A stretch of DNA of 64,000 nt. Origin: Luteolibacter ambystomatis (GTDB lineage Bacteria; Verrucomicrobiota; Verrucomicrobiia; Verrucomicrobiales; Akkermansiaceae). The stretch spans positions 1,488,001-1,552,000 of the forward strand of contig NZ_CP073100.1 of assembly GCF_018137965.1 (NCBI RefSeq), given 5' to 3'. A program made the position numbers and the translations under genes. Shown piece after piece: positions 1 to 64,000 of the stretch; position 1 is the first letter of the stretch, and each line of letters begins with the position of its first letter. The notes beneath the pieces were generated by a model. It saw nothing but the letters and a program-made list of their open reading frames with translations. It did no database searches and was not told the DNA's origin.

Positions 1-1568
1 AGATCACAATGCCCGGATTGCGCTCGCGCACGAGGGGCAGGGCGATGCGGGTGGCGGTAGTGTTTGGAAACGTGAACGCCACCAGACGCGCCCGCCCGAT
101 GCCCGCGAGATCGAGGGCTTCCGGATGGGTGGCGTCCGCGAAGAGGACGAGCTGACCCTTTTTCTTCAGGTCGCGGACCGTGTCGGAATTCAATTCCACG
201 ACCAGCGTGGCCACGCCGCAGCGCTTGAGGGCTTCATTGAGGGAGCGCCCCACCGGACCGTAGCCGATGATGACGGCATGGTCGCCGATCTCCTTGATGG
301 CCTTGGATGGAGCGAGGGACTCGGGAAGGGGCTTCTTGGATTTGAGCCAGCCGAGCAGTTCCAGCTTGCGGCCTACCGGACCGCTCAACCGCATCAAACC
401 CGGGACGAGACCCATGGTCACGGCGCTGCAGATCAGCAGGAGCTGCACCGTAGCTGGGTCGAAGGCGCGCAGGTAGGATGCCTTCTGCATCAGCACCAGC
501 GAGAATTCACCGGTGCTCGCCAGCGAGGCCGCAGCCAGCAGGGCGGGGCGGGGCGGGAGCTTCAGCACCCGTGATGCGGCGAAGGCCACACCACCTTTCA
601 AGGCAAGGATGGTTATGCAGCCGCCGAGCACGCGCGGCCAATCCGCGGCGATCACCCGCAGGTCGATCTGGAGGCCCACCGAGATGAAGAACAGCGCCAG
701 AAAGAGATCCTTGAAGGGCAGGATGTCCGCCATGATGCGGTGGCTGTAGATTGATTCACTGACCACCAGTCCTGCGGCGAAGGCACCCAGGGCAAGCGAC
801 AGATCGAGCGCGCCGCCTGCCATCGCGACGCCGCAACACAGGGCCACCACGGTGAGAGTGAACAGCTCGCGGCTGCGTGTCCGCGCCACCGCATGCAGCA
901 GCGGTGTGATACCGTAACGGCCCAGCAACAAGGCGCCGCCTAGGAAAAGGACGCCCTTGCCCATCGCCACCAGGACTCCACCGGCCACCGAGCCGTCACT
1001 CTTCCCGTAGAGCGACGGCAGGATCAGGATGAAGACAATCACGAGCAGGTCCTGGAACAAGGCGATGGCCAGTGCCACGCGCGCGCCGGGGTTGTTCGGC
1101 TGTCCGAGATCCTGGAAGGACTTCATCGCCACCGCTGTCGAACTGAGGGAAACGGCGACCGCCAGCACGATCGCCTCCGCCGTGGGAAATCCGAGCCATT
1201 TCGCGATCCCGCCTGCGATCGCACCGGTGAGACCGACCTGCAATCCACCACCTATCAGCGCCTTGCGCCATAGATGGCCCAGTTCGCCCAGTGAGAATTC
1301 GATGCCCAGCGTGAACATCAACAGGATCACACCGATCTCCGCCAGATGCGAAATCACCGCGTCGCTTTCCTCACGACCGCCGACGAATGGCAGCAGACCG
1401 CAATTCGCGATCACGACACCGCACAGCAGATAGCCGACGAGCAGGCTTTGGCGGAACTTGATGAGAACCAGCGACACCAGCACCGCCAGGATCAACACCA
1501 GGCTCAGCAAGGCGAACAACGGGGAGACGTTTGTCGCCCCGCTCGCGACCAACCACATGAAACTCATC
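1..1568 (-). CDS. Kef-type cation:proton antiporter (CPA2) with TrkA-N domain, partial at its C-terminus
   Basis: Inner-membrane monovalent cation/H+ exchanger, of the kind used for K+ efflux and pH or electrophile protection. The minus strand reads open from the ATG at 1568 through the left edge of the window with no stop, so 522 codons are visible and the end is missing. Roughly residues 10-400 form about a dozen hydrophobic helices, with family-typical stretches such as TLGIEFSLGEL and LFFISVGLQIDL. Near residue 428 a Rossmann nucleotide-binding fold begins (VIIGYGPVGRSL), which is the TrkA-N/RCK regulatory domain. A GGAGAG ribosome-binding site lies about 10 bases before the start. The transported ion cannot be told from sequence. 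Confidence 0.93.
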
Positions 1569-1683
1569 GTGGCAGTTCTCTCCATCCGGTGGCGATCCGG
1601 CAAAGACAAAATCCCGCAATCGACCGCGAATCCAACACAAGCCGCCGTCAGCCAATCGCTGCGAAAGGTGGCATGCTCATGCC

Positions 1684-1875
1684 ATGATGATGCCTGTGTT
1701 ACCCCGGTTGTTTCCGGCTCCGCTCCGGAAGAAGCTGCGGATCGGTTTCCAACTGGCTCTGTGGCTCGGGGTGCTGTGGGCGGAGTTGTTTCTCATCGCC
1801 GTGGTGAGATCCCATTTGTCCCATCCGCAGACTGGCAGGATCGTGATGGGTGCCGATCACGCGATGGCGGAATAG
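1684..1875 (+). CDS. Possible small single-pass membrane protein
   Basis: A 63-residue frame with a basic N-terminus (LRKKLR) followed by one clear hydrophobic segment of about 22 residues (residues 20-42). It lies between the divergent antiporter and the His/Cys-rich protein, in the same direction as the latter. I do not recognise a family. It could be a real short membrane protein or an accidental frame, because the only support is the hydrophobic profile and the position. Three ATG codons in a row leave the start uncertain by two codons. Confidence 0.35.
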   Translation: MMMPVLPRLFPAPLRKKLRIGFQLALWLGVLWAELFLIAVVRSHLSHPQTGRIVMGADHAMAE

Positions 1876-1923
1876 GAAACAGTGGGTTTGCTCTTGCATA
1901 AAAGTTGCTAAAGCGGGCATGAT

Positions 1924-2253
1924 GTGCCCGTGGAACGGCTCCGGAAATTCCGTCTGCTGAAGGCTGCCATTGTTGGCATCCTGCTATTCCAATTTGCCCT
2001 GATGGTGATGATGTCGGGGTCAGCCCGGCTGCACCACGATCTGCACTGTGATGCCGGTCATCCGGACCACCAGTGCGAGGTGACCTTGTTTACGAGCGGC
2101 ACGCTTGATGATGTGCCGCCGCCAGCCGTGATTCCGGCTCCGGTAATGGCTGCGCATCTGCCCGAGGTCCTGCCGCCCGTCTGCCGGGTGGCGGTGATTC
2201 CCGGCCATTTGATCGGCGGCATTCTCGCCCAGGCCCCTCCGCGCGCGCCCTAA
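1924..2253 (+). CDS. Small His/Cys-rich secreted or anchored protein upstream of a ZnuD-like receptor
   Basis: A 109-residue protein with a GTG start. Residues 11-32 form a signal peptide or membrane anchor. The next stretch is dense in possible metal ligands (HHDLHCDAGHPDHQCE, about residues 37-52: five His, two Cys, three Asp, one Glu). The rest is proline-rich. The layout resembles the small DUF2946-like proteins found beside metal-uptake or copper-response genes. It is followed after 120 bases by a TonB-dependent receptor in the same direction, so I infer a role in binding or delivering zinc or copper. No experimental function is known to me. Confidence 0.65.
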   Translation: MPVERLRKFRLLKAAIVGILLFQFALMVMMSGSARLHHDLHCDAGHPDHQCEVTLFTSGTLDDVPPPAVIPAPVMAAHLPEVLPPVCRVAVIPGHLIGGILAQAPPRAP

Positions 2254-2373
2254 CCTCGGGGATCCATTCCCCCGACGTTTCTGAAGCGACAGCACGACGC
2301 CCATGGCGGCGCGTGTCCGCCTGTCCGCGAATACCCTTTTTCAAAGGCGCCGCCATGCCTGCGTTCCAACAAC

Positions 2374-4500
2374 ATGAAACTCTTTTCCCGTTCCATTCTT
2401 ACCAGCATCAGCTTCCTCGCTACGATCACCCCGGTGCTTTGCGCCGAAGATACCACCTCCTCCAACAAGAAGAAGTCGGACGAAGCACTCGGCACGCTCG
2501 ATGATGTGCTCGTCAGCGGCAACCGTCTCGGGCAGACCCTCTTCGAACAGGTGCAACCTGCATCCGTGCTCAAGGGGGACGCCTTGCAGTTCAAGCTCCA
2601 GCCGACCCTCGGTGAAACGCTGAACAACGAACCGGGTGTCAGCTCGACTTCTTTCGGGCCCGGAGCCAGTCGTCCGATCATCCGCGGTCTCGGCGATGAC
2701 CGCGTGCGGATCCTCCAGAACGGCACATCGGTGCTTGATGTCTCGAATGTGAGCCCGGACCACGCGGTGGCTTCCGATCCGCTCACGATCAAATCCGTGG
2801 AGGTGCTTCGTGGGCCCGCATCGCTGCTCTACGGACCGAATACTGTCGGCGGGGTGGTCAATGTGATCGATGATCGCATTCCCACCGAAAAGTTCTCCGG
2901 CACGTGGCCGCAGGGAAAATTCGACTTCGGCGCGAGTTCGGCGGATGAACTGCTGTCATCGTCCGGTGCGGTGACGTGGGGTGCGGGACCGATCGTGTTC
3001 CATCTCGATGGCTTCGACCGCCAGACCGATGACATCCACATTCCCGGCTTCGCCCGTTCCGAGCGCGAGAGGCTCCTGAATCCTCTGCCCCCCGGCACGC
3101 CGGAGCCTTACGGCATCCTGCCGAACAGCGCCACGGACTCGAAGGGCGCAGGCTTGGGAAGCGCGTATGTGTGGGACGATGGCTATGTCGGCCTTTCCTA
3201 TTCCGGCATCGATTCCACCTACGGCACCGTGGCCGAGCCGGACGTCACCATCGGCCTGCGCCAACGCCGCTGGGACTTCCGTGGTGCGTTCTATCATCCG
3301 GCATCCTGGATCAAGGAGATCAATTACAAGTTCGGCTACTCCGACTACACCCACACCGAGTTCGAAGGCAGTGCACCCGGCACGCAGTTCGTCATCGAGG
3401 GATTCGATGCCCGTGCCGAACTGCTGCATGAGAAGCTCCACGGCTTCGAGGGAGCGTTCGGAGTGGAGGTTCAGAAGAGCGATTTCTCCGCACTCGGGGA
3501 CGAGGCCTTCCTGCCACACGTCGAGAACTGGACCAGTTCCGCGTTCGTCTTTGAAGAGTATGCTCTCAATGACAAGGTGCGTCTGCAATTCTCCACCCGC
3601 TACGACCACCAGACCAATGACACCGAGGCGGATCCGAAGTTCGGCCCGGGTCTGAATCGCACTTTTGATGCGTTCAGTGGTTCGGCGGGCATCGTTTACA
3701 ACCCCGTCGAGAATTACGCAATCACCGCCTCGCTCGCCTACACGCAGCGTCCGCCGACCTATGTGGAGTTGTTCGCGAACGGTCCTCATGTCGCCACCGG
3801 CACTATTGAGGTCGGCAATCCGAATCTTGGTACCGAAAACTCGTGGGCGCTCGATGTGTCCGTGAAGAAAAACGCGGGCTTTGTCACCGGCAGCGTCAGC
3901 GGCTTCTACTATCGATTCAACAACTACATCAGCCTCCAACCGACGGGTGTGATCGATCCGGTGGAACTGCTGCCGATCTTCAACTACCAAGCCATCAATG
4001 CGGACATCTATGGCGCGGAAGCGGAAGCGGTCTTCCACCTGCTCGCTCCAGCCGAAGCCAGCGATACGAAAGTCATGGCGGATCCCAAGGCGCAGATCCC
4101 CGCTGCCTTCAATCCGGACACGCAGAAGCTCGATTTGATCCTGCGTGCGGACTTCGTCCATGCCGAGGACCGCCGCACCGGCGAGGATCTGCCGCAGATG
4201 CCGCCGCTTCGCGGAACCGCGGCCCTTGATTACCGTATCGGCAAGTTCAGCGCGCGGGTGGAGGGAATCGCGGCCGCCGATCAGAACCGCACCGCCAACA
4301 ACGAACTGCCGACCGACGGCTACTTCCTCGTCAATGCCAGTCTCGGCTACGACTTGGATCTCGGTGGTGTGAAGACCACGCTCTATGTGAAGGGCTCGAA
4401 CCTTACCGATGCCGAAGTCCGCCAGAGCACCTCGGTGCTGAAGGATATTTCGCCCATGGCCGGGCGTGGCGTGATGGTGGGACTGCGCGGGGAGTTCTGA
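2374..4500 (+). CDS. TonB-dependent outer-membrane receptor, ZnuD-like
   Basis: A 708-residue outer-membrane receptor with a signal peptide (residues 1-24), a plug domain (about 45-165) and a 22-strand-type barrel ending in Phe. The plug carries the pattern NVSPDHAVASDPL, then EVLRGPASLLYG and NTVGGVVNVIDDRIP. That arrangement is typical of ZnuD-type zinc receptors more than of siderophore receptors. Long loops in the barrel contain His and Asp. The upstream His/Cys-rich gene fits a metal role. A strong terminator follows at once. The substrate (zinc, copper or another metal complex) is an inference from family resemblance. Confidence 0.88.
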   Translation: MKLFSRSILTSISFLATITPVLCAEDTTSSNKKKSDEALGTLDDVLVSGNRLGQTLFEQVQPASVLKGDALQFKLQPTLGETLNNEPGVSSTSFGPGASRPIIRGLGDDRVRILQNGTSVLDVSNVSPDHAVASDPLTIKSVEVLRGPASLLYGPNTVGGVVNVIDDRIPTEKFSGTWPQGKFDFGASSADELLSSSGAVTWGAGPIVFHLDGFDRQTDDIHIPGFARSERERLLNPLPPGTPEPYGILPNSATDSKGAGLGSAYVWDDGYVGLSYSGIDSTYGTVAEPDVTIGLRQRRWDFRGAFYHPASWIKEINYKFGYSDYTHTEFEGSAPGTQFVIEGFDARAELLHEKLHGFEGAFGVEVQKSDFSALGDEAFLPHVENWTSSAFVFEEYALNDKVRLQFSTRYDHQTNDTEADPKFGPGLNRTFDAFSGSAGIVYNPVENYAITASLAYTQRPPTYVELFANGPHVATGTIEVGNPNLGTENSWALDVSVKKNAGFVTGSVSGFYYRFNNYISLQPTGVIDPVELLPIFNYQAINADIYGAEAEAVFHLLAPAEASDTKVMADPKAQIPAAFNPDTQKLDLILRADFVHAEDRRTGEDLPQMPPLRGTAALDYRIGKFSARVEGIAAADQNRTANNELPTDGYFLVNASLGYDLDLGGVKTTLYVKGSNLTDAEVRQSTSVLKDISPMAGRGVMVGLRGEF

Positions 4501-4517
4501 TCGGACGCTAGGTTCAC

Positions 4518-4549
4518 AAGCTGGTCCGTCGCGGCGGACCAGCTTTTTT
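4518..4549 (+). terminator. Rho-independent terminator after the TonB receptor
   Basis: A perfect 11-bp stem (AAGCTGGTCCG pairing with CGGACCAGCTT) around a 6-base loop, followed by a run of T. It ends the receptor transcript before the LamG gene. Confidence 0.9.
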
Positions 4550-4617
4550 GGTCAGCTTCGGAGGCGGGAAGGTATGGAACGGCGCAATCGTTGTTTGTGC
4601 ATCGTTTCCTTCCTCCC

Positions 4618-5439
4618 ATGAATTCCTCCAAGCTGTTTTCGCTGTCCGCCCTTTCCCTGTTGATGCTGGCCTCCGCGGATGGCGCGTTGGTGGCGTATTG
4701 GAATCTGAATGAAAGCAGCGGCAATGTCGCCGATTCCTCGGGCAACGGCCTCACGGGAACGGCATCGGCAGGTGGTTTGACGTATTCGCAAGGTTCGGTG
4801 ACCGCCGGAACCTATGGCGCGCTGACGGTGGATTCCACGACAGCGGCGGCATTCGGGTCCTCGGTGGCTTTCACGCGCGCCAGCAGCGGTTCCTTCACGG
4901 TGCCTGGAACTGCCGGTGGTGTGCTGGAAAGTTTGGCGGAAGCTGGCCCGAGCACGGGGAGTTTCACTGTGATGGCATGGATCAATACCAGCGGACTGCC
5001 TGCGTCTACCACCTATCGGGTGTTCGGAACAGGCCCGAACGGCGGCTGGGGACTTGGTGTGGCGAATGTTGACCGGCTGAAATTCACCACGTTCGGAAAC
5101 ACCGACTATCTCTCGACCGGCACCGCGGGCTTCAACGGAAACTGGCATCACATCGCGGTGACGTGGAACAACGGCACGGTGACGAGCTATGTGGATGGGA
5201 ATGTTTTCGCGCTCGGCAGTGCTGCGACCACTTTCACGGATGAAGCCGGAACGATCTTCCGGATCGGCAGCAATTCGAACAACACGGACTTCTTCAACGG
5301 TCGGATTGACGAACTCAAGATCTACAATACCGCGATGAACGTGAACCAGATCCGCCTGGAAGCGGTTGCCGTGCCGGAACCTTCCGTGGCTCTGATCGGC
5401 AGCCTCGGTCTGCTGGCGTTGGTTCGTCGTCGTTGTTGA
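4618..5439 (+). CDS. LamG-domain PEP-CTERM surface protein
   Basis: A 273-residue exported protein. The ATG at 4618 gives a good signal peptide (MNSSKLFSLSALSLLMLASA); an upstream TTG at 4591 would only add a polar tail. Residues about 22-245 form one LamG/concanavalin-like jelly roll (the start VAYWNLNESSG and the end GRIDELKIYN are typical). The C-terminus VPEPSVALIGSLGLLALVRRR is a PEP-CTERM sorting signal: the VPEP motif, a hydrophobic helix and an arginine cluster. The LamG part is closely matched by the protein at 7615-10065, so the two are paralogues on either side of a sigma/FecR pair. A likely role is binding polysaccharide at the cell surface or in exopolymer. Confidence 0.9.
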   Translation: MNSSKLFSLSALSLLMLASADGALVAYWNLNESSGNVADSSGNGLTGTASAGGLTYSQGSVTAGTYGALTVDSTTAAAFGSSVAFTRASSGSFTVPGTAGGVLESLAEAGPSTGSFTVMAWINTSGLPASTTYRVFGTGPNGGWGLGVANVDRLKFTTFGNTDYLSTGTAGFNGNWHHIAVTWNNGTVTSYVDGNVFALGSAATTFTDEAGTIFRIGSNSNNTDFFNGRIDELKIYNTAMNVNQIRLEAVAVPEPSVALIGSLGLLALVRRRC

Positions 5440-5486
5440 TTTCCATTTTTGATGTCAGGATTGCCGGAATCCGGGTATGAACCGGC

Positions 5487-6038
5487 ATGATGGAGCCCGT
5501 TTCGGAGCCTGATGAAGCCCCGCCTCTCGACGAGGTGGGCTTCACGCGTGCGATCGAGGCTCTGCGCCCGGCTTTGCGAGGCTACGTGCTTTCCATTTTT
5601 CCACATCCCCACCTCTGCGAGGACATCGTCCAGGAAACCATGCTTTTCGCATGGGAAAGGCGGGGGGAGTTCAAGCCGGACACCAACCTGAAGGCCTGGA
5701 TATTCAAGACAGCCTATTTCAAGACCCTCGCCCAGCGGCGTGATGCCCAGCGGGACAAGCTGGTGACCTTCTCCGAGGATGTCCTCCAGAAAATCGCCGG
5801 TGCCGCCGAGGAGCGGGCGTCTGAAAACGACCGCCGCCTCTCCGCCTTGCAGGGCTGTCTCTCCACGCTGAAGCCGCAGGACTTCGCGCTGCTGAAACTC
5901 AAATATCTCGATCGGGGTTCACTGACCGCGCAGGCTCGCGAACAGAATATGGCCCCGAATCGCCTGCAAAAGGCCCTCTCCCGGCTGCGGCTGGCGCTGC
6001 GCCACTGCATCGAGGAAAAACTCGCCGCTTTCCAATGA
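5487..6038 (+). CDS. ECF-type RNA polymerase sigma factor (Rhodopirellula/Verrucomicrobium family)
   Basis: A 183-residue sigma factor. Region 2 contains LRGYVLSIFPHPHLCEDIVQ, then TMLFAWERR and NLKAWIFKTAYF, typical of the planctomycete/verrucomicrobial ECF group. Region 4 near residues 120-180 (FALLKLKYLDRGSL, then LSRLRLALRHC) is the -35-binding helix-turn-helix. Its end overlaps the FecR gene by four bases (ATGA), so the two are translationally coupled. That arrangement indicates a sigma/regulator pair that probably controls nearby surface-protein genes. The start could be either of two consecutive ATG codons. Confidence 0.92.
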   Translation: MMEPVSEPDEAPPLDEVGFTRAIEALRPALRGYVLSIFPHPHLCEDIVQETMLFAWERRGEFKPDTNLKAWIFKTAYFKTLAQRRDAQRDKLVTFSEDVLQKIAGAAEERASENDRRLSALQGCLSTLKPQDFALLKLKYLDRGSLTAQAREQNMAPNRLQKALSRLRLALRHCIEEKLAAFQ

Positions 6039-7513
6039 CATCCGCACCACCCAGCCCGGAACTCCGCCGGCTAGTCGATCGCCTGATGGACGGCGAGACG
6101 CTCTCACGTACGGAAATGGCGGGGTTGGAGGAGATGTTGGATTCTCCTGACGCACTCGCCTACTATCTTTCGGTGACATCGCAGGAAGGCATGATGCCGG
6201 AAGCGATCGCAGGAGCCGAACCGCCGGTGGAAGGGGACAAGGTCGTCCGCTTTCCATTCAGGATCATCTTCCAGGCTGCTGCGGCGTGTGCCATCTTCGT
6301 GATTGGTTGGCAACTCGGCCACCATCGTCCGGCACCAAAGCTCGAGACATCCCACTCACCGGCCGCCCGGATCACCGGCCTCATGGGCGTGGAATGGAAA
6401 TCGGGTGAAGAACCCGATCTGGTGGGTCATGGAGGCGTGGCCAAACGGCTGGCATTCCAATCCGGACTGGTGGAGGTCACCTACGGAAGTGGCGTCCGGG
6501 TGACCTTGGAAGGGCCGGCGGATTTCACCATCAATGACGAGACTTCCGGAAAACTCGATGCTGGCAAGCTGGTGGCATCCGTGCCCAAGGGGGCCGAGGG
6601 TTTCCGCGTGGACTATGCGAAGGGCAATGTCGTGGATCTCGGGACCGAGTTCGCGATGGATGCGCGTGACGACGGTTCGCTCGAACTGGGTGTGCTGGAT
6701 GGCAAGGTGGATCTCAATGTTCCGGGCGACACGCCGCGCCGCCTGCTGGTGAACCAAGCGGTAATCCATGGCAATGACGCTCAGGAACCGGTGCAGGCGA
6801 TTCCGCTGGACCGCGAGAAATTCGTGCGCCGCCTGCCGGCCCGGGATTTCCGCTGGAGCATGGATTCGTTTGAGCCGAAGCAACTGGAGTTCGATGTCAC
6901 CCACTTGATCTGGAAGGGATCGAGCTATCGGGCCATCTTCAAGTGGATCAACGGCAAGGATGCCATCATGGTTCATGATGTCGGCCTCTTCTGCGATGGC
7001 GAGTTGGTCGCGAAGGATTTCCACACCGGCAGCACGGGAGGGCTGCAGAAGGTGGACGCGAATGTTTACAAGCTCGACCTGAAGCCTTCCGATTTCCGAC
7101 GCGGACGCTGGACCATTCGGGCGTCCATCGATCCATACGCACGCTCGAAGGAGATCACGGGGCCGGTGCACAGCGAAGGTATCCTCCAGTTCGAGGAAGG
7201 AATGGCCACGTCCGCGGGACCATCGGATTTCATCGGTAGCTGGTCTTACTACCATGCGGGCAAACATTATGTCCGCAGCTTCCAACCGGATGGAACGGTC
7301 ATGTTCTCCGTGGATAATGTCCCGGGAGATTCATTCAAGGGCTCCCATTGGTCCGTGACGGATGGCGTGCTTGACGTCGATGTTCCGGGACAGATCGGGA
7401 TCGTGGAACAGCACGTGCTGAGGGATGCGAAGACACTTATTTTCATCACCAATCCGTATGACAACGCGGTGAAGTTGAAGGATGGAGAGACGGTGTCTCC
7501 GATGCAAAGATAG
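6035..7513 (+). CDS. FecR-domain membrane protein, probable regulator of the adjacent sigma factor
   Basis: A 492-residue protein. The cytoplasmic N-terminus (about 1-70) resembles an anti-sigma segment. One transmembrane helix follows at about 77-97 (IIFQAAAACAIFVIGWQLG). A FecR domain covers about 125-245, with the diagnostic VTYGSGVRVTLEGPADF and VDLGTEFAMD. The C-terminal half (about 270-490) is an extracytoplasmic beta-rich region I do not recognise. Translational coupling to the ECF sigma factor suggests surface signalling through the membrane. The inducing signal is unknown. Confidence 0.88.
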   Translation: MTSAPPSPELRRLVDRLMDGETLSRTEMAGLEEMLDSPDALAYYLSVTSQEGMMPEAIAGAEPPVEGDKVVRFPFRIIFQAAAACAIFVIGWQLGHHRPAPKLETSHSPAARITGLMGVEWKSGEEPDLVGHGGVAKRLAFQSGLVEVTYGSGVRVTLEGPADFTINDETSGKLDAGKLVASVPKGAEGFRVDYAKGNVVDLGTEFAMDARDDGSLELGVLDGKVDLNVPGDTPRRLLVNQAVIHGNDAQEPVQAIPLDREKFVRRLPARDFRWSMDSFEPKQLEFDVTHLIWKGSSYRAIFKWINGKDAIMVHDVGLFCDGELVAKDFHTGSTGGLQKVDANVYKLDLKPSDFRRGRWTIRASIDPYARSKEITGPVHSEGILQFEEGMATSAGPSDFIGSWSYYHAGKHYVRSFQPDGTVMFSVDNVPGDSFKGSHWSVTDGVLDVDVPGQIGIVEQHVLRDAKTLIFITNPYDNAVKLKDGETVSPMQR

Positions 7514-7614
7514 GAGGTGGGTAACTCCGGTATTTCGGTCAGCTTTTGACCGGCATGGGTATCAGGCAGCGGAAGGGGATCGAGTGATTCGTCTTCTTCC
7601 AGTTCTGCATTCCC

Positions 7615-10065
7615 ATGAACCCCCAAAAAACCTCCATCCTTCCCTATCTTGCGATAGGTCTTCTATGTACCCAAACAGCCCGCTCCACTCTTGTGGCCGG
7701 GTGGCAGATGAATGAGGCCAGTGGCACCATCGCGGATATCTCAGGCAATGGGCTCACCGGCACTCCATCCGCAGGAGGCCTGACTTACGCCCAACCGTCG
7801 GTGCCAGCAGGCGCCTATGGTGCCATCACGGTGACTGCGGCGAACGCTACCGCACTCGGGACATCGATCAATTTCACACGAGCCAGCAGTGGTGGCTTCA
7901 CGGTGAATGGAACGGCGGGTGGAGTATTGGAGAAACTCGCCGAGGCTGGTCCGAGCACGGGGAAATTCACCGCGATGGCATGGATCAATTCCTCGGGCCT
8001 GCCTGCCTCCACGACCTATCGTGTTTTCGGTACAGGCCCGTCCGGCGGCTGGGGATTGGGCCTCGGTAATGTGGACCGGGTCAAGTTCACCACGTTCGGG
8101 AACACCGACTATCTTTCGACCGGCACCTATCCGTTCAATGGCAACTGGCATCACCTCGCGGTGACATGGAACAATGGCGTGGTGACCACCTATGTGGATG
8201 GCAATGTAGCGGCGCTCGGCAGCGCGGCGACAACATTCACCGATGAAATGACGACGGCTTTCCGCATCGGTGGCAATGCCAACGGGACGGATTACTTCAA
8301 TGGGCGCATCGATGAATTGAAGATCTATGACACGGCGATGACCGCCTCGGAAATTATCGCGGCGGCCGTGCCTGCGACGGTGGGTGACCCGGCGATATCG
8401 GGACCGACCAATGTCTCCGGCAATAGCAATGGCACCTCCACCAGTCTGGTCATCCCGATCCAGAATACAGGAGCGACCCAGACATTGACCTTCAGCTCGG
8501 CCACTCTGTCCGGCGCCGATGCCGCGAGCTTCTCAGTGGCGGACATCACGCCATCGATCGCGCCTGGCGGCATGGGTTCCGCGACACTCGTTTTCACGCC
8601 TTCCGGTACCCGTACCTATGTGGCTAATCTGAACCTGGCCAGCAATGATCCGGTCACGCCCACACTGGTCATCGGGGTATCGGTCACCGTCATGGATCCC
8701 ACGGCGGTGGTGCCAGCGTCTCTCGATTTCGGAAGCCTGCTTTATACACCCGGTGCCCAGCAACTCGGGTTGACCATTCACAATTCCGGCGGTTCGGCCA
8801 ATCTCCAGGTGGTGTCCGCAGTTGTGCAGGGATCCAATCCCAGCCGCTTTTCCGTTGCCTCTCTTCCGGCACCGATCGCTGCGGGAGCGGATGGCTCGCT
8901 GATCGTGGCTTTCGATCCCGGCACGGAAGGTGGAAATTTCTTCGACCGCCTTGTCGTGACCACCAACGATCCGGTGAACCCCGTCCGCACCGTCGACCTC
9001 TCCGCCAGTGTCGCGTTTACGGCGGACACAGGCACTCTCCAGCTTGCCAACGGGAACTTCAACGCGAACACGTGGTATTCCGAAAACAGCACTGCTCCCA
9101 ACGGTTGGACCAATTCGACAAACACGGACGGACTCTATGGCCAGAGTGGCCCCGCCACTCCGAATCTCACCAGCAACGCCGCTCATTTCAAGGCCGCGGG
9201 TGGTATGTTCATCCAGCAACCGCTGGCCAATACGAATCCGGGGCTGAGAGCGTCCGCGCTTCAAACCGTGACGCTTGGGATGGATGTGGGCTATCGCAAT
9301 GATGCGGCTACATCCGGCGATATCGTGGTCCGTGTCTCTCTGGTGGATCTCACCACCAATCAAGAGGTGGCGGGACGCAATATCCGTATCGCCGATACAG
9401 GAGTGAAAGCGGGAACCGCCTCCAACCAGCTCACTTCGGTTTCGATGCTGCTTACCTATGATTCGTCGTCGTTCCCGAATGATCCGCTGGCCATTCGCAT
9501 CCGGCAGTCGCTTCCCGCGTTGCCGACGGCGGACACCTACAAGGCAACGGCCATCGTGGACAATGTCACGCTTCACTTCACGGGTAACTATGCTCCCACC
9601 GCCTACGACACATGGACGGTTGGAGCCGGCCTCACACCCGGCGCCAATGATGCTCCAGGAACCGATGCCGACAAGGATGGCCGCAGCAATTTCCACGAAT
9701 TCGCCTTCGGCGGGAATCCTCTTTCGACAGGTTCCAGTGGTGAAGCCAAGGCTCTCACGGTGGATACCGATGGGGATGCTTTCCAAGAGCTGATCCTTAC
9801 CGTCGCCGTACGGGCGGGAGCTGAATTCAGCGGCACACCCTCGATGACCGCCTCCACCGATGGAGTGACCTACACCATCGAGGGTACCACCGATCTGACC
9901 CTTTTCACCGAGCCGGTGACGGGTCCTCTCGCCACTCCGGTGATTCCGGAAGGTTGGCCGGCTTCTCCGCCGTCCGGCTATGCCTACAGGTCCTTCAGGC
10001 TGGTCAATTCCCCCGGACTGTCCGGAAAAGGATTCATCCGGGCCCGGGCCTCCCAGTCGCCTTGA
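7615..10065 (+). CDS. Large secreted LamG protein with choice-of-anchor-D repeats
   Basis: An 816-residue exported protein. A signal peptide occupies about 1-24, then a LamG domain (about 26-250) that nearly repeats the protein at 4618-5439 (shared blocks include FGNTDYLSTGT and FNGRIDELKIY). Two immunoglobulin-like repeats of the choice-of-anchor-D/ASPM-SPD-2-Hydin type follow (about 258-355 and 365-465; SLDFGSLLYTPGAQQLGLTI is typical). Next comes a jelly-roll-like segment (about 470-660) and a C-terminal segment found on verrucomicrobial surface proteins, with DADKDGRSNFHEFAFGG (calcium-loop-like) and the end RSFRLVNSPG. It has no PEP-CTERM signal, unlike its shorter paralogue. It is a probable target of the upstream sigma factor, by position only. 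Confidence 0.88.
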   Translation: MNPQKTSILPYLAIGLLCTQTARSTLVAGWQMNEASGTIADISGNGLTGTPSAGGLTYAQPSVPAGAYGAITVTAANATALGTSINFTRASSGGFTVNGTAGGVLEKLAEAGPSTGKFTAMAWINSSGLPASTTYRVFGTGPSGGWGLGLGNVDRVKFTTFGNTDYLSTGTYPFNGNWHHLAVTWNNGVVTTYVDGNVAALGSAATTFTDEMTTAFRIGGNANGTDYFNGRIDELKIYDTAMTASEIIAAAVPATVGDPAISGPTNVSGNSNGTSTSLVIPIQNTGATQTLTFSSATLSGADAASFSVADITPSIAPGGMGSATLVFTPSGTRTYVANLNLASNDPVTPTLVIGVSVTVMDPTAVVPASLDFGSLLYTPGAQQLGLTIHNSGGSANLQVVSAVVQGSNPSRFSVASLPAPIAAGADGSLIVAFDPGTEGGNFFDRLVVTTNDPVNPVRTVDLSASVAFTADTGTLQLANGNFNANTWYSENSTAPNGWTNSTNTDGLYGQSGPATPNLTSNAAHFKAAGGMFIQQPLANTNPGLRASALQTVTLGMDVGYRNDAATSGDIVVRVSLVDLTTNQEVAGRNIRIADTGVKAGTASNQLTSVSMLLTYDSSSFPNDPLAIRIRQSLPALPTADTYKATAIVDNVTLHFTGNYAPTAYDTWTVGAGLTPGANDAPGTDADKDGRSNFHEFAFGGNPLSTGSSGEAKALTVDTDGDAFQELILTVAVRAGAEFSGTPSMTASTDGVTYTIEGTTDLTLFTEPVTGPLATPVIPEGWPASPPSGYAYRSFRLVNSPGLSGKGFIRARASQSP

Positions 10066-10090
10066 TTTCATTGGGTACATGCAATAGAGA

Positions 10091-10125
10091 GGCCGTCCGG
10101 GGGCACTCCCCGGGCGGTCTTTGTG
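10091..10125 (+). terminator. Terminator after the large LamG gene
   Basis: A 12-bp GC-rich stem with two G-T pairs (GGCCGTCCGGGG with CCCCGGGCGGTC) and a 5-base loop, followed by a short weak T stretch. Confidence 0.7.
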
Positions 10126-10171
10126 TAAAAAACAGTGGCATTCCGCGGCCCTCTCGTTTGGCATCGCTCCC

Positions 10172-10945
10172 GTGATTCATCCCACCGCGGTCATTTCCCC
10201 GGATGCCAGACTCGGCGCGAACGTACGTGTAGGCCCCTATTGCGTCATCGGCGCGAATGTTGAAATCGGCGACGATTGCGTGCTGCATTCCCATGTCGTT
10301 ATCCACGGCACCTCGAAAATCGGCAAGGCCAACGAGTTCTTTCCTTTCGCCGCCGTGGGCGGGAAATCCCAGGATCTCAAGTATGAGGGGGAGCCGACCT
10401 ACCTGATCGTTGGCGACCGCAACGTGTTCCGCGAGAACTGCACCGTCCACCGTGGCACGCACGCCCATACACCAACGCGGATCGGCAATGACAACCTGTT
10501 CCTGAGTTACTCTCATGTGGCTCACGACTGCCAGCTCGGCAGCCACATCATCCTTTCCAACAACGGCACCCTCGGCGGGCACGTGACGGTGGACGATCAC
10601 GCCATCGTTTCCGGGGTCACCGCTGTGCACCAGTTCTGCCGCATCGGCCAGCACTCGATCACCGGTGGTTGCTCGAAGATCGTGCAGGACATCCCGCCGT
10701 TCATGATCGTGGACGGCAACCCGGCCTCCACCCGCGGCCTCAATCTCGTGGGCCTCCAGCGCCGCGGTTTTTCGGAGGAATCCATCCGTGCCCTCAAGAG
10801 CGCCTACAAGAAGCTGTTTCTGAAAAAGGACGCGAACTTCTCGATCGCACTCAGCTCGCTCAAGGCCACCCATGCCGCCTCCGATCCCCAGGTGGCGCAC
10901 CTCATCGAGTTCATCGAAAGCTCGCAACGCGGAGTGAGCCGCTGA
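10172..10945 (+). CDS. lpxA: Acyl-ACP--UDP-N-acetylglucosamine O-acyltransferase
   Basis: First enzyme of lipid A synthesis: it moves a 3-hydroxyacyl chain from ACP to UDP-GlcNAc in the cytoplasm. The frame opens further upstream, but the GTG at 10172 gives the family start (IHPTAVISPDARLG) and 257 residues, the usual length. The N-terminal two thirds are left-handed beta-helix hexapeptide repeats. The catalytic-His segment HVAHDCQLG, then GGHVTVDDHAIVSG, TAVHQFCRIG and the helical tail starting at GLQRRGF are all present. It shows that the organism has a Gram-negative outer membrane. No other lpx gene is in the window. Confidence 0.95.
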   Translation: MIHPTAVISPDARLGANVRVGPYCVIGANVEIGDDCVLHSHVVIHGTSKIGKANEFFPFAAVGGKSQDLKYEGEPTYLIVGDRNVFRENCTVHRGTHAHTPTRIGNDNLFLSYSHVAHDCQLGSHIILSNNGTLGGHVTVDDHAIVSGVTAVHQFCRIGQHSITGGCSKIVQDIPPFMIVDGNPASTRGLNLVGLQRRGFSEESIRALKSAYKKLFLKKDANFSIALSSLKATHAASDPQVAHLIEFIESSQRGVSR

Positions 10946-10949
10946 GACG

Positions 10950-11546
10950 ATGGATGCTGCGGAACGACTCGCTCGCCAGCTCCGCTTCATCATCGAGGCG
11001 GACAAACTCAAGGAAGTCTTCCGCCAGAGTTTATGCTCGCAGAGCCGCAGGCAGGAGAACGATGCCGAGCATTCCTGGCATCTGGCGCTGCTGGTCATCA
11101 CGCTGGCGGAGCATTCGAACGTTCCGGACATCGATGTCGCGCGCGTGCTCAAGATGGTGATCCTCCATGACCTGGTGGAGATCGATGCGGGCGATACCTT
11201 CGCCTACGATGCCGCAGGAGCAGCGGATCAGAAGGAGCGAGAAGCCCGCGCGGCGGATCGGATCTTCGGGCTGCTGCCGGACGATCAAGCCGTGGAATTT
11301 CGAGCCATCTGGGAGGAGTTCGAGACTCGGGAAACCCCGGAGGCCAAATTCGCTTCAGCGGTGGACCGTCTCCAGCCGATGCTCCTGAATATTTTAACAG
11401 ATGGCACTTCGTGGAAGAAATACGGCATCACGCATGACCGTGTCGTCGCGCGAAACCGCACCATCGAAGAAGGCTCGGAGAAGCTATGGCGCTGTATGTC
11501 CGCGCTATTGGACGAGGCGGTCGCAAAAGGGGATCTGAAGAAGTAG
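10950..11546 (+). CDS. HD-domain hydrolase, HDDC2/YfbR-like
   Basis: A 198-residue cytoplasmic HD-superfamily phosphohydrolase. The metal-binding signature is clear: His in NDAEHSWHLALL, His-Asp in MVILHDLVEIDAGD, and a downstream Asp in SAVDRLQPM. Family members act as 5'-deoxynucleotidases or related nucleotide phosphohydrolases. It starts four bases after lpxA and is probably co-transcribed. The substrate is not determined by sequence. Confidence 0.88.
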   Translation: MDAAERLARQLRFIIEADKLKEVFRQSLCSQSRRQENDAEHSWHLALLVITLAEHSNVPDIDVARVLKMVILHDLVEIDAGDTFAYDAAGAADQKEREARAADRIFGLLPDDQAVEFRAIWEEFETRETPEAKFASAVDRLQPMLLNILTDGTSWKKYGITHDRVVARNRTIEEGSEKLWRCMSALLDEAVAKGDLKK

Positions 11547-11555
11547 CACAAGTTT

Positions 11556-11750
11556 TCAACTTGAGAGTGGGTGTGGTCCGCCAATGTGGTAGAGCCGCGA
11601 CCGTGCTCGCAAAATCATTCGCTGCTCTTTCCTGATGCCGGGCTTATCCCACTCACGGGCAGGAGTATCGGGAAGTAATTCACAAATCATATCCAACTGC
11701 GATTCAGAAAGTTGCAACATCGAATTAGCTGGAAGCACATGGCCTGCCAT
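11556..11750 (-). pseudogene. Possible degraded IS5-like transposase N-terminus
   Basis: A 64-codon frame whose middle (LSESQLDMICELLPDTPAREW) resembles the N-terminal domain of IS5-family transposases, which begin with a similar L-S/T-x-x-Q-x-x-x-I-x-x-L-L-P pattern. The conserved tail of that domain is lost after about residue 45, and no DDE domain follows. It adjoins AT-richer sequence and a gene that looks acquired. The match is short, so this is a tentative call. Confidence 0.28.
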
Positions 11751-11966
11751 ATCTTCAAGGTTTCGGGATAGGTTCTATAGTTTTTTTCCTTTCCCTTTGC
11801 TTTTGCCGTGGCTGGTTTCCGAGAGGATTGCGGCCAGATCTGAGCCTCGTTGAAATTTTTTAGGAATTCTCAGTAGCAGTAGAATTGAAATTCCATCTGC
11901 GCATCCAGTATGCTCCATGCACGAAGCGCGCTATTGACAGCAATGTTTGCTCCGCAAATTACCGCA
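11751..11966. other. AT-rich non-coding stretch before the GH71/GH99-like gene
   Basis: Visibly richer in A/T than its surroundings, with T runs near 11778-11800. I see no gene or RNA in it. It may hold the promoter of the glycosidase-like gene and remains of an insertion. Confidence 0.4.
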
Positions 11967-13187
11967 ATGCCCCTCCATACTCCACACTTGCGCATACTTT
12001 CCCGGCACGTTTTGGCATTGTTATTTTGGTTGTTCGCGTTCCTCGGGCGGGGCCAGGCCGTTGAGCAGCTTCTCCTCGCGCATTACATGCCCTGGTATGC
12101 GAGCAAGCCCGTGAGCGGGGGGTGGGGCTGGCATTGGACGATGAATCACTTCGACCCGGATCGCGTCCTCGGGGATGGAAGACGTGAAGCCGCGTCGCAT
12201 GATTATCCGCTGATTGGCCTTTACGATTCGGCTGACGATTGCGTGCTTGAGTGCCACGTTCTGCTGATGAAGCTGGCGGGGCTGCACGGAGTGATCATCG
12301 ATTGGTATGGCACGTCCGGGCTCAACGACTACGCGATGCTCCATCGAAACACCGAAAAGCTCATCCCGTGGCTCAGAAAAGCAGGGCTGCGCTTTGCCAT
12401 CTGCTACGAAGACAGCACGTTGAAAAAGCTCGATGCCGCCGCCGCGGTGAAGCAAGGCACCGCCGATTTGCAATGGGTGGAGAAACATTGGTTTGGCGAC
12501 GAGGCGTATGTTAATTACAAGCACCGGCCCGTGCTGCTCGTCTTCGGCCCGCAGTATCTCGATCGGAAGGCATGGAGCGAGATGCGAAAGATGTGGCGCA
12601 GCATGCCGCTCCTCTTCGGCTTGCCGCACTTGGCGAAAAATCACGGCCTCGACGGCATTTTTGCCTGGCCGCCGGTGCGGGGCGGCAAGACGCTGTCACC
12701 TGCGGAATGGCGCGGGGAGCTCGAACCGCTCTATACCGGCGGCGAGCCGTTCATCGCCGGCGCGTTCCCCGGTTTCCACGACATCTATAAACAGGCCGGT
12801 GTGCGCGACGACAGCTACGGCACGATCGAGCACCGCGATGGCGCGACTTTCGCCGAAACGCTCGATCTCGCGCTGCGAAGCAAATCGCCACTGATCCAAG
12901 TCGCAACGTGGAATGACTACGGCGAAGGCACGGTGATCGAACCGACGAGCAATCACGGCTATCGCTACCTCGAACTTTTGCAACGGCGCGTGAAACCTCA
13001 GGGATACGGCGTCGCCGACCTGCGCCTGCCCGTGATGCTTTACCAACTCCGCAAGCGCGGCACAAGCGACGCGGAGCTTGCCGCTGCGCTGGATCAGGCC
13101 GCCGCGTTGCTCTTCGCCTCGAAGTGCGCCGAAGCTGCGGCGGTGCTCGCAAAGGTCAGCACCACGCTCGACCAGCAAGTTCGATGA
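11967..13187 (+). CDS. Secreted glycoside hydrolase family 71/99-like protein
   Basis: A 406-residue exported protein; the ATG at 11967 gives a signal peptide with the hydrophobic core VLALLFWLFAFLG. The mature part starts with LLLAHYMPWYASKPVSGGWG and later has HGVIIDWYGTSGLNDYAML. These resemble the endo-mannanase/endo-mannosidase (GH99) and alpha-1,3-glucanase (GH71) TIM-barrel superfamily. Two acidic stretches (VIIDWYG and TWNDYGEGTVIEP) are candidate active-site elements. It is probably periplasmic or extracellular, cutting a host or plant polysaccharide. Remnants of mobile elements on both sides and AT-rich flanks suggest horizontal gain. The exact substrate is unknown. Confidence 0.8.
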   Translation: MPLHTPHLRILSRHVLALLFWLFAFLGRGQAVEQLLLAHYMPWYASKPVSGGWGWHWTMNHFDPDRVLGDGRREAASHDYPLIGLYDSADDCVLECHVLLMKLAGLHGVIIDWYGTSGLNDYAMLHRNTEKLIPWLRKAGLRFAICYEDSTLKKLDAAAAVKQGTADLQWVEKHWFGDEAYVNYKHRPVLLVFGPQYLDRKAWSEMRKMWRSMPLLFGLPHLAKNHGLDGIFAWPPVRGGKTLSPAEWRGELEPLYTGGEPFIAGAFPGFHDIYKQAGVRDDSYGTIEHRDGATFAETLDLALRSKSPLIQVATWNDYGEGTVIEPTSNHGYRYLELLQRRVKPQGYGVADLRLPVMLYQLRKRGTSDAELAAALDQAAALLFASKCAEAAAVLAKVSTTLDQQVR

Positions 13188-13434
13188 TCGCACACTTCGT
13201 TATCCGCGAAAAACCCGGAATTGCCAGGGTGACCGCCGTTGAGTTTTTGGTCCATCCGGAGTGAGAACATCCAGATGCTTGGCTACGTCCGGTGACTTCG
13301 AAATTCAAGCTCCCTCTTTCCTGTCGTAAGCGTTACCCAGACCACCTTCCGTAATTTCTGTGGGTCTTTCCTAGATGTTCGGTCCCACGAAGAGGTGGCA
13401 CAAAGAAAGGGAAGATGCCAACCTCCGAGCAATT
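13188..13434. other. Intergenic stretch without a recognised gene
   Basis: No credible coding frame or structured RNA seen between the glycosidase-like gene and the transposase remnant. It is part of a roughly 685-base region that carries only broken fragments. Confidence 0.5.
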
Positions 13435-13527
13435 ATGGGACAACTACTTCACGGCAGCGCCAGAACGATGGCGGCAGTGCGTCGTGCGATCCAGCATAGT
13501 CAAGAAAGCCTGAGATCTCTCTCCGGG
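13435..13527 (+). pseudogene. Fragment of an IS481-like transposase N-terminus
   Basis: About 31 codons. MGQLLHGSARTMAAVRRAIQ and the following HSQESLRSLS match the start of IS481-group transposases, which begin with M-G-Q-x-L-H-G-x-A-x-T-x-x-A-x-R-x-A-I-Q. The remainder of the transposase is absent, and the frame changes character straight after. This is a deleted remnant, not an active element. Confidence 0.6.
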
Positions 13528-13536
13528 ACTGAACAC

Positions 13537-13845
13537 CTAGAGCCGATCAAGCCGGGAGCTTTGGGGGTCGAAGCCCAGCCACTCCACCAGCTTTCGCCGA
13601 GCCCTATCGTAGACGGGTATCTTCTCCAGCTTCCAGAGGGAGATTGAGTTCTTCTCATAGCCAATGAGCGCCCCAAGGGCGCTATGGGTAAACTTCATGG
13701 CGGCTCTCTTTTGCCGGACATGCTCGATGAGGGTTACCGGGGAGCTGTTGGCTGTGGATCTATCCATTCGCCGCATAGGCTTGCGCGGAGTCCTCATTTT
13801 CAGAGAAATGCGTTGCTCGGTGCGCATTGCACAAATTCCCAACAC
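13537..13845 (-). pseudogene. Diverged XRE-like helix-turn-helix ORF in a mobile-element graveyard
   Basis: A 102-codon frame. Its second half (VTLIEHVRQKRAAMKFTHSA through VEWLGFDP) follows the pattern of short DNA-binding proteins with an XRE-type helix-turn-helix ending in a (F/Y)LG(F/Y)DP motif, often found beside insertions and integrases. Several positions normally conserved (the Q in helix 2, W-E in the turn) are changed, and the N-terminal 35 residues look like random high-GC coding. It is either a decayed gene or a very diverged regulator. It overlaps no other gene. Confidence 0.45.
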
Positions 13846-13872
13846 TGCTCACAAGCAGGAATGCTTGTGCTA

Positions 13873-14571
13873 CTACGCCGGCACGCGGCTCAGGAACTCC
13901 ACCACCGCTTCCCGGCAGACATCCGGATTCGTTGCCAGCAGCAGATGTGGCGACTCGATCCACACCGAATCCGCTTCCGGGAAATGCCGCTCCAATCTCG
14001 ACTGTGATTCCCAGGAAAGAACCTCATCGTGGTGCGCTTGAACCAGCAGCACCGGCAGCGATTCGAACGATGGACAATCGCTTTCCTGTAACGCGAGAAT
14101 CACTTCCGCTCGTGCGCTGAGAGTCGCCGATGGCACGCTGCGGATCGCCGCACCCAACGACTCCACCAACTCATGAGTGGCTTCCGGTCCCGCGAGATAC
14201 TTCTTCAGAAAAATAGCAGGCGGCGGCAGCAGGAACAACGGTCGCAACGGCACAAGGGCCAAACCTGCCGGAGCAGGAGACGCACAGAATCCACCGGCGA
14301 TCACCAGCGCCTCAACCCGCCCACGCTCCCGCTTCGCGAGCTTCATTGCGATCGGACCGGAGAACGATTCCCCGATCAACACCAGCGGTCCTTCCGGCAA
14401 TTGCGGCGCGAGTGCCGTCACCAACGACTCATAATCCTGCGCTCCTTCCTTCGGGATCGGCAGGACCGTCACCGGATGGCCATGCCAATCGCCGCCCGCG
14501 AATTCCCGGCTCAGGACGTCAGTGCCATCCAAGCCGGGAAAAATGACGACGTGTGGAAGAACGGAGTTCAA
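13873..14571 (-). CDS. Alpha/beta hydrolase
   Basis: A 232-residue protein with the alpha/beta-hydrolase core: an oxyanion region near VVIFPGLDGT, the nucleophile elbow GESFSG (Ser near residue 70), an acid in AHHDEV and a His in ESPHLLLATNP. It has no signal peptide, so it is cytoplasmic. Its start overlaps the end of the sialate O-acetylesterase gene by four bases (ATGA), so the two are translated together. It probably hydrolyses a small ester or amide; the substrate is unknown. Confidence 0.85.
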   Translation of the reverse strand: MNSVLPHVVIFPGLDGTDVLSREFAGGDWHGHPVTVLPIPKEGAQDYESLVTALAPQLPEGPLVLIGESFSGPIAMKLAKRERGRVEALVIAGGFCASPAPAGLALVPLRPLFLLPPPAIFLKKYLAGPEATHELVESLGAAIRSVPSATLSARAEVILALQESDCPSFESLPVLLVQAHHDEVLSWESQSRLERHFPEADSVWIESPHLLLATNPDVCREAVVEFLSRVPA

Positions 14572-16562
14572 TGCGCTGCCTGACTATAAACTTCGACTTC
14601 CGAGAGGAAAGCAAAGTTTGGATCAAACCCGTCTTGCTGCGGGTAATGATCCTCGATGGTGGCGCGGACAAAGCGGGCCGGAGTGGCGGCAAAGCGTGCT
14701 GTGGAAGCACCGGCGGTCTTCGCGGCGAAGGCATTGCGACCCACTTCCGTGAAGTTCTTGCCATCGGTGCTGACGGACACGGCCACCGTCTTGGTCGCGC
14801 CGATGTTCGGCACACCGTAGCGGATCGCTTGCACCGGACGCTGCACGCCGAGGTCGATCGTCACCGTCTTCGGGAACTGCGGTGTCTCATTGGTGGCGTA
14901 GCAGGTGCCTGCGGTGTTGCCCCAGGTGCCGTCGGTCAGACCCGCGTTCCAGCCCTTGTTGTTCGCGTCGCTGGATTGATACGGGCGTCCGACGGAGACC
15001 AGTTCGCCGAGGGTCGGATCGACCGGCCAGTGGCTGTTGAAACCACCCGCTGGCAGCTTCTCCTTGTTCATTAGGTTCGGTTCGGCGATCTGCGACCAAG
15101 CGAAGCGGACCTGGAAGGGCGTGGCGACCTTGTCGCTGTGCACCAGCACCGACTTGCCATCCGGAGCGATCTTGGCCTCAGCCTGCACGAAATTGCCATC
15201 GTCACCGGCGACCTCAAACCAGTCCGGATCCTTGCCATCGCGGGTGATCAGACCGGAACCGGTTTCGCTGAAGGTCACACGGATGTTGCCGCCCTCGATC
15301 TTGTAGCCCGAGTAGAGCGGACCGGAACGGACCACGCCCTTCTTGCCATACACATCAGCGAGCGCCCACTGGAGCAGGCGGTAGGCGACATCCGATTTGT
15401 TGGTGGGGTGGATGTCCTTCGGGTTGCCGACGTCATTGGTGACGGCCATCCCGGTGTGCGGCACTTTGGCCAGCACCGCCTGCTGGGCGGACCAAAGCTG
15501 GGGCAGGCTGAAAGTACGATCCGCACCGTAGCCATAGGGTGCGATCTGGACGAAGAGAAACGGCGCGTCCTTGTTGTCGAACTGCTTCCGCCAGCCATCG
15601 ATCAGTGCCTGCATCTTGGTGGTGTAGGCCATCGCGTCGCCATTGTTCGACTCGCCTTGATACCAAAGGAAGCCGCGCAGGGCGTAGGGGACCAGTGGAT
15701 GGATCATCGCCTGGTAAGTACCGGTTTCACCGCCGGAGCCGACATTGAGCAGGGCGGGGGCCTTCGGCGCTTCCGGGGCGGTTTTGCCTGCGTCCATCGC
15801 CTGCTCTGCGGTGGTCGTCCAGTCGCGCAGGGTTTTCAGGTAGCCGCGGAATGCCTGGTCATACTCCGGATAGCCGGGCAGGGAGGCACGGCGGCGTTTG
15901 ACCTGTTCGGCGTATTCCGGGATCCCGGCGAGGCCTTCCTCCGCCCACCAGGGCTCGATTCGGGAGCCGCCCCAGTTGCTCTCGATCAGGCCGACGGGGA
16001 CCTTGATGTCCTCGCTGAGCCCGCGACCGAAGAAATAGGCGACGGCGGAAAAGCCTTTCACTGTCTCCGGGGTGGCCGGAGACCAGCGTCCGGGCACCTT
16101 GTCCTGGCGGTTGGGGGATACGATGTGGGGAACCTGGAACAGGCGCAGCGTGGCCGTCGTCGGAGTGGCGGCGAGCTGCTGATCCTCCGGCCGGGTCTGG
16201 CCGACCCGGAATTCCATGTTCGATTGACCGCTGGCCAGCCAAACCTCACCGACCAGCACATCTTTCACCTCCACAGGCGGAGCTCCGGCTTCAGTCACCG
16301 TGAGGGTCCGCCCCTCCGCGCTGGCGGCTTGGACCGGGAGGGTGAGTTTCCAACGACCGTTTTTATCCGCGGTGGCCGTCGCCTTCTGTCCGGCGAATTC
16401 CGCCGTCACCTGTGAGTTCGGGGTGGCCAGTCCCCAGACCGGCAGGGGACGGTCGCGCTGGAGCACGGCTCCGTTTTGGAAAAGAGGGGCCAATTCCACC
16501 GCTGCTCCGCAGGGCAGCACCGTCAGCAACAAGGCGGTCACGCCAAGAAATCTGGGCATCAT
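14568..16562 (-). CDS. Secreted sialate O-acetylesterase-like SGNH hydrolase with discoidin domain
   Basis: A 664-residue exported esterase. A signal peptide (1-20) precedes an N-terminal beta domain. The SGNH core has the nucleophile Ser in ASGQSNMEF (near residue 115), the conserved FLWYQGESN block, and the catalytic Asp/His pair in KDIHPTNKSD. After about residue 520 comes a coagulation-factor 5/8 type C (discoidin) carbohydrate-binding domain. Such enzymes remove acetyl groups from sialic acids or, in environmental Verrucomicrobia, from acetylated polysaccharides such as xylan. It is first in a two-gene operon with the alpha/beta hydrolase. Confidence 0.92.
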   Translation of the reverse strand: MMPRFLGVTALLLTVLPCGAAVELAPLFQNGAVLQRDRPLPVWGLATPNSQVTAEFAGQKATATADKNGRWKLTLPVQAASAEGRTLTVTEAGAPPVEVKDVLVGEVWLASGQSNMEFRVGQTRPEDQQLAATPTTATLRLFQVPHIVSPNRQDKVPGRWSPATPETVKGFSAVAYFFGRGLSEDIKVPVGLIESNWGGSRIEPWWAEEGLAGIPEYAEQVKRRRASLPGYPEYDQAFRGYLKTLRDWTTTAEQAMDAGKTAPEAPKAPALLNVGSGGETGTYQAMIHPLVPYALRGFLWYQGESNNGDAMAYTTKMQALIDGWRKQFDNKDAPFLFVQIAPYGYGADRTFSLPQLWSAQQAVLAKVPHTGMAVTNDVGNPKDIHPTNKSDVAYRLLQWALADVYGKKGVVRSGPLYSGYKIEGGNIRVTFSETGSGLITRDGKDPDWFEVAGDDGNFVQAEAKIAPDGKSVLVHSDKVATPFQVRFAWSQIAEPNLMNKEKLPAGGFNSHWPVDPTLGELVSVGRPYQSSDANNKGWNAGLTDGTWGNTAGTCYATNETPQFPKTVTIDLGVQRPVQAIRYGVPNIGATKTVAVSVSTDGKNFTEVGRNAFAAKTAGASTARFAATPARFVRATIEDHYPQQDGFDPNFAFLSEVEVYSQAAH

Positions 16563-16634
16563 GGCGGAATACTACGCAACGGGACTCGACGAACCATTCG
16601 TGAAAATCAACTCTCCGCGCGCAATAAAAAGGTT

Positions 16635-16652
16635 TGCATCGCGCCCGATGCA
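16635..16652. promoter_or_regulatory. Inverted repeat upstream of cysJ
   Basis: Perfect 7-bp arms TGCATCG and CGATGCA with a 4-base spacer. It lies 24-41 bases before the candidate -10 box of cysJ, between the divergent esterase and cys operons, so it could be an operator for either. The binding protein is unknown. Confidence 0.45.
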
Positions 16653-16675
16653 GACCCAGAGTCCCGTCGAAAACT

Positions 16676-16681
16676 TATAAT
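16676..16681 (+). promoter_or_regulatory. Candidate -10 box of the cys operon
   Basis: TATAAT, 22 bases before the cysJ ATG. No good TTGACA box lies 17 bases upstream, which suggests an activator-dependent promoter. Confidence 0.45.
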
Positions 16682-16703
16682 CTAAGGCAACAAACTAAGG
16701 ATT

Positions 16704-18476
16704 ATGCTCCCCGAGCACGCCCCATTTACTCCCGACCAGCGCCGTGCCCTTGAGGCCGTTCTTTCCGGCCTCGATCCTGTCCAGCGCGGGTGGCTCAGCG
16801 GTTTCCTCGCCGCCACCGGCGTTTCCGCCGCTTCGGCTACGGTCGCGCCTGCCGCCGCCACGAAACTGACCGTGCTCTATGGAACCGAGTCCGGTAACTC
16901 GGAAGTGCTCGCGGACCGCACCGCCAAGGAAGCCAAGAAGCGCGGCTTCCAAGCGGCGGTAAAGAACATGTCCGATATCGCCGCCGCCGATCTGGCCAAG
17001 GCCGGGAACCTGCTGGTGATCGTCAGCACCTGGGGTGACGGCGAACCGCCGGAAAGCGCCACCACATTCTACAAGGAGTTCATGGGAGCCTCGCTGGCGC
17101 TGAAGGACGTGTCTTTCTCCGTCTGCGCGCTGGGTGACACCAGCTACGACAAGTTCTGCCAGACCGGTAAGGATTTCGACACCAAGCTCGAAGCCCTCGG
17201 TGCCAAGCGCGTGACTCCCCGCACCGACTGCGATGTCGACTACGAGGAAAATTACGCCGCGTGGCTGAACACCGCTCTTTCCGCCTTCGCCCCATCCGCC
17301 CCAGCTCCAGCGGCTGCCGCAGCCGCTCCCGCCGCTCCCGGCGCGCTGGTGGAATACGGCAAGAAGAACCCGTTCCCGTCCGAAGTGGCCGAAAGCCTCA
17401 TTCTGAACGGCGAGGGTTCCGCCAAGGAAACGCTCCACATCGAGCTCTCGCTCGATGGCTCCGGTCTCGTCTATGAGCCGGGTGACGCGCTCGCCGTTCT
17501 GCCGGTCAATGCTCCGGACGTGGTGCAAGCCGTGCTCCAGGCTGCCAAGCTCACCGGCACCGAATCGGTGGAGGTGAAGGGCGAGGGGAGCAAGCTGCTC
17601 GCCGATGCTCTGCGCGAAGACTACGACATCACCGCCGTTTCCCGTGCGGTGCTGACGAAGCTCCAGGCCGCCACCGGTTCCACCGAACTGGCCGCGCTGC
17701 TGGCCGACGATGCCAAGGAAAAGCTCAAGGATTGGAACTACGGTCGTGAGATCGTGGATGCCCTCGAGACCTTTGCTCCGAGCGGCCTGTCCGCCGCCGC
17801 GCTCACCGGCATCTTCCGCAAGCTGCCGCCGCGTCTCTACTCGATCGCCTCCAGCCCGCTCGCCCATCCGGGTGAAGTGCACCTCACCGTTGCCGCGGTG
17901 CGTTACCAAGCCCACGGCAAGGCTCGCAAGGGTGTGTGTTCCACCTACCTCACGGATCTCGTGAAGAAGGGCGACAACGTCCGCGTCTTCGTCCAGCCGA
18001 ACAAGCACTTCCGCCTCCCGGACTCCGGCGAGACCCCGGTGATCATGGTCGGCCCGGGCACGGGCGTCGCACCGTTCCGCGCCTTCGTCGAACACCGCTC
18101 CTCGCTGGGCCACCCGGGCAAGAACTGGCTGTTCTTCGGCGACCAGCGCTACACCTACGACTTCCTCTATCAGCTCGAGTGGCAGGACCATCTCAAGTCC
18201 GGAGCCCTCTCGAAGCTCGACGTCGCCTTCTCCCGCGACCAACCCGAGAAGATCTACGTGCAGCAGAAGATGCTGGAGCACTCCAAGGAGATCTTCGCCT
18301 GGCTCGAGGAAGGCGCCCACTTCTACGTCTGCGGTGATGCCTCGCGCATGGCCCACGACGTCCACGAAGCCCTGCTCACCATCGTCGAGAAACAGGGCCG
18401 CAAGTCCCGCGAGGATGCGGAAGCCTACCTCGAAGACCTCAAGAAGACGAAGCGCTACCAGCGCGATGTCTATTGA
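16704..18476 (+). CDS. cysJ: Assimilatory sulfite reductase flavoprotein subunit
   Basis: Carries electrons from NADPH through FAD and FMN to the CysI hemoprotein, for reducing sulfite to sulfide. 590 residues. The flavodoxin-like FMN domain is at about 54-195 (GTESGN at 60-65; CALGDTSYD). An Ala/Pro hinge is at about 197-213. The FAD/connecting domain is at about 215-435 (RLYS at 377-380; GVCSTYL), and the NADPH domain at 445-590 (GPGTGVAP at 450-457; YVCGDASRMA; the conserved end RYQRDVY). It is first in cysJ-cysI-cysH-(cysK), separated by 48 bases from cysI. Confidence 0.95.
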   Translation: MLPEHAPFTPDQRRALEAVLSGLDPVQRGWLSGFLAATGVSAASATVAPAAATKLTVLYGTESGNSEVLADRTAKEAKKRGFQAAVKNMSDIAAADLAKAGNLLVIVSTWGDGEPPESATTFYKEFMGASLALKDVSFSVCALGDTSYDKFCQTGKDFDTKLEALGAKRVTPRTDCDVDYEENYAAWLNTALSAFAPSAPAPAAAAAAPAAPGALVEYGKKNPFPSEVAESLILNGEGSAKETLHIELSLDGSGLVYEPGDALAVLPVNAPDVVQAVLQAAKLTGTESVEVKGEGSKLLADALREDYDITAVSRAVLTKLQAATGSTELAALLADDAKEKLKDWNYGREIVDALETFAPSGLSAAALTGIFRKLPPRLYSIASSPLAHPGEVHLTVAAVRYQAHGKARKGVCSTYLTDLVKKGDNVRVFVQPNKHFRLPDSGETPVIMVGPGTGVAPFRAFVEHRSSLGHPGKNWLFFGDQRYTYDFLYQLEWQDHLKSGALSKLDVAFSRDQPEKIYVQQKMLEHSKEIFAWLEEGAHFYVCGDASRMAHDVHEALLTIVEKQGRKSREDAEAYLEDLKKTKRYQRDVY

Positions 18477-18524
18477 TCCTCCTCTCTTCCTTTCTCCCTT
18501 TCCCAACCTTCGCCACCACAACCA

Positions 18525-20234
18525 ATGAGCGAAAAGAAACTCTCCGCAAACGAAGGCATCAAGACCCGCAGCCACTACCTCCGTGGCACCATCGCAGAAG
18601 GCATCGCCGATCTCTCGACCGGCTCGCTTTCCGAGGATGACCAGCAGTTGCTCAAGTTCCACGGCTCCTACCAGCAGGACGACCGCGACCTGCGCCCGAA
18701 CCGCCGCAAGCACCGTCTTGAGAAGGCCTACTCCTTCATGATCCGCATCCGCCTGCCCGGAGGTGTCGCCACCCCGGCCCAGTGGCTGGCCACGGATGAC
18801 ATGGCGGAGCATTACGCCAATGGCACCATCAAGCTCACCACCCGCCAGGCCTTCCAGCTTCACGGCATCATCAAGAGCAACCTGAAGCGCACCATCCAGG
18901 CGATGGACAAGGCGGCCATGGACTCGATCGCGGCCTGCGGTGACGTGAACCGCAACGTGATGGTGAATCCGAATCCGTATCTGTCCTTCGTTCATGCCGA
19001 GACGCTGAAGAAGGCTCACGAGGTTTCGAACCACCTCACGCCGAAGACCCGCGCCTATCATGAGATCTGGCTGGATGGCGAAAAGGTCCAGTCCACGGAG
19101 GAGGAGATCGAGCCGATCTATGGCAAGACCTACCTGCCGCGGAAGTTCAAGATCACCTTCGCCGTGCCGCCGTCCAATGACGTGGACATCTACGCGAACG
19201 ACCTCTCGTTCATCGCCATCGTCGAGCATGACAAGCTTGTCGGCTACAACGTGGCGGTCGGTGGTGGCATGGGCATGACCCACGGCAACGAGGAGACCTT
19301 CCCGCGCCTCGCCGATGTCATCGGCTTCTGCACGCCGGATCAGGTGGTGGACGTGGCCGAGAAGGTCGTGCTGGTGCAGCGTGATTACGGCGACCGCACC
19401 GACCGCAAGCACTCGCGCCTGAAGTATACGATCCAGGACCGCGGAGTGGAGTGGTTCAAGACCGAGCTCGACAAGTATCTCGGCTATCACCTCGCGCCCG
19501 CACGTTCGTTCGTGTTCGAAGACAATGGCGACCGCTACGGCTGGATCGAGGATGCCAATGGCAACTTCCACCTCACGCTTTACATCTCCGGCGGCCGCGT
19601 GCTCGACACGCCCAGCTATCCGATGCGCACGGGCCTCCGCGAGATCGCGAAGATCCATGACGGCGACTTCCGCCTCACCGCGAACCAGAACCTCGTCATC
19701 GCCAACATTTCGCCCGCGAACCGTCCGGAGATCGAGAAGCTGCTGGAGCAGTATGGCATCAAGGACAGCCACCTGAAGAGCGCGCTGCGTCTCAACTCGC
19801 TGGCCTGCGTCGCGCTGCCGACCTGCGGCCTGTCGCTGGCGGAAGCGGAACGCTATCTGCCGGATGTCATCACCAAGCTTGAGGAAAGCCTTGAGGAAAA
19901 CGGCCTCCGCCATGATGCGATCACCATCCGCATGACCGGCTGTCCGAACGGCTGCGCCCGACCCTACATCGCCGAGATCGGCTTTGTTGGTCGCTCGCCC
20001 GGGAAATACAACGTGTATCTCGGCGGCGGCCATGCCGGCCAGCGCCTGTCGAAGCTCTATCGCCCGGAATTCCCCGGCGATGAGATCCCGCAGCTCCTGG
20101 CTCCCATCTTCAAGCACTACGCGCAGGAACGCCTCGATGGCGAACGCTTCGGCGACTTCGTCATCCGCACCGGCTACGTGGCGGAAACAAAACAAGGTGC
20201 CGACTTCCACGCGAATGTCGGTGTCCCCGCATGA
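18525..20234 (+). CDS. cysI: Assimilatory sulfite reductase hemoprotein subunit
   Basis: Six-electron reduction of sulfite to sulfide at a siroheme/[4Fe-4S] centre, in complex with CysJ. 569 residues, the usual length. The cluster cysteines are C428, C434, C473 and C477 (ACVALPTCG and GCPNGC). Their spacing of 6, 39 and 4 equals that of Escherichia coli CysI. The siroheme/sulfite region [12 protein letters not shown] and the conserved [13 protein letters not shown] are present. The stop overlaps the cysH start by four bases. Confidence 0.97.
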
Positions 20235-20962
20235 CACAACTTTCGACATCCATCTCTGAAGCGGACGCGCTCTCCGCTGAACTGGCAGCCCTGAAGGCGG
20301 GTGACCGCCTGAAGCTGCTGCATGAGCGTTATGGCTCCCGGCTCGTCGCCACCACCAGCTTCGGCATTCAGGCGGTGGTGATGCTCCACTTGATCCATGA
20401 GAACGCGCCGGAGATCCCGGTCGTGTTCATCGATACCGGCTATCTCTTCCCGGAGACCTACCAGTACATCGACGAGGTCACGAAGCGGTTCCCGAAGCTC
20501 GACCTGCGCGTCTATCAGCCTGCCATCACCGCCGCCCGCATGGAGGCGCTTTATGGTAAGTTGTGGGAGCAAGGAAGGGAAGGCAACGATCGCTACGGCA
20601 TCATCACCAAGGTGGAGCCGATGGACCGCGCGCTGAAGGAGATCGGCGGCGATGTCTGGCTCAGCGGCGTGCGCCGCAGCCAGTCCAGCACCCGTGCCAA
20701 CCGCTCCTTCGCCGAGCAGCAGAAGAAGACCCTCAAGATCTATCCGATCCTCGACTGGGCGGACGCGCAGGTGAACATCTACATGAACCAGCACGCCCTC
20801 CCACCGCACCCTCTGGCGGAGAAAGGCTACGTCACCATGGGTGACTGGCACTCCACCAATCCGGTTGCCGAAGGACAGGATGCCGAGTCCACCCGTTTCA
20901 ACGGAGAAAAGTACGAGTGCGGATTGCATCTCGACTCCGGCGTCTCCGACTTCCAGATTTGA
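20231..20962 (+). CDS. cysH: Phosphoadenylyl-sulfate (PAPS) reductase
   Basis: Thioredoxin- or glutaredoxin-dependent reduction of PAPS to sulfite. 243 residues of the ATP-PPase fold: [15 protein letters not shown] (P-loop-like region), [25 protein letters not shown]. The C-terminal catalytic Cys is C230 in KYECGLH. It lacks the CC...CxxC cysteines that bind [4Fe-4S] in APS reductases, so the substrate is expected to be PAPS; that requires an APS kinase outside the window. It is coupled to cysI by an ATGA overlap. Confidence 0.94.
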
Positions 20963-21060
20963 TCCAACGGTTCACTTCCTTCCGGTCCGGATACGGAACG
21001 CGGAAACGTCCCGCAGGATCTTCCGATATAGATACGAAAACCGAAACCTGATTCATCCCC

Positions 21061-22038
21061 ATGGCCCTCGCCGAAAACATGGTTGCCACCGTCGGCAACA
21101 CCCCGCTGATCCGTCTCAATCATCTGACCAAGGACGTCGACGCCGAAATCTTCGTCAAAGCCGAGTTCTTCAACCCGCTCTTCAGCGTGAAGGACCGCAT
21201 CGGCAAGGCGATGATCGAAGCCGCCGAGCGTGACGGCCTGCTCAAGCCGGGCGGCCTCATCATCGAGCCGACCTCCGGCAACACCGGCATCGCCCTCGCC
21301 TTCGTCGCCCGTGCCAAGGGTTACCGCGTGATCCTGACCATGCCGGAGAGCATGTCGATCGAGCGCCGCGTGCTGCTCCGCCTGCTCGGTGCTGAGATCG
21401 TCCTGACTCCGCGCGCCCGCGGCATGGCCGGTGCCATCGCCATGGCGAAGAAGCTCATTGATGAAACCCCGGGTGCCTTCGGCCCCGGCCAGTTCGACAA
21501 CCCGGCCAACGTCCAAGTCCACCGTGAAACCACGGCCGAGGAAATCTGGCGCGATACCGAAGGCAACATCGACATCTTCGTCGCCGGTGTCGGCACGGGT
21601 GGTACGTTCTCCGGTGTCTCCGAGGTCATCAAGTCCCGCCGCGAGCTGACGGCGATCGCCGTCGAGCCTGTCGGCAGCCCGGTCATCACCCAGTTCCGCA
21701 AGGGCGAGGAACTCAAGCCGGGTCCGCATATGATCCAAGGCCTTGCCGCAGGGTTCATCCCGAAGAATCTCAATGTCGATCTCGTGGACGATACCATCCT
21801 CGTGACCAACGAGGATGCCATCGCCACCGCGCAGGCGCTTGCGCAGACCGAAGGCATCCCAGCCGGTATCTCCACCGGCGCCAACGTCTGGGCCGCCATT
21901 CAGGTCGCGAAGCGTCCGGAGTCCAAAGGCAAGCGCATCGTCACCGTGGCCCCGTCCTCCACCGAGCGCTATCTCTCCACGCCGCTGGCCGAGAAGATCC
22001 GCGAGGAAGTCACCAATCTCCCGGTGCAGGAGATCTGA
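21061..22038 (+). CDS. cysK: Cysteine synthase (O-acetylserine sulfhydrylase)
   Basis: PLP enzyme joining sulfide to O-acetylserine, completing the sulfate-assimilation set just upstream. 325 residues. The PLP lysine is K44 in FSVKDRIG; the substrate loop is EPTSGNTGIALAF and the PLP-phosphate loop is GVGTGGTFSGV. Small deviations from the common form are seen: FNPLFSVKDR in place of FNPLSSVKDR, and TFSG in place of TITG. The 98 bases between cysH and cysK contain no obvious terminator. A strong terminator follows. Confidence 0.94.
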   Translation: MALAENMVATVGNTPLIRLNHLTKDVDAEIFVKAEFFNPLFSVKDRIGKAMIEAAERDGLLKPGGLIIEPTSGNTGIALAFVARAKGYRVILTMPESMSIERRVLLRLLGAEIVLTPRARGMAGAIAMAKKLIDETPGAFGPGQFDNPANVQVHRETTAEEIWRDTEGNIDIFVAGVGTGGTFSGVSEVIKSRRELTAIAVEPVGSPVITQFRKGEELKPGPHMIQGLAAGFIPKNLNVDLVDDTILVTNEDAIATAQALAQTEGIPAGISTGANVWAAIQVAKRPESKGKRIVTVAPSSTERYLSTPLAEKIREEVTNLPVQEI

Positions 22039-22079
22039 TGGCGGCGGCGGTTTCCAACCGCCAAGCCTCTGTTCTAACA

Positions 22080-22111
22080 AAAGGCGCGGGTCTCACGATC
22101 CGCGCCTTTTT
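22080..22111 (+). terminator. Terminator of the cys operon
   Basis: Perfect 10-bp stem AAAGGCGCGG with CCGCGCCTTT and a T tail. Confidence 0.92.
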
Positions 22112-22119
22112 GTGAATGT

Positions 22120-22196
22120 AGAGGGAAGCTCCAGCTTTCCCTCTTCGCGGAGTGGACGTTGCCTAGCCTAACAGCCTTCGCCAGCTGGAACTGGCG
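22120..22196. repeat. Pair of hairpins resembling a REP/BIME element
   Basis: Two hairpins about 60 bases apart in non-coding sequence: 22120-22144 (AGAGGGAA arm with TTCCCTCT) and 22179-22196 (CGCCAG with CTGGCG). The tip sequences are related in inverted orientation: AAGCTGGAGCTT on one strand against CAGCTGGAACTG on the other. The layout matches the inverted pair at 63051-63190, though the sequence differs. Confidence 0.45.
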
Positions 22197-22335
22197 GATA
22201 CAATTCGAAAGCGGAGCGTTCGACTACGTTGAAGGCCTCTCCGATGTTTCCGGCACTTGCTGCAAAGGCTCAACGCTCGCGACCAATTTTCGGGCCGATA
22301 GCTGATCGGCTTTGCCTGCGTATGGTGTCGGTCCC

Positions 22336-23232
22336 ATGAGAGTCTCGCGCATTCCTTTCGCCTTTCTGATTGTGGGCTTGGCTCTTTCCGGTGCCTTGCA
22401 CGCCGAGCCAGCCATATCGCCTTCGCCACCGGAAGCGGAGTCAAAGGTGGCAGGGGATTTCGAATTTGAACTCCTGCATGGCGACAAGCCGATCCGGGTA
22501 TTCGGATATCGGCCCGCCGGGTGGAAGGAGGGGCCGCTGCTGGTATTGTTTCATGGAGCCAATCGTGATGCCGCGGGATACCGGAAATCCGGCCGGGTAT
22601 TGGCGGACAAACTGGGCATGCTGCTGGTCGTGCTGGAGTTCGATCGCATGCGGTTCGATCCCGAGGCGTATCAGGAAGGCGGCGTGTTCCTGAAGAAAAA
22701 GCAGCAGCCTGCGGAAGCACGCACCTTTGCCTGCCTGCCGTCTTTGCTTGCGGAGATGAATCGCCGCGAGGGCAGGGAACTGTCGTACTACCTTGCGGGA
22801 CACTCTGCGGGGGCGCAGTTCATTTGCCGGATGGCCGCGCTTTATCCCAATCATGCCAAGCGGATGGTGGCCGTGAATCCGGGATCGCTGGTGTTTCCGA
22901 ACCGGGACGGGATTTATCCGCACGGCTTCGGCGGCTTGTTGGGAGACGAGAGTTCGGACGAAGCCATCAAACGCTACCTTGCCGTCCCTTTGACTCTCTA
23001 CCTGGGCACCGGTGATGTAGCTCTCAAATATCTGGATACCGGCAAGGCGGCGATGAAACAGGGAGCAACCCGGATCGAGCGCGGCCGCAATGCCTACGCG
23101 GCAGCCAGAAAGCTCGCGGAGGAAAAAGGCTGGCCGTTTCATTGGACCTTGGTCGAAGCGGAAGGGCTGGAGCACGGCTGTGGTCCCATGTGGTCGCATC
23201 CGCGCTGTCAGGAGGCATTTTTGGGGAATTGA
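22336..23232 (+). CDS. Secreted alpha/beta hydrolase (esterase/PHB depolymerase-like)
   Basis: 298 residues from the ATG at 22336, which opens a clean signal peptide (ending LALSGALHAEP). The oxyanion region is LLVLFHGANRDAAGY and the nucleophile motif is AGHSAGAQFICR. A late His (GLEHGCGPMW) could complete the triad. It is exported and probably cleaves a polyester, feruloyl or similar ester. It is followed closely by pdxJ, but there is no functional link that I can see. Confidence 0.85.
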   Translation: MRVSRIPFAFLIVGLALSGALHAEPAISPSPPEAESKVAGDFEFELLHGDKPIRVFGYRPAGWKEGPLLVLFHGANRDAAGYRKSGRVLADKLGMLLVVLEFDRMRFDPEAYQEGGVFLKKKQQPAEARTFACLPSLLAEMNRREGRELSYYLAGHSAGAQFICRMAALYPNHAKRMVAVNPGSLVFPNRDGIYPHGFGGLLGDESSDEAIKRYLAVPLTLYLGTGDVALKYLDTGKAAMKQGATRIERGRNAYAAARKLAEEKGWPFHWTLVEAEGLEHGCGPMWSHPRCQEAFLGN

Positions 23233-23284
23233 GTGCTTCCGAAGGCCTTGCGGGGGAGGTCGGTCGGCGCTACAACGCGGCATC

Positions 23285-24043
23285 ATGTCCCTGCTGCTCG
23301 GCGTCAATATCGACCACGTGGCCACCCTTCGTCAGGCCCGCTACGCCCTTTTGCCCGATTCTCCGAATGCGGAGCCTTCTCCGTTGGAAGCTGCCTACGA
23401 TGCCATCGGCGGCGGCGCGGATTCCATCACCGTCCACGTCCGCAGCGACCGCCGCCACATGCAGGACCGCGATGCCCGTGAGATCCGTGCGGAGATCGGA
23501 GTGCCCCTCAATTTTGAAATGGGCATCACCGAGGAGATGATCGCCCTGGCCCTCGAACTCCGCCCGGAATTCGCCTGTCTTGTTCCGGAAACCCGTGAAG
23601 AAGTAACCACGGAAGGAGGGTTGGACGTCGTCGGCCGCCGCCGGGAAACGGGTGACTGCATCCGCCGTCTTCAAGCTGCGGGCATACGCGTGAGCTTGTT
23701 CATCGATCCCGATCTCGACCAGGTGAAGGCTTCCGCCGAGCTCGGTGCCGAGATGGTCGAACTTCACACCGGTTGCTTCGCCAATGCGGACGCGGATGCG
23801 GTGGATGCCGAGGTTCAGCGCTTGGCGGAGGCTGCCAGTCTCGGCAACTCGCTGGGCCTTCAGATCAATGCCGGGCACGGCATCAACTACGGCAACCTGT
23901 TCCGTTTGTTCGAGGTGCCGCATCTGGTGGAGCTGAACATCGGACACAGCATCGTTTCACGGGCCTTGAAGGTGGGCATGGCGGAAGCCGTGCGTCAGAT
24001 GAAGCAACTCATGTCGACCTACCGGGGCGGATCATGCGATTGA
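23285..24043 (+). CDS. pdxJ: Pyridoxine 5'-phosphate synthase
   Basis: Final ring-closing step of DXP-dependent vitamin B6 synthesis, joining 1-deoxyxylulose 5-phosphate and 3-amino-2-oxopropyl phosphate. The ATG at 23285 gives 252 residues starting SLLLGVNIDHVATLRQAR, as in the family; a longer open frame upstream overlaps the esterase and is not used. Other family segments: SITVHVRSDRRHMQDRD, FACLVPETREEVTTEGG and LQINAGHGINYGN. It overlaps acpS by 10 bases, an arrangement (pdxJ-acpS) shared by many bacteria. Confidence 0.96.
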   Translation: MSLLLGVNIDHVATLRQARYALLPDSPNAEPSPLEAAYDAIGGGADSITVHVRSDRRHMQDRDAREIRAEIGVPLNFEMGITEEMIALALELRPEFACLVPETREEVTTEGGLDVVGRRRETGDCIRRLQAAGIRVSLFIDPDLDQVKASAELGAEMVELHTGCFANADADAVDAEVQRLAEAASLGNSLGLQINAGHGINYGNLFRLFEVPHLVELNIGHSIVSRALKVGMAEAVRQMKQLMSTYRGGSCD

Positions 24044-24417
24044 TCGGCATCGGTATCGACGTGGTCGAGGTCCAGCGTATCGCGGAGGCCTTGGAGCGCC
24101 ATGGCGAGGCCTTTGGAGAGCGGATCTTCACGGCGGAGGAACGGCGCTATTGCAGCTCCCAGAAACGTCCGGCGCTGCACTATGCGGCCCGTTTTGCAGC
24201 CAAGGAGGCGGTGGCGAAGGCCTTTGGCACTGGTATTGGCAAGGATCTCGGCTGGCTGGATATGGAAATCATCCGCCGTGAGTCCGGCGAACCTGCCATC
24301 GTGCTCAGCGGCACCGGCAAGGCCTACGCGGAGGCGAACGGGATCACGGAAGTGAAGATCAGCCTCACCCACGCCCGTGACTACGCTGCGGCGAACGCGG
24401 TGGCGCTGGGGGCGTAG
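24034..24417 (+). CDS. acpS: Holo-[acyl-carrier-protein] synthase
   Basis: Transfers 4'-phosphopantetheine from CoA to ACP. 127 residues from the ATG at 24034. The metal-binding motifs are GIGIDVVEVQRI (Asp) and RFAAKEAVAKAFGTGIG (Glu), with the closing segment SLTHARDYAAANAVA. It is translationally coupled to pdxJ. Confidence 0.96.
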   Translation: MRLIGIGIDVVEVQRIAEALERHGEAFGERIFTAEERRYCSSQKRPALHYAARFAAKEAVAKAFGTGIGKDLGWLDMEIIRRESGEPAIVLSGTGKAYAEANGITEVKISLTHARDYAAANAVALGA

Positions 24418-24421
24418 GCAT

Positions 24422-25228
24422 TTATCGGCGGCGGCGCAGGAAAGGCAGCACGCCGAGAGCGCACAAAGCGAGTGAGGAGGTTTCCGGCACGGTGTCCAAC
24501 GTCACATTGTCGATTCGGAAATTGTAGAGGTTGGTGCCGGACATGGCCTGACTGCCACGTCCGCCGAAGATCACGATGCCCAGATCGCCTCCAGGAACGA
24601 TAGCGCCGGTGGTGAATGTCAGGCTCAGGCGTTGTGTGGTGCCGGAGATCAGGGACAGATCCGCGAGGCTCGGGTTGCTCAGGGAATCCATATAGAGGGT
24701 GCCGGTCGAGCTGGTGGATCCGCCGGTGGAAACGCCGATGCCGAAGCCGACGCTGCTGAAAGAGCCAATCGAGAGCAGGGAGCCGGCATCAACGTCCACG
24801 CCAAGCGTGTAGCTGGTATTGGCAACCAAGGGCGTGCCTGTGAGGACCTGCCAGAGATCTGCCTCCGGCATTTCAGACCCCGCCAAGCTGCCTGGGGCGG
24901 AAGGCTGGGCGAAATTGATTGCTGCCATCCCGGTGGCGGATCCGCTGTTGACCACGATCGCCGGGCGGAAACCGGAGACGATGCTGTTGGTCACGTTTGC
25001 GCGGCCATACCATCCCGAGGTTCCGATCTGGGACGGTCCCATGGCGGTGGTGGTGCCGACAGCCGAGTAGGTTCCGGCCAGCTGACCACCCGTGCCTTGG
25101 TCAAAGTTTGGATTGGTTACCGTCAAGGTGGCGGCGGACGTGGCGAGAGGGATTCCGATCAGAATCCCCGTGGCATGGAGGAGGGCCTTTGCTCGAAAGG
25201 CCGGAGTGGGGGAGAACCAGCAATTCAT
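24422..25228 (-). CDS. PEP-CTERM secreted protein
   Basis: 268 residues. A signal peptide (about 1-33) precedes a Ser/Thr/Gly-rich beta region that resembles carbohydrate-binding jelly rolls (start TLTVTNPNFDQGTGGQLAG). The C-terminal sorting signal is VPETSSLALCALGVLPFLRRRR, with a VPE-type motif, hydrophobic helix and arginine cluster. It is convergent with acpS, only four bases away. The function is unknown; the family is exported together with exopolysaccharide. Confidence 0.82.
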   Translation of the reverse strand: MNCWFSPTPAFRAKALLHATGILIGIPLATSAATLTVTNPNFDQGTGGQLAGTYSAVGTTTAMGPSQIGTSGWYGRANVTNSIVSGFRPAIVVNSGSATGMAAINFAQPSAPGSLAGSEMPEADLWQVLTGTPLVANTSYTLGVDVDAGSLLSIGSFSSVGFGIGVSTGGSTSSTGTLYMDSLSNPSLADLSLISGTTQRLSLTFTTGAIVPGGDLGIVIFGGRGSQAMSGTNLYNFRIDNVTLDTVPETSSLALCALGVLPFLRRRR

Positions 25229-25323
25229 GGGTGGTTCTGCTTATCGTATTGGTGCCTCCCATTCAACGATATGCGCGAGGGGATACCTGCTTTTGTCTAA
25301 TCGGAAAATGATAAGCTTTCGGT

Positions 25324-25358
25324 AAAAGAAGAGCGCCGGGCCTTGCGGACCGGCGCTC
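25324..25358 (-). terminator. Terminator of the porin gene
   Basis: On the minus strand, GAGCGCCGGTCC with GGCCCGGCGCTC and a GCAA loop, followed by TTCTTTT. Confidence 0.85.
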
Positions 25359-25396
25359 ATGATGCTCAACCGAATTAAAACAGAAACAGAGATGGA

Positions 25397-26743
25397 TCAG
25401 AAGAAGGTGCGGAACCCGAAGAGGTAGGTCACCGCATCGGCGGTGCCATCGCCCGCGTTGGTGTTCAGCGTCTCATACTGGACACCGGCCTGGAATTTCA
25501 GGTTGTCGCCGCAGACGAGCCAGTTGAGGCCGCCGTAAACGGATTGGAGTTCGTCACCACGGCCGCTGTTGACGGCACCACCATCGGCGGCGCGGAAGTA
25601 ACGGCTGTTGCTGCGGATGCCCTGAGCCTGCTCGGAGGCGGCATACATGTACTGGCCGACGAGCTGGAGCTTGGCCGGGATGATCCAGTAGTAGGGGGTC
25701 ACAACCACGCCGCCGAAGGTGCCGCGGCGGTCATACTGGCCGGCGGTCTTGTGCTGGTCGATGTTGCCGTTGTCGCCGTAGAAGCCTTCCACATTGACGC
25801 CGGCGTTGGCGGCGAAGGTGTACTCCGCGGAGAGGGTGGTGGCCCACTTGTAGGGAAGCAGGTTGTCGTCCATGCCCGCGATGGCGTTGGTGGACTTGTT
25901 GGCGCCGTTGTAAAGGAACTCGAAGCCGAAGCGAAGATCTTCGGTAGCGGAGTAGATCACTTCGGCGTTGTACATCAACTCATCACCCCAGCCGCCGATG
26001 AACTCGTTGTTGCCACGGTTGCCGATGGAGTCGCCCACGTTCAGGTCGACGTTGCGGCCGTCCGAACTGTAGATGCCGACGGTGGCGTTCCAAGGGCCCT
26101 TCACGGCGTTGACGGCGAACCCGGTCGGACGGGCGCTGTCATAGAGCTTGTTGGAGATGGCGGATCGCTCGACGGTGAGGATCTCGTTGGAGGAGGTGCG
26201 GGCCTCGAGGCCACCGTGCCACTTGAAGCGGCCGTAGATGAGGTCGAGCTTGTCGAGTTGGTCGATCGAGAAAGCCTTTTTGGCGTCGAAGGAGATGGTG
26301 GCTTCGTCGAAGTCGGAGTATCCCCACTCCAGGTCGCGGTGGCCGGGGAGGACGCTGCCGTTGAAGCGCTGGTCTTCCACGAAGTTGGCGACGGCCTTGA
26401 GGGTGAAGTAGTTGAGGAAGCCAATCTTTGTGCCGAGGCGGAAGCGGCGGACATCGGTGTAGGCTTCGTTCCAGTCCTTGCCGTTGGTGCCGGAGCCATC
26501 CACGTAGGCGGCATTGTAGTGAAAACGGCCGAAGAAATTGACCTCGCTGAGGTAGGGGTTGCCAGCGTCCTTGTAAACCGTTCCGGGCTTGTTGGCGAGC
26601 CAGGAGCAGAAATTGAAGTCGGAGAACATGGAGTCTCCGCTGGAGGCGGGGGCCGTCTGGGCGGGCGGCTCGCCTGCGAAGGCGGCGGAAGAGAGGCCGC
26701 AAAGCAGGGCGGCGGTCTTCAGGGTCTTGGAATGGTGTTTCAT
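25397..26743 (-). CDS. Phosphate-selective porin, OprP/OprO-like
   Basis: 448 residues from the ATG at 26743, which begins a signal peptide (MKHHSKTLKTAALLCGLSSA, then AAFAG). The remainder is beta-barrel, with DLIYGRFKWHGGLEARTSS, RRFRLGTKIGF and the end FGFRTFF. Such porins form anion channels for phosphate or polyphosphate. It is divergent from pstS, and its promoter region carries 11-bp-phased TGTCAC half-sites, consistent with induction by phosphate starvation. Confidence 0.85.
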   Translation of the reverse strand: MKHHSKTLKTAALLCGLSSAAFAGEPPAQTAPASSGDSMFSDFNFCSWLANKPGTVYKDAGNPYLSEVNFFGRFHYNAAYVDGSGTNGKDWNEAYTDVRRFRLGTKIGFLNYFTLKAVANFVEDQRFNGSVLPGHRDLEWGYSDFDEATISFDAKKAFSIDQLDKLDLIYGRFKWHGGLEARTSSNEILTVERSAISNKLYDSARPTGFAVNAVKGPWNATVGIYSSDGRNVDLNVGDSIGNRGNNEFIGGWGDELMYNAEVIYSATEDLRFGFEFLYNGANKSTNAIAGMDDNLLPYKWATTLSAEYTFAANAGVNVEGFYGDNGNIDQHKTAGQYDRRGTFGGVVVTPYYWIIPAKLQLVGQYMYAASEQAQGIRSNSRYFRAADGGAVNSGRGDELQSVYGGLNWLVCGDNLKFQAGVQYETLNTNAGDGTADAVTYLFGFRTFF

Positions 26744-26804
26744 GGATGGTCGGTCTGTCACGACGGGATGAAGCGCCGGGACGGGCGGAGTTCACGCGAC
26801 GAAC

Positions 26805-26844
26805 CCGTCACATGGGGAGTGTTGGTTTGTGACGATGCTGTCAC
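26805..26844 (-). promoter_or_regulatory. Candidate Pho box cluster of the porin gene
   Basis: Half-sites CCGTCAC (26805), TTGTGAC (26827) and CTGTCAC (26838) sit 22 and 11 bp apart. The last two form a 7-4-7 unit that is also an inverted repeat (TGTGAC-N6-GTCACA). CTGTCAC and the 11-bp phase are those of enterobacterial PhoB boxes. The unit is 84 bases from the porin ATG. Confidence 0.65.
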
Positions 26845-26939
26845 ATGGCCCGGATCCCCACGGGAAACCTCTTGGAGGTTGCTCCTGCAAGGAATCCGGA
26901 GAAAGTCGCCCCTGCATGTCGGATGAACCGGGGTTTCCA

Positions 26940-26957
26940 AAGTGACGACTTTGTCAC
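26940..26957 (+). promoter_or_regulatory. Candidate Pho box of pstS
   Basis: AAGTGAC, GACT, TTGTCAC: the same 7-4-7 architecture as the unit on the porin side, 86 bases before the pstS ATG. Fourteen of 18 positions match the unit at 26827-26844. Confidence 0.65.
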
Positions 26958-27042
26958 ACGGCATCCATCGACGTTTCGACCTCCAAACGGGCATCCATCC
27001 GACGTGCGCCGCCTGCGGCGTGCGAAATCCACACACCTAGTC

Positions 27043-27855
27043 ATGAGAACCACCATCCGCACCACCATCGGCCTCCTCGCCGGCGTCATCCTCTCCGCCA
27101 CTGCTGGCGCGCAGACCATCAGCCTGAAGGGCTCCGACACCCTCGGTGCCAAGCTCGTTCCGCAGTGGGCCGAAAGCTTCAAGTCCAAGCACTCCGGCGT
27201 GAAGTTCGAAATCGCCGCCGAAGGTTCCTCCACGGCTTTCCCGGCGCTCGCCAACGGCACCGCCCACATCGGCATGTCCTCCCGCAAGGCCAAGCCGGAT
27301 GAAATCACCGCCGCCCGCGCGAAGGGCATCAAGCTGAATGAAGTGGAAGCCTGCCACGACATGATCGTGGTGATCACCAACAAGGCGAATCCGATCAAGG
27401 CCCTCACCAAGGATCAGGTCGCCAAGATCTTCACCGGCCAGGTGAAGGACTGGAGCGAAGTCGGCGGAACCCCCGGCCCGATCTCCATCTACACCCGTAA
27501 CACCTCCTCCGGCACCTACAAGGACTGGCAGACGCTCGCCATGGGCGGCCGCAACTATCCTGCCAGCTCCCAGAAGATGGCTGGCAACGAGCAGATCGCC
27601 CAGGAAGTCGCCAAGAACAAGAACGGCATCGGTTATGTCGGCCTCGCCTACTCGAAGGCTTCCGGCGTGAACGACGTCACCATCGAAGGTGTGCAGCCGG
27701 TTGCCGCCAACGCGACCAAGTATGCCTACTCCCGCGTGTGCTACCTCTACGTCCCGGAAAACGCCGATGCCCTGACCAAGGAGTTCATCGAGTTCGCCAA
27801 GGGCAAAGAAGGCCAGAGCATCGCCACCCGCGTCGGTTTCGTTCCGGCTCATTGA
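27043..27855 (+). CDS. pstS: Phosphate ABC transporter substrate-binding protein
   Basis: Periplasmic phosphate receptor of the high-affinity Pst system. 270 residues with a signal peptide (1-23, ending TAGAQ). The mature part begins TISLKGSDTLGAKLVPQWAE and has the phosphate-contact segments EGSSTAFPAL, MSSRKAKPDE and TRNTSSGTYKDW. The ATG at 27043 was chosen because only it gives an export signal; the frame stays open for 66 codons upstream. A hairpin after the gene probably lowers transcription into pstC. Confidence 0.94.
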   Translation: MRTTIRTTIGLLAGVILSATAGAQTISLKGSDTLGAKLVPQWAESFKSKHSGVKFEIAAEGSSTAFPALANGTAHIGMSSRKAKPDEITAARAKGIKLNEVEACHDMIVVITNKANPIKALTKDQVAKIFTGQVKDWSEVGGTPGPISIYTRNTSSGTYKDWQTLAMGGRNYPASSQKMAGNEQIAQEVAKNKNGIGYVGLAYSKASGVNDVTIEGVQPVAANATKYAYSRVCYLYVPENADALTKEFIEFAKGKEGQSIATRVGFVPAH

Positions 27856-27888
27856 TCGGCTCGGAGCACCCGCTCCCGTCCATTTCCA

Positions 27889-27925
27889 AATCCCGGCGGA
27901 GACTGATCCGCCGGGATTGCCTTTT
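27889..27925 (+). terminator. Partial terminator/attenuator between pstS and pstC
   Basis: Perfect 12-bp stem AATCCCGGCGGA with TCCGCCGGGATT and a 6-base loop, followed by GCCTTTTCC. The short T stretch suggests incomplete termination, giving more PstS than membrane components. Confidence 0.75.
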
Positions 27926-27963
27926 CCTCTTCCGTTAGCCACGTTTGCCCGCCCATACCGAGC

Positions 27964-29949
27964 ATGTCGGAGCCCAAGCCAAGTCCAGTCCCCGCCGGTC
28001 ATCCCTTCCGTTTCAAGGGCCGCAGTACCGAAGGTCTGATCAAGGCGTTTTTCGGCGGTAACGCCGCGCTGACGATCATCATTCTGATTCTCATCATCGT
28101 TTTCCTCCTGCGCGAGGGCATCGGGTTCTTCCCGAAGTACCGCCAGGAGCTCCAGGTCTATCGCCATTCGGGCCTCGAATTCGTCGATATCGCCCGCAAG
28201 GACCTGACCGCGCAGGAGCAGATGGTTTCGCTCCTGAACCGCGCTTACTACGCGCAGATCAATGCCGCCTGCCGCAAGGAGATGCTCCGCTCGCAGGAGG
28301 CTACCGCGATCTCGAACTACGTTGGCGAGGCGATCACGCCCGCGCGCGACGCACTCCTGCGCATCAATGCCCCCGCCGACACCGAACCCGCCCCTGAAGG
28401 TGAGGGCACCGGTGAAAAGGCACCTGCCAAGCCCGCCCCGCCTGCGGAACTGCTGGCGAAACTCTCCGCCAAGTATCAGTCCCAGCTTCAGGACGCCTTG
28501 GCTGGCAAGGCAGGTGAAGGCCTGCCGAAGACCCCGCACCTGACCTCCGCGGAGGTAGCCGGACTACTGGAGCAGCTCAGGAACCGCGATCCTCTGTCGA
28601 AGGATGATCCGCAGTTCGTCGCGGATCTTCAGGCCGCCGTCGCCTCCAAGCAGGCTGAGGCCGCCGGTCCCTATGTGGCTTTCCGTGAAAGTATCAACGC
28701 CTTCCAGGATTCCTCGTCCGCGATGGACGGTCTGGTTTCCGAAATCTCCGAAACGGTGAAAGCCACCCGCGAGGCGGCCACGCTGAACGAGATTGAAACC
28801 GAGAAGCGGGACACGCTGCTGGCTGCCGCCGCCAAGGCGAAGGACCCGGCCGCACGCGCCCAACTCGAAAACGAGGCTACCGCGGCCGTGACCACTCCGC
28901 CGGTGGACTTCAAGAGCTCGCTGGAGCCGGTGATGGCGCGCATGCCGGAATTCAAGGAGGCGAACGCGGCGATGAGCAATGGACTGAACGAAGTCCTGCA
29001 GAAACTGCCGCAGTTGTCCGACGACAAGGCCGCCCGCTATCTCTCGGCCTTTCGCAAGGCTGCTCCGGAACTCGCCAGAGAAACCGCCGATACCATGCCC
29101 AAGCTCCAGGCTTGGAACGGTGATGAAAAGGTCGGTATGGGCAGTACGATCTGGGGGTTCGTCACCGGTCGTGACTGGATTACAGGTGGCGGTTGGCAGG
29201 ACTTTTACGGCATCGTGCCGCTGTTCGCGGGTTCGCTGATGATTTCCTTGATCGCTCTCGCTCTCGCCATCCCGCTCGGTGTCGGCGCGGCGATCTACAC
29301 CAACCAGCTTGCTGGTCCGCGCCAGCAGAAATTCGTGAAGCCGACCATCGAGTTCCTCCAGGCGATTCCCTCTGTGGTGCTTGGCTTCGTCGGCATCGCG
29401 GTGCTTGGCACCTGGCTTCAGGAAACCTCGATGCATGACTCGCTGTCATGGATCCCGGGATTCCCGATCCAGCAGCGTCTGAACATGTTCACCGCCGGAT
29501 GCCTTTTGGGCCTGATGGCGATCCCGACGATCTTCACGCTCTCCGAGGATGCGATCAACAACGTGCCATCGGCCTTCTCCGAAGCGTCCGATGCGCTCGG
29601 TGCCTCCAAGCTGCAAACCATCTTCCGCGTCACTGTTCCGGCGGCGATCTCCGGCATCCTCGCAGCGGTGCTGCTGGGCCTCGGCCGCGTGATCGGTGAG
29701 ACGATGGTGGTGCTGCTGGTGGCGGGCAACCGCATCCAGATCCCGGATTTCACCGAAGGACTCGGCACCTTCTTCCAACCGGCGCACACACTCACCGGCA
29801 TCATCGCCCAGGAACTCGGCGAGGTGCCCTTCGGCAGCGTCCACTACCGCGCCCTCTTCGTCGTGGGCATCCTGCTTTTCCTGATCGTCCTGCTGATCAA
29901 CTGGAGCGCCCAGCGCCTCCTGAAGCGCTTCCGCATCGGCCACCACTGA
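27964..29949 (+). CDS. pstC: Phosphate ABC transporter permease PstC with a very large periplasmic insert
   Basis: 661 residues, about twice the usual 300. Residues 30-52 form the first membrane helix. Residues about 55-395 are a hydrophilic, Ala/Glu/Lys-rich and largely helical insert facing the periplasm, with an acidic Pro-rich patch at 138-160. The normal PstC core then resumes at about 410 (FYGIVPLFAGSLMISLIALA). The ABC-permease EAA-like loop is SEASDALGASKLQTIFRVTV. It forms the channel with PstA. The insert is described among the findings. Confidence 0.93.
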   Translation: MSEPKPSPVPAGHPFRFKGRSTEGLIKAFFGGNAALTIIILILIIVFLLREGIGFFPKYRQELQVYRHSGLEFVDIARKDLTAQEQMVSLLNRAYYAQINAACRKEMLRSQEATAISNYVGEAITPARDALLRINAPADTEPAPEGEGTGEKAPAKPAPPAELLAKLSAKYQSQLQDALAGKAGEGLPKTPHLTSAEVAGLLEQLRNRDPLSKDDPQFVADLQAAVASKQAEAAGPYVAFRESINAFQDSSSAMDGLVSEISETVKATREAATLNEIETEKRDTLLAAAAKAKDPAARAQLENEATAAVTTPPVDFKSSLEPVMARMPEFKEANAAMSNGLNEVLQKLPQLSDDKAARYLSAFRKAAPELARETADTMPKLQAWNGDEKVGMGSTIWGFVTGRDWITGGGWQDFYGIVPLFAGSLMISLIALALAIPLGVGAAIYTNQLAGPRQQKFVKPTIEFLQAIPSVVLGFVGIAVLGTWLQETSMHDSLSWIPGFPIQQRLNMFTAGCLLGLMAIPTIFTLSEDAINNVPSAFSEASDALGASKLQTIFRVTVPAAISGILAAVLLGLGRVIGETMVVLLVAGNRIQIPDFTEGLGTFFQPAHTLTGIIAQELGEVPFGSVHYRALFVVGILLFLIVLLINWSAQRLLKRFRIGHH

Positions 29950-29956
29950 TCCTTCG

Positions 29957-31078
29957 ATGAAAAATCCCGAACAACTCATCCGCCGCGGCGTCCACCGCAA
30001 CGGTATCGCCGAAGGACTCGTGAAGTCGTTCCTCGGCGGGATCACCTGGGCGATCATCGCGATCGCGCTGCTGATCTTCGGCCGCATGATTGTCGATGGC
30101 GCACCGGTCTTTTTCAAGAAAGAGGCTCCTTTCGTCGATATCGCGTTCCTGACCCACAAGACCGAGACGCTGCACGTCTTCGATGACGCGGAGGGCAACC
30201 GCCACCAGCTTCCGGCCTCCGAATTCCACCGCTGGACCGCCGAGAAGGGAGAAAGCGCGGTCTTCAACGAGCAGACCTTCGCCTACTCCGGTGGCGGTAT
30301 CGCCGGTCCGATCGTCGGCACGGCATTGCTGACATTGCTGAGCGTGGCGCTCGCGCTGTTTTTCGGCGTGTGTGCGGCGATCTATCTTAGTGAATATGCG
30401 AAGCAGGGCCGTTTCATCAGTTGGGTGCGCCTTGCGATCCTGAACCTCGCGGGTGTTCCTTCCATCGTCTTCGGCCTGTTCGGCTTCGCGGTGTTCGTGT
30501 TGGCCGCGCCGATCTTCACGGATACTCCATCCGAGCGCACGCTGTTGGCGATCCCGCTGGGCTTCACCCACATCAGCTTCGAAGGCTGGGGTTCCTCGCT
30601 CATCGCCGGTGCTGCGACTCTGGCGTGCATGATCCTGCCGGTCATCATCACCGCCTCCGAGGAATCTCTCAAGGCGGTGCCACAGGGTTTTCGCGAGGCC
30701 TCGCTGGCCATCGGCGCGACCCGTTGGCACACCATCCGCAAGTGCGTGCTGCCCTACGCGCTGCCGGGCATCCTGACTTCCTCGGTACTCTCGCTCGCGC
30801 GTGCCGCCGGTGAAACCGCTCCGATCATGTTCACCGCGGCGGTGGCAGCGAAGGATGACCTCCCCTGGGAAGGCATCAAGAGTCCGCTCGCGGTATTTTC
30901 CGGACAGGTTCAGGCACTGCCGTATCACATCTACACCCTGGCCGCGCGTATCCCCACCTCGGAATACACGGAGCGCGCGCAGTTCGGCTCGGTGTTCGTG
31001 TTCCTCCTCATGATCTTCCTGTTCTCGGCGGTTTCCGTCGTGCTTCGCAACCGCGTCCGTTCGAAACTCAAATGGTAA
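29957..31078 (+). CDS. pstA: Phosphate ABC transporter permease PstA
   Basis: 373 residues. The first membrane helix (about 27-47) is followed by a periplasmic segment of about 65 residues, then five more helices from about residue 115. The EAA loop is [20 protein letters not shown], and [16 protein letters not shown] is typical of PstA. Seven bases separate it from pstC, and it overlaps pstB by seven bases. Confidence 0.95.
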
Positions 31079-31863
31079 GCGATCTTTCTCCAGACCAGAC
31101 CGCAGCGGTTCCCGCCATCGAGATCGAGAATCTCCGCTTCAGCTACGGCACGAAGCAGGTTCTCCACGACATCAATCTCTCGATTCCGGCCGGCCAGATC
31201 ACCGCCTTCATCGGACCCTCCGGCTGCGGCAAGTCCACGCTGCTGCGCTGCCTGAACCGCATCAACGACCGCATCCCGTCCGCGGCAATCACCGGTGGCG
31301 CCATCCGCGTCGGCGGCATTGACATCTCCCGTACGGATCTCGACCTCCAGATGCTGCGCCGCAAGGTGGGTATGGTGTTCCAGAAGTGGAATCCGTTCCC
31401 GAAATCGATCTACGATAACATCGCCTACGGCCTCCGCATCCATGGCGAGAAGAGCCGCAGCACGATCGATGATACCGTGGAGCACTGCCTCAGGGTGGTG
31501 GCGCTGTGGGACGATGTGAAGGATCGCCTCAAACAGAGCGCTTTCGGTCTCTCCGGCGGCCAGCAGCAGCGCCTGTGCATCGCCCGCACCATCGCGGTGA
31601 AGCCGGACATCATCCTCATGGACGAGCCCTGCTCGGCACTCGACCCGCTTTCCACCCTCAAGGTGGAGGAACTGCTGCTGGAGATGAAGAAGGACTACAC
31701 GATCGTGATCGTGACGCACAACCTGGCCCAGGCCAGCCGTTGCTCGGACAAGACCGCGTTTTTCTACCTCGGCGAACTGATCGAGTATGGCGAAACCAGC
31801 CAGATATTCCAAACGCCAAAGGTGCCGCGCACCGAGTCCTACATCAGCGGCGGTTTCGGTTGA
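31072..31863 (+). CDS. pstB: Phosphate ABC transporter ATP-binding protein
   Basis: 263 residues. Walker [10 protein letters not shown] is at 48-56, the Q-loop Gln near 104 ([10 protein letters not shown]), the signature LSGGQQQR at 160-167 and Walker [13 protein letters not shown] at 181-192, followed by the switch His in [10 protein letters not shown]. It powers the PstCA channel. It is the last gene of the operon. No phoU follows; the next gene is convergent after two bases, and phoB, phoR and phoU are not in the window. Confidence 0.96.
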
Positions 31864-31865
31864 TC

Positions 31866-32762
31866 TTATTTGGATCGCTGGGAGATGCGGTATTCCGAGG
31901 GTCTCCAGCCGATCCACTTCTTGAAGGTGTTCGAGAAACTGAAGGAGCTCTCGAATCCCACGGCGTGCGCGATCGTCTCGACCTTGTCATCGGTCGCGCA
32001 CAGCAGCAGGCGGGCGCGTTGCAGACGCAGGAAAGTCAGGTGTTGCATCGGGCTGCGCCCGATTTCCTTGCGGCAGATCCGGCGCAGATGTTCCTCGCTC
32101 ACGCAGGCGATGGCACTCAGTTCTCCGAGCGTCCAGGGCCTTCCCAGGTCAGCCTCCACGCGCTGCCACAGCCGCCATAGCCGGCTGTCCGGCTGATGAG
32201 GCTGGGCGAAGCGGATGACGTGATGATGGACCAGTTCGCTCCAGTGGTGGAGTGCCGCCAGGCTGCGTTCGCCGGAGGCTTCGGCATGAAGTCCCTCCAC
32301 CGCTGCTTTCAATGTTCGCGGATCCTGCGAGCCGGTGAGAGGTGAGACGGAGGAGACGATGGGAGCCGCCTCCCGCGATTCGCGATAGCGCACCCAGGCG
32401 AAGTGCCAGGGTTTGCCCGCCACGCATTTCAGCGAGTTCATCACAAAGGGCGGCAGCAGGCATGTCTGACCGGCCTTGATGCGCTTCCATCCACCGTCCG
32501 CGAGGACCTCGCCTTCGCCCTCGAAGCACGACAGCAGGAAGGTGCCGGATTGTTCAAAGCGGGTGACTTGGAAAGGAGGCTCCGCCAGCATGATGCCGGC
32601 ATGGGAGATGTGGTGTTGCGTCAGCAGATCACAGACCGCCCCTTTCTGAAGCCAGCCGCGCATGTCGCTCGGATCGGCGCGGACCACGACATAGCGCGTC
32701 TTGCCACCGAGGATCTGGATGTCGCGGGGAGTGCCCTCGGTGTTTGGATCGGCGGACGCCAT
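31866..32762 (-). CDS. AraC-family transcriptional regulator
   Basis: 298 residues from the ATG at 32762 (an upstream extension is possible but unlike the family). The N-terminal cupin sensor is at about 15-150 (GEGEVLADGGWKRIKAGQTC). The C-terminal double helix-turn-helix is at about 195-293 (CVSEEHLRRICRKEIGRSPM and VGFESSFSFSNTFKKWIGWR). It is divergent from the TIM-barrel/Tm-1-like/Dabb/cytochrome gene chain, which it probably controls in response to a small ligand, likely a sugar or aromatic. Confidence 0.9.
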   Translation of the reverse strand: MASADPNTEGTPRDIQILGGKTRYVVVRADPSDMRGWLQKGAVCDLLTQHHISHAGIMLAEPPFQVTRFEQSGTFLLSCFEGEGEVLADGGWKRIKAGQTCLLPPFVMNSLKCVAGKPWHFAWVRYRESREAAPIVSSVSPLTGSQDPRTLKAAVEGLHAEASGERSLAALHHWSELVHHHVIRFAQPHQPDSRLWRLWQRVEADLGRPWTLGELSAIACVSEEHLRRICRKEIGRSPMQHLTFLRLQRARLLLCATDDKVETIAHAVGFESSFSFSNTFKKWIGWRPSEYRISQRSK

Positions 32763-32868
32763 GGGGTCAGGAGAGGAGAAAACGGGATTCCGGGAGAGGT
32801 AATAACACGCCGGTTGGCTCTCAAGGTCAAAAAGTTGATTTCCAATATCCAAATGTGCGGTGTTGATG

Positions 32869-32890
32869 ACGGTTTCATGCTAGAAACCGT
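32869..32890. promoter_or_regulatory. Inverted repeat between the AraC gene and the TIM-barrel gene
   Basis: Perfect 8-bp arms ACGGTTTC and GAAACCGT with a 6-base spacer, 47 bases before the TIM-barrel ATG. It is a candidate operator for the AraC protein or another dimeric regulator. Confidence 0.5.
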
Positions 32891-32936
32891 GTGGTTGACT
32901 GCGAATCTGTCAGTCACCACCCAGCCTCCCATTATC

Positions 32937-33806
32937 ATGCCCAATCCCTGGACCGGAACCGGAAATCCCTACACTCGCACCGAGGTGCTTGAACGCCTTC
33001 ACGACACCCTCTCCAAAGGGCAGCCCATCATTGCCGCTGGAGCGGGCACCGGCATCAGCGCGAAGTTCATCGAGAAAGGGGGCGCGGATCTCATCATCGT
33101 CTATAACAGCGGCCGCTTCCGCATGGCGGGGCACGGTTCCACCGCGGGCCTGATGGCCTATGGCGACGCGAATGCCGTGGCCATGGAAATCGGCGAGTAC
33201 GAGGTGCTGCCTGTGGTCGAGGAGATCCCGGTGATCTGCGGCGTGCATGCCACCGATCCGCGCCGCCGCATGTGGCACTGGCTCGGCAAGGTGAAGGACA
33301 TGGGTTTCAGCGGCGTGAACAATTTCCCGACCCACAGCATCGTCGACGGCAAGTTCCGCCAGATTCTCGAGGAAACGGGGATGAGCGTGAAGAAGGAGTT
33401 CGAAATGGTCGCCCTCGCACGGCGGATGGATCTTTTCAGCATCGTCTATGTCGATTCACAGGAGGAGGCGAAATCGATGGCGGAGGCCGGCGCGGATGTG
33501 ATCATCGCACACGTGGGCACCACCATTGGCGGCTCGATCGGGGTGGTCGATGCGACGATCTCGCTGGATGATGCGGCGAAGCGAACCCAGGCCATCATCG
33601 ATGCGGCAAAGAGCGTCCGCAATGATCTGATTTTCCTGAGCCACGGCGGCCCGATCAACACTCCGGCCGATGCCGCCTATATCAACGAGCACACGGATTG
33701 CGTGGGCTTTGTCGGCGCATCGAGCCTCGAGCGCATGGCAGTCGAGTATTCGCTGACCGCGCTGACGCGTGAGTTCAAGGCCATTCCGGTGAAACGGACC
33801 CACTGA
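32937..33806 (+). CDS. PEP-hydrolase-family TIM-barrel protein (equivalent to the C-terminal half of Tm-1)
   Basis: 289 residues from the ATG at 32937. The PF09370-type signatures are plain: QPIIAAGAGTGISAKFIEKG, ADLIIVYNSGRFRMAGHGS, PVICGVHATDP and IIAHVGTTIGGSIGV. The family is a phosphoenolpyruvate-mutase-like TIM barrel with no firmly proven reaction that I know of. It is followed after nine bases by a Tm-1-like ATP-binding protein. The two together match the domain content of the tomato antiviral protein Tm-1, in reversed order. The long open frame upstream (from 32403) lies antisense to the AraC gene and is not used. Confidence 0.9.
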   Translation: MPNPWTGTGNPYTRTEVLERLHDTLSKGQPIIAAGAGTGISAKFIEKGGADLIIVYNSGRFRMAGHGSTAGLMAYGDANAVAMEIGEYEVLPVVEEIPVICGVHATDPRRRMWHWLGKVKDMGFSGVNNFPTHSIVDGKFRQILEETGMSVKKEFEMVALARRMDLFSIVYVDSQEEAKSMAEAGADVIIAHVGTTIGGSIGVVDATISLDDAAKRTQAIIDAAKSVRNDLIFLSHGGPINTPADAAYINEHTDCVGFVGASSLERMAVEYSLTALTREFKAIPVKRTH

Positions 33807-33815
33807 TCATTTCCC

Positions 33816-35033
33816 ATGGCCACCATCGCTGTTCTCGGCACGCTGGATTCGAAGGGGGAGGAGCATGCCTATGTCGCGGAGCTGATCCGCGCGCGCGGGC
33901 ATGAAACCCTGCTGATCGATGTGGGCACCGGTGCTCCGCCGGTGGTGAAGCCGGACTTCACCCGTGAGGAGGTGGCGGCAGCGGCAGGCGTCGATCTTTC
34001 CGGTCCATTGGCCCGTCATGACCGTGGCGAGTGTGTGGTGGCGATGTCGAAAGCCGCTCCGGTCCTGTTGGAGAAGCTTGCCCGCGAAGGCCGCATCCAG
34101 GGAGTGGTGTCGCTGGGCGGAGGAGGGGGAACCGCGCTTGCCACCGCCGCCATGCGGGCTTTGCCGCTGGGCTTTCCGAAGCTGATGGTCTCCACGTTGG
34201 CGAGCGGCAATACCGCCCATTACCTCGGCACGAAGGATATCGCGATGATGCCAGCGATCGTGGATGTGGCGGGATTGAACCGCGTCTCGCGCATGGTCTT
34301 CGCCCGTGCGGCGGGAGCGATCTGCGGCATGGTCGAGGCCAGGATAGGGGAAGGGAGTTCGAAGCCATTGGTGGTCGCCAGCATGTTCGGCAATACCACC
34401 GATGGCGTGAACGAAGCGAAGCGCATCATCGAGGAAGCGGGCTACGAGGTGCTGGTCTTCCACGCCACCGGCACCGGCGGCAAGGCGATGGAGTCGCTTA
34501 TTGCCAGCGGCATGGTATCCGGCGTGCTGGACATCACCACCACCGAGTGGGCGGACGAGTTGATCGGGGCGACGCTCAGCGCGGGACCGGAGCGCTTGGA
34601 CGCCACCGCCATCGCCAGGGTGCCATCCATCGTCGTGCCGGGCTGTCTGGACATGGCGAACTTCGGAGAACCAGCGACCGTGCCCGAACGCTACGCGGGC
34701 CGCAATTTCTATATCCACAATCCGCAGGTCACCTTGATGCGGACGTCTCCGGCGGAATGTGCCGAACTCGGCCGCATCCTCGCGGAGAAGGTGAACCGCT
34801 ATGAAGCCCCGACCACGATCCTGCTGCCGAAGAAGGGCGTGAGCGTGATCAGTGCGGAAGGGGGGGCGTTTTACGATCCGGCGGCGGATGAGGCCCTGTT
34901 CTCGGCGATCCGTGAGAAATCCCGGAAACCCGTGCTGGAACTCGAAGAAACGGTGAACAGCCCGGTTTTCGCCCGAGCTTGTGCCGAAAAGCTGCTGGAA
35001 TTGATGGGTGCGGCCCGCCAAGGTGGATTCTGA
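33816..35033 (+). CDS. Tm-1-like ATP-binding protein (UPF0261)
   Basis: 405 residues with family landmarks VLGTLDSKGEEHAYVAELI at the start, GVVSLGGGGGTALATAAMR (glycine-rich nucleotide loop), KLMVSTLASGNTAHYLGTKD, MFGNTTDGVNEAKRIIEE and TEWADEL. Homologues are fused to, or neighbour, the PEP-hydrolase TIM barrel. The bacterial role is undefined; catabolic or ligase-like use of ATP on an acid substrate has been supposed. It sits between the TIM-barrel gene and the Dabb gene, and a 22-bp palindrome follows it. Confidence 0.92.
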   Translation: MATIAVLGTLDSKGEEHAYVAELIRARGHETLLIDVGTGAPPVVKPDFTREEVAAAAGVDLSGPLARHDRGECVVAMSKAAPVLLEKLAREGRIQGVVSLGGGGGTALATAAMRALPLGFPKLMVSTLASGNTAHYLGTKDIAMMPAIVDVAGLNRVSRMVFARAAGAICGMVEARIGEGSSKPLVVASMFGNTTDGVNEAKRIIEEAGYEVLVFHATGTGGKAMESLIASGMVSGVLDITTTEWADELIGATLSAGPERLDATAIARVPSIVVPGCLDMANFGEPATVPERYAGRNFYIHNPQVTLMRTSPAECAELGRILAEKVNRYEAPTTILLPKKGVSVISAEGGAFYDPAADEALFSAIREKSRKPVLELEETVNSPVFARACAEKLLELMGAARQGGF

Positions 35034-35046
35034 ATATGTTCCGGGT

Positions 35047-35068
35047 GATCGATCCCATGGGATCGATC
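35047..35068. promoter_or_regulatory. Perfect 22-bp palindrome between the Tm-1-like and Dabb genes
   Basis: Arms GATCGATCCCA and TGGGATCGATC with no spacer. It is 13 bases after the Tm-1-like stop and 41 bases before the Dabb ATG. It could be an internal operator or an RNA processing hairpin. There is no T tract, so it is not a terminator. Confidence 0.55.
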
Positions 35069-35109
35069 GTAGTGTTACGCGTATCCTCGCAGCTCACACG
35101 ACGTTTCCC

Positions 35110-35409
35110 ATGGTCAGACACTACGGCATGTTCCAATTCCATCCGGAGATCACTCCGGTCCAGATCGATGAATGCTTCTCGGAAATGAGAGGCATGGTCG
35201 GAAAAATCCCCGGCCTCCTGAGCATGGAGCACGGTCCCTATGAGAGCAGCGAGGGACTCAATGACGGCTTCACCCACGGCTTTGTGATGACCTTCTCGTC
35301 CCAGGAAGCGCGGGATGCGTATCTACCCCATGAGGAGCATGAGCGGGTGAAGGAGATCGTCGTGCCGCGGCTGGCGCGCGTCATCGTATTCGACTTCGAA
35401 GTTCCATGA
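35110..35409 (+). CDS. Dabb-domain (stress-responsive A/B barrel) protein
   Basis: 99 residues from the ATG at 35110. It starts MVRHYGMFQFHPEITPVQID and contains GLLSMEHGP and GFVMTFSSQEARDAYLPHEEH, all typical of the dimeric alpha/beta-barrel Dabb fold. These small proteins bind or cyclise small molecules; some assist catabolic enzymes. The stop overlaps the start of the 1415-residue gene by four bases (ATGA), so its product is made together with that protein. Confidence 0.9.
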   Translation: MVRHYGMFQFHPEITPVQIDECFSEMRGMVGKIPGLLSMEHGPYESSEGLNDGFTHGFVMTFSSQEARDAYLPHEEHERVKEIVVPRLARVIVFDFEVP

Positions 35410-38400
35410 GCCATCCGATGAAAACCATCCACGTTTTAGCATTCGGTCTTTCTCTTGCCGGTGCCGCCCATGCGGCACCCGTGTCCATCTTCGATGGGAA
35501 AACCCTCCAGGGATGGGAAATGCCGAAGGGCGAGGAGAAGTGGTGGCGCGTCCAGGATGGTGCGATCACCGGAGGATCGCTGGAGGAAAAGACCACGACC
35601 AACCTCTTCCTCTCCACGGCGAAGGAATACGGCAACTTTGAGATGAAGTTTAGAATCCGCCTGATCAAAGGCGAGGGCTTCATCAACTCCGGCATGCAGG
35701 TGCGCAGCATCCGTGAGCCGGGACAGTCCCGTATGCGGGGCTATCAGGTGGATGCGGGGATCGGCTATTGGGGTGATCTCTATGATGAAGCCCGCCGCGA
35801 TGTGAAGCTGTCAGCCGCACTCGATCCGCAGGCCCTCAAGGCCGCGGTGAAGGATTGGGAGTGGAACGACTACCGCATCGTCTGCGAGGGACGCCGCATC
35901 CGTTCTTGGATCAACGGGGTTCCGGCTCTGGATTACACCGAGCGGGAGGGGAAAATTCCGCTCGATGGGTTGATCGGCATCCAGGTCCACTCGGGAGGCA
36001 AATGTCTGGTGCAATGCAAGGACTTCACTCTCGATGAACTGCCGGACACTCCCGGCGTTCCTACGTGGAAGGCCACCCAGGTCGATCCACCCGCACCCGT
36101 GGCGGCAGGCTCTTCCGCGCTTTCCGCTGCGGACCAACTCAAGAAGTTTCATCTACCGGAAGGCTTCACCGCTGAACTGGTGGCTTCGGAAGAACAGGGA
36201 GTGGGCAAGCCGATCACGGTGGCCTGGGACGGCCGCGGGCGCATGTGGACCATGACCGCCTTCGAGTATCCGGTGGATGGCAACGAGAACAAGGCGAGCG
36301 CCGATGCCCTCTATGCCAAAGCGGGCAAGGACAAGGTGCTGGTGTTCGATGATCCTTCCGCGCCGCTGCCGCTGACTCCCCGGGTATTTACGGATGGTCT
36401 GGCCATCCCGTTGGGGCTGATGCCCGATCTCGATGGCAATGGTGCGCTCGTGCATCACGGCAGCCAGATCCGTCACTATGTGGACAGCAACGGCGATGGA
36501 AAGGCGGACAAGTTCGATGTGGTGCTGGATGGCTTCGGCGTCCAGGATTCTCACCTCATGCCGCACCAGTTCGAGCGTGCTCCGGGTGGCTGGGTCTATG
36601 TGGCGCAGGGACTTTTCAATGCCTCCAAGGTGCGTCGCCCGGATGGCAAGCCGTTCCCGGATGGATCACTGGAAAAAAGTTTCAATGCCTGCAAGCTCGG
36701 ACGCTTCCGTGCGGATGGCTCGGACTTCGAAGCCGTGACCGCGGGTCCGAACAACATCTGGGGCCTTGTCCAGACGCGTTCCGGTGAAACCTTTGTCCAG
36801 GAAGCGAATGACATGGGCATGCCGCTTTCCGAATTCGAACCGGGAGCTCACTACCGCGGGGGTTCACGCGAGAAACTGAAAGCCTACGCGCCTTATATCC
36901 CGGAATCCACGCCGGGTGTGCAAATGGGCGGCACCGGCCTGAGCGGCCTCGCGGTGGCTGGTGATGAGGGCAGCCGCTTCGCCACTCTATACGGCGGGCA
37001 GGATGTGGTGTATGTGGCGAATCCGATCACGAATCGCATCCAGGTGGTATCGATGAACCGGGATGGAGCGGACCGTCATCCGGAGTACTACAAACGCCGT
37101 GATTTCCTTGTGTCGGATGATCCGTGGTTCCGCCCGGTCTCGGTGAAGTTCGGTCCGGATGGATTCCTCTACATCACGGACTGGTACAACAAGATCATCT
37201 CCCACAACGAGGTGCCGCGGAATCATCCCGATCGCGACAAGACCCGCGGGCGGATCTGGCGCATCCGCCCGACCGATGCAAAGCCGGTGAAACCGGTGAA
37301 CGTGGCCGAGATGAATGCGGACCAGCTTGTGGCCCAGCTCGGTGGCCCGGGGGCATTGGATGCGGCCATGGCGTGGCAGCGGCTGGTGGAGACGAAACCG
37401 GCGGCGGTGAAGGAAAAGCTCATCGCGCTGGCTGTTGATCCCAAGGCGAAGCTGGCTCGCCGTCTTGATGCGCTCCATGCGCTGGATGCATATGGAGTGC
37501 CAGCGGTGGAGGTCTTCAAGAAGCTGGCCATTGATCCGCAGGCATCCATTCGACACGAAGCCCTGCGCATCGCGGGGGAGAAAGGGTTGGCTGCCAACGA
37601 CTTTGTGACGGTGTTCGCCAACGCCGCAACCGACCCGAACTACCGCGTGCGTGCCGCGCTGGCAAATGCGGTCCGTCACCACCCGGACGTGACGCCCGCC
37701 ATGGTGGCATTGGTCGCTCGTCTCGGCCGTGAACCGCTCGGTGGACCCGTATGGGATGCCTATGACCGGCAGTTCGAGCGCTACCTCGCGCGTTGGGTGA
37801 TGGAATTGCATCCGGAAGAAACCCGCAGGATGCTAGCCTCCGGGAATGGACTCGCACCGGAGGCCCGCCTGCTGGCGATCCTCTCGCTGCCACCTGCCCA
37901 AGCGGCCCCGCTGCTGGTGGCGGAACTTTCCAATATCAAGCGTCCGCTGGATGCCGAGGAGCTCGCTTTGCTGGGCAGCCAGATTGATCAACCGGAGGTG
38001 GTGTCAGCCTTGGATCGGTTGCTGGCTGATCCCGCGAAGCGCGCTCCCTTGCTTCAAGGTCTCACTCGTCTGGAACCAGCGATGCTGACCAAGCCCGCGC
38101 TTGCCACGGTGGTGACGAAAGCCTGCCGTGCGATTTTGCAAGCGCAGCCGAAACCGGAGGACCGCGCGCTGGTGCTGCAACTGGCGCGGCTGCTGCGCCT
38201 GAGGGATCTGGAGCCGGAGATCGCTTCGTGGTTGGATCGCGACAAGCCATCCGCCGAGTTGGTGGCCATTCTTTCCGCACTGCGTGAGACGGGTTCCACC
38301 CGTGCCGATGCGTTTGCTGGATTCCTCGATCACGCTGATGAGGCGGTTCGCCGTGCGGCGGTGGGAGCTCTCAGTGGTGCGGATGACCCCAAGGCCGTAA

Positions 38401-39653
38401 CTTTGCTCGCGGAGAAATGGAGTGGTCTGCCCGGTGCCTTGCGGACCATCGCCATCGATGGCCTTACCTCCACCAAGGCAAAGGCCGCCGCATTCGCTGA
38501 AGCCGCGGCAGCGGGCAAGTTTGGCGAACTCGATGGCAGCGCGTTCGAGCGTTTGATCCTCGTTATGGGCGATCAGGAGCCATCGGTGGCCAAGCTGCTG
38601 GCCAAGTCCGGTACCCAGCTTGCACGCGTGATTCATCTCAATGGGAACGCCGGACAGATTGATCGGACGGTGGATCTCGAAGGACCGTTCACCGTGGAGA
38701 CCTGGATCAGACTCGCTCCCGGGATCGACAACAGGGATGGATTGCTCGGGGCTCTCAATGGCCCGGGCATGAATTTCCATGATGCCCGTTTGCGTGTTTT
38801 CGCGGGCAGTGATGTAGCGATCGCCAATCGCCGGGTGGAACCGAATCTCTGGACCCACTGCGCGGTGACCCGGGATACCGAAGGTCGCGTGAAGATCTAC
38901 CTCGATGGCGAGCTGGATCAGGACAAGGGCAAACCTCTCACAGAGCCGCTCAAGGGGCTGCGTATCGGCGGCACCACGACTACGGCAACCAGTGGCGCGG
39001 ACTACTATGAATTCCGAATCTGGAATACGGCCCGCTCGGCCGATGAGATCCGCGCCAATTACCAGACCGACATGGCTGGCATGAAATCCCCGGGGCTGGT
39101 GCTCCGCCTGTCCGGAGATGATCCCGGAAAACTGGTTCCACCCGCGGTGGTGCAACTCACCCGTGATTTTCCCGTGCTGATGACCGCGCAACAGGCGGCT
39201 GAAAAGGCGGCGAAGTTCGGGAAATACAAGGACATCGTTTCGCGAAAAGGAGATCCCGTGGCGGGCAGAGCGACCTTCCAGAACACCTGCATGATCTGCC
39301 ATCAGGCCCGCGGGGAAGGAACACAGATCGGGCCGGATCTCAGCGGCATCGGGGCGATGGGATTGGAAGGGGTGCTGCGCAATGTCCTCGATCCGAACGC
39401 CCAACTTGAGAGCGGATACTATCGCCACGATCTCACGCTGACGGACGGCACGGTCATCAGCGGCTTCCTGGTTCAGGATACTGCGGACGCGGTCACCATC
39501 CGCCCCATTGGCGCCGAGCCGCGGGTGGTGGAGCGGAAGAAGATCGCGTCCCACGTGATCTCCAAACGCTCACTGATGCCGGAGGGATTGCTCGATGGGA
39601 TGGATGAACAGAAGGCCGCGGACCTATTCAACTACCTGATGACATTGAAGTGA
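35406..39653 (+). CDS. Secreted DUF1080 / membrane-bound-dehydrogenase-like / HEAT / LamG / cytochrome c megaprotein
   Basis: 1415 residues. The signal peptide covers about 1-23. A DUF1080 (3-keto-disaccharide hydrolase-like) domain is at about 25-215 (ISIFDGKTLQGW-type start). A beta-propeller of the Pirellula/Verrucomicrobium dehydrogenase type spans about 240-620 (FHLPEGFTAELVASEEQG). HEAT-like helical repeats cover about 630-1060, a LamG-type domain about 1075-1225, and a C-terminal heme c domain has C1295-x-x-C1298-H1299 (NTCMICHQARGEG) and the family end MPEGLLDGM. It probably oxidises or cleaves a sugar in the periplasm and passes electrons to heme. It is last in the AraC-controlled chain. 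Confidence 0.92.
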   Translation: MSHPMKTIHVLAFGLSLAGAAHAAPVSIFDGKTLQGWEMPKGEEKWWRVQDGAITGGSLEEKTTTNLFLSTAKEYGNFEMKFRIRLIKGEGFINSGMQVRSIREPGQSRMRGYQVDAGIGYWGDLYDEARRDVKLSAALDPQALKAAVKDWEWNDYRIVCEGRRIRSWINGVPALDYTEREGKIPLDGLIGIQVHSGGKCLVQCKDFTLDELPDTPGVPTWKATQVDPPAPVAAGSSALSAADQLKKFHLPEGFTAELVASEEQGVGKPITVAWDGRGRMWTMTAFEYPVDGNENKASADALYAKAGKDKVLVFDDPSAPLPLTPRVFTDGLAIPLGLMPDLDGNGALVHHGSQIRHYVDSNGDGKADKFDVVLDGFGVQDSHLMPHQFERAPGGWVYVAQGLFNASKVRRPDGKPFPDGSLEKSFNACKLGRFRADGSDFEAVTAGPNNIWGLVQTRSGETFVQEANDMGMPLSEFEPGAHYRGGSREKLKAYAPYIPESTPGVQMGGTGLSGLAVAGDEGSRFATLYGGQDVVYVANPITNRIQVVSMNRDGADRHPEYYKRRDFLVSDDPWFRPVSVKFGPDGFLYITDWYNKIISHNEVPRNHPDRDKTRGRIWRIRPTDAKPVKPVNVAEMNADQLVAQLGGPGALDAAMAWQRLVETKPAAVKEKLIALAVDPKAKLARRLDALHALDAYGVPAVEVFKKLAIDPQASIRHEALRIAGEKGLAANDFVTVFANAATDPNYRVRAALANAVRHHPDVTPAMVALVARLGREPLGGPVWDAYDRQFERYLARWVMELHPEETRRMLASGNGLAPEARLLAILSLPPAQAAPLLVAELSNIKRPLDAEELALLGSQIDQPEVVSALDRLLADPAKRAPLLQGLTRLEPAMLTKPALATVVTKACRAILQAQPKPEDRALVLQLARLLRLRDLEPEIASWLDRDKPSAELVAILSALRETGSTRADAFAGFLDHADEAVRRAAVGALSGADDPKAVTLLAEKWSGLPGALRTIAIDGLTSTKAKAAAFAEAAAAGKFGELDGSAFERLILVMGDQEPSVAKLLAKSGTQLARVIHLNGNAGQIDRTVDLEGPFTVETWIRLAPGIDNRDGLLGALNGPGMNFHDARLRVFAGSDVAIANRRVEPNLWTHCAVTRDTEGRVKIYLDGELDQDKGKPLTEPLKGLRIGGTTTTATSGADYYEFRIWNTARSADEIRANYQTDMAGMKSPGLVLRLSGDDPGKLVPPAVVQLTRDFPVLMTAQQAAEKAAKFGKYKDIVSRKGDPVAGRATFQNTCMICHQARGEGTQIGPDLSGIGAMGLEGVLRNVLDPNAQLESGYYRHDLTLTDGTVISGFLVQDTADAVTIRPIGAEPRVVERKKIASHVISKRSLMPEGLLDGMDEQKAADLFNYLMTLK

Positions 39654-39663
39654 GCGGGCGATT

Positions 39664-41133
39664 TCACGGAGCTGCGTCCAGCTTGGAGGGATACCAAGGG
39701 CTGGGCGCATGCTGTTCCTTCAGGAAACGGTCGATCCGCCCAACCACTTCGGGCTGTTTCGGTGCGAGATCGTTGCTGCAGGCCCGATCCGTCTCCAGAT
39801 CATAAAGCTGGAGCGCCGCACCGGACCCCTCGCGGAAAGCGAACCATTTGCCGGTCCGGGCGGCCTGGGTGCCTTTGGCATTCGCGCCGTCCTCCCAGTA
39901 GAGGATGCGATCATCGGAGGTGACTCCCTGCAGGTAAGGCATCAGATTGATGCCGTCCGTCTTGCTGTCCAACTTCGTTCCGGCCATCGCGGCAAAGGTT
40001 GGGAGCAAGTCGTAGTTCTCCGTCGGCTGTTCGCAGATGCCGGGGCCGATCCGTCCGGGGGCATTGATGAAGGAGGACACCCGCAGTCCACGCTCGTAGT
40101 GGGTGTATTTCACTCCGCGGCCCGGACCGAAATTGTGGAAAACGGGATCATCGCCGCGCTTGTCCTTGTCGAGGTGGGTCGCGAGGTAGCCGGGTTCACA
40201 TCCGTTGTCCGAGGCGAACCAGATCACGGTGTTGCCACGCTTTCCGGACTTCTCCAACGCGGCTACGAGTTCGCCCACATCGTCATCCAGCGTCTTCATC
40301 ATCGCTGCCCAGACCTTATGCTTGATGTCCCATGGCTTGTCTTTGAACTCACCAAGGTTCTTCACGACGGTCGGTCCGTGCGGAATCTGGGTGGCATAGT
40401 AGAGGAAGAACGGCCGTGGATCCGGTTGATTGATGAATCGCAACGCGGCCTCCTGGATGATGTCCTGCGAGTAACGTGCCTGGTCAGGCTGTTTCACTCC
40501 AAGCCCTGTGAGATCAAGCGCTCCATCCGCCATGTACTGCGGCCAGAAATCCTTCGGCACCTGGGGTAGCGAGCGGTCGCTGTCATAGCGATAGAGCCGC
40601 TTCATATCAAAACCGGCGTTTCCCGGAATCGGCTCGCGAACACGGTCACGCGTGAGGAATGGCGGAAAGAAATCGTGGGCTTGTTCGTGGGTTTCGAAAC
40701 CATAAAAGGAGTCGAAACCGAGGTTCAACGGATGGCCTTCATCGTTGTTGGAGCCAAGTCCCCACTTGCCTACGACGCCGGTGCGATAGCCGGTGTCATG
40801 CAGCACTTTGGCAATCGTGGTGTCCTCTTTGAGCAGGATGGCCGGTTGGCCTTTGAGGCGGGTGCCGAGAGCTCTGACCCGCGCATGGCCGGTGTGCAAT
40901 CCCGTCAGGAGGGTTGCTCTGGAAGGCGCGCAGACCGGGGCTCCGGCATAGGCGTTGCTGAGGATGCAGCCTTCGCGGGCGAGTTTGTCCAGATGCGGTG
41001 TGGCGTATTCTTTCTGGCCGAAAACCCCGAGATCCTGTTGGGCCATGTCGTCCGCGAGCAGGATGATGATGTTCGGCGGTGCGGCTTTCAGGCATGGGAG
41101 AGCGAACAACAGGAGCAATGCGAAACGTTTCAT
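39664..41133 (-). CDS. Secreted sulfatase (family S1)
   Basis: 489 residues with a signal peptide (1-17). The metal-binding NIIILLADDM is near residues 21-30. The formylglycine site is C68 in VCAPSRATLLTG, a Cys-type site that needs a formylglycine-generating enzyme (none in the window). YRTGVVGKWGLG carries the usual lysine and FASDNGCEPG the late metal ligands. It removes sulfate esters from a polysaccharide. It ends 11 bases from the convergent megaprotein gene and forms a run with the second sulfatase. Confidence 0.94.
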   Translation of the reverse strand: MKRFALLLLFALPCLKAAPPNIIILLADDMAQQDLGVFGQKEYATPHLDKLAREGCILSNAYAGAPVCAPSRATLLTGLHTGHARVRALGTRLKGQPAILLKEDTTIAKVLHDTGYRTGVVGKWGLGSNNDEGHPLNLGFDSFYGFETHEQAHDFFPPFLTRDRVREPIPGNAGFDMKRLYRYDSDRSLPQVPKDFWPQYMADGALDLTGLGVKQPDQARYSQDIIQEAALRFINQPDPRPFFLYYATQIPHGPTVVKNLGEFKDKPWDIKHKVWAAMMKTLDDDVGELVAALEKSGKRGNTVIWFASDNGCEPGYLATHLDKDKRGDDPVFHNFGPGRGVKYTHYERGLRVSSFINAPGRIGPGICEQPTENYDLLPTFAAMAGTKLDSKTDGINLMPYLQGVTSDDRILYWEDGANAKGTQAARTGKWFAFREGSGAALQLYDLETDRACSNDLAPKQPEVVGRIDRFLKEQHAPSPWYPSKLDAAP

Positions 41134-41188
41134 GGGGAACGTGAAGCGAACGCGTCCCGGGTGGACAATGTTTCATTCCGCCCGTTTT

Positions 41189-42616
41189 CTATTCCTCATC
41201 GCTCTTCTCTTCCTTGTCCGCCTTGGGACCGTCCCTGCCCAGCGGTGTGGGGAGCTTGGCGTCGGTTTTTTTCCACCACCCGACGATATCGCTCATCAAC
41301 TCGTCGCGCTTGGCGTGGTTCTCTCCGGCGAGGTCGTGATGCTCGCCGGGATCATCCTTGAGGTTGTAGAGCTCGACCGCGTGGTTGGTGGCGATCTTTT
41401 CCTGCCCGCCATCGAGCAACCACTCTTCATGATAGCACAGCAGCTTCCAGTCACCCTTGCGGATGGTGGTGACGGGGCGGGTGCGGAAAATCTTGTCTCG
41501 TCCGCGCGGCACCGGATTATCCAGGTAGCCGGGGAAATGCCAGAAGATGGATTCGCGGGGCAGGGTGGCGGCTCCCTTGAGGAGGGGCAGCAGGCTTGTT
41601 CCATCAAGGTTTTCCGCAGGTGTGCCGCCCCCGGCGCTGACGAAGGTAGGATAGAGATCCTCATTGATGACCGGGACATCGCATTTCGATCCTGGTTGGA
41701 CCGTGCCGGGCCAGCGTACGACGAAGGGCTCTCGGATGCCCGCTTCGTAATAGGCTCCCTTGGCACCGCGCAATGGCTCATTGGGTGATTGAGGAGTGCC
41801 GCCATTGTCGCTGGTGAAGATCACCAGCGTGTTCTTGTCCAGACCGAGATCCGAAAGCTTCTTGAGCAGGACGCCCACGCTGTCATCGAGATCGTAAGTG
41901 CAGGCGGCATAGAGCGGTTTCGCATCCGCCTTCATCGTCTGGGCTTTCTTTCGGAACTTTTCCAATGTCTCCGGCCGGGCCTGCTGTGCCGAGTGGATGG
42001 CGTGATGTGCCACATAAGCGAAGAACGGCCGCTCCTTGTTCTTCTCGATGAACTCGCAGGCTTCGCGGGTGATCGAGTAGGCTCGCTTCGGATCGGCGGG
42101 GTTGTTTTCCTTGTCCGGCGGGGGAATCAAGGTGGGATCACTGGTGTCGAAGCCCTGCTGGAGCGGGCCGGTGCCGTCTTTGGCGGAACCGAGGTGCCAT
42201 TTGCCGAAGTGGCCGGTGGCGTAGCCCCGCGCCTTCAGGGCCTCCGCCATCGTTACGATGGACGGGCGGAGATCGCTGGTATTCGGGACCGGATCCATGC
42301 GAAACTCCTTCTTCGGTCCACGTGAAGTACTGCCTACAGCGTAGATGCCATGGCGCGGTGTGTATTGGCCGGACATCAGGCAGCCGCGGCTGGGGGCGCA
42401 GTTTGCCGCACCGGCATAGGCGGCGGTGAATGCCATGCCATCCTTCGCCAGCCGGTCGATGTTCGGCGTTTCGAAAAAGCCGTTGGAATTGTTGTAACCC
42501 GCATCATGCCAACCCATGTCATCCGCGAAGATGAGCACGATGTTCGGTTTCGACGGTTCCGCCGCCGCAGCGGATGCGATGGCGGTGAGAAGAAGGAGCA
42601 GACGCTTCATGGACAT
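41189..42616 (-). CDS. Secreted sulfatase (family S1)
   Basis: 475 residues with a signal peptide (1-19). NIVLIFADDMGW holds the paired metal aspartates. The formylglycine precursor is C73 in NCAPSRGCLMSGQYTPRHG, and ATGHFGKWHLG and FTSDNGGTPQSP are as expected. It differs from its neighbour throughout, so the two probably act on different sulfated linkages. Translation may begin at codon 1 or 3 (two nearby ATG codons). It lies upstream of the other sulfatase in the same direction, 55 bases apart. Confidence 0.95.
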   Translation of the reverse strand: MSMKRLLLLLTAIASAAAAEPSKPNIVLIFADDMGWHDAGYNNSNGFFETPNIDRLAKDGMAFTAAYAGAANCAPSRGCLMSGQYTPRHGIYAVGSTSRGPKKEFRMDPVPNTSDLRPSIVTMAEALKARGYATGHFGKWHLGSAKDGTGPLQQGFDTSDPTLIPPPDKENNPADPKRAYSITREACEFIEKNKERPFFAYVAHHAIHSAQQARPETLEKFRKKAQTMKADAKPLYAACTYDLDDSVGVLLKKLSDLGLDKNTLVIFTSDNGGTPQSPNEPLRGAKGAYYEAGIREPFVVRWPGTVQPGSKCDVPVINEDLYPTFVSAGGGTPAENLDGTSLLPLLKGAATLPRESIFWHFPGYLDNPVPRGRDKIFRTRPVTTIRKGDWKLLCYHEEWLLDGGQEKIATNHAVELYNLKDDPGEHHDLAGENHAKRDELMSDIVGWWKKTDAKLPTPLGRDGPKADKEEKSDEE

Positions 42617-42682
42617 GGGATCGGTAGTGGAAGGATATGATCTGCAGCCCGGAAGTATTGTCGGAAATCCTTATGGGGTCCG

Positions 42683-45600
42683 CTATTCCGCAGGTTGATA
42701 GCGGTAGTGCGGCTCGAAGGGCTTCTTCGTGGCGGCCGCTTTTTTCAGATCCCCCATGAGAACCTCCACGGCTTTGGAAAGTTGCGGGTCTTTTCCGGCA
42801 GCCTGATCCGCAGGAGTCTCATCAATCGGGTAGTCGGGCGCGGCGCCATTGAGTTCCATATCCTGGTCCCCGTCCGGAATGAACCAGCCACGGAAGGGCA
42901 GGCGCAAGCTGCCCGCGTCCAGGATCGGGACCGTTCCGGTGGAAATCACGCCGCCCGCAGTGGCGGTTCCCACCAAGGGGCCGCGCTTCAGCGTCTTGAT
43001 CGCATGGGAGAAGACTTCCGCATTCGAGAACGATTGCTGGTTGCAGATCACCGCGACCGGCTTGTTCCAGGACGCATACACCATGCGATCCTGCGGATAA
43101 CCCGGATCACCGTCGCGTCCGATGGTGGTGGCGTGGTGCGGCTGGCACAGGATGGTGAGCAGGTGATCCGTGGTGAAGCCGCCGGGGTTGTCACGCACAT
43201 CGATGATCAGTCCATCCTTGCCATGGCCGGCTGCGTGGATCTGGCGCTCGAATTCCTCGAACTCGTCCCACTGCATCTTTGAAATATGGATATAGCCCAG
43301 CTTGCCTCCGGAGTCTTCCTCCACACGGCGGCGCCGCTCCTTGACGATCGCATCGCCCGCGAGCTGGCGGACACGTGTCCACGGGATCGCCTTCAGCGTT
43401 ACATCGCGCTGCTTGCCATCGGTTCCTTGGATCGTCAGCACCACCTCGCGGTCCATGCGGCCGTTCATGAAGCGGGTGTCCGGTATGGAGGCGTCCACCG
43501 GCTGGCCGTTCACCGATAGCACGGTTTCACCGGGCTTCACCGGAGGCACGCAAAGGGTTGCCGGAGAATCCGGAATCACGGAACCGGTTTTCAACGGACC
43601 GCTGCCATTGCCATGATCGAAGCGGATGCCGACGTGGCGGGTGGTGTGGAATTCCGCGGTGTCATCCGCCCAGGGCTTCGGCCACGGAGTGGAGAGGAAC
43701 GACAGGTGGGAGGCATTCAGCTCGCCAAGCAGCATCGCCACCACTCGGTCGAATGCGCGCGAGTCCGTGGCGGTCGCCGCCGTGTCCTCATACTTCACGC
43801 GCATCGCCTCCCAGTCGCGGCCGTTCATCCGGGCGTCATAGAACCAATCACGGAGCGTGCGCCAGATCTGGCGGAAGTAGATGCGCTGGCGGTCGGCGCG
43901 GTTCGACTCGAATCGAGTATCGATCGCGTAGGTGGTGAGCTTGCTTTTGCGCAGCACCGCGGGGGCATTGTCCACGATCCAGAACAGGCCGTCCTTGTCA
44001 TCGGTGCGGATTGGACTGCCACGGTTGGAATCGAACGTCTCCGGCTTCGTTCCATCTCCGACCTCGATGCGGTGCAGTCCCTTCACCTTGGTGTCGGCAT
44101 TCAAATAGAAGACCGCTTTGGAATCATGGGACCAGATGATCTGGGTCGGCTCCACGCTGCCGGTGTCGAGCTTGTGAATGCGCTCGCTGAGTTCGTCGAA
44201 ATCGATCCGCACTTGCTCCGGCGTCTTCGGCGCGGGCTTTTTCGCGGGCGCGTCTTTCTTCGGCGTCTCGGGAGTTTGCTCCGGTTCGGCGGGTTCCTCC
44301 GCAGGAGCTGCGGACTTGTAGAGCGGATCGTCTTTCATGGCGGACTCCGCTTCCTTGGCCTTCTTGTCACGAGGGGATTTCGCCTCATCTTCAAGGCGGA
44401 GATTCACGTAGAAGAGGCCGGTCTTGTTTCCCAATCGGCGGCCGGTGAATGCGATCCCACGACCATCCGGCGACCATTTCGGCGAGCCCTCGTTGTCGGG
44501 GTGGCGCGAGAGATTGTAGGCGGGCTTCGATCCATCGACCGGAATGACGAAGACATCGCGGTTGAAATTCGCATCCTCCGCATCGAAGGCCAGCCAGCGG
44601 CTGTCCGGTGCCCAGTCGAAGCTGCCGGTGGTGCCTTCCTTGTAGAGCACCCGTTCGCCGCCGCCATCCGCATTGGCGATGCAGAGCATGCTGCGGCCGG
44701 CCAGGTAGGCGATGGATTTGCCATCCGGAGACAGGGCCAGCTTGGTTTTCGGTTCCTTGCCCTTGGTCACCTGCTGCTCTTCCAGACCGGAAGCGCGCCA
44801 CCAGTAGTCCGCGGATTTCTTCCGCTTCATGCGGAAATAGTTCGAATCCAGTCCATCGTCCTTGCGGAAATACAACCAGCCGCCGTCTTTCGAGAAGGTC
44901 GGATCGCTTTCCCATGCGGCGGTTTCGGTCAGGCGGTGAGGTTCCTTCAGCACGGTGTCCATCGCCCACAACTCACCTTCGGCGGAAAATGCGATCTCCA
45001 GACCGCTCGGTGAAAAGTCCGCATCCGTGGTGCCCGCGACCTTCCGTGTCTCATGATCAAGATCCGGCATGTCCTCGATGGCATGGACGGGGAGGGCCTG
45101 CGGCTCGCCACCCTGGGACCAGCGCCACAGCTCGAAGCCGCGGCGGAAGACGAAGGTCTTCCCATCCTGAGAGACGGCGGGGAACATCACGCCATCCTCC
45201 TTGAAGCGGGTGAGTTGCTCATCCTTGCCGCTTTTGAAATCGTGCGACCACAGGTTGAACGTGCCGTCGTTTTCGGCGACGTGGAAGAAGCCGGAGCCAT
45301 CCGGCCGCCACAACGGATAACGATCCTCGATCTCCGACTTCGCCTGCTTTCCGATCGCCCCGCTGCCGAAGTCGTAACTCCAGATCGAGGTGGCGCGGGA
45401 ACCATGGTAGCCTTTGCGATACGGTGAATCTCCATCGACGGTGAACAACAGCGTCTTCCCATCCGGTGAAACGCGCGCCCATTGCGCGGGCACGTCGAAG
45501 AGCACCTTTTCCGGCGCATCCTTGGTGAGATCGACCGCGATCAGGCGCTCGGGCTTCACGTCATCGAGGTCGCGCGGACCACGCACAATGGCGGTCTTCC

Positions 45601-45985
45601 CATCCGGAGTGATCGTTTCCAGGATGGCTCCTTCCGAATGAAAGGTGAGCTGGGTCGCGGGGCCGCCCTCGGTGGGCATGGAGAACAGCTTCAGACCACC
45701 GGCGCGACCGCTTGAAAAGTACAGCACCTTCCCATCCGGGGAGAAGCAAGGATAGGCATCCCGGGCCGGATGACGGGTGAGCCGCTTGGCCATTCCGCCG
45801 CTGGAGGCGACGGACCAGAGATCGTCCTGCCATTCGAAAACCACGGTTGAACCATCCGGTGAGAGGGCCGGGGTACTCGTCATGGTGATGGCCACCGCCC
45901 CGGGAGGAAGGGGGGCTGCGGCGGATGTCAGAGGGGTCGCAGCCGCGGAAAGTCCCCACACTATCGAAGAAGCACGAAATCTCAT
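42683..45985 (-). CDS. Tricorn-type S41 protease
   Basis: 1100 residues with a signal peptide (about 1-24). Two beta-propeller regions carry repeated LSPDGK/FSPDG motifs (about 30-340 and 345-600). An acidic Pro/Lys/Glu-rich insert covers about 535-585. A C1-like region is followed by a PDZ domain (about 780-880) and the S41 catalytic domain. The equivalents of the tricorn catalytic residues are present: S759-H760 (LNASHLSF), the nucleophile S987 (QQSFSNAEVF) and E1044 (DMELNG). It degrades peptides in the periplasm. It is in line with the sulfatase genes, but a shared function is not evident. Confidence 0.92.
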   Translation of the reverse strand: MRFRASSIVWGLSAAATPLTSAAAPLPPGAVAITMTSTPALSPDGSTVVFEWQDDLWSVASSGGMAKRLTRHPARDAYPCFSPDGKVLYFSSGRAGGLKLFSMPTEGGPATQLTFHSEGAILETITPDGKTAIVRGPRDLDDVKPERLIAVDLTKDAPEKVLFDVPAQWARVSPDGKTLLFTVDGDSPYRKGYHGSRATSIWSYDFGSGAIGKQAKSEIEDRYPLWRPDGSGFFHVAENDGTFNLWSHDFKSGKDEQLTRFKEDGVMFPAVSQDGKTFVFRRGFELWRWSQGGEPQALPVHAIEDMPDLDHETRKVAGTTDADFSPSGLEIAFSAEGELWAMDTVLKEPHRLTETAAWESDPTFSKDGGWLYFRKDDGLDSNYFRMKRKKSADYWWRASGLEEQQVTKGKEPKTKLALSPDGKSIAYLAGRSMLCIANADGGGERVLYKEGTTGSFDWAPDSRWLAFDAEDANFNRDVFVIPVDGSKPAYNLSRHPDNEGSPKWSPDGRGIAFTGRRLGNKTGLFYVNLRLEDEAKSPRDKKAKEAESAMKDDPLYKSAAPAEEPAEPEQTPETPKKDAPAKKPAPKTPEQVRIDFDELSERIHKLDTGSVEPTQIIWSHDSKAVFYLNADTKVKGLHRIEVGDGTKPETFDSNRGSPIRTDDKDGLFWIVDNAPAVLRKSKLTTYAIDTRFESNRADRQRIYFRQIWRTLRDWFYDARMNGRDWEAMRVKYEDTAATATDSRAFDRVVAMLLGELNASHLSFLSTPWPKPWADDTAEFHTTRHVGIRFDHGNGSGPLKTGSVIPDSPATLCVPPVKPGETVLSVNGQPVDASIPDTRFMNGRMDREVVLTIQGTDGKQRDVTLKAIPWTRVRQLAGDAIVKERRRRVEEDSGGKLGYIHISKMQWDEFEEFERQIHAAGHGKDGLIIDVRDNPGGFTTDHLLTILCQPHHATTIGRDGDPGYPQDRMVYASWNKPVAVICNQQSFSNAEVFSHAIKTLKRGPLVGTATAGGVISTGTVPILDAGSLRLPFRGWFIPDGDQDMELNGAAPDYPIDETPADQAAGKDPQLSKAVEVLMGDLKKAAATKKPFEPHYRYQPAE

Positions 45986-46149
45986 ATGAGCCGCCGTCGA
46001 TACTGGCCAACGGGGCGGGGCTTTTCAATCGTTCAGGTGATCCATGTGGCCGAGACGGCAAACCAACGGACGGGGCAAGGCCCGAAACGAAAAATCCGAC
46101 CGGAGAACGGAGGTTCCCGCGGCCGGAAATTCGATCCATCACGATCCGG

Positions 46150-46320
46150 TCAAGGTGCCTTGCCGTGCATGGAGCGATTGAGCGCCGAGATGACGAGCAG
46201 CACCAGGAAGACCACGAACAGGACCTTCGCAATGGTGGCGGCCATGCCGGCCAAGGCGCCGAAACCGAGGAATGCGGCCACCAGTGCCAGGATCAGGAAT
46301 GTGAGAGCCCAACTTAACAT
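46150..46320 (-). CDS. DUF1328 small membrane protein
   Basis: 56 residues: [20 protein letters not shown] begins it, then [20 protein letters not shown] and a short basic tail. Two hydrophobic helices and the LSWA...FLGFG.AG.A..IAK pattern are those of DUF1328 (YtjA-like) inner-membrane proteins, which are common in stress or envelope loci. The minus-strand ATG is at 46320. Confidence 0.85.
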
Positions 46321-46395
46321 AACATCTCTTTTCTACCGCCGGAGTGGATGACGGCCGACCGGGATCCGGCGGGTCCCAGCCGGTCCGTGAGTGAA

Positions 46396-46848
46396 TCAAG
46401 CGTCGTCAACCATGAGTTCGAAGGCGCGTATCGCCAGATCGACCTCTGAAATTGCGTCCGCGATCAGCGGGGCATGGTCGGCAGTGAGATTGCCGCTTTC
46501 CGCAACCGAATGAAGCGTGCGGGAAAGTTCCTTTTCACCGCGCAGGCATTCTTCAACAACCGTGGAAGAGTCATGATCGGAGAGTTTGTCGCGCATGCGG
46601 ATCCACCAGCGGTGGACGCCCGCCTCGGCGCTGCCGCTGGTGTCCGGCTGGCGGCCGTCGGCATGAAGAAGTTCCGCCACACGACCGGCGATACGGTCGC
46701 GGCGTTCGGCGATGTGATGGAATGTACGGGTGAGACCCTCGTCCGTTACGGTTTCGGCGGCCTGCTTGTAGCCGTCACGAGAATCGACGTAGCGGGTCAG
46801 TATCTCCTGCAGCGCGTCCGCTTCCTGAAGAATGGTGGTGGGGTTCAT
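46396..46848 (-). CDS. DUF2383/PA2169-family four-helix bundle protein
   Basis: 150 residues from the ATG at 46848. The frame (ALQEILTRYVDSRDGYKQAA, FHHIAERRDRIAGRVAELL, ECLRGEKELSRTL) matches the ferritin-like four-helix bundle of the PA2169/DUF2383 family. It lies 75 bases upstream of the DUF1328 gene in the same direction; such pairs often belong to general-stress regulons. The biochemical role is not known. Confidence 0.85.
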   Translation of the reverse strand: MNPTTILQEADALQEILTRYVDSRDGYKQAAETVTDEGLTRTFHHIAERRDRIAGRVAELLHADGRQPDTSGSAEAGVHRWWIRMRDKLSDHDSSTVVEECLRGEKELSRTLHSVAESGNLTADHAPLIADAISEVDLAIRAFELMVDDA

Positions 46849-46961
46849 ATCCACCACTATCGCAGTCACGGTGCCAAAGAGGTTGATTCAGCTGCAAGTG
46901 ATCTAAAATCAATCGGATGTGATTTGATCTCATTCTGTGGAAGAAGGATGCCAAAATGCAG

Positions 46962-46993
46962 GATGCACGTTTCACCGTGGCGAAACGTGCATC
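46962..46993. terminator. Strong hairpin between the efflux operon and the stress genes
   Basis: Perfect 12-bp arms GATGCACGTTTC and GAAACGTGCATC with an 8-base loop, 23 bases after the emrA-like stop. On the minus strand only a TTTT stretch follows, so termination is possible but may be partial. Confidence 0.55.
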
Positions 46994-47015
46994 GCTGAAA
47001 TCGTCATGTGATGAG

Positions 47016-48197
47016 TTACTTCACCTTCACACGGATCACCGTTGATAGACCAGGCAGCAGATTGGCGAGAGAATCCTGAATCGATGCGGCATCGAAGGTG
47101 ATCTTCACCGGCACGCGCTGGACGACCTTGGTGAAATTGCCGGTGGCGTTGTCCGGTGGAAGCAATGCGAACTGTGCTCCGGTGGAAGGAGAGATGCTGT
47201 CGATACGGCCCTTGAAGGTCTTGCCGTCCAAGGCATCGACGCTGATGTCGACTTCCTGGCCGGGCTTCATTCCCTTGAGCTGGGTCTCCTTGAAATTGGC
47301 AACCACCCACACGTCATTCTCGACGAGGGCGAACACCGGCTGTCCGGCTTGGACACGGTTGCCGGTTTCGATGTTCTTGTTGCCCACGTAGCCATCGGCG
47401 GGAGCAATGATCTTGCTGTAGTCGTATTGACGCTGGGCATCGCGCAGGGCGGCTACCTGGGCTTCGGTGTTCGCCTTCGCCGCCTGGATCTCCGCGGCTG
47501 CGGCTTCCACCGCGGCCTCGCTGGTTTTCTTCTTCGCTTCCGCAGCAGCGAGTGAGGCTTTCGCCCCATCAAGGGTGGCGGTGGTGGACGCGACGATGCC
47601 GCGGGTGGTGTCGAGTTCCGCCTCCGAAACGGCGCGGGTGTCACCGCGCGAGAGGTTGCGATTGCGGTTGTAGTTGATGTTCGCGAGTTCGAGCTGGGCT
47701 TCGATCTGCTTCACCTGGGCATCGGCGCTGGCAATTTGGGCGTCGGCTTGCATGGACTCGGCTTTTGCCTGATCGAGTGCGGCCTTGGCTTGTGCTTCAC
47801 GGGCGATCGACTGGGCTTTCGCCGCCTCGATCTTCTGGCGCATGATGTCGAACTCGAGCGGATCGATTTCAGCGAGGAGTTGTCCGGCCTTCACCTGATC
47901 ATTCTCATTGGCGAGGACTTTGGTGACAGGGCCACCCACACCGGGGCTGATGCGGTGGATGTGGCCGGTGATGTAGGCATCTTCGGTCTTTTCGTAGGCG
48001 ATCGTCTCGTGGACGAAGTGGACGAGCCACGCGGCGCCACCGGCGAGGATGCCGAGGGTGACGAGACGGGAAAGAATGCTGCGCTTCTTTTTCGCGGGCG
48101 CGGCTCCGGGAGAGGCAGCTCCCTGGGGAAGATCATCTGGCAGGATGCCGGATTCCCCGCAGGTTTCTTCGGTCGGAGTGGCAGGTTGTTCGGACAT
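47016..48197 (-). CDS. HlyD/EmrA-family periplasmic adaptor of a drug efflux pump
   Basis: 393 residues. The cytoplasmic N-terminus and one membrane helix (about 40-62) are followed by a lipoyl half (HRISPGVGGPVTKVLANEND), a long coiled coil (about 110-245, rich in Ala/Lys/Glu/Gln) and the second lipoyl/beta-barrel part (IIAPADGYVGNKNIETGNRV). It links the EmrB-like pump to an outer-membrane channel. It is last in the tetR-emrB-emrA operon. Confidence 0.92.
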   Translation of the reverse strand: MSEQPATPTEETCGESGILPDDLPQGAASPGAAPAKKKRSILSRLVTLGILAGGAAWLVHFVHETIAYEKTEDAYITGHIHRISPGVGGPVTKVLANENDQVKAGQLLAEIDPLEFDIMRQKIEAAKAQSIAREAQAKAALDQAKAESMQADAQIASADAQVKQIEAQLELANINYNRNRNLSRGDTRAVSEAELDTTRGIVASTTATLDGAKASLAAAEAKKKTSEAAVEAAAAEIQAAKANTEAQVAALRDAQRQYDYSKIIAPADGYVGNKNIETGNRVQAGQPVFALVENDVWVVANFKETQLKGMKPGQEVDISVDALDGKTFKGRIDSISPSTGAQFALLPPDNATGNFTKVVQRVPVKITFDAASIQDSLANLLPGLSTVIRVKVK

Positions 48198-48221
48198 GGT
48201 GGGCGGGATTCGGTAAAGGGT

Positions 48222-49847
48222 TCAGTGGGCGGCCGCAGCGGCATCGCTCGCGTTCTTGTTCGGCTTGCCGCCGAGGAAGAACAGGAGTGGCAGCGTGAAG
48301 ATGAAAAGGGCGGCGACGTAGGTGAAGATGTCTTCGTAGGACTGGAGGATGGCCTGGCCGGAGACGATGCGATCAAGCAGGCCCATCGCTTGATCGTGGG
48401 CGACCTGCTTGCTTCCGGAGTGGGCGGTGAACGCATTGGTCAGCAGATCGATCCGTTCGCCGACTTGCGGCCGATAGTCGGAGATGCGCTCGACGAGCAC
48501 CGAGCGGTGCAAAGCCTCGCGGCGTGCGAGCAGGGTCGTGATCAGCGCGATGCCGATGCTGCTGCCGAGCTGGCGGGTGAGACTGTAGAAGCCGGAACCG
48601 GCGGCGATGTCCTTTTTGTCCAGCGGACCGAGTGTCGCGATGCTCAGCGGCATGAACATCATCACGCTGCCGAAGCCGCGGGCGATGAGCGGCCAGAAAA
48701 GCTGCTTGGTGCCGGTGTCCGGATTGATGTCCATCAGCAGGAACCCGGTGAGACTGGTGAGCAACGCGCCGAAGAAGATCATCGTGCGCGGCGAGACCTT
48801 GTTGCCGATCTTGCCGTAGGCCATCATCATCGCCGCGGAGGCAAAGGCACCTGGCACGAGGATCATGCCACTCTGGAGCGCGGTGTAGTGCAGGTAGTCC
48901 TGCACGAAGATCGGGACGGCGAACATGATGCCGTAGAGGCCCATGCCGAGCACTGCGGAGTAGAGGCTGCCGCCGATCATCGAGCGGTAGCGCAGCACGC
49001 GCAGATCGACAGCCGGATGTTCGGTGGTGAGCTCCCGCCAGATGAAGAGGATGATGCCGATCACGCTGGCAATGGCGACGGTGCAGATGAACCGCGACTC
49101 AAACCAATCGTCCTGCTGGCCTTCCTCCAGGAAAAGCTGGAAGCAGGCGAGGCCCACCGCGAGCAGCCCGATGCCGCTCCAGTCCACCTTGCCAGTGCGG
49201 TTGATCTCCTCCGGGCGGTCGGAGGGCATGAAGGTGGTACACATCAGAACCGCGAGGACACCGAGCGGCAGATTGATGAAGAAGATCCAGCGCCAGCCCA
49301 TGTTATCGGTAAGCCAGCCGCCGAGCACGGGGCCGATGGCTGGACCGACGATCACGCCGAGGCCGAAGATGGCCTGGGCCAAGGGACGCTCCCTGGCGGA
49401 AAAAGTTTCGAACACGATCGACTGCGCCTTCGCCAGCAAGCCACCACCGGCAAGTCCTTGCAGCACGCGGGCGAAGATCAGCATGCCCAGGCTGTTGGAG
49501 ATGCCGCACAGCAAGGAGGCCAAGGTGAAGCCGATCAGCGAGAAGACAAAGTAATTGCGGCGCCCGAACCGATAGCCGAGCCATGCGGACAGGGGGATGA
49601 TGACCACGTTCGCACAGGCATAGCTGGTGGAGATCCAGCCCGCTTCGGAAAGCGTCGCACCGAGATTGCCGCGGATGTCGGGCAGCGCGACATTGGTGAT
49701 CACGGTATCGATCACCTCAAGGATCGCGCCCAATGATGCTGCGAGGGCGATCACCCACTTGAGCAGACCTTTTTCAAGCAGGCGTGCCGCGATCGGACTG
49801 AGCTGCTCCGGATCGGAGCCGTAAAGGGTGGCGGTGGCCGCGCTCAT
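48222..49847 (-). CDS. DHA2-family (EmrB/QacA) multidrug efflux MFS transporter
   Basis: 541 residues with about 14 membrane helices. The antiporter motif C (VGPAIGPVLGGWLTDNMGWR) and the motif-A-like loop GYRFGRRNYF identify the EmrB/QacA type. It uses the proton gradient to expel hydrophobic drugs. It overlaps the tetR gene by four bases and precedes the adaptor by 24 bases. Confidence 0.94.
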   Translation of the reverse strand: MSAATATLYGSDPEQLSPIAARLLEKGLLKWVIALAASLGAILEVIDTVITNVALPDIRGNLGATLSEAGWISTSYACANVVIIPLSAWLGYRFGRRNYFVFSLIGFTLASLLCGISNSLGMLIFARVLQGLAGGGLLAKAQSIVFETFSARERPLAQAIFGLGVIVGPAIGPVLGGWLTDNMGWRWIFFINLPLGVLAVLMCTTFMPSDRPEEINRTGKVDWSGIGLLAVGLACFQLFLEEGQQDDWFESRFICTVAIASVIGIILFIWRELTTEHPAVDLRVLRYRSMIGGSLYSAVLGMGLYGIMFAVPIFVQDYLHYTALQSGMILVPGAFASAAMMMAYGKIGNKVSPRTMIFFGALLTSLTGFLLMDINPDTGTKQLFWPLIARGFGSVMMFMPLSIATLGPLDKKDIAAGSGFYSLTRQLGSSIGIALITTLLARREALHRSVLVERISDYRPQVGERIDLLTNAFTAHSGSKQVAHDQAMGLLDRIVSGQAILQSYEDIFTYVAALFIFTLPLLFFLGGKPNKNASDAAAAAH

Positions 49848-50470
49848 TTGCGGGAGGAAGAAATGCCGCGGACGATGAGATCGACGCAGGCGCGGACGTA
49901 TTGGTCCTGCTTGTATTCCAGCTTGAAGGGGCAGTCGGACCGCAGGACATGGGTGAAGATCATGCCCACGAGCTGGTCGACGACGATGGCGGGATTGACA
50001 TCGGCAATTACTTCACCGCGGGCCTGTGCATCGCGGAGCCGTTTGGTGAGTTGGTCCCGGCGAGGCCGGAAGATTGCGCGGAGGACCTTCATTTCATGCT
50101 CCTCGAATTTCTGGATCTCTCCGACCAGCACCCGCATCAGCGAGACGTTCTGCTTGAGACTGGAATAGTCGGCCTCGGCGAAGGCGGCGATCACCTCGCG
50201 CAAGGATGCGCGCTCAGGCAGCGAGTCGAACTTTTCGGCGAGAGGGTTGGTCTTCCGTTCGAAAGCTTTTTCGAGGACGGCGGCGAGGAGGTTCTGCTTG
50301 GTCTGGAAATTGCGGAACAAGGTCACCTCGTTCACTCCGGCGGTCCGGGCGATCTCGCGGGTGGTGGCGCTGCTCAGCCCATCGCGGGCGAATACGATCG
50401 CCGCAGCCTCCACCAGCTTCTCGGAAGCGGTGACTTTTGGACGGGATGGAACGGGAGTCCGGGCTGGCAT
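49844..50470 (-). CDS. TetR/AcrR-family repressor of the efflux operon
   Basis: 208 residues from the ATG at 50470. The N-terminal helix-turn-helix is TTREIARTAGVNEVTLFRNF, followed by a helical ligand domain (about 60-200). It is first gene of its operon, and a palindrome lies right at its start, so it probably represses itself and the pump until a drug binds. Confidence 0.92.
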   Translation of the reverse strand: MPARTPVPSRPKVTASEKLVEAAAIVFARDGLSSATTREIARTAGVNEVTLFRNFQTKQNLLAAVLEKAFERKTNPLAEKFDSLPERASLREVIAAFAEADYSSLKQNVSLMRVLVGEIQKFEEHEMKVLRAIFRPRRDQLTKRLRDAQARGEVIADVNPAIVVDQLVGMIFTHVLRSDCPFKLEYKQDQYVRACVDLIVRGISSSRK

Positions 50471-50474
50471 AATG

Positions 50475-50496
50475 AATGCAAGTGGTTGCTTGCATT
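50475..50496 (-). promoter_or_regulatory. Probable TetR operator
   Basis: Perfect 8-bp arms AATGCAAG and CTTGCATT with a 6-base spacer, five bases upstream of the tetR ATG. Confidence 0.7.
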
Positions 50497-50584
50497 GATG
50501 CGCCCGGAGGGGACCCACCTCAAGCGAAAATCCGGAGAGGCACGGGGGATTCCTACGTAGGCCGCAGGTGTCCTATGCTTCCGT

Positions 50585-50632
50585 CTCAAAAACGAAACGT
50601 CCGCACCGGTGCGAGGCACCGATGCGGACGTT
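50585..50632 (-). terminator. Terminator of the metallophosphoesterase gene
   Basis: On the minus strand, arm AACGTCCGCA pairs with TGCGGACGTT; an inner CGGTGC/GCACCG extension carries a 3-base loop. TTTCGTTTTT follows. Confidence 0.92.
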
Positions 50633-50658
50633 GAGGTTCCATGATAAAAATGACGGGC

Positions 50659-53382
50659 TTATTCCTGAAGCAGGATACGGAAGAAGCAGCGTTCGTTGAT
50701 GGAACGATCGAAGTCCACGAGTTCCTCATGCGAGGAAGAGGAGGGCACCACCGTCCGGACCGGTTGCCAGGTCTGGAGATCGACGCTACGCTGCACGGTG
50801 TAGTTCTTGCCGGGTTGGGCGCTGAAGCGGAGTCGCATCTGGTTGCCCTCGATGCTCGATTGCTCCAACTTCAAGGGTGTCGGTGCGACGACGGTGAAGT
50901 TGTAGCGGTTCGAGACCTCCGTGTAGGAATCGTTGGTGTACATCGCCACGAAGTAGTTGCCGGGCGCGAGGTTCGGCAGATGGAAGGTGGCGCTGCCGTT
51001 GGTCTTGCCATCGAAGTAGAGATAGGCGGTCAGCACGTCCACGCCGGGAGTTTCACCCTGCTTGAAGATACCGAGGTAGTCCTTGGGAATACCTGGGCCG
51101 TTGGAGAAGTTGACCGTGAAATCCTGTCCGCTCGGCACCTGGTTGGAGGCCATGGAGACGCTGGAGATCTGGCTGCCGACGGAGAAGGCCACGCGCTGGC
51201 TGATTTCGAAGTAGCCGTCGTTCACCAGATAGACCGCGTAGTAGTAGCCCTTCGGAAGATTGGCGAAGGATTTCGTGCCGGAGGCGGCCGGCGTATATTG
51301 GTAGGCGGTGGAGGTGACGCCACCCACCCCCGGGGTCTGGCCCACCTTGTAAATACCGATCCAATCCTTGGTGCTGCCGGGGGCATTGGCGAAGGTGACG
51401 TTCACGGTTTCTCCTTCCGCATACGCGGTCTTGTCCGTGGTTAGTGTCGGAGTGCTGCCGACATAGAAAGGGACGCGGGGAGCGACTTCGGTGTAGCCAT
51501 CATTGGCGAAGAAAGCGGCGAACCACTCCTGGCCGGCGGCGAGGTCGGTGGTGAAATTGAGCGTGCCGCTTTTCCCGGAGACATACTGCCAGCTCGTAGA
51601 GGCGACCGGTCCGGGGCTCTGACCTTTCTTGTAGATGCCGATCCAGTCCTTCGCATTGCCCGGGCCGTTTTCATAGACCACCGAGAAGTTTTCGGTGTAG
51701 GCATACACCTTTTTGGCGAGGGTGATCTTGGGATCCGCCACCACGCTGCCGGTGACCTCGAAGGTCTTCGATGCGGACCAAGGCGACCACGCGGCATTGC
51801 TGTCGCGATGGCGTACGCGTGTGTAATAGGAGCCATTTGGCAGCGAGTTCGCGGCAAGCGGGAACTGGAGCAGGTTGATGCCGGCGTTGATGTCCACCGG
51901 TTCATAGAGTGGAGCGCCGGTGTCACCGTAGAGGTTTTCAAAGTCGCGGATCTTGTCCACCTTCAGGCTGGTGAACGCGGCATCGCTGGCGACCTGAAAC
52001 CAGGTGCTGTTCAAGGTTTCCGCGGTGCTGGTGGCGAAGGCGGAGCATTGGAGACTCAGGGGCAGGGTGACCGGAGCGGAAAAGGTATTGGTGAGGGACG
52101 GTTGCGATGGCAGGGCGAGACCGAGCTGGCGGTGGAAGGAGTCCACCATGCGGCTGTCGTAGTTCCAGCGGGTGGCAGCCGGGAGGCGCACGTTGGCCTC
52201 GGAATAGCAGGTTACGTCCATGCGGCGGGCCGCGAGGTCGAAGTCCATGAGCTGCCAGGCCCAGTTGGCGATGGTCTTCTGGACATCATCCATGTCCAGT
52301 TCGGTGGACTGTCCCCAGTACTGGTCCCAGGCGGTGCCACCCGAGATGATGTGGTAGATCGGCCACTCGCGCGTCTGGCCGCGGGCGTAGAGGTGGTGGT
52401 GCGCGCCGATGTTCATCACGTGCTTTTCCGTCTCGGCGAAAATCGGCATGATGTCCGAGCGGAACCATCCGGAGATGTCGCCCACATACTGCTCGGCCTG
52501 GTAAGGGCGATGGCAGACGCTGATGCACAGGTCGGTGGTGGAGTCGGTCTTGAGAACGTCCACGAGCGAACGCACCCAGCCCTTCTGCTCCGCGCCAGTG
52601 TGTTCGCTGCTGGTGTGGACGAAGGCGATGTTGGCGAGCTGGTAAGAGTAGTACTTCTCGCCGCCGGGGCTGGTGACGCCGCCGTAGTTGATGTCATCGT
52701 ATCGGAAGATCCGGCCGTAGAGGTTCATGCCGGTATCGTAGTAGGTCTCATGGTTTCCGATCGTGGTCATGATCGGGATGTTCGGCGAGATCAGGCCGCA
52801 CTGCTTGAAGTGCAGGTTGCGGTAGTGGTCGAGAGTGCCTACGTCCACCTGGTCGCCCGGCATGAGGATGAAGTCGATGACCTCCTCGATCGGCTTGTTG
52901 TAGAGGGACTCGATCTTTGCCTTCGCGCAGGCGATCAGCTTCTCGTAGCGGTTCTCAGCGATGATCTGGTTGTCACCCATCACCAGCACGCGCATGCGGC
53001 CGGTCTTCGTGCCAGCGGGTGGCGGCGTGCGGAAGCGGAAGACCTCTGAAACCGTCGAGCCGTTGCTCACACGGTAGTAGTAGTAGCTGTTCGGCGAAAG
53101 GCCGGTGATACGGCCCGCGTGGTAGTTGTAGCCGGAGCCGAGCACGTCGAGATCCGCAGCCACGGAATTGACCAGGGCACCGGGAGACGAGCCCCATTCG
53201 ATCAGGCCCGAGGGAGCATTGTCACTGAACCAGGACACCCACATGGAATCGGGGCGCGGAGTTTGAAGATACGGGCGGATGCCGGAGGGGATGCCGGTGT
53301 ATCCGGAGGGGAACGCAAGGCCGCGGGTGGCGAGGCCGAACGTGCCGAGGGCGGAAAGGCGGAGGAATTGGGCGCGATTCAT
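50659..53382 (-). CDS. Secreted purple-acid-phosphatase-like metallophosphoesterase with three KDWIGIY modules
   Basis: 907 residues with a signal peptide (1-24). A fibronectin-like N-terminal domain is at about 30-125, as in purple acid phosphatases. The calcineurin-like catalytic domain is at about 130-380, with MGDNQ, PGDQVDVG, IGNHETYYD, ISVCHRPY and GAHHHLYARG (the usual GDxG is GDNQ). An unassigned region covers about 380-545. Three related modules follow at about 549-640, 642-737 and 738-835 (KDWIGIYKKGQSPG, KDWIGIYKVGQTPG, KDYLGIFKQGETPG). The last 70 residues match C-termini of secreted verrucomicrobial proteins. It probably frees phosphate from organic esters outside the cell. Confidence 0.88.
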   Translation of the reverse strand: MNRAQFLRLSALGTFGLATRGLAFPSGYTGIPSGIRPYLQTPRPDSMWVSWFSDNAPSGLIEWGSSPGALVNSVAADLDVLGSGYNYHAGRITGLSPNSYYYYRVSNGSTVSEVFRFRTPPPAGTKTGRMRVLVMGDNQIIAENRYEKLIACAKAKIESLYNKPIEEVIDFILMPGDQVDVGTLDHYRNLHFKQCGLISPNIPIMTTIGNHETYYDTGMNLYGRIFRYDDINYGGVTSPGGEKYYSYQLANIAFVHTSSEHTGAEQKGWVRSLVDVLKTDSTTDLCISVCHRPYQAEQYVGDISGWFRSDIMPIFAETEKHVMNIGAHHHLYARGQTREWPIYHIISGGTAWDQYWGQSTELDMDDVQKTIANWAWQLMDFDLAARRMDVTCYSEANVRLPAATRWNYDSRMVDSFHRQLGLALPSQPSLTNTFSAPVTLPLSLQCSAFATSTAETLNSTWFQVASDAAFTSLKVDKIRDFENLYGDTGAPLYEPVDINAGINLLQFPLAANSLPNGSYYTRVRHRDSNAAWSPWSASKTFEVTGSVVADPKITLAKKVYAYTENFSVVYENGPGNAKDWIGIYKKGQSPGPVASTSWQYVSGKSGTLNFTTDLAAGQEWFAAFFANDGYTEVAPRVPFYVGSTPTLTTDKTAYAEGETVNVTFANAPGSTKDWIGIYKVGQTPGVGGVTSTAYQYTPAASGTKSFANLPKGYYYAVYLVNDGYFEISQRVAFSVGSQISSVSMASNQVPSGQDFTVNFSNGPGIPKDYLGIFKQGETPGVDVLTAYLYFDGKTNGSATFHLPNLAPGNYFVAMYTNDSYTEVSNRYNFTVVAPTPLKLEQSSIEGNQMRLRFSAQPGKNYTVQRSVDLQTWQPVRTVVPSSSSHEELVDFDRSINERCFFRILLQE

Positions 53383-53472
53383 GAGTGGCTGGAGATTGAG
53401 GGAGGAGAGTTGAAAACCGGATGGCGGAAACAGCCGGGCAAGCGGGCATTTTCGTCCGCCACAAGGCGCGGA

Positions 53473-53489
53473 TTGTCACCATCTGTCAC
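53473..53489 (-). promoter_or_regulatory. Candidate Pho box of the metallophosphoesterase gene
   Basis: Direct repeat TTGTCAC, CAT, CTGTCAC, 91 bases upstream of the gene. The period is 10 bp in place of 11, and the half-sites point away from the gene, so this is the weakest of the set. Confidence 0.45.
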
Positions 53490-53501
53490 TGGACTGATCC
53501 G

Positions 53502-55835
53502 TCAGTTTGGAGCGACGGAGAGCCGGAAAAACTGCTGTTGCGATCCGGGAGGTGGCGTAACTTTCACCGACATTTCCTCGCCATCGCCACCGGCGGATGA
53601 AGGGGCGTCGTCACTACACCAATCATCCGCTGGAACCCAGTTGGTGAGATCGATGGAACGCAGCAGGCGATAGCGCATGCCACCCGCGAGATAGTCGCAG
53701 CCCGTGCCGGTCCCGCCCTTGCGGCGCAGGTAGCTGACACGCAACCCATCGGACTCGCGGCGGGTGCGGCAGAGACGCGAGGCATCGGCAAATCCAGCGG
53801 GCATGCCGGAGGCGTAGTCGAGGATATTGCTGATGCCATTGCCATCATCATCTCCATTCAAGCCCTGGGGCGGGGCTCCGCCGAAGCGCTGGTTCTCCCA
53901 GTAGTCCGGCAGTCCGTTGCCGTCCGCATCCACTTGCTTGACGCTGAATTCCGTGAGCACGGCCGCGTGGTCGGACGGCCAGGTGTTGCCGGCGATCGCG
54001 GTGATGTCGCTGTAGTAGTTGTTGAAGGTGTTCTCCACCGCCGTGTGATAGACGGAGGAGCTGAGAGTCGTGAGACGGTTGCCCTTGGCGAAGACGAAGT
54101 CGATGCGGTCCTGTGGTTCATCGCCCGTATAGATGGGTGCCCAGGTATTGCCCGGGTCCGTGACGGGATTCGGATGCATCTGGCGGAAGGTGTCCACCAG
54201 TCCGGCATTGGTCAGGGAGAGCGTGGCGGGCCACGCGATGGTCTTGCCGTAGTGTTGGGATGCAGCCGCCGCGGTCCAGTCCTGGTGTGAGGGGCAATTG
54301 AAGTCACCGCACACGACCACCGGTGTCTGATCCGCGGCGCCGAGCTGGCTTTGCATGGCGGCCACCAAAGCGGTGGCTTGTTCGTCGCGATTGGACGCAA
54401 GCTCCTCGGTCATGGTCGTCGCATTCGTGGAGCCGGAGCGCGCGGCCTCGTACGGACCGTAGTGGAGATAGTCGAGGTGGGTGGAATACACGATCACCTC
54501 CTGCAGTGGATTGGCGCACATCGTGATGCGCGCTCCAACCGCGACGCTGGCGGAGTAGGTGTCCGTGATCGGATACCGGCTGATCACGCCGACATCGCCA
54601 CCGCCGGGAATGCGGGTATAGAACCAGCCGATCTCCGCGGCCACGGCCTGTGGCTGGAACTGGTTCGAACCAGTGACATTGTCCGTGCTCTCCACGGTGC
54701 AGACGACATCGGCTCCCGAGAGCAGGATGCTGTCGATGCCCTTGCGCACGCCATTGGTCACCTTGCCCCAGCCGTGGAAAAGGTTGTAGGAAAGCACCTT
54801 CAATTTGTCGATGTGGGCAGTGCCCGGTGCGAAGACCTGCACGGTGAAAGTCGCGGTCGCATTGTTGCCGGGAATGTCGGTGGCTTTCACCGTGAAGGTA
54901 TTCGTGCCCACATCGCCAACGGCGGGAGTGCCGCCGAGCGTGCCATCCGCCGCGATGGTGAGCCACGTCGGCCCGGACACTTTGGCAAATGTCAGCGTAT
55001 CACTGGTATCCGTGTCCTTGGCATAGCCGCGCACGCAGCCGGTGTAGGCGGTGCCGGTCAGCGCGTAGCGCAGTGGGAAGTTGTTCACCACCCACTGCGG
55101 GACCGCGGGGCCGCCACCGGCGGTGATCGTGAAGGGGATACCTGGGGCGATGTCCGTGTAACCGTCATTGGCAAAGAACCGAGCAACATAGGAACCGGCG
55201 GGCAGCGTCGGGCTGCTGAAGGTCACGCTGCCGTTCTGTACCACCGCGGCCGGAGCGGTGGTGCTGCCATTGAGGTATCGCCATGTCAGCGAGTAGTCGG
55301 TGCCCGGTGTTTGATTGGAGCGGTAGATCGCGATCCAGTCCTTCACCATCATCGTATTGCCGGTGGCACGGCCGAAGGTGGCGGTGATGTTTTCACCAGC
55401 GAGGTAGCTGGACTTGTTCAGGCTGAACGTCGGCGGAGCGGGCAGCACCGTGAAGGAGACAGCCGGGGCGAGCTCGGTGTAGCCGTCGTTCGACAGGAAG
55501 CGCGCGACGTAGTTGCCAGCGGCCAGTCCCGGATTGGTGAAGGTGATGCTGCCACTCTGCACCGCCGCTCCCGGAGCGGTCTTGGTGCCATTGAGATAAA
55601 ACCAGCGCAGCGAGGGGCTGCTGCCACTGGGGACCTGGGTGGGGGTGTAGATGCCAATCCAATCCTTCGCCGCCTGCGTGTCTCCGGAGACGCGGGTCCA
55701 GGTGGCGGTGATATTGTCACTGGATGCGTAGGTGGTCTTGTCCACGCCGAAGGTGACGGCGTGGGACAGGGCGGGGAGGAGCCAGACCGCGGAGAAGAGA
55801 CTCAGGACGAGCCGACGCAATAGGAAAACCTGCAT
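53502..55835 (-). CDS. Secreted endonuclease/exonuclease/phosphatase-family protein with two KDWIGIY modules
   Basis: 777 residues with a signal peptide (1-26). Two modules at about 27-131 and 132-235 (KDWIGIYTPTQVPSG; KDWIAIYRSNQTPG) match those of the neighbouring phosphatase. A putative Ig/cadherin-like domain follows (about 245-345). The EEP catalytic domain is at about 348-640, with VLSYNLFHG, the catalytic Glu in CTVEST, STHLDYLHYGPY, CGDFN and the final SDH (WPSDHAAVL). A Ca-loop-like DADGNGLPDYWE comes next and then a secreted-protein tail. EEP enzymes cut DNA, phospholipids or inositol phosphates; the substrate here is open. It lies 119 bases upstream of the other phosphatase gene. 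Confidence 0.88.
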   Translation of the reverse strand: MQVFLLRRLVLSLFSAVWLLPALSHAVTFGVDKTTYASSDNITATWTRVSGDTQAAKDWIGIYTPTQVPSGSSPSLRWFYLNGTKTAPGAAVQSGSITFTNPGLAAGNYVARFLSNDGYTELAPAVSFTVLPAPPTFSLNKSSYLAGENITATFGRATGNTMMVKDWIAIYRSNQTPGTDYSLTWRYLNGSTTAPAAVVQNGSVTFSSPTLPAGSYVARFFANDGYTDIAPGIPFTITAGGGPAVPQWVVNNFPLRYALTGTAYTGCVRGYAKDTDTSDTLTFAKVSGPTWLTIAADGTLGGTPAVGDVGTNTFTVKATDIPGNNATATFTVQVFAPGTAHIDKLKVLSYNLFHGWGKVTNGVRKGIDSILLSGADVVCTVESTDNVTGSNQFQPQAVAAEIGWFYTRIPGGGDVGVISRYPITDTYSASVAVGARITMCANPLQEVIVYSTHLDYLHYGPYEAARSGSTNATTMTEELASNRDEQATALVAAMQSQLGAADQTPVVVCGDFNCPSHQDWTAAAASQHYGKTIAWPATLSLTNAGLVDTFRQMHPNPVTDPGNTWAPIYTGDEPQDRIDFVFAKGNRLTTLSSSVYHTAVENTFNNYYSDITAIAGNTWPSDHAAVLTEFSVKQVDADGNGLPDYWENQRFGGAPPQGLNGDDDGNGISNILDYASGMPAGFADASRLCRTRRESDGLRVSYLRRKGGTGTGCDYLAGGMRYRLLRSIDLTNWVPADDWCSDDAPSSAGGDGEEMSVKVTPPPGSQQQFFRLSVAPN

Positions 55836-55843
55836 GCTCCGTA

Positions 55844-55863
55844 TTGTGACAAGGGTGTCACAA
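55844..55863 (-). promoter_or_regulatory. Candidate Pho box overlapping the 5' end of the EEP gene
   Basis: TTGTGAC, AAGG, GTGTCAC: the same 7-4-7 form as at the porin and pstS promoters, and a perfect 8-bp inverted repeat (TTGTGACA, TGTCACAA). It lies only nine bases upstream of the ATG, so its mode of action may differ. Confidence 0.5.
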
Positions 55864-55901
55864 TCGAGGAGGGGGCGAAAGCGCCACAGGCGCGGGCATT
55901 T

Positions 55902-57404
55902 TCAGCAGACTCCACCGGCGTAGCCGAATGCCTCGATGAACGGATCCAGATGGTGCATGTGGCGAGCCAGCCAAGGCTCGTAAAGCTTCCAACGTCCGAT
56001 GGAATCGGCATGGAAGGATTCCCCCGCAATGAGATCCGGAGACCACGGCAGACCGAGGAAGGAGGTGACCTCGCGGATCGTCTGCTCCGGTTGCACGATC
56101 AGATCCTCATATCGGACCCGCAACGTGGGATGGGGAAGGATGGCTTCCAAATGCAGCCAGTGCCGCATCGTGTCCGCATAGAAGCGGCAGGTTTCACCGA
56201 GATCGACCGAGGCCGCGCTGTCCGGAGCCATCGGCACCAGCGTAAGGAAATAGGAGATCACCGCATCGCGTGGATCACGCAGGGGCATCAACACCCGGCT
56301 TTCCGGGAACAGACGGAGCGGCAATGGCAGGTCCGCGGTATGGAAGGGCTCGCGATCGAGGAGAACGCGGCCTTCCAGTGATTCGCCCAGCAAAGCCTCT
56401 GTGCAACGGATGTAGCGCTCGCGATCCGAGACCAGCAGGGTGGGCGAGAGGTTGTTCAGGGTCTCGAAAGCGTCATCCATCGATGCGGCCTGATGCACCA
56501 GCGGACGGGTGAACTGCGAAAACAGGATGCCGGATTCATCCGTGCCGAGGCAGCGCGGGTGTTTCGTCAGGATATGCTCCACAAGAGTGGCGCCACTGCG
56601 CGGGAACCCGCCCATGAGAGCCACCGGATGATGGCTTGCGTCCTCTGGCAAACCAGTCTGCCAACGTTTCCAATCCTCGTCCGTGATGCGGCAGGTGAGC
56701 GCCCATTGGCGCTCGCGGATGCGGCGGGATTGATCAAGCGCGGGCAGCGCCTGTGGATACAGGCTCGCCTTCGCCTTGTTCAATTCGCGCATCACCGCCT
56801 GGGGTTCACCCATACGGTCGAAGATCGCGGCGAGCTCGTAGCGGAGCCGCCAATCCTCATCTCCGGGATGTTGCTGGAGCTGATTGACCAGTCTCGTGCG
56901 GGCGGCGTGAAGATCGCCCGCATCCACATCGAGGTGGGCGATCAGGCGCGTGGCCTCGGCGTGGGTGGGATCGATGGCGAGCGCGCGCAACGCCATCTCG
57001 CGGGCCTCCTGGCCATGATGGGCCCGCTCATGGACGCTCGCCAGCATACCGAGGAGGTCGGCATTGTCCGGATGGCTGGCCAAAGCCACATCCAGCAATC
57101 GTGCGGCACGGTCGAAGTGGCCGATGGAAAATTCCGCCCGGGCCGCCCACAACAGCGGAGTGGGGTCCTCCATCGGCAGGCTGGCCAGACGCTCGTGCAG
57201 ACGGCCCGCAGCGGTGAAGTCATAGGTCATCCAAAGCAGCGCTGCAAAATCCTGCAGCAGGGATGGATCGTTCGGCCGGTGGGTCAGGGCGGCCTGATAC
57301 AGCACCCGTGCGTGGTCGAGATCGCCTTCCTCTTCCGCCCGCTTCGCACGGGTGTAAAGGTCCTGATCCTGAACTCCGGAGGAAGGTGCCATTGCATTTA
57401 GCAT
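55902..57404 (-). CDS. TPR-containing PAPS-dependent sulfotransferase
   Basis: 500 residues. The N-terminal half (about 14-225) is TPR-like helical repeats (DLDHARVLYQAALTHRPNDP, ALAIDPTHAEATRLIAHLDV). The sulfotransferase domain starts near 262, with the 5'-phosphosulfate loop GGFPRSGATLVEHIL (265-279) and the 3'-phosphate motif PLRDPRDAVISYF. It adds sulfate from PAPS to a sugar, peptide or lipid. No signal peptide is seen. It may start at codon 1 or 5. PAPS is also the substrate of CysH in this window. Confidence 0.9.
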   Translation of the reverse strand: MLNAMAPSSGVQDQDLYTRAKRAEEEGDLDHARVLYQAALTHRPNDPSLLQDFAALLWMTYDFTAAGRLHERLASLPMEDPTPLLWAARAEFSIGHFDRAARLLDVALASHPDNADLLGMLASVHERAHHGQEAREMALRALAIDPTHAEATRLIAHLDVDAGDLHAARTRLVNQLQQHPGDEDWRLRYELAAIFDRMGEPQAVMRELNKAKASLYPQALPALDQSRRIRERQWALTCRITDEDWKRWQTGLPEDASHHPVALMGGFPRSGATLVEHILTKHPRCLGTDESGILFSQFTRPLVHQAASMDDAFETLNNLSPTLLVSDRERYIRCTEALLGESLEGRVLLDREPFHTADLPLPLRLFPESRVLMPLRDPRDAVISYFLTLVPMAPDSAASVDLGETCRFYADTMRHWLHLEAILPHPTLRVRYEDLIVQPEQTIREVTSFLGLPWSPDLIAGESFHADSIGRWKLYEPWLARHMHHLDPFIEAFGYAGGVC

Positions 57405-57464
57405 GACATGAGGGGTGGTCCTTGGGAAAGGTGAAATGTTAGAGAAGGCTGAGATTTTTTGTTA

Positions 57465-57525
57465 GATGCCACCTTTGGGCAAAATCGACGGAGGCGGTGT
57501 CATTAACGTCGGATGCCATTTTTGG
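57465..57525 (+). promoter_or_regulatory. Direct repeat upstream of the XylR-HAD gene
   Basis: GATGCCACCTTTGG (57465-57478) and GATGCCATTTTTGG (57512-57525) differ at 2 of 14 positions and are 47 bases apart, in front of the regulator gene. They are candidate binding sites for its AraC-type helix-turn-helix. Confidence 0.45.
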
Positions 57526-57550
57526 TATTCATCCCGCAGCCTGTTGCGAC

Positions 57551-59479
57551 ATGATGGGGAAGCGCATGAAGCAACCTCATCCAGCCCGCCGGAGCGTCGG
57601 TTTCCGTCATCCGGTGTGGTCCTGCTACGCTCCGCAGATTCTCGGCGGGATCGTGGATTTCATGCGGGAGCACGAGCTGTGGCGGCTGGCCACGGAAAAC
57701 GATCTCTTCGGCGAGATGGAGGCGGTGAAGCTCGACCATGACTGGCATGGGGACGGACTGATCCTCTTCCGCGCCACGGAAGAGGAGTTGGCGGCATTCC
57801 GCCAACGCGGGCAGGCGGTGGTGCTCACCAGCACCGAGGGGCCGGATCTCGGCTTTCCGCGGGTGGTGACGGACAATGCCATGATCGGCAGATTGGCTGC
57901 GGAGCACCTGATCGAATGTTCGGTGGGCCACTTCGCCTTTCTGGCCCGCGGGGAAACCTACTACCGAGAGGAACAATTCGCGCCGGGCCACAGGCGCTAT
58001 TCACGGGAGCGGCTCGGCGGCTTCCGCACGAAACTCGCGGAATATGGCGCCGAGCCGGTGGTCCATTATCTGAAGGGTCGGCCATTGTGGAAGGCCCAGA
58101 CCTGGCGCGAGATCGAGACGGAAGTCATGGCGTTTCTCGATACATTGCCATCGCCCTGCGGACTGTTCGTGGCGGACGATCCGCTGGGTGCGGTGGCGCT
58201 GCGGGCGGCGGATCGGCTCGGGCGCAAGGTGCCGGCGGATCTTGCGGTGATCGGCTTCGGGGATGATGCGGTCTGCTGCTATGCCACCTGGCCGGCGTTG
58301 AGCAGCATCGCCTATCCCGGCCGCGAGGTGGGACGAAAGGCCGCCGAACTGCTGTGGCGACAGATGAATGGCGAGACCTCATTGAGCGGGCGAATCGAGA
58401 TTCCTGTGGGCAAGGTGATCGCGCGCGAGTCCAGCGACACACTTGCGATCGCCGATCCCGATGTCCGCGACCTGGTCCGTCACATCCGTCTCACCGCTCC
58501 TCACGATTCCCTGCGTGTCTCGGAACTGGCGGAGCGCAGCAACCTGTCCATGACGACGATCAAGGCGCGTTTTTCCTCCCTTCTCGGACATGGACCGAAG
58601 CAGGAGATCCAGCGCGTGCGCCTGCGCCATCTCCAGCATCTTCTCAGTCATACCGAGCTCAGTCTCGCGGTTATCGCGCGCGACATGAACTTCGGCTCCG
58701 CCCACGAACTCAGCCGTTTTTTCCTCATCGAAACCGGAATGCGCCCAACCGAATACCGCGAATCCCTTGGCAACCACTCCACCGCCTCGAAACCGGCGGC
58801 CGTGCAGGCCGTGGTCTTCGACATGGACGGCACCTTGTTCGACACGGAGAAGCTATACTACGAGGCTTATCGTAGAGCGTTGGAAAACCAGGGCGGAATC
58901 CTGGAAAAGGAAGTTTATTTCCAGCACCACGCGGGCACCACCAACGCTGCGATCGAGGCGAAATTCGCGGAACACTTCGGGCCGGATTTCGACCTCGCCC
59001 GGTTCCGCGCGGATTGGCATGAGGCTTGGAAATCGCTGGTGGGGCGGAAGGCCTTGAAACCTTTGCCTGGTATCCAGGAAGCCCTGGAGCTTCTCACCGA
59101 GGCAGGTGTCCCGCTGGCGATCGCCAGTTCGAGCGACCGGGTTGACATCGATCTTTGCCTTCAGGCCTCGGGGCTCGCGCCGTGGTTCCGGGTGATCGCG
59201 TCAGGGGATGAAGTGGAGGAGAGCAAACCGGCTCCGGAAATTTACCAACTCGCCTGTCGGCGCCTCGGCGTGGAACCCTCCGACTGCCTCGCCATCGAGG
59301 ATACCCAGCACGGGGTGGACGCGGCCCTCTCAGCCGGCATGCGTGTCATCAAGGTGGGAGAGGTGCCGGATCAATCGCGGGAGGGGCTCCTCTTCGCCGG
59401 AAGTCTCGACCGGATTGAGCGGAGCCAGTGGGCGGAGTTGTTGGCGGGAAGTCCCGAACTCCGCCCACGCGCGTCGTGA
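57551..59479 (+). CDS. XylR-type regulator (sugar-binding + AraC HTH) fused to a HAD phosphatase
   Basis: 642 residues from the ATG at 57551 (other ATG codons at 57554 and 57566, and a GTG at 57497 with a GGAGG box, are possible). Residues about 15-290 form a LacI/XylR-like periplasmic-binding fold (FVADDPLGAVALRAADRLGR, then VIGFGDDAV). About 312-408 is an AraC helix-turn-helix pair (VSELAERSNLSMTTIKARF). About 416-635 is a HAD subfamily IA hydrolase of the beta-phosphoglucomutase type: FDMDGTLFDTEK with D424 as nucleophile, then IASSSDRVDI and the lysine segment ESKPAPEIY. The link between the parts is in-frame and Ser/Ala-rich. Confidence 0.88.
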   Translation: MMGKRMKQPHPARRSVGFRHPVWSCYAPQILGGIVDFMREHELWRLATENDLFGEMEAVKLDHDWHGDGLILFRATEEELAAFRQRGQAVVLTSTEGPDLGFPRVVTDNAMIGRLAAEHLIECSVGHFAFLARGETYYREEQFAPGHRRYSRERLGGFRTKLAEYGAEPVVHYLKGRPLWKAQTWREIETEVMAFLDTLPSPCGLFVADDPLGAVALRAADRLGRKVPADLAVIGFGDDAVCCYATWPALSSIAYPGREVGRKAAELLWRQMNGETSLSGRIEIPVGKVIARESSDTLAIADPDVRDLVRHIRLTAPHDSLRVSELAERSNLSMTTIKARFSSLLGHGPKQEIQRVRLRHLQHLLSHTELSLAVIARDMNFGSAHELSRFFLIETGMRPTEYRESLGNHSTASKPAAVQAVVFDMDGTLFDTEKLYYEAYRRALENQGGILEKEVYFQHHAGTTNAAIEAKFAEHFGPDFDLARFRADWHEAWKSLVGRKALKPLPGIQEALELLTEAGVPLAIASSSDRVDIDLCLQASGLAPWFRVIASGDEVEESKPAPEIYQLACRRLGVEPSDCLAIEDTQHGVDAALSAGMRVIKVGEVPDQSREGLLFAGSLDRIERSQWAELLAGSPELRPRAS

Positions 59480-59483
59480 GTCC

Positions 59484-60134
59484 TCAGAGTTCCTTGATGC
59501 GGATGTCCCGCCAGCGGACGTGGGTGGCCTTTCCGGCGTGGACCTGGAGTGCGAAGAAGCCTTCCGAAATTGCCTCGGGAGCCGTGTCGGTATAGTCCAC
59601 GGTCTTTTCGCCATTCAGCCAGATCTGGATGTGCTTGCCCTCGCAGAGCACGCGGATGCTGTTCCACTCACCGACCTTGTAGCGCTTGGTGTTGGCGGCG
59701 GTGAAGGCCTCCGCTTCCTCCTTGTTCGCCTTGTTCGGCACGAGCCAGCCGCGGGGCATGGCCTCGCAATAGAGGCCGGCGGTCCAGCAGCGCGGGCTGG
59801 GGTCATGTTCGCACTGGTAGCCGTAAACGCGACCGTCTTCCTTGTCGGTCTTCTGGAGACCGCGGATCATCACTCCGGAGTTGCCCTCGGCATCATCGAA
59901 CTTCATGTCGAAGCGCAGGTCGAAGTTCTTGTAGGTCTTCTCAGTGCGCAGGAAGGTATTGGCCTTCACGTTGTCGCCGATGCCGAGCAATTCCGGTCCG
60001 GCGGCCTTGTATTCGCCGTTGCCATTGACCTTTTTCCAGCCGGTGAGATCCTTGCCGTTGTAGAGAGGGGTGAAGCCCGGTTCGATGGCCGCGGCAGGCA
60101 AGGCCAAGGCGAGAAGCGTCAGAAGTAGTTTCAT
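59484..60134 (-). CDS. Secreted DUF1080 protein (3-keto-disaccharide hydrolase-like)
   Basis: 216 residues with a signal peptide (1-16). One DUF1080 jelly roll covers nearly all of the mature part: FTPLYNGKDLTGWKKVNG, DLRFDMKFDDAEGNSGVMIR and NSIRVLCEGKHIQIWLNGEK, as in the N-terminal domain of the 1415-residue protein. It probably acts on glycosides in the periplasm. It is convergent with the XylR-HAD gene, four bases away. Confidence 0.92.
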   Translation of the reverse strand: MKLLLTLLALALPAAAIEPGFTPLYNGKDLTGWKKVNGNGEYKAAGPELLGIGDNVKANTFLRTEKTYKNFDLRFDMKFDDAEGNSGVMIRGLQKTDKEDGRVYGYQCEHDPSPRCWTAGLYCEAMPRGWLVPNKANKEEAEAFTAANTKRYKVGEWNSIRVLCEGKHIQIWLNGEKTVDYTDTAPEAISEGFFALQVHAGKATHVRWRDIRIKEL

Positions 60135-60259
60135 GGAGGTGGTTTGGATTTTCGGATGTGGCCAAGTATACGTCCTTCAAACGCGAAAGTTGCACGCCAT
60201 ATTTGTTTTTCTGCGCAAGAATTGGGAAACATTCGCTTATGTCACAAGCCCCCCGTTCA

Positions 60260-61393
60260 TCAGGAACCTGGGAGCAGATTTTTCAATGCGGCGACCACTT
60301 CCTGATCGTGGGCAGCGGAAATGCTTACCCGCAATCGTGCGGTGCCGCGCGGCACCGTGGGGTAGCGGATCGCAGGCACCATGAAGCCTTCCGCTTCCAA
60401 ACGCGAGGCGGCTTCGAGCGTGGCTTCATTGGAACCCAGCACAAAGGGAATGATGGCGGAGCCTGCTGCAGGGGAAAGCACCCGGATGTTGGCCCGCAGG
60501 CGTTCACGCAGTGTTTCGCCATCACTGGAGCGGATCAATGCCAGTGACTCACGGGTGGCATGGGCGAGTGAGGGTGGGGGAGCGGTCGAGTAGATGAACG
60601 CGCGTGCGCGGTTCACCAACAGATCGATCCACGACCGCGAAGCGGCGACGTAGCCACCGGATAGTCCCGCTGCCTTGCTGAAGGTTCCCATCTGGAACGT
60701 GACCCGCTCCTGCAATCCGTATTGTGCGGCCAGTCCCATGCCGGAGGGGCCGATTACTCCGAACGCGTGGGCTTCATCGAGCCATAGCAGCGCCTCTGCT
60801 TCCTCCACCGCTTCAACGATTTCCAGCAGCGGGCACAGATCCCCATCCATGCTGAAGACGGACTCGGTCACGACGAGGATTCGTCCGGAGGCATCCTTTG
60901 CCCGCACGGTGGCGAGCAACTTGCGAAGCTTCGGAACATCATTGTGGGGAAACACCCGCAGCGTGGCGCCGGAGAGTTTCGCCGCATCGATCAAGGAGGC
61001 GTGGCACAGCTTGTCGAGGATCACGGTGTCTCCGCTCCCCACGATCGCGGGCAGGCAGCCGATGGCGGTGGCGAAGCCGGAGGAAAACACCAGTGATGCC
61101 TCCGCGTTCTTCGCAGCGGCCAAGTCCTCTTCCAAGGCTGCATGCGGGGCAAGGGTGCCCGCCACCAAGCGGGAGGCGGCGGAGCCGGCCCCGTATCGTT
61201 TCACGCCCTCGATGAACGACTCCGCCAAACGCGGATGTCCCGCGAGGCCGAGGTAATCGTTCGATGCGAAATTGTGCAGGGCGCGGCCATCGCGCATGAC
61301 CTGCGGACCCGCAGGGGAATCCAAGGGGCGCAGCACGCGCAGCAATCCCGCTGCCGAGAGCGCTTCGAGTTCGGCGGCGGGATCGGTGGCCAT
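60260..61393 (-). CDS. bioF: 8-amino-7-oxononanoate synthase-like alpha-oxoamine synthase
   Basis: 377 residues from the ATG at 61393. PLP fold-type I: NFASNDYLGLAGHP, CHASLIDAAK with H131, TESVFSMDGD, LDEAHAFG with D206 and H209, and the PLP lysine K240 in GTFSKAAGLSGG. It joins an amino acid (alanine in the biotin pathway) to an acyl-CoA or acyl-ACP. No other bio gene is in the window, so a different oxoamine product cannot be excluded. It ends a gene pair with the D-Ala-D-Ala carboxypeptidase, 17 bases apart. Confidence 0.88.
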   Translation of the reverse strand: MATDPAAELEALSAAGLLRVLRPLDSPAGPQVMRDGRALHNFASNDYLGLAGHPRLAESFIEGVKRYGAGSAASRLVAGTLAPHAALEEDLAAAKNAEASLVFSSGFATAIGCLPAIVGSGDTVILDKLCHASLIDAAKLSGATLRVFPHNDVPKLRKLLATVRAKDASGRILVVTESVFSMDGDLCPLLEIVEAVEEAEALLWLDEAHAFGVIGPSGMGLAAQYGLQERVTFQMGTFSKAAGLSGGYVAASRSWIDLLVNRARAFIYSTAPPPSLAHATRESLALIRSSDGETLRERLRANIRVLSPAAGSAIIPFVLGSNEATLEAASRLEAEGFMVPAIRYPTVPRGTARLRVSISAAHDQEVVAALKNLLPGS

Positions 61394-61410
61394 GGGTGGA
61401 TGGCCTTGGT

Positions 61411-62313
61411 TCAACGCTCCAGCGACCAGCGGAGCAGTTTCTCGGAGTCCTTCCAGATGAACGGAGTGGTGGACTTCAATACCACGACGATGGTCGAGCG
61501 GCCGTTGAGAGAGCCGGTGCAAACGAGGCAGCGGCCGGCTGCATCGGTGGTCCCGGTCTTCATGCCATTGCAGTAAGGCACGGACTTGAGGATGCGGTTG
61601 GTGTTTTCCAACAGCCTGGTGCGACCATCGGCGAACTGGAATTCGAAAGCCTTGGTCGCCACGTAGGAGCGCAAGAGAGGGCTGCGGTAGGCGTAGCGGG
61701 CGGCGATGGCCATATCGCGCGCGGTGGAATACTGAGCGGTACTCGGCAGGCCATTCGGATTCACGAAGTGGGAATTCCGCATGCCCAGGCTTGCAGCCTT
61801 GCGGTTCATCAAATCGGAGAAACCCTCCACGCTGCCGCCCACGTCGCGGGCAAGGGCGCGGGCCACGTCGTTGCAGCTCTTCACCATGAGCGCCTTCAGC
61901 AGATCGCGGCGGGAGTAGGAATCGCCCGGCTTCATGTCGAGGCGGGTCGGCTCGCAGGCCACGTCGATCTTTTCGATGACGACCTGCTTGTCCATGTTGC
62001 CGGCATCGAGCACGCACAAGGCGGTGATGATCTTCTGGGTGCTGGCAACCTGGCGCGGGCTGTCCGCGTTCTTCGCGTAAAGCACGCGGCCGGAATCGGC
62101 ATCGATCACGATGGCGCTCTCAGCGGCGATCGCCGGGGGGGCGGTCGGAGGAACGGAACCGAAGCTGTGGGGCTGCTCGACAATGACTGCCGGAGCCTGC
62201 GGGGAGTTGGCGGTATTCCGGGAGGTGGAGCGGAGAGGGGGCGCGACGGCGCAGGCCGTCGGGAGAACGGAAAGCAAGAGCGCGGCGGAGCGGACGAGAA
62301 GCGGGCGCGGCAT
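61411..62313 (-). CDS. D-alanyl-D-alanine carboxypeptidase (peptidase S11)
   Basis: 300 residues from the ATG at 62313. The N-terminus is a lipoprotein-like signal ending LPTAC, so it may be a lipid-anchored periplasmic enzyme. Penicillin-binding motifs: STQK (91-94), SCN (146-148) and KTG (252-254, in GMKTGTTDAAG). It trims the terminal D-Ala from peptidoglycan stem peptides. The C-terminal membrane helix of classical DacA is missing. It is divergent from lexA, sharing a short intergenic region. Confidence 0.93.
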   Translation of the reverse strand: MPRPLLVRSAALLLSVLPTACAVAPPLRSTSRNTANSPQAPAVIVEQPHSFGSVPPTAPPAIAAESAIVIDADSGRVLYAKNADSPRQVASTQKIITALCVLDAGNMDKQVVIEKIDVACEPTRLDMKPGDSYSRRDLLKALMVKSCNDVARALARDVGGSVEGFSDLMNRKAASLGMRNSHFVNPNGLPSTAQYSTARDMAIAARYAYRSPLLRSYVATKAFEFQFADGRTRLLENTNRILKSVPYCNGMKTGTTDAAGRCLVCTGSLNGRSTIVVVLKSTTPFIWKDSEKLLRWSLER

Positions 62314-62396
62314 GGGGGGGATGTGCATGATTGGGCGCGCCGCTTCAAGGTTCAATCCGGAGTCTTTCCGCTTGCCGAATTAATTCCGGCATGGTT

Positions 62397-62410
62397 TGTT
62401 CCAGTGAACA
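62397..62410 (+). promoter_or_regulatory. LexA box upstream of lexA
   Basis: TGTTC, CAGT, GAACA: the TGTTC-N4-GAACA form which I recall being described for Verrucomicrobia LexA. A further TGTTC at 62412-62416 makes an overlapping 15-bp palindrome, GTGAACA C TGTTCAC (62404-62418). It is 14 bases before the lexA ATG, indicating autorepression. Confidence 0.8.
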
Positions 62411-62424
62411 CTGTTCACAACGCC

Positions 62425-63039
62425 ATGTCGCAGGGACTCACATCACGCCAACGGGAAATCGTCGAGTATCTCAAGGACGCCCAGCGCCAGACCGGCGTGA
62501 TGCCGTCCACCCGTGAGATCCAGCACTTCTTTGGCTTCTCCAGCCAGACCGCTGCCATGAGCCATCTGCGCGCGCTGGAAAAGAAGGGAATCATCCAGCG
62601 TCTGCCCGGCAAGGCCCGTGCGGTGGTTTTTCCGGAGGATCTCGATCGCGAGGAAATCGTGGACATTCCGATTTACGGGGAAATCGCCGCCGGCATGTCC
62701 CAGGACGCGGAACCGGAACGCCGCGGCTGCGTTTCCATCGACATCACCTCGCTCGGCATTCCGCGCAATGCCCGGACCTTCGCGCTGAAGGTGAGAGGGG
62801 ATTCGATGATCGATGCGCACATCTGCAGCGGGGATACGGTGATCCTGGAATTCCGCGAGCCACGGAACAACGACATCGTCGCCGCGCTGATCGATGGCGA
62901 GACGACGCTCAAACGTTACATCACCGACAAGGGCCGCCCGTTCCTGCGCGCGGAGAATGTGGATTTCCCGGATCTGATTCCGGCCCGCGAACTGATCATC
63001 CAGGGAGTGCTCGTTGCGTTGCTGCGTCAGGCGGCCTGA
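62425..63039 (+). CDS. lexA: LexA repressor
   Basis: 204 residues from the ATG at 62425; the frame is open far upstream but runs antisense through two other genes. The N-terminal winged helix-turn-helix is LTSRQREIVEYLKD and TREIQHFFGFSSQTAAMSHL. The self-cleavage site is A89-G90 (GEIAAGMSQ), with the Ser/Lys dyad S127 (VRGDSMIDAHICSGD) and K163 (TTLKRYI). It controls the SOS response and its own gene. Confidence 0.96.
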   Translation: MSQGLTSRQREIVEYLKDAQRQTGVMPSTREIQHFFGFSSQTAAMSHLRALEKKGIIQRLPGKARAVVFPEDLDREEIVDIPIYGEIAAGMSQDAEPERRGCVSIDITSLGIPRNARTFALKVRGDSMIDAHICSGDTVILEFREPRNNDIVAALIDGETTLKRYITDKGRPFLRAENVDFPDLIPARELIIQGVLVALLRQAA

Positions 63040-63050
63040 TAGGAGCCTGC

Positions 63051-63190
63051 GTGTAGCTGAAGTCGTGAGACTTCAGGCTGGGCAGATTCACCCTGATCCT
63101 GAAGCGTTGGTTTGGGTAGATCGAAGGCGGACTGGAATTACACGAAACTGCGTATCTCCGCTCAGCCCGAAGTCTTACGACTCCGGCTAC
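63051..63190. repeat. BIME-like inverted pair of palindromic repeats
   Basis: Two arms of about 32 bases at 63051-63083 and 63160-63190 are near-complementary to each other, with 5-6 differences. Each also contains its own hairpin: GAAGTC GTGA GACTTC in the first, GAAGTC TTAC GACTCC in the second. About 76 bases lie between them. This is typical of REP elements mobilised in trans by a REP-associated transposase. Confidence 0.65.
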
Positions 63191-63200
63191 GTGGAAGAAC

Positions 63201-63233
63201 AAAGCCCGTCCTCCGGTTGGAGAACGGGCTTTT
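63201..63233 (+). terminator. Terminator of lexA, possibly bidirectional
   Basis: AAAGCCCGT with ACGGGCTTT and an inner CCTCC/GGAG segment, followed by T. It is placed between the convergent lexA and cytochrome genes. Confidence 0.85.
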
Positions 63234-63257
63234 GGTTTTCGAACTACTACGTCCGAC

Positions 63258-64000
63258 TTATTTCAGCGTGGCTTCCGTGTAAGGGCGGCCGACCTGGTCC
63301 TTGGTGGCGGCGCGGACCTTGGTGAACACCTCCGGCTTCACCTGCGCGGCGGTGTTCGTCCACTCGTGGCGGACGTAGGTGGCCACGTCGGCGAGCTTGG
63401 CATCGGTCATCGCGGGATTCGGATACAGCGCCGGCATTTCTCCAGCCGGAGTATAGGTCTCGCCGTTCACTGTCACCGGACCGCTGAGTCCGTGAAGCAG
63501 GATCTTGGCAAGGCGCTCCGGGCTGCCGGTGACATACTCGGACTTGTCGAGCGGCGGTCCGAGATTCGGCAGACCCTGGCCATCCGGACCGTGGCAGCCG
63601 AAGCAGGCGGCTTCACCCACATACATCGCCTTGCCGCGATTGAAGGACTCCAGATGCTCGCCGGTCAGTCCGGCACCGGAGACGGCCACAACCGGTCCCT
63701 TCAGGCCTTGATCCACCCATGCCAGGAACGTGGTGTCGGTGATCTTGCCTGCCGTGGCTTTCTTGAAGTCTTCAAGACGCCCCTTGAGACCCGAGTAGGC
63801 TGCGGCTTTCACCAGCGACTCCTTGCCGTCCTTCGAGACGAGGTCCGCCAATTTGGCGAAGGCTTCCGGAGTGCCCACGGGCCCCAATGCGCGGGCGAGA
63901 TAGATCTTCACCTCGTCATTGGCGGGCTGGAGTTTCACGATCCGGTCGGCCAGTTTCCTGAACTCGGCGTCCGGCAGTTTGGTCGAAACCCACAGCGCCG
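63258..64000 (-). CDS. Cytochrome c-domain protein, N-terminus outside the window
   Basis: The minus strand reads open from the right edge to the stop at 63258: 247 codons, with the start missing. The visible N-terminal part (ALWVSTKLPDAEFRKLADRI onwards) resembles HEAT-like repeats next to heme domains in large PVC dehydrogenase proteins. The cytochrome c domain has CFGCH (in GEAACFGCHGPDGQG) and an axial Met in AGEMPALYPNPAMTDAKLAD. The gene is probably a secreted dehydrogenase/cytochrome like the 1415-residue protein. Confidence 0.85.
   Translation of the reverse strand, partial: ALWVSTKLPDAEFRKLADRIVKLQPANDEVKIYLARALGPVGTPEAFAKLADLVSKDGKESLVKAAAYSGLKGRLEDFKKATAGKITDTTFLAWVDQGLKGPVVAVSGAGLTGEHLESFNRGKAMYVGEAACFGCHGPDGQGLPNLGPPLDKSEYVTGSPERLAKILLHGLSGPVTVNGETYTPAGEMPALYPNPAMTDAKLADVATYVRHEWTNTAAQVKPEVFTKVRAATKDQVGRPYTEATLK

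Follow-up and report, generated by a model that had tools for sequence, protein, structure and literature searches.

We suggest that five repeated modules of Luteolibacter ambystomatis probably belong to the SKICH-type Ig superfamily as bacterial members that act outside the cell, and that they serve as tandem non-catalytic docking domains on the secreted phosphoesterases of two neighbouring, probably co-transcribed genes. The genes lie in the window, the whole stretch of 64,000 nucleotides that was analysed. The repeats, their profile match, their predicted fold, their recurrence on several phosphoesterase folds and the clustering of the carrier genes are directly supported, and docking to a ligand is the function that we infer as most likely.

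Five modules in two neighbouring phosphoesterase genes

Both genes are on the minus strand, as are all features given below. The first (positions 50659-53382) encodes a purple-acid-phosphatase-like (PAP-like) metallophosphoesterase of 907 amino acids with three C-terminal modules, and the second (53502-55835) encodes an EEP-family protein of 777 amino acids with two N-terminal modules; both were identified from their open reading frames and Pfam, and secretion and sorting of both are putative. A strong terminator-like hairpin (50596-50632; 17 pairs, a loop of 3 and a T-rich tail) is positioned directly 3' of the PAP-like gene, and for the minus strand none was reported in the 119 bp that separate the genes, so that a single transcript is plausible. 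A sigma-70 pattern search gave no promoter-like site.

The 907-residue protein consists of a Pur_ac_phosph_N domain (53026-53289, residues 32-119; 52.7 bits in Pfam), a Metallophos catalytic domain (52390-52995, residues 130-331; 38.4 bits), a stretch in which no Pfam family exceeds its cut-off, module 1 (51454-51735, residues 550-643), module 2 (51172-51453, residues 644-737), module 3 (50884-51171, residues 738-833) and a C-terminal tail. The Metallophos domain contains the motifs GDNQ, GDQVD, GNHE, CHRPY and AHHHLY. The window protein itself gave no PDB match at E<=1, while a homologous carrier from Microscilla (L054) matched 6git, 'Purple acid phosphatase', at 2.6e-8, and no papers on bacterial PAPs were found in the open-licence PMC literature. 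In the 777-residue protein, a putative signal peptide is directly followed by module 4 (55440-55757, residues 27-132) and then by module 5 (55116-55433, residues 135-240), a He_PIG Ig-like domain (54834-55076; 43.1 bits) and the EEP catalytic domain (53967-54791, residues 349-623), which carries the SYN, E382, STHLD, GDFNCPSH, DRID and SDH motifs. A preliminary description had named phosphatase-like catalytic domains for both proteins, one of them an EEP domain, and Pfam agrees; the EEP assignment is supported by an Exo_endo_phos score of 58.7 bits and by the catalytic residue columns, as SxN, E, H, GD.N.PSH.DW, DRID and PSDH are invariant in 21 homologues.

The five repeats proposed for these adjacent proteins, three in the PAP-like and two in the EEP protein, were borne out by BLASTP, in which 10 of 10 module pairs matched at 32-54% identity, the worst pair still reaching an E-value of about 1e-7 with the database size set nominally at 1,000,000 residues. 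The modules are 94-106 amino acids long (n=5), and G26, K29, D30, I34, P41, G44, Y53, G59, F63, N78, D79, Y81 and F90 (numbering of module 2 as cut) are invariant in all five. The KDWIGIY motif and the late NDGYTE-type strand that had been ascribed to them hold overall but not to the letter: module 3 reads KDYLGIF and NDSYTE, module 5 reads KDWIAIY, and module 2 reads NDGYFE.

Carriers of the module and its proposed docking role

A profile search of genome contigs returned 198 related stretches, and the best 80 loci of the 198 belong to Verrucomicrobiota, Bacteroidota and Pseudomonadota. Among 151 carrier ORFs were 94 PAP, 22 EEP, one GDPD, one PLC and one L261-type protein and 32 without a class, a count that is skewed to PAP by the query and in which at least three loci are counted twice (L014/L268, L035/L222 and L015/L263). 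The loci L014 and L035 are from Haloferula sp. and Luteolibacter marinus, respectively. With 22 EEP carriers, proteins joining an EEP domain to these modules recur in bacteria. Outside the family, a phospholipase C carrier occurs in Eleftheria terrae and a GDPD carrier in L043, an EEP domain is followed by a module in two distant bacteria (L251 and L254), and the carriers L252, L253 and L256-L259 have no recognised phosphoesterase.

A less query-biased count comes from the family, in which 29 of 260 genomes were module-positive and contained 58 carriers. Phosphoesterases of unrelated folds account for 38 of the 58 (18 PAP, 19 EEP and, by a weak assignment, one GDPD/SMaseD-like protein), and the other 20 have no phosphoesterase assignment. 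When 18 of these 20 (or identical copies) were scanned with Pfam, one clostripain and three DUF1592-type cytochrome proteins were recognised, and the remaining 14 of the 18 showed no enzyme domain above the Pfam cut-off. Phosphoesterases are thus the commonest module carriers and not the sole ones. The GDPD/SMaseD-like label of L261 is weak (E 0.0018), and Pfam found no GDPD in it; its matches to antibody light chains were taken as generic Ig similarity. The idea from visual inspection that small PEP-CTERM proteins contain cohesin was dropped, with Pfam cohesin absent at E<=1 in 8 of 8 scanned. In the family, 12 of the 18 PAP genes adjoin another module gene, which in two cases is an EEP gene as in the window.

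Judged from the profile searches, the prevalence of the module is low. The module profile was found in 1 of 145 phylum genomes in one search and 8 of 387 in another; around Hahella, 7 of the 369 genomes of the class contained it, and around Chryseobacterium, 13 of the 395 genomes of the phylum (centres counted in). These numbers, like the 29 of 260 in the family, are lower bounds at a cut-off of E<=1e-5 or 1e-6, with 13-20 first-look candidates scored per genome (36 for the own genome in the 145-genome search). Among the 13 positive genomes around Chryseobacterium, 12 resemble the PAP in frame length and in having three modules, and sequence was used to classify two of the 12. Phages gave no tblastn match to the module, none of 154 pattern matches in IMG/VR was confirmed, and one of 72,556 plasmid records contained it.

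In the mechanism that we propose, the modules would keep the PAP-like and EEP phosphoesterases attached to the same surface or substrate, for example a phosphorylated polymer, a membrane or a partner common to both. In relatives, the products of adjacent module genes would be docked there too. In the accessible text of PMC8507493, the SKICH domain is needed for the recruitment of INPP5K to the ER, plasma membrane and nucleus. We favour docking because of this analogy, the recurrence of the modules on unrelated phosphoesterases and the neighbouring module genes.

The main rival, which we regard as rather unlikely, is that the modules are passive spacers, whose sole role is to place the catalytic domains further out from the cell surface, with no ligand. 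Secreted bacterial enzymes often have Ig-like repeats as linkers, the number of module copies varies from one to five per carrier, many of the conserved residues look structural, and NDP52 has its WIGI segment buried according to the part of PMC3510444 available. Against spacing, the N75-D76-x-Y78 turn lies outside the predicted strands and is still conserved among 80 module representatives (N in 61, D in 70 and Y in 75), which makes it a candidate exposed site. In addition, 13 of the 20 family carriers without a recognised phosphoesterase adjoin a module PAP, which fits interaction better. Finally, module positions 1-3 are individually conserved across phyla: when the window PAP was set against nine others, all 27 comparisons had the same-numbered module as the best among positions 1-3, and a fourth module equalled or beat the same-numbered one in two of the 27.

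A FastTree phylogeny of 97 modules, built from short sequences and midpoint-rooted, likewise placed positions 1, 2 and 3 in separate cross-phylum clades (local support 0.87, 0.90 and 0.92), with the PAP fourth module of L054 falling within clade 1. The EEP, GDPD and neighbour-protein modules grouped together (0.999), as did the PLC module of Eleftheria terrae and the PAP fourth modules (0.87). It follows that the three-module PAP was transferred or inherited as one unit and that modules have passed from enzyme to enzyme.

Likeness to SKICH and probable shared ancestry

Scanned as whole proteins with Pfam SKICH (PF17751), the PAP-like and EEP proteins scored 28.5 and 27.8 bits, respectively, against a cut-off of 23.4, and module 2 alone scored 18.9, under the cut-off. 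Higher scores were obtained in other carriers (L054, 52.8; L045, 36.5; L014, 35.0; L230, 34.6; L023, 34.4; L028, 32.8 bits). Of 271 modules, 80 representatives were chosen at <62% identity, and SKICH was by far the commonest Pfam family among them, matching 43 of the 80 at E<=1 with a best value of 1.6e-6. As a whole-genome query, Pfam SKICH matched neither the own genome nor any of 60 family genomes at E<=0.001; it was silent in 14 of 14 control genomes too, so its silence is no sign of absence, and the module profiles A1 and A2 were used.

The AF2 model of module 2, predicted from an 80-row alignment, has a pLDDT of 97.7; of its seven main strands, the third contains DWIGIY. The SKICH domain of NDP52 is a seven-strand Ig-like sandwich in the portion of PMC3510444 consulted. 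When the model was compared with known structures using VIA-align, rows 1-8 were the SKICH domains of TAX1BP1 and NDP52 (Z 9.2-9.7, rmsd 2.0-2.3, 85-86 of 90 residues aligned), and the next rows were GH66 dextranase (Z 8.6) and alpha2-macroglobulin (8.5), so that SKICH leads unrelated Ig-like folds by only 0.6-1.1 Z. With Foldseek, nothing matched at E<=0.001, and SKICH was absent from the top 50 matches listed.

A one-to-one hhalign comparison of the modules with the NDP52 and TAX1BP1 SKICH fragments gave 95.4% probability and an E-value of 1.7e-8 over 31 columns. Six subgroup profiles scored 12.8-21.5 bits against both fragments, compared with 5.6-12.5 for the best of 1000 shuffles; the narrowest case was subgroup M3 against NDP52, 12.8 versus 12.5 bits (a margin of 0.3). 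A PDB search with the profile of the 80 modules recovered NDP52 and TAX1BP1 (E 0.005-0.013; best printed SKICH stretch 0.0076). In this search NOMO2 (0.00067) and a fimbrial protein (0.00086) had better whole-chain E-values, which are sums of several weak stretches, none below E 1.2 singly. A phmmer search of the PDB with both window proteins gave no SKICH match at E<=1; a match of poxvirus 2L to module 5 (E 0.015) was taken as chance. The resemblance to SKICH raised in the preliminary description is therefore upheld by Pfam scores above cut-off in both proteins, by the HMM-HMM comparison and by a predicted fold that superposes best on SKICH crystal domains.

It is conceivable, and in our judgement unlikely, that this resemblance arose by convergence, in that a generic bacterial Ig/fn3-like repeat independently reached the DWIG strand and matches SKICH at the level of the fold only. 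The sequence similarity is centred on about 30 columns around KDWIGI; from the SKICH YYQFCYV strand onward the profile alignments are weak, whereas the fold alignment spans the entire domain. Convergence would also fit the many Ig-like folds at Z 7-8.6 in VIA-align, the lack of a preference for SKICH in Foldseek and the weak matches of Cna-B-like families (SpaA, SdrD_B) to the modules. It is opposed by independent tests of sequence and structure, both of which put SKICH first among single-domain matches, and by the Pfam-scanned carriers, in which SKICH and, in one case, HECW_N are the only families above cut-off with their best stretch on a module. Shared ancestry of the bacterial modules and SKICH is likely.

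This ancestry may be wider. In L054, SKICH (residues 654-703, above cut-off), HECW_N (PF16562; 657-701) and fn3_PAP (PF17808; 650-762) match one region. HECW_N scores 28.4 bits there against a cut-off of 26.7; L054 is the only carrier above it, the other carriers in which HECW_N appears are all under it, and neither window protein has a HECW_N match at E<=1. For fn3_PAP the scores are 14.0 bits in the window PAP-like protein and at best 22.4, in L054, and none of the proteins in which it appears exceeds the cut-off of 33, which makes fn3_PAP the weakest link by sequence. Since the L054 region passes HECW_N and matches fn3_PAP below its cut-off, the three may be branches of a broader Ig-like superfamily. 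With low confidence, we put forward that a single ancient Ig-like domain gave rise to SKICH, HECW_N and plant fn3_PAP, that the bacterial branch is a targeting module of phosphoesterases (PAP-like, EEP, GDPD/SMaseD-like and phospholipase C), and that the link to phosphate esters was kept in animal INPP5K (EEP and SKICH) and in plant PAPs (PAP and fn3_PAP). If so, a phosphate-ester or membrane-targeting role would predate the autophagy receptors and be common to the whole line.

In the papers found, as far as their available text goes, SKICH is treated as an animal domain of autophagy receptors and phosphoinositide 5-phosphatases, and none of the open-licence PMC titles listed concerns a bacterial SKICH domain. 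Our results suggest that relatives of this "animal" domain exist in bacteria, likewise on phosphate-cutting enzymes. A bacterial relative that is secreted and occurs in tandem on phosphoesterases of several unrelated folds would provide an outgroup for SKICH evolution, tie SKICH to HECW_N and the plant PAP domains, and offer simple soluble proteins in which to seek the ancestral ligand.

Comparison with known systems

Inositol 5-phosphatases carry the signature WxGDxNxR and PxWCDRxL, and the corresponding sites of the window EEP domain read GDFNCPSHQDW and EPQDRIDFVF, so the signature is absent. The seven PDB profile matches of the domain at E<=0.01 are ExoIII/APE-type nucleases, nocturnin and sphingomyelinase C, none of them an inositol 5-phosphatase. 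The fold rows at Z 20-22 include bacterial mannosyl-6-phosphatase, TDP2 and neutral sphingomyelinase; none of the 50 rows listed was named inositol 5-phosphatase, which is no exclusion. That the EEP protein is a bacterial SKIP, a 5-phosphatase of inositol phosphates or phosphoinositides that is secreted, is targeted by SKICH and is ancestral to or derived from eukaryotic INPP5K/J, is highly improbable in view of the missing signature and these matches, although it shares the EEP superfamily and SKICH-like modules with INPP5K and the EEP-then-module order exists in L251 and L254. In sequence, the EEP domain is like nucleases, nocturnin and sphingomyelinase, and the idea of a SKIP-like enzyme is not sustained.

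Like INPP5K/SKIP, the window protein joins an enzyme of the EEP superfamily to a SKICH-like domain. It differs in being putatively secreted and in its reversed order (modules, He_PIG, EEP); the INPP5K order, catalytic domain then SKICH, is met in L251 and L254 rather than in the window. With purple acid phosphatases, the PAP-like protein shares Pur_ac_phosph_N and Metallophos; true purple acid phosphatases have a metal-ligand tyrosine in GDxxY, whereas GDQVD (residues 176-180) occupies this site in the window protein and the tyrosine is absent. The fn3_PAP domain of plant purple acid phosphatases is found on the same enzyme class as modules 1-3, and the N-terminal domain of lupin PPD1 aligned with the module model at Z 8.1 over 90 of 90 residues; fn3_PAP is N-terminal and single in plants, while the modules of the PAP-like protein are C-terminal and repeated. 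HECW_N, the N-terminal domain of HECW1/2, is a single domain in a ubiquitin ligase, and its likeness to the modules consists of the L054 profile match and the fold alignment of HECW2 (2lfe; VIA-align row 18, Z 7.8 over 87 residues). Finally, the modules share with the SKICH domains of NDP52/CALCOCO2, TAX1BP1 and INPP5K the Pfam match, the KDWIGI core strand and the seven-strand Ig-like sandwich. They differ in being bacterial, putatively secreted and shorter, and in their conserved NDGY turn; and eukaryotic SKICH domains are, to our knowledge, single and intracellular, whereas the bacterial modules form tandem arrays of up to five.

Dockerin-like tails and their PEP-CTERM-type neighbours

At its C-terminal end, the phosphocholine-specific phospholipase C of Eleftheria terrae (L128:1826-4450) carries a SKICH-like module together with a dockerin-like tail. 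Among the matches listed, nine other plasmid records showed similarity to this enzyme that stops at approximately residue 706, ahead of the module. In Pfam scans, Dockerin_1 scored above its cut-off in L028, and this cut-off was not reached in the E. terrae phospholipase C.

Inspection of 13 loci revealed that, in 10 of them (L016, L020, L022, L024, L025, L026, L028, L029, L049, and L128), a small secreted protein whose end is of the PEP-CTERM type is encoded directly downstream of the gene for a dockerin-like-tailed enzyme, either the purple-acid-phosphatase-like protein or the phospholipase C. Eight downstream proteins were scanned with Pfam, and five passed the PEP-CTERM cut-off, including that of L018, which is a different, larger protein; cohesin was absent from the matches listed for the eight. 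We suggest that the dockerin-like-tailed enzyme and its PEP-CTERM-type neighbour possibly constitute an enzyme-anchor pair.

Modules in other protein contexts

The proteins of L221, L230, and L239 (620-633 amino acids) contain four modules each and adjoin the module-bearing purple-acid-phosphatase-like protein, and a scan of the first two detected no recognised enzyme domain. In three genomes (L247, L248, and L249), DUF1592-type planctomycete-cytochrome proteins also contain divergent modules, which are flanked by their DUF1588 and DUF1585 domains.

A three-module frame in the L. ambystomatis genome

The L. ambystomatis genome itself contains a further 708-amino-acid frame with three modules (L261:2445-4568), whose C-terminal region weakly resembles structures of sphingomyelinase D / phospholipase D, with an E-value of 0.0018.
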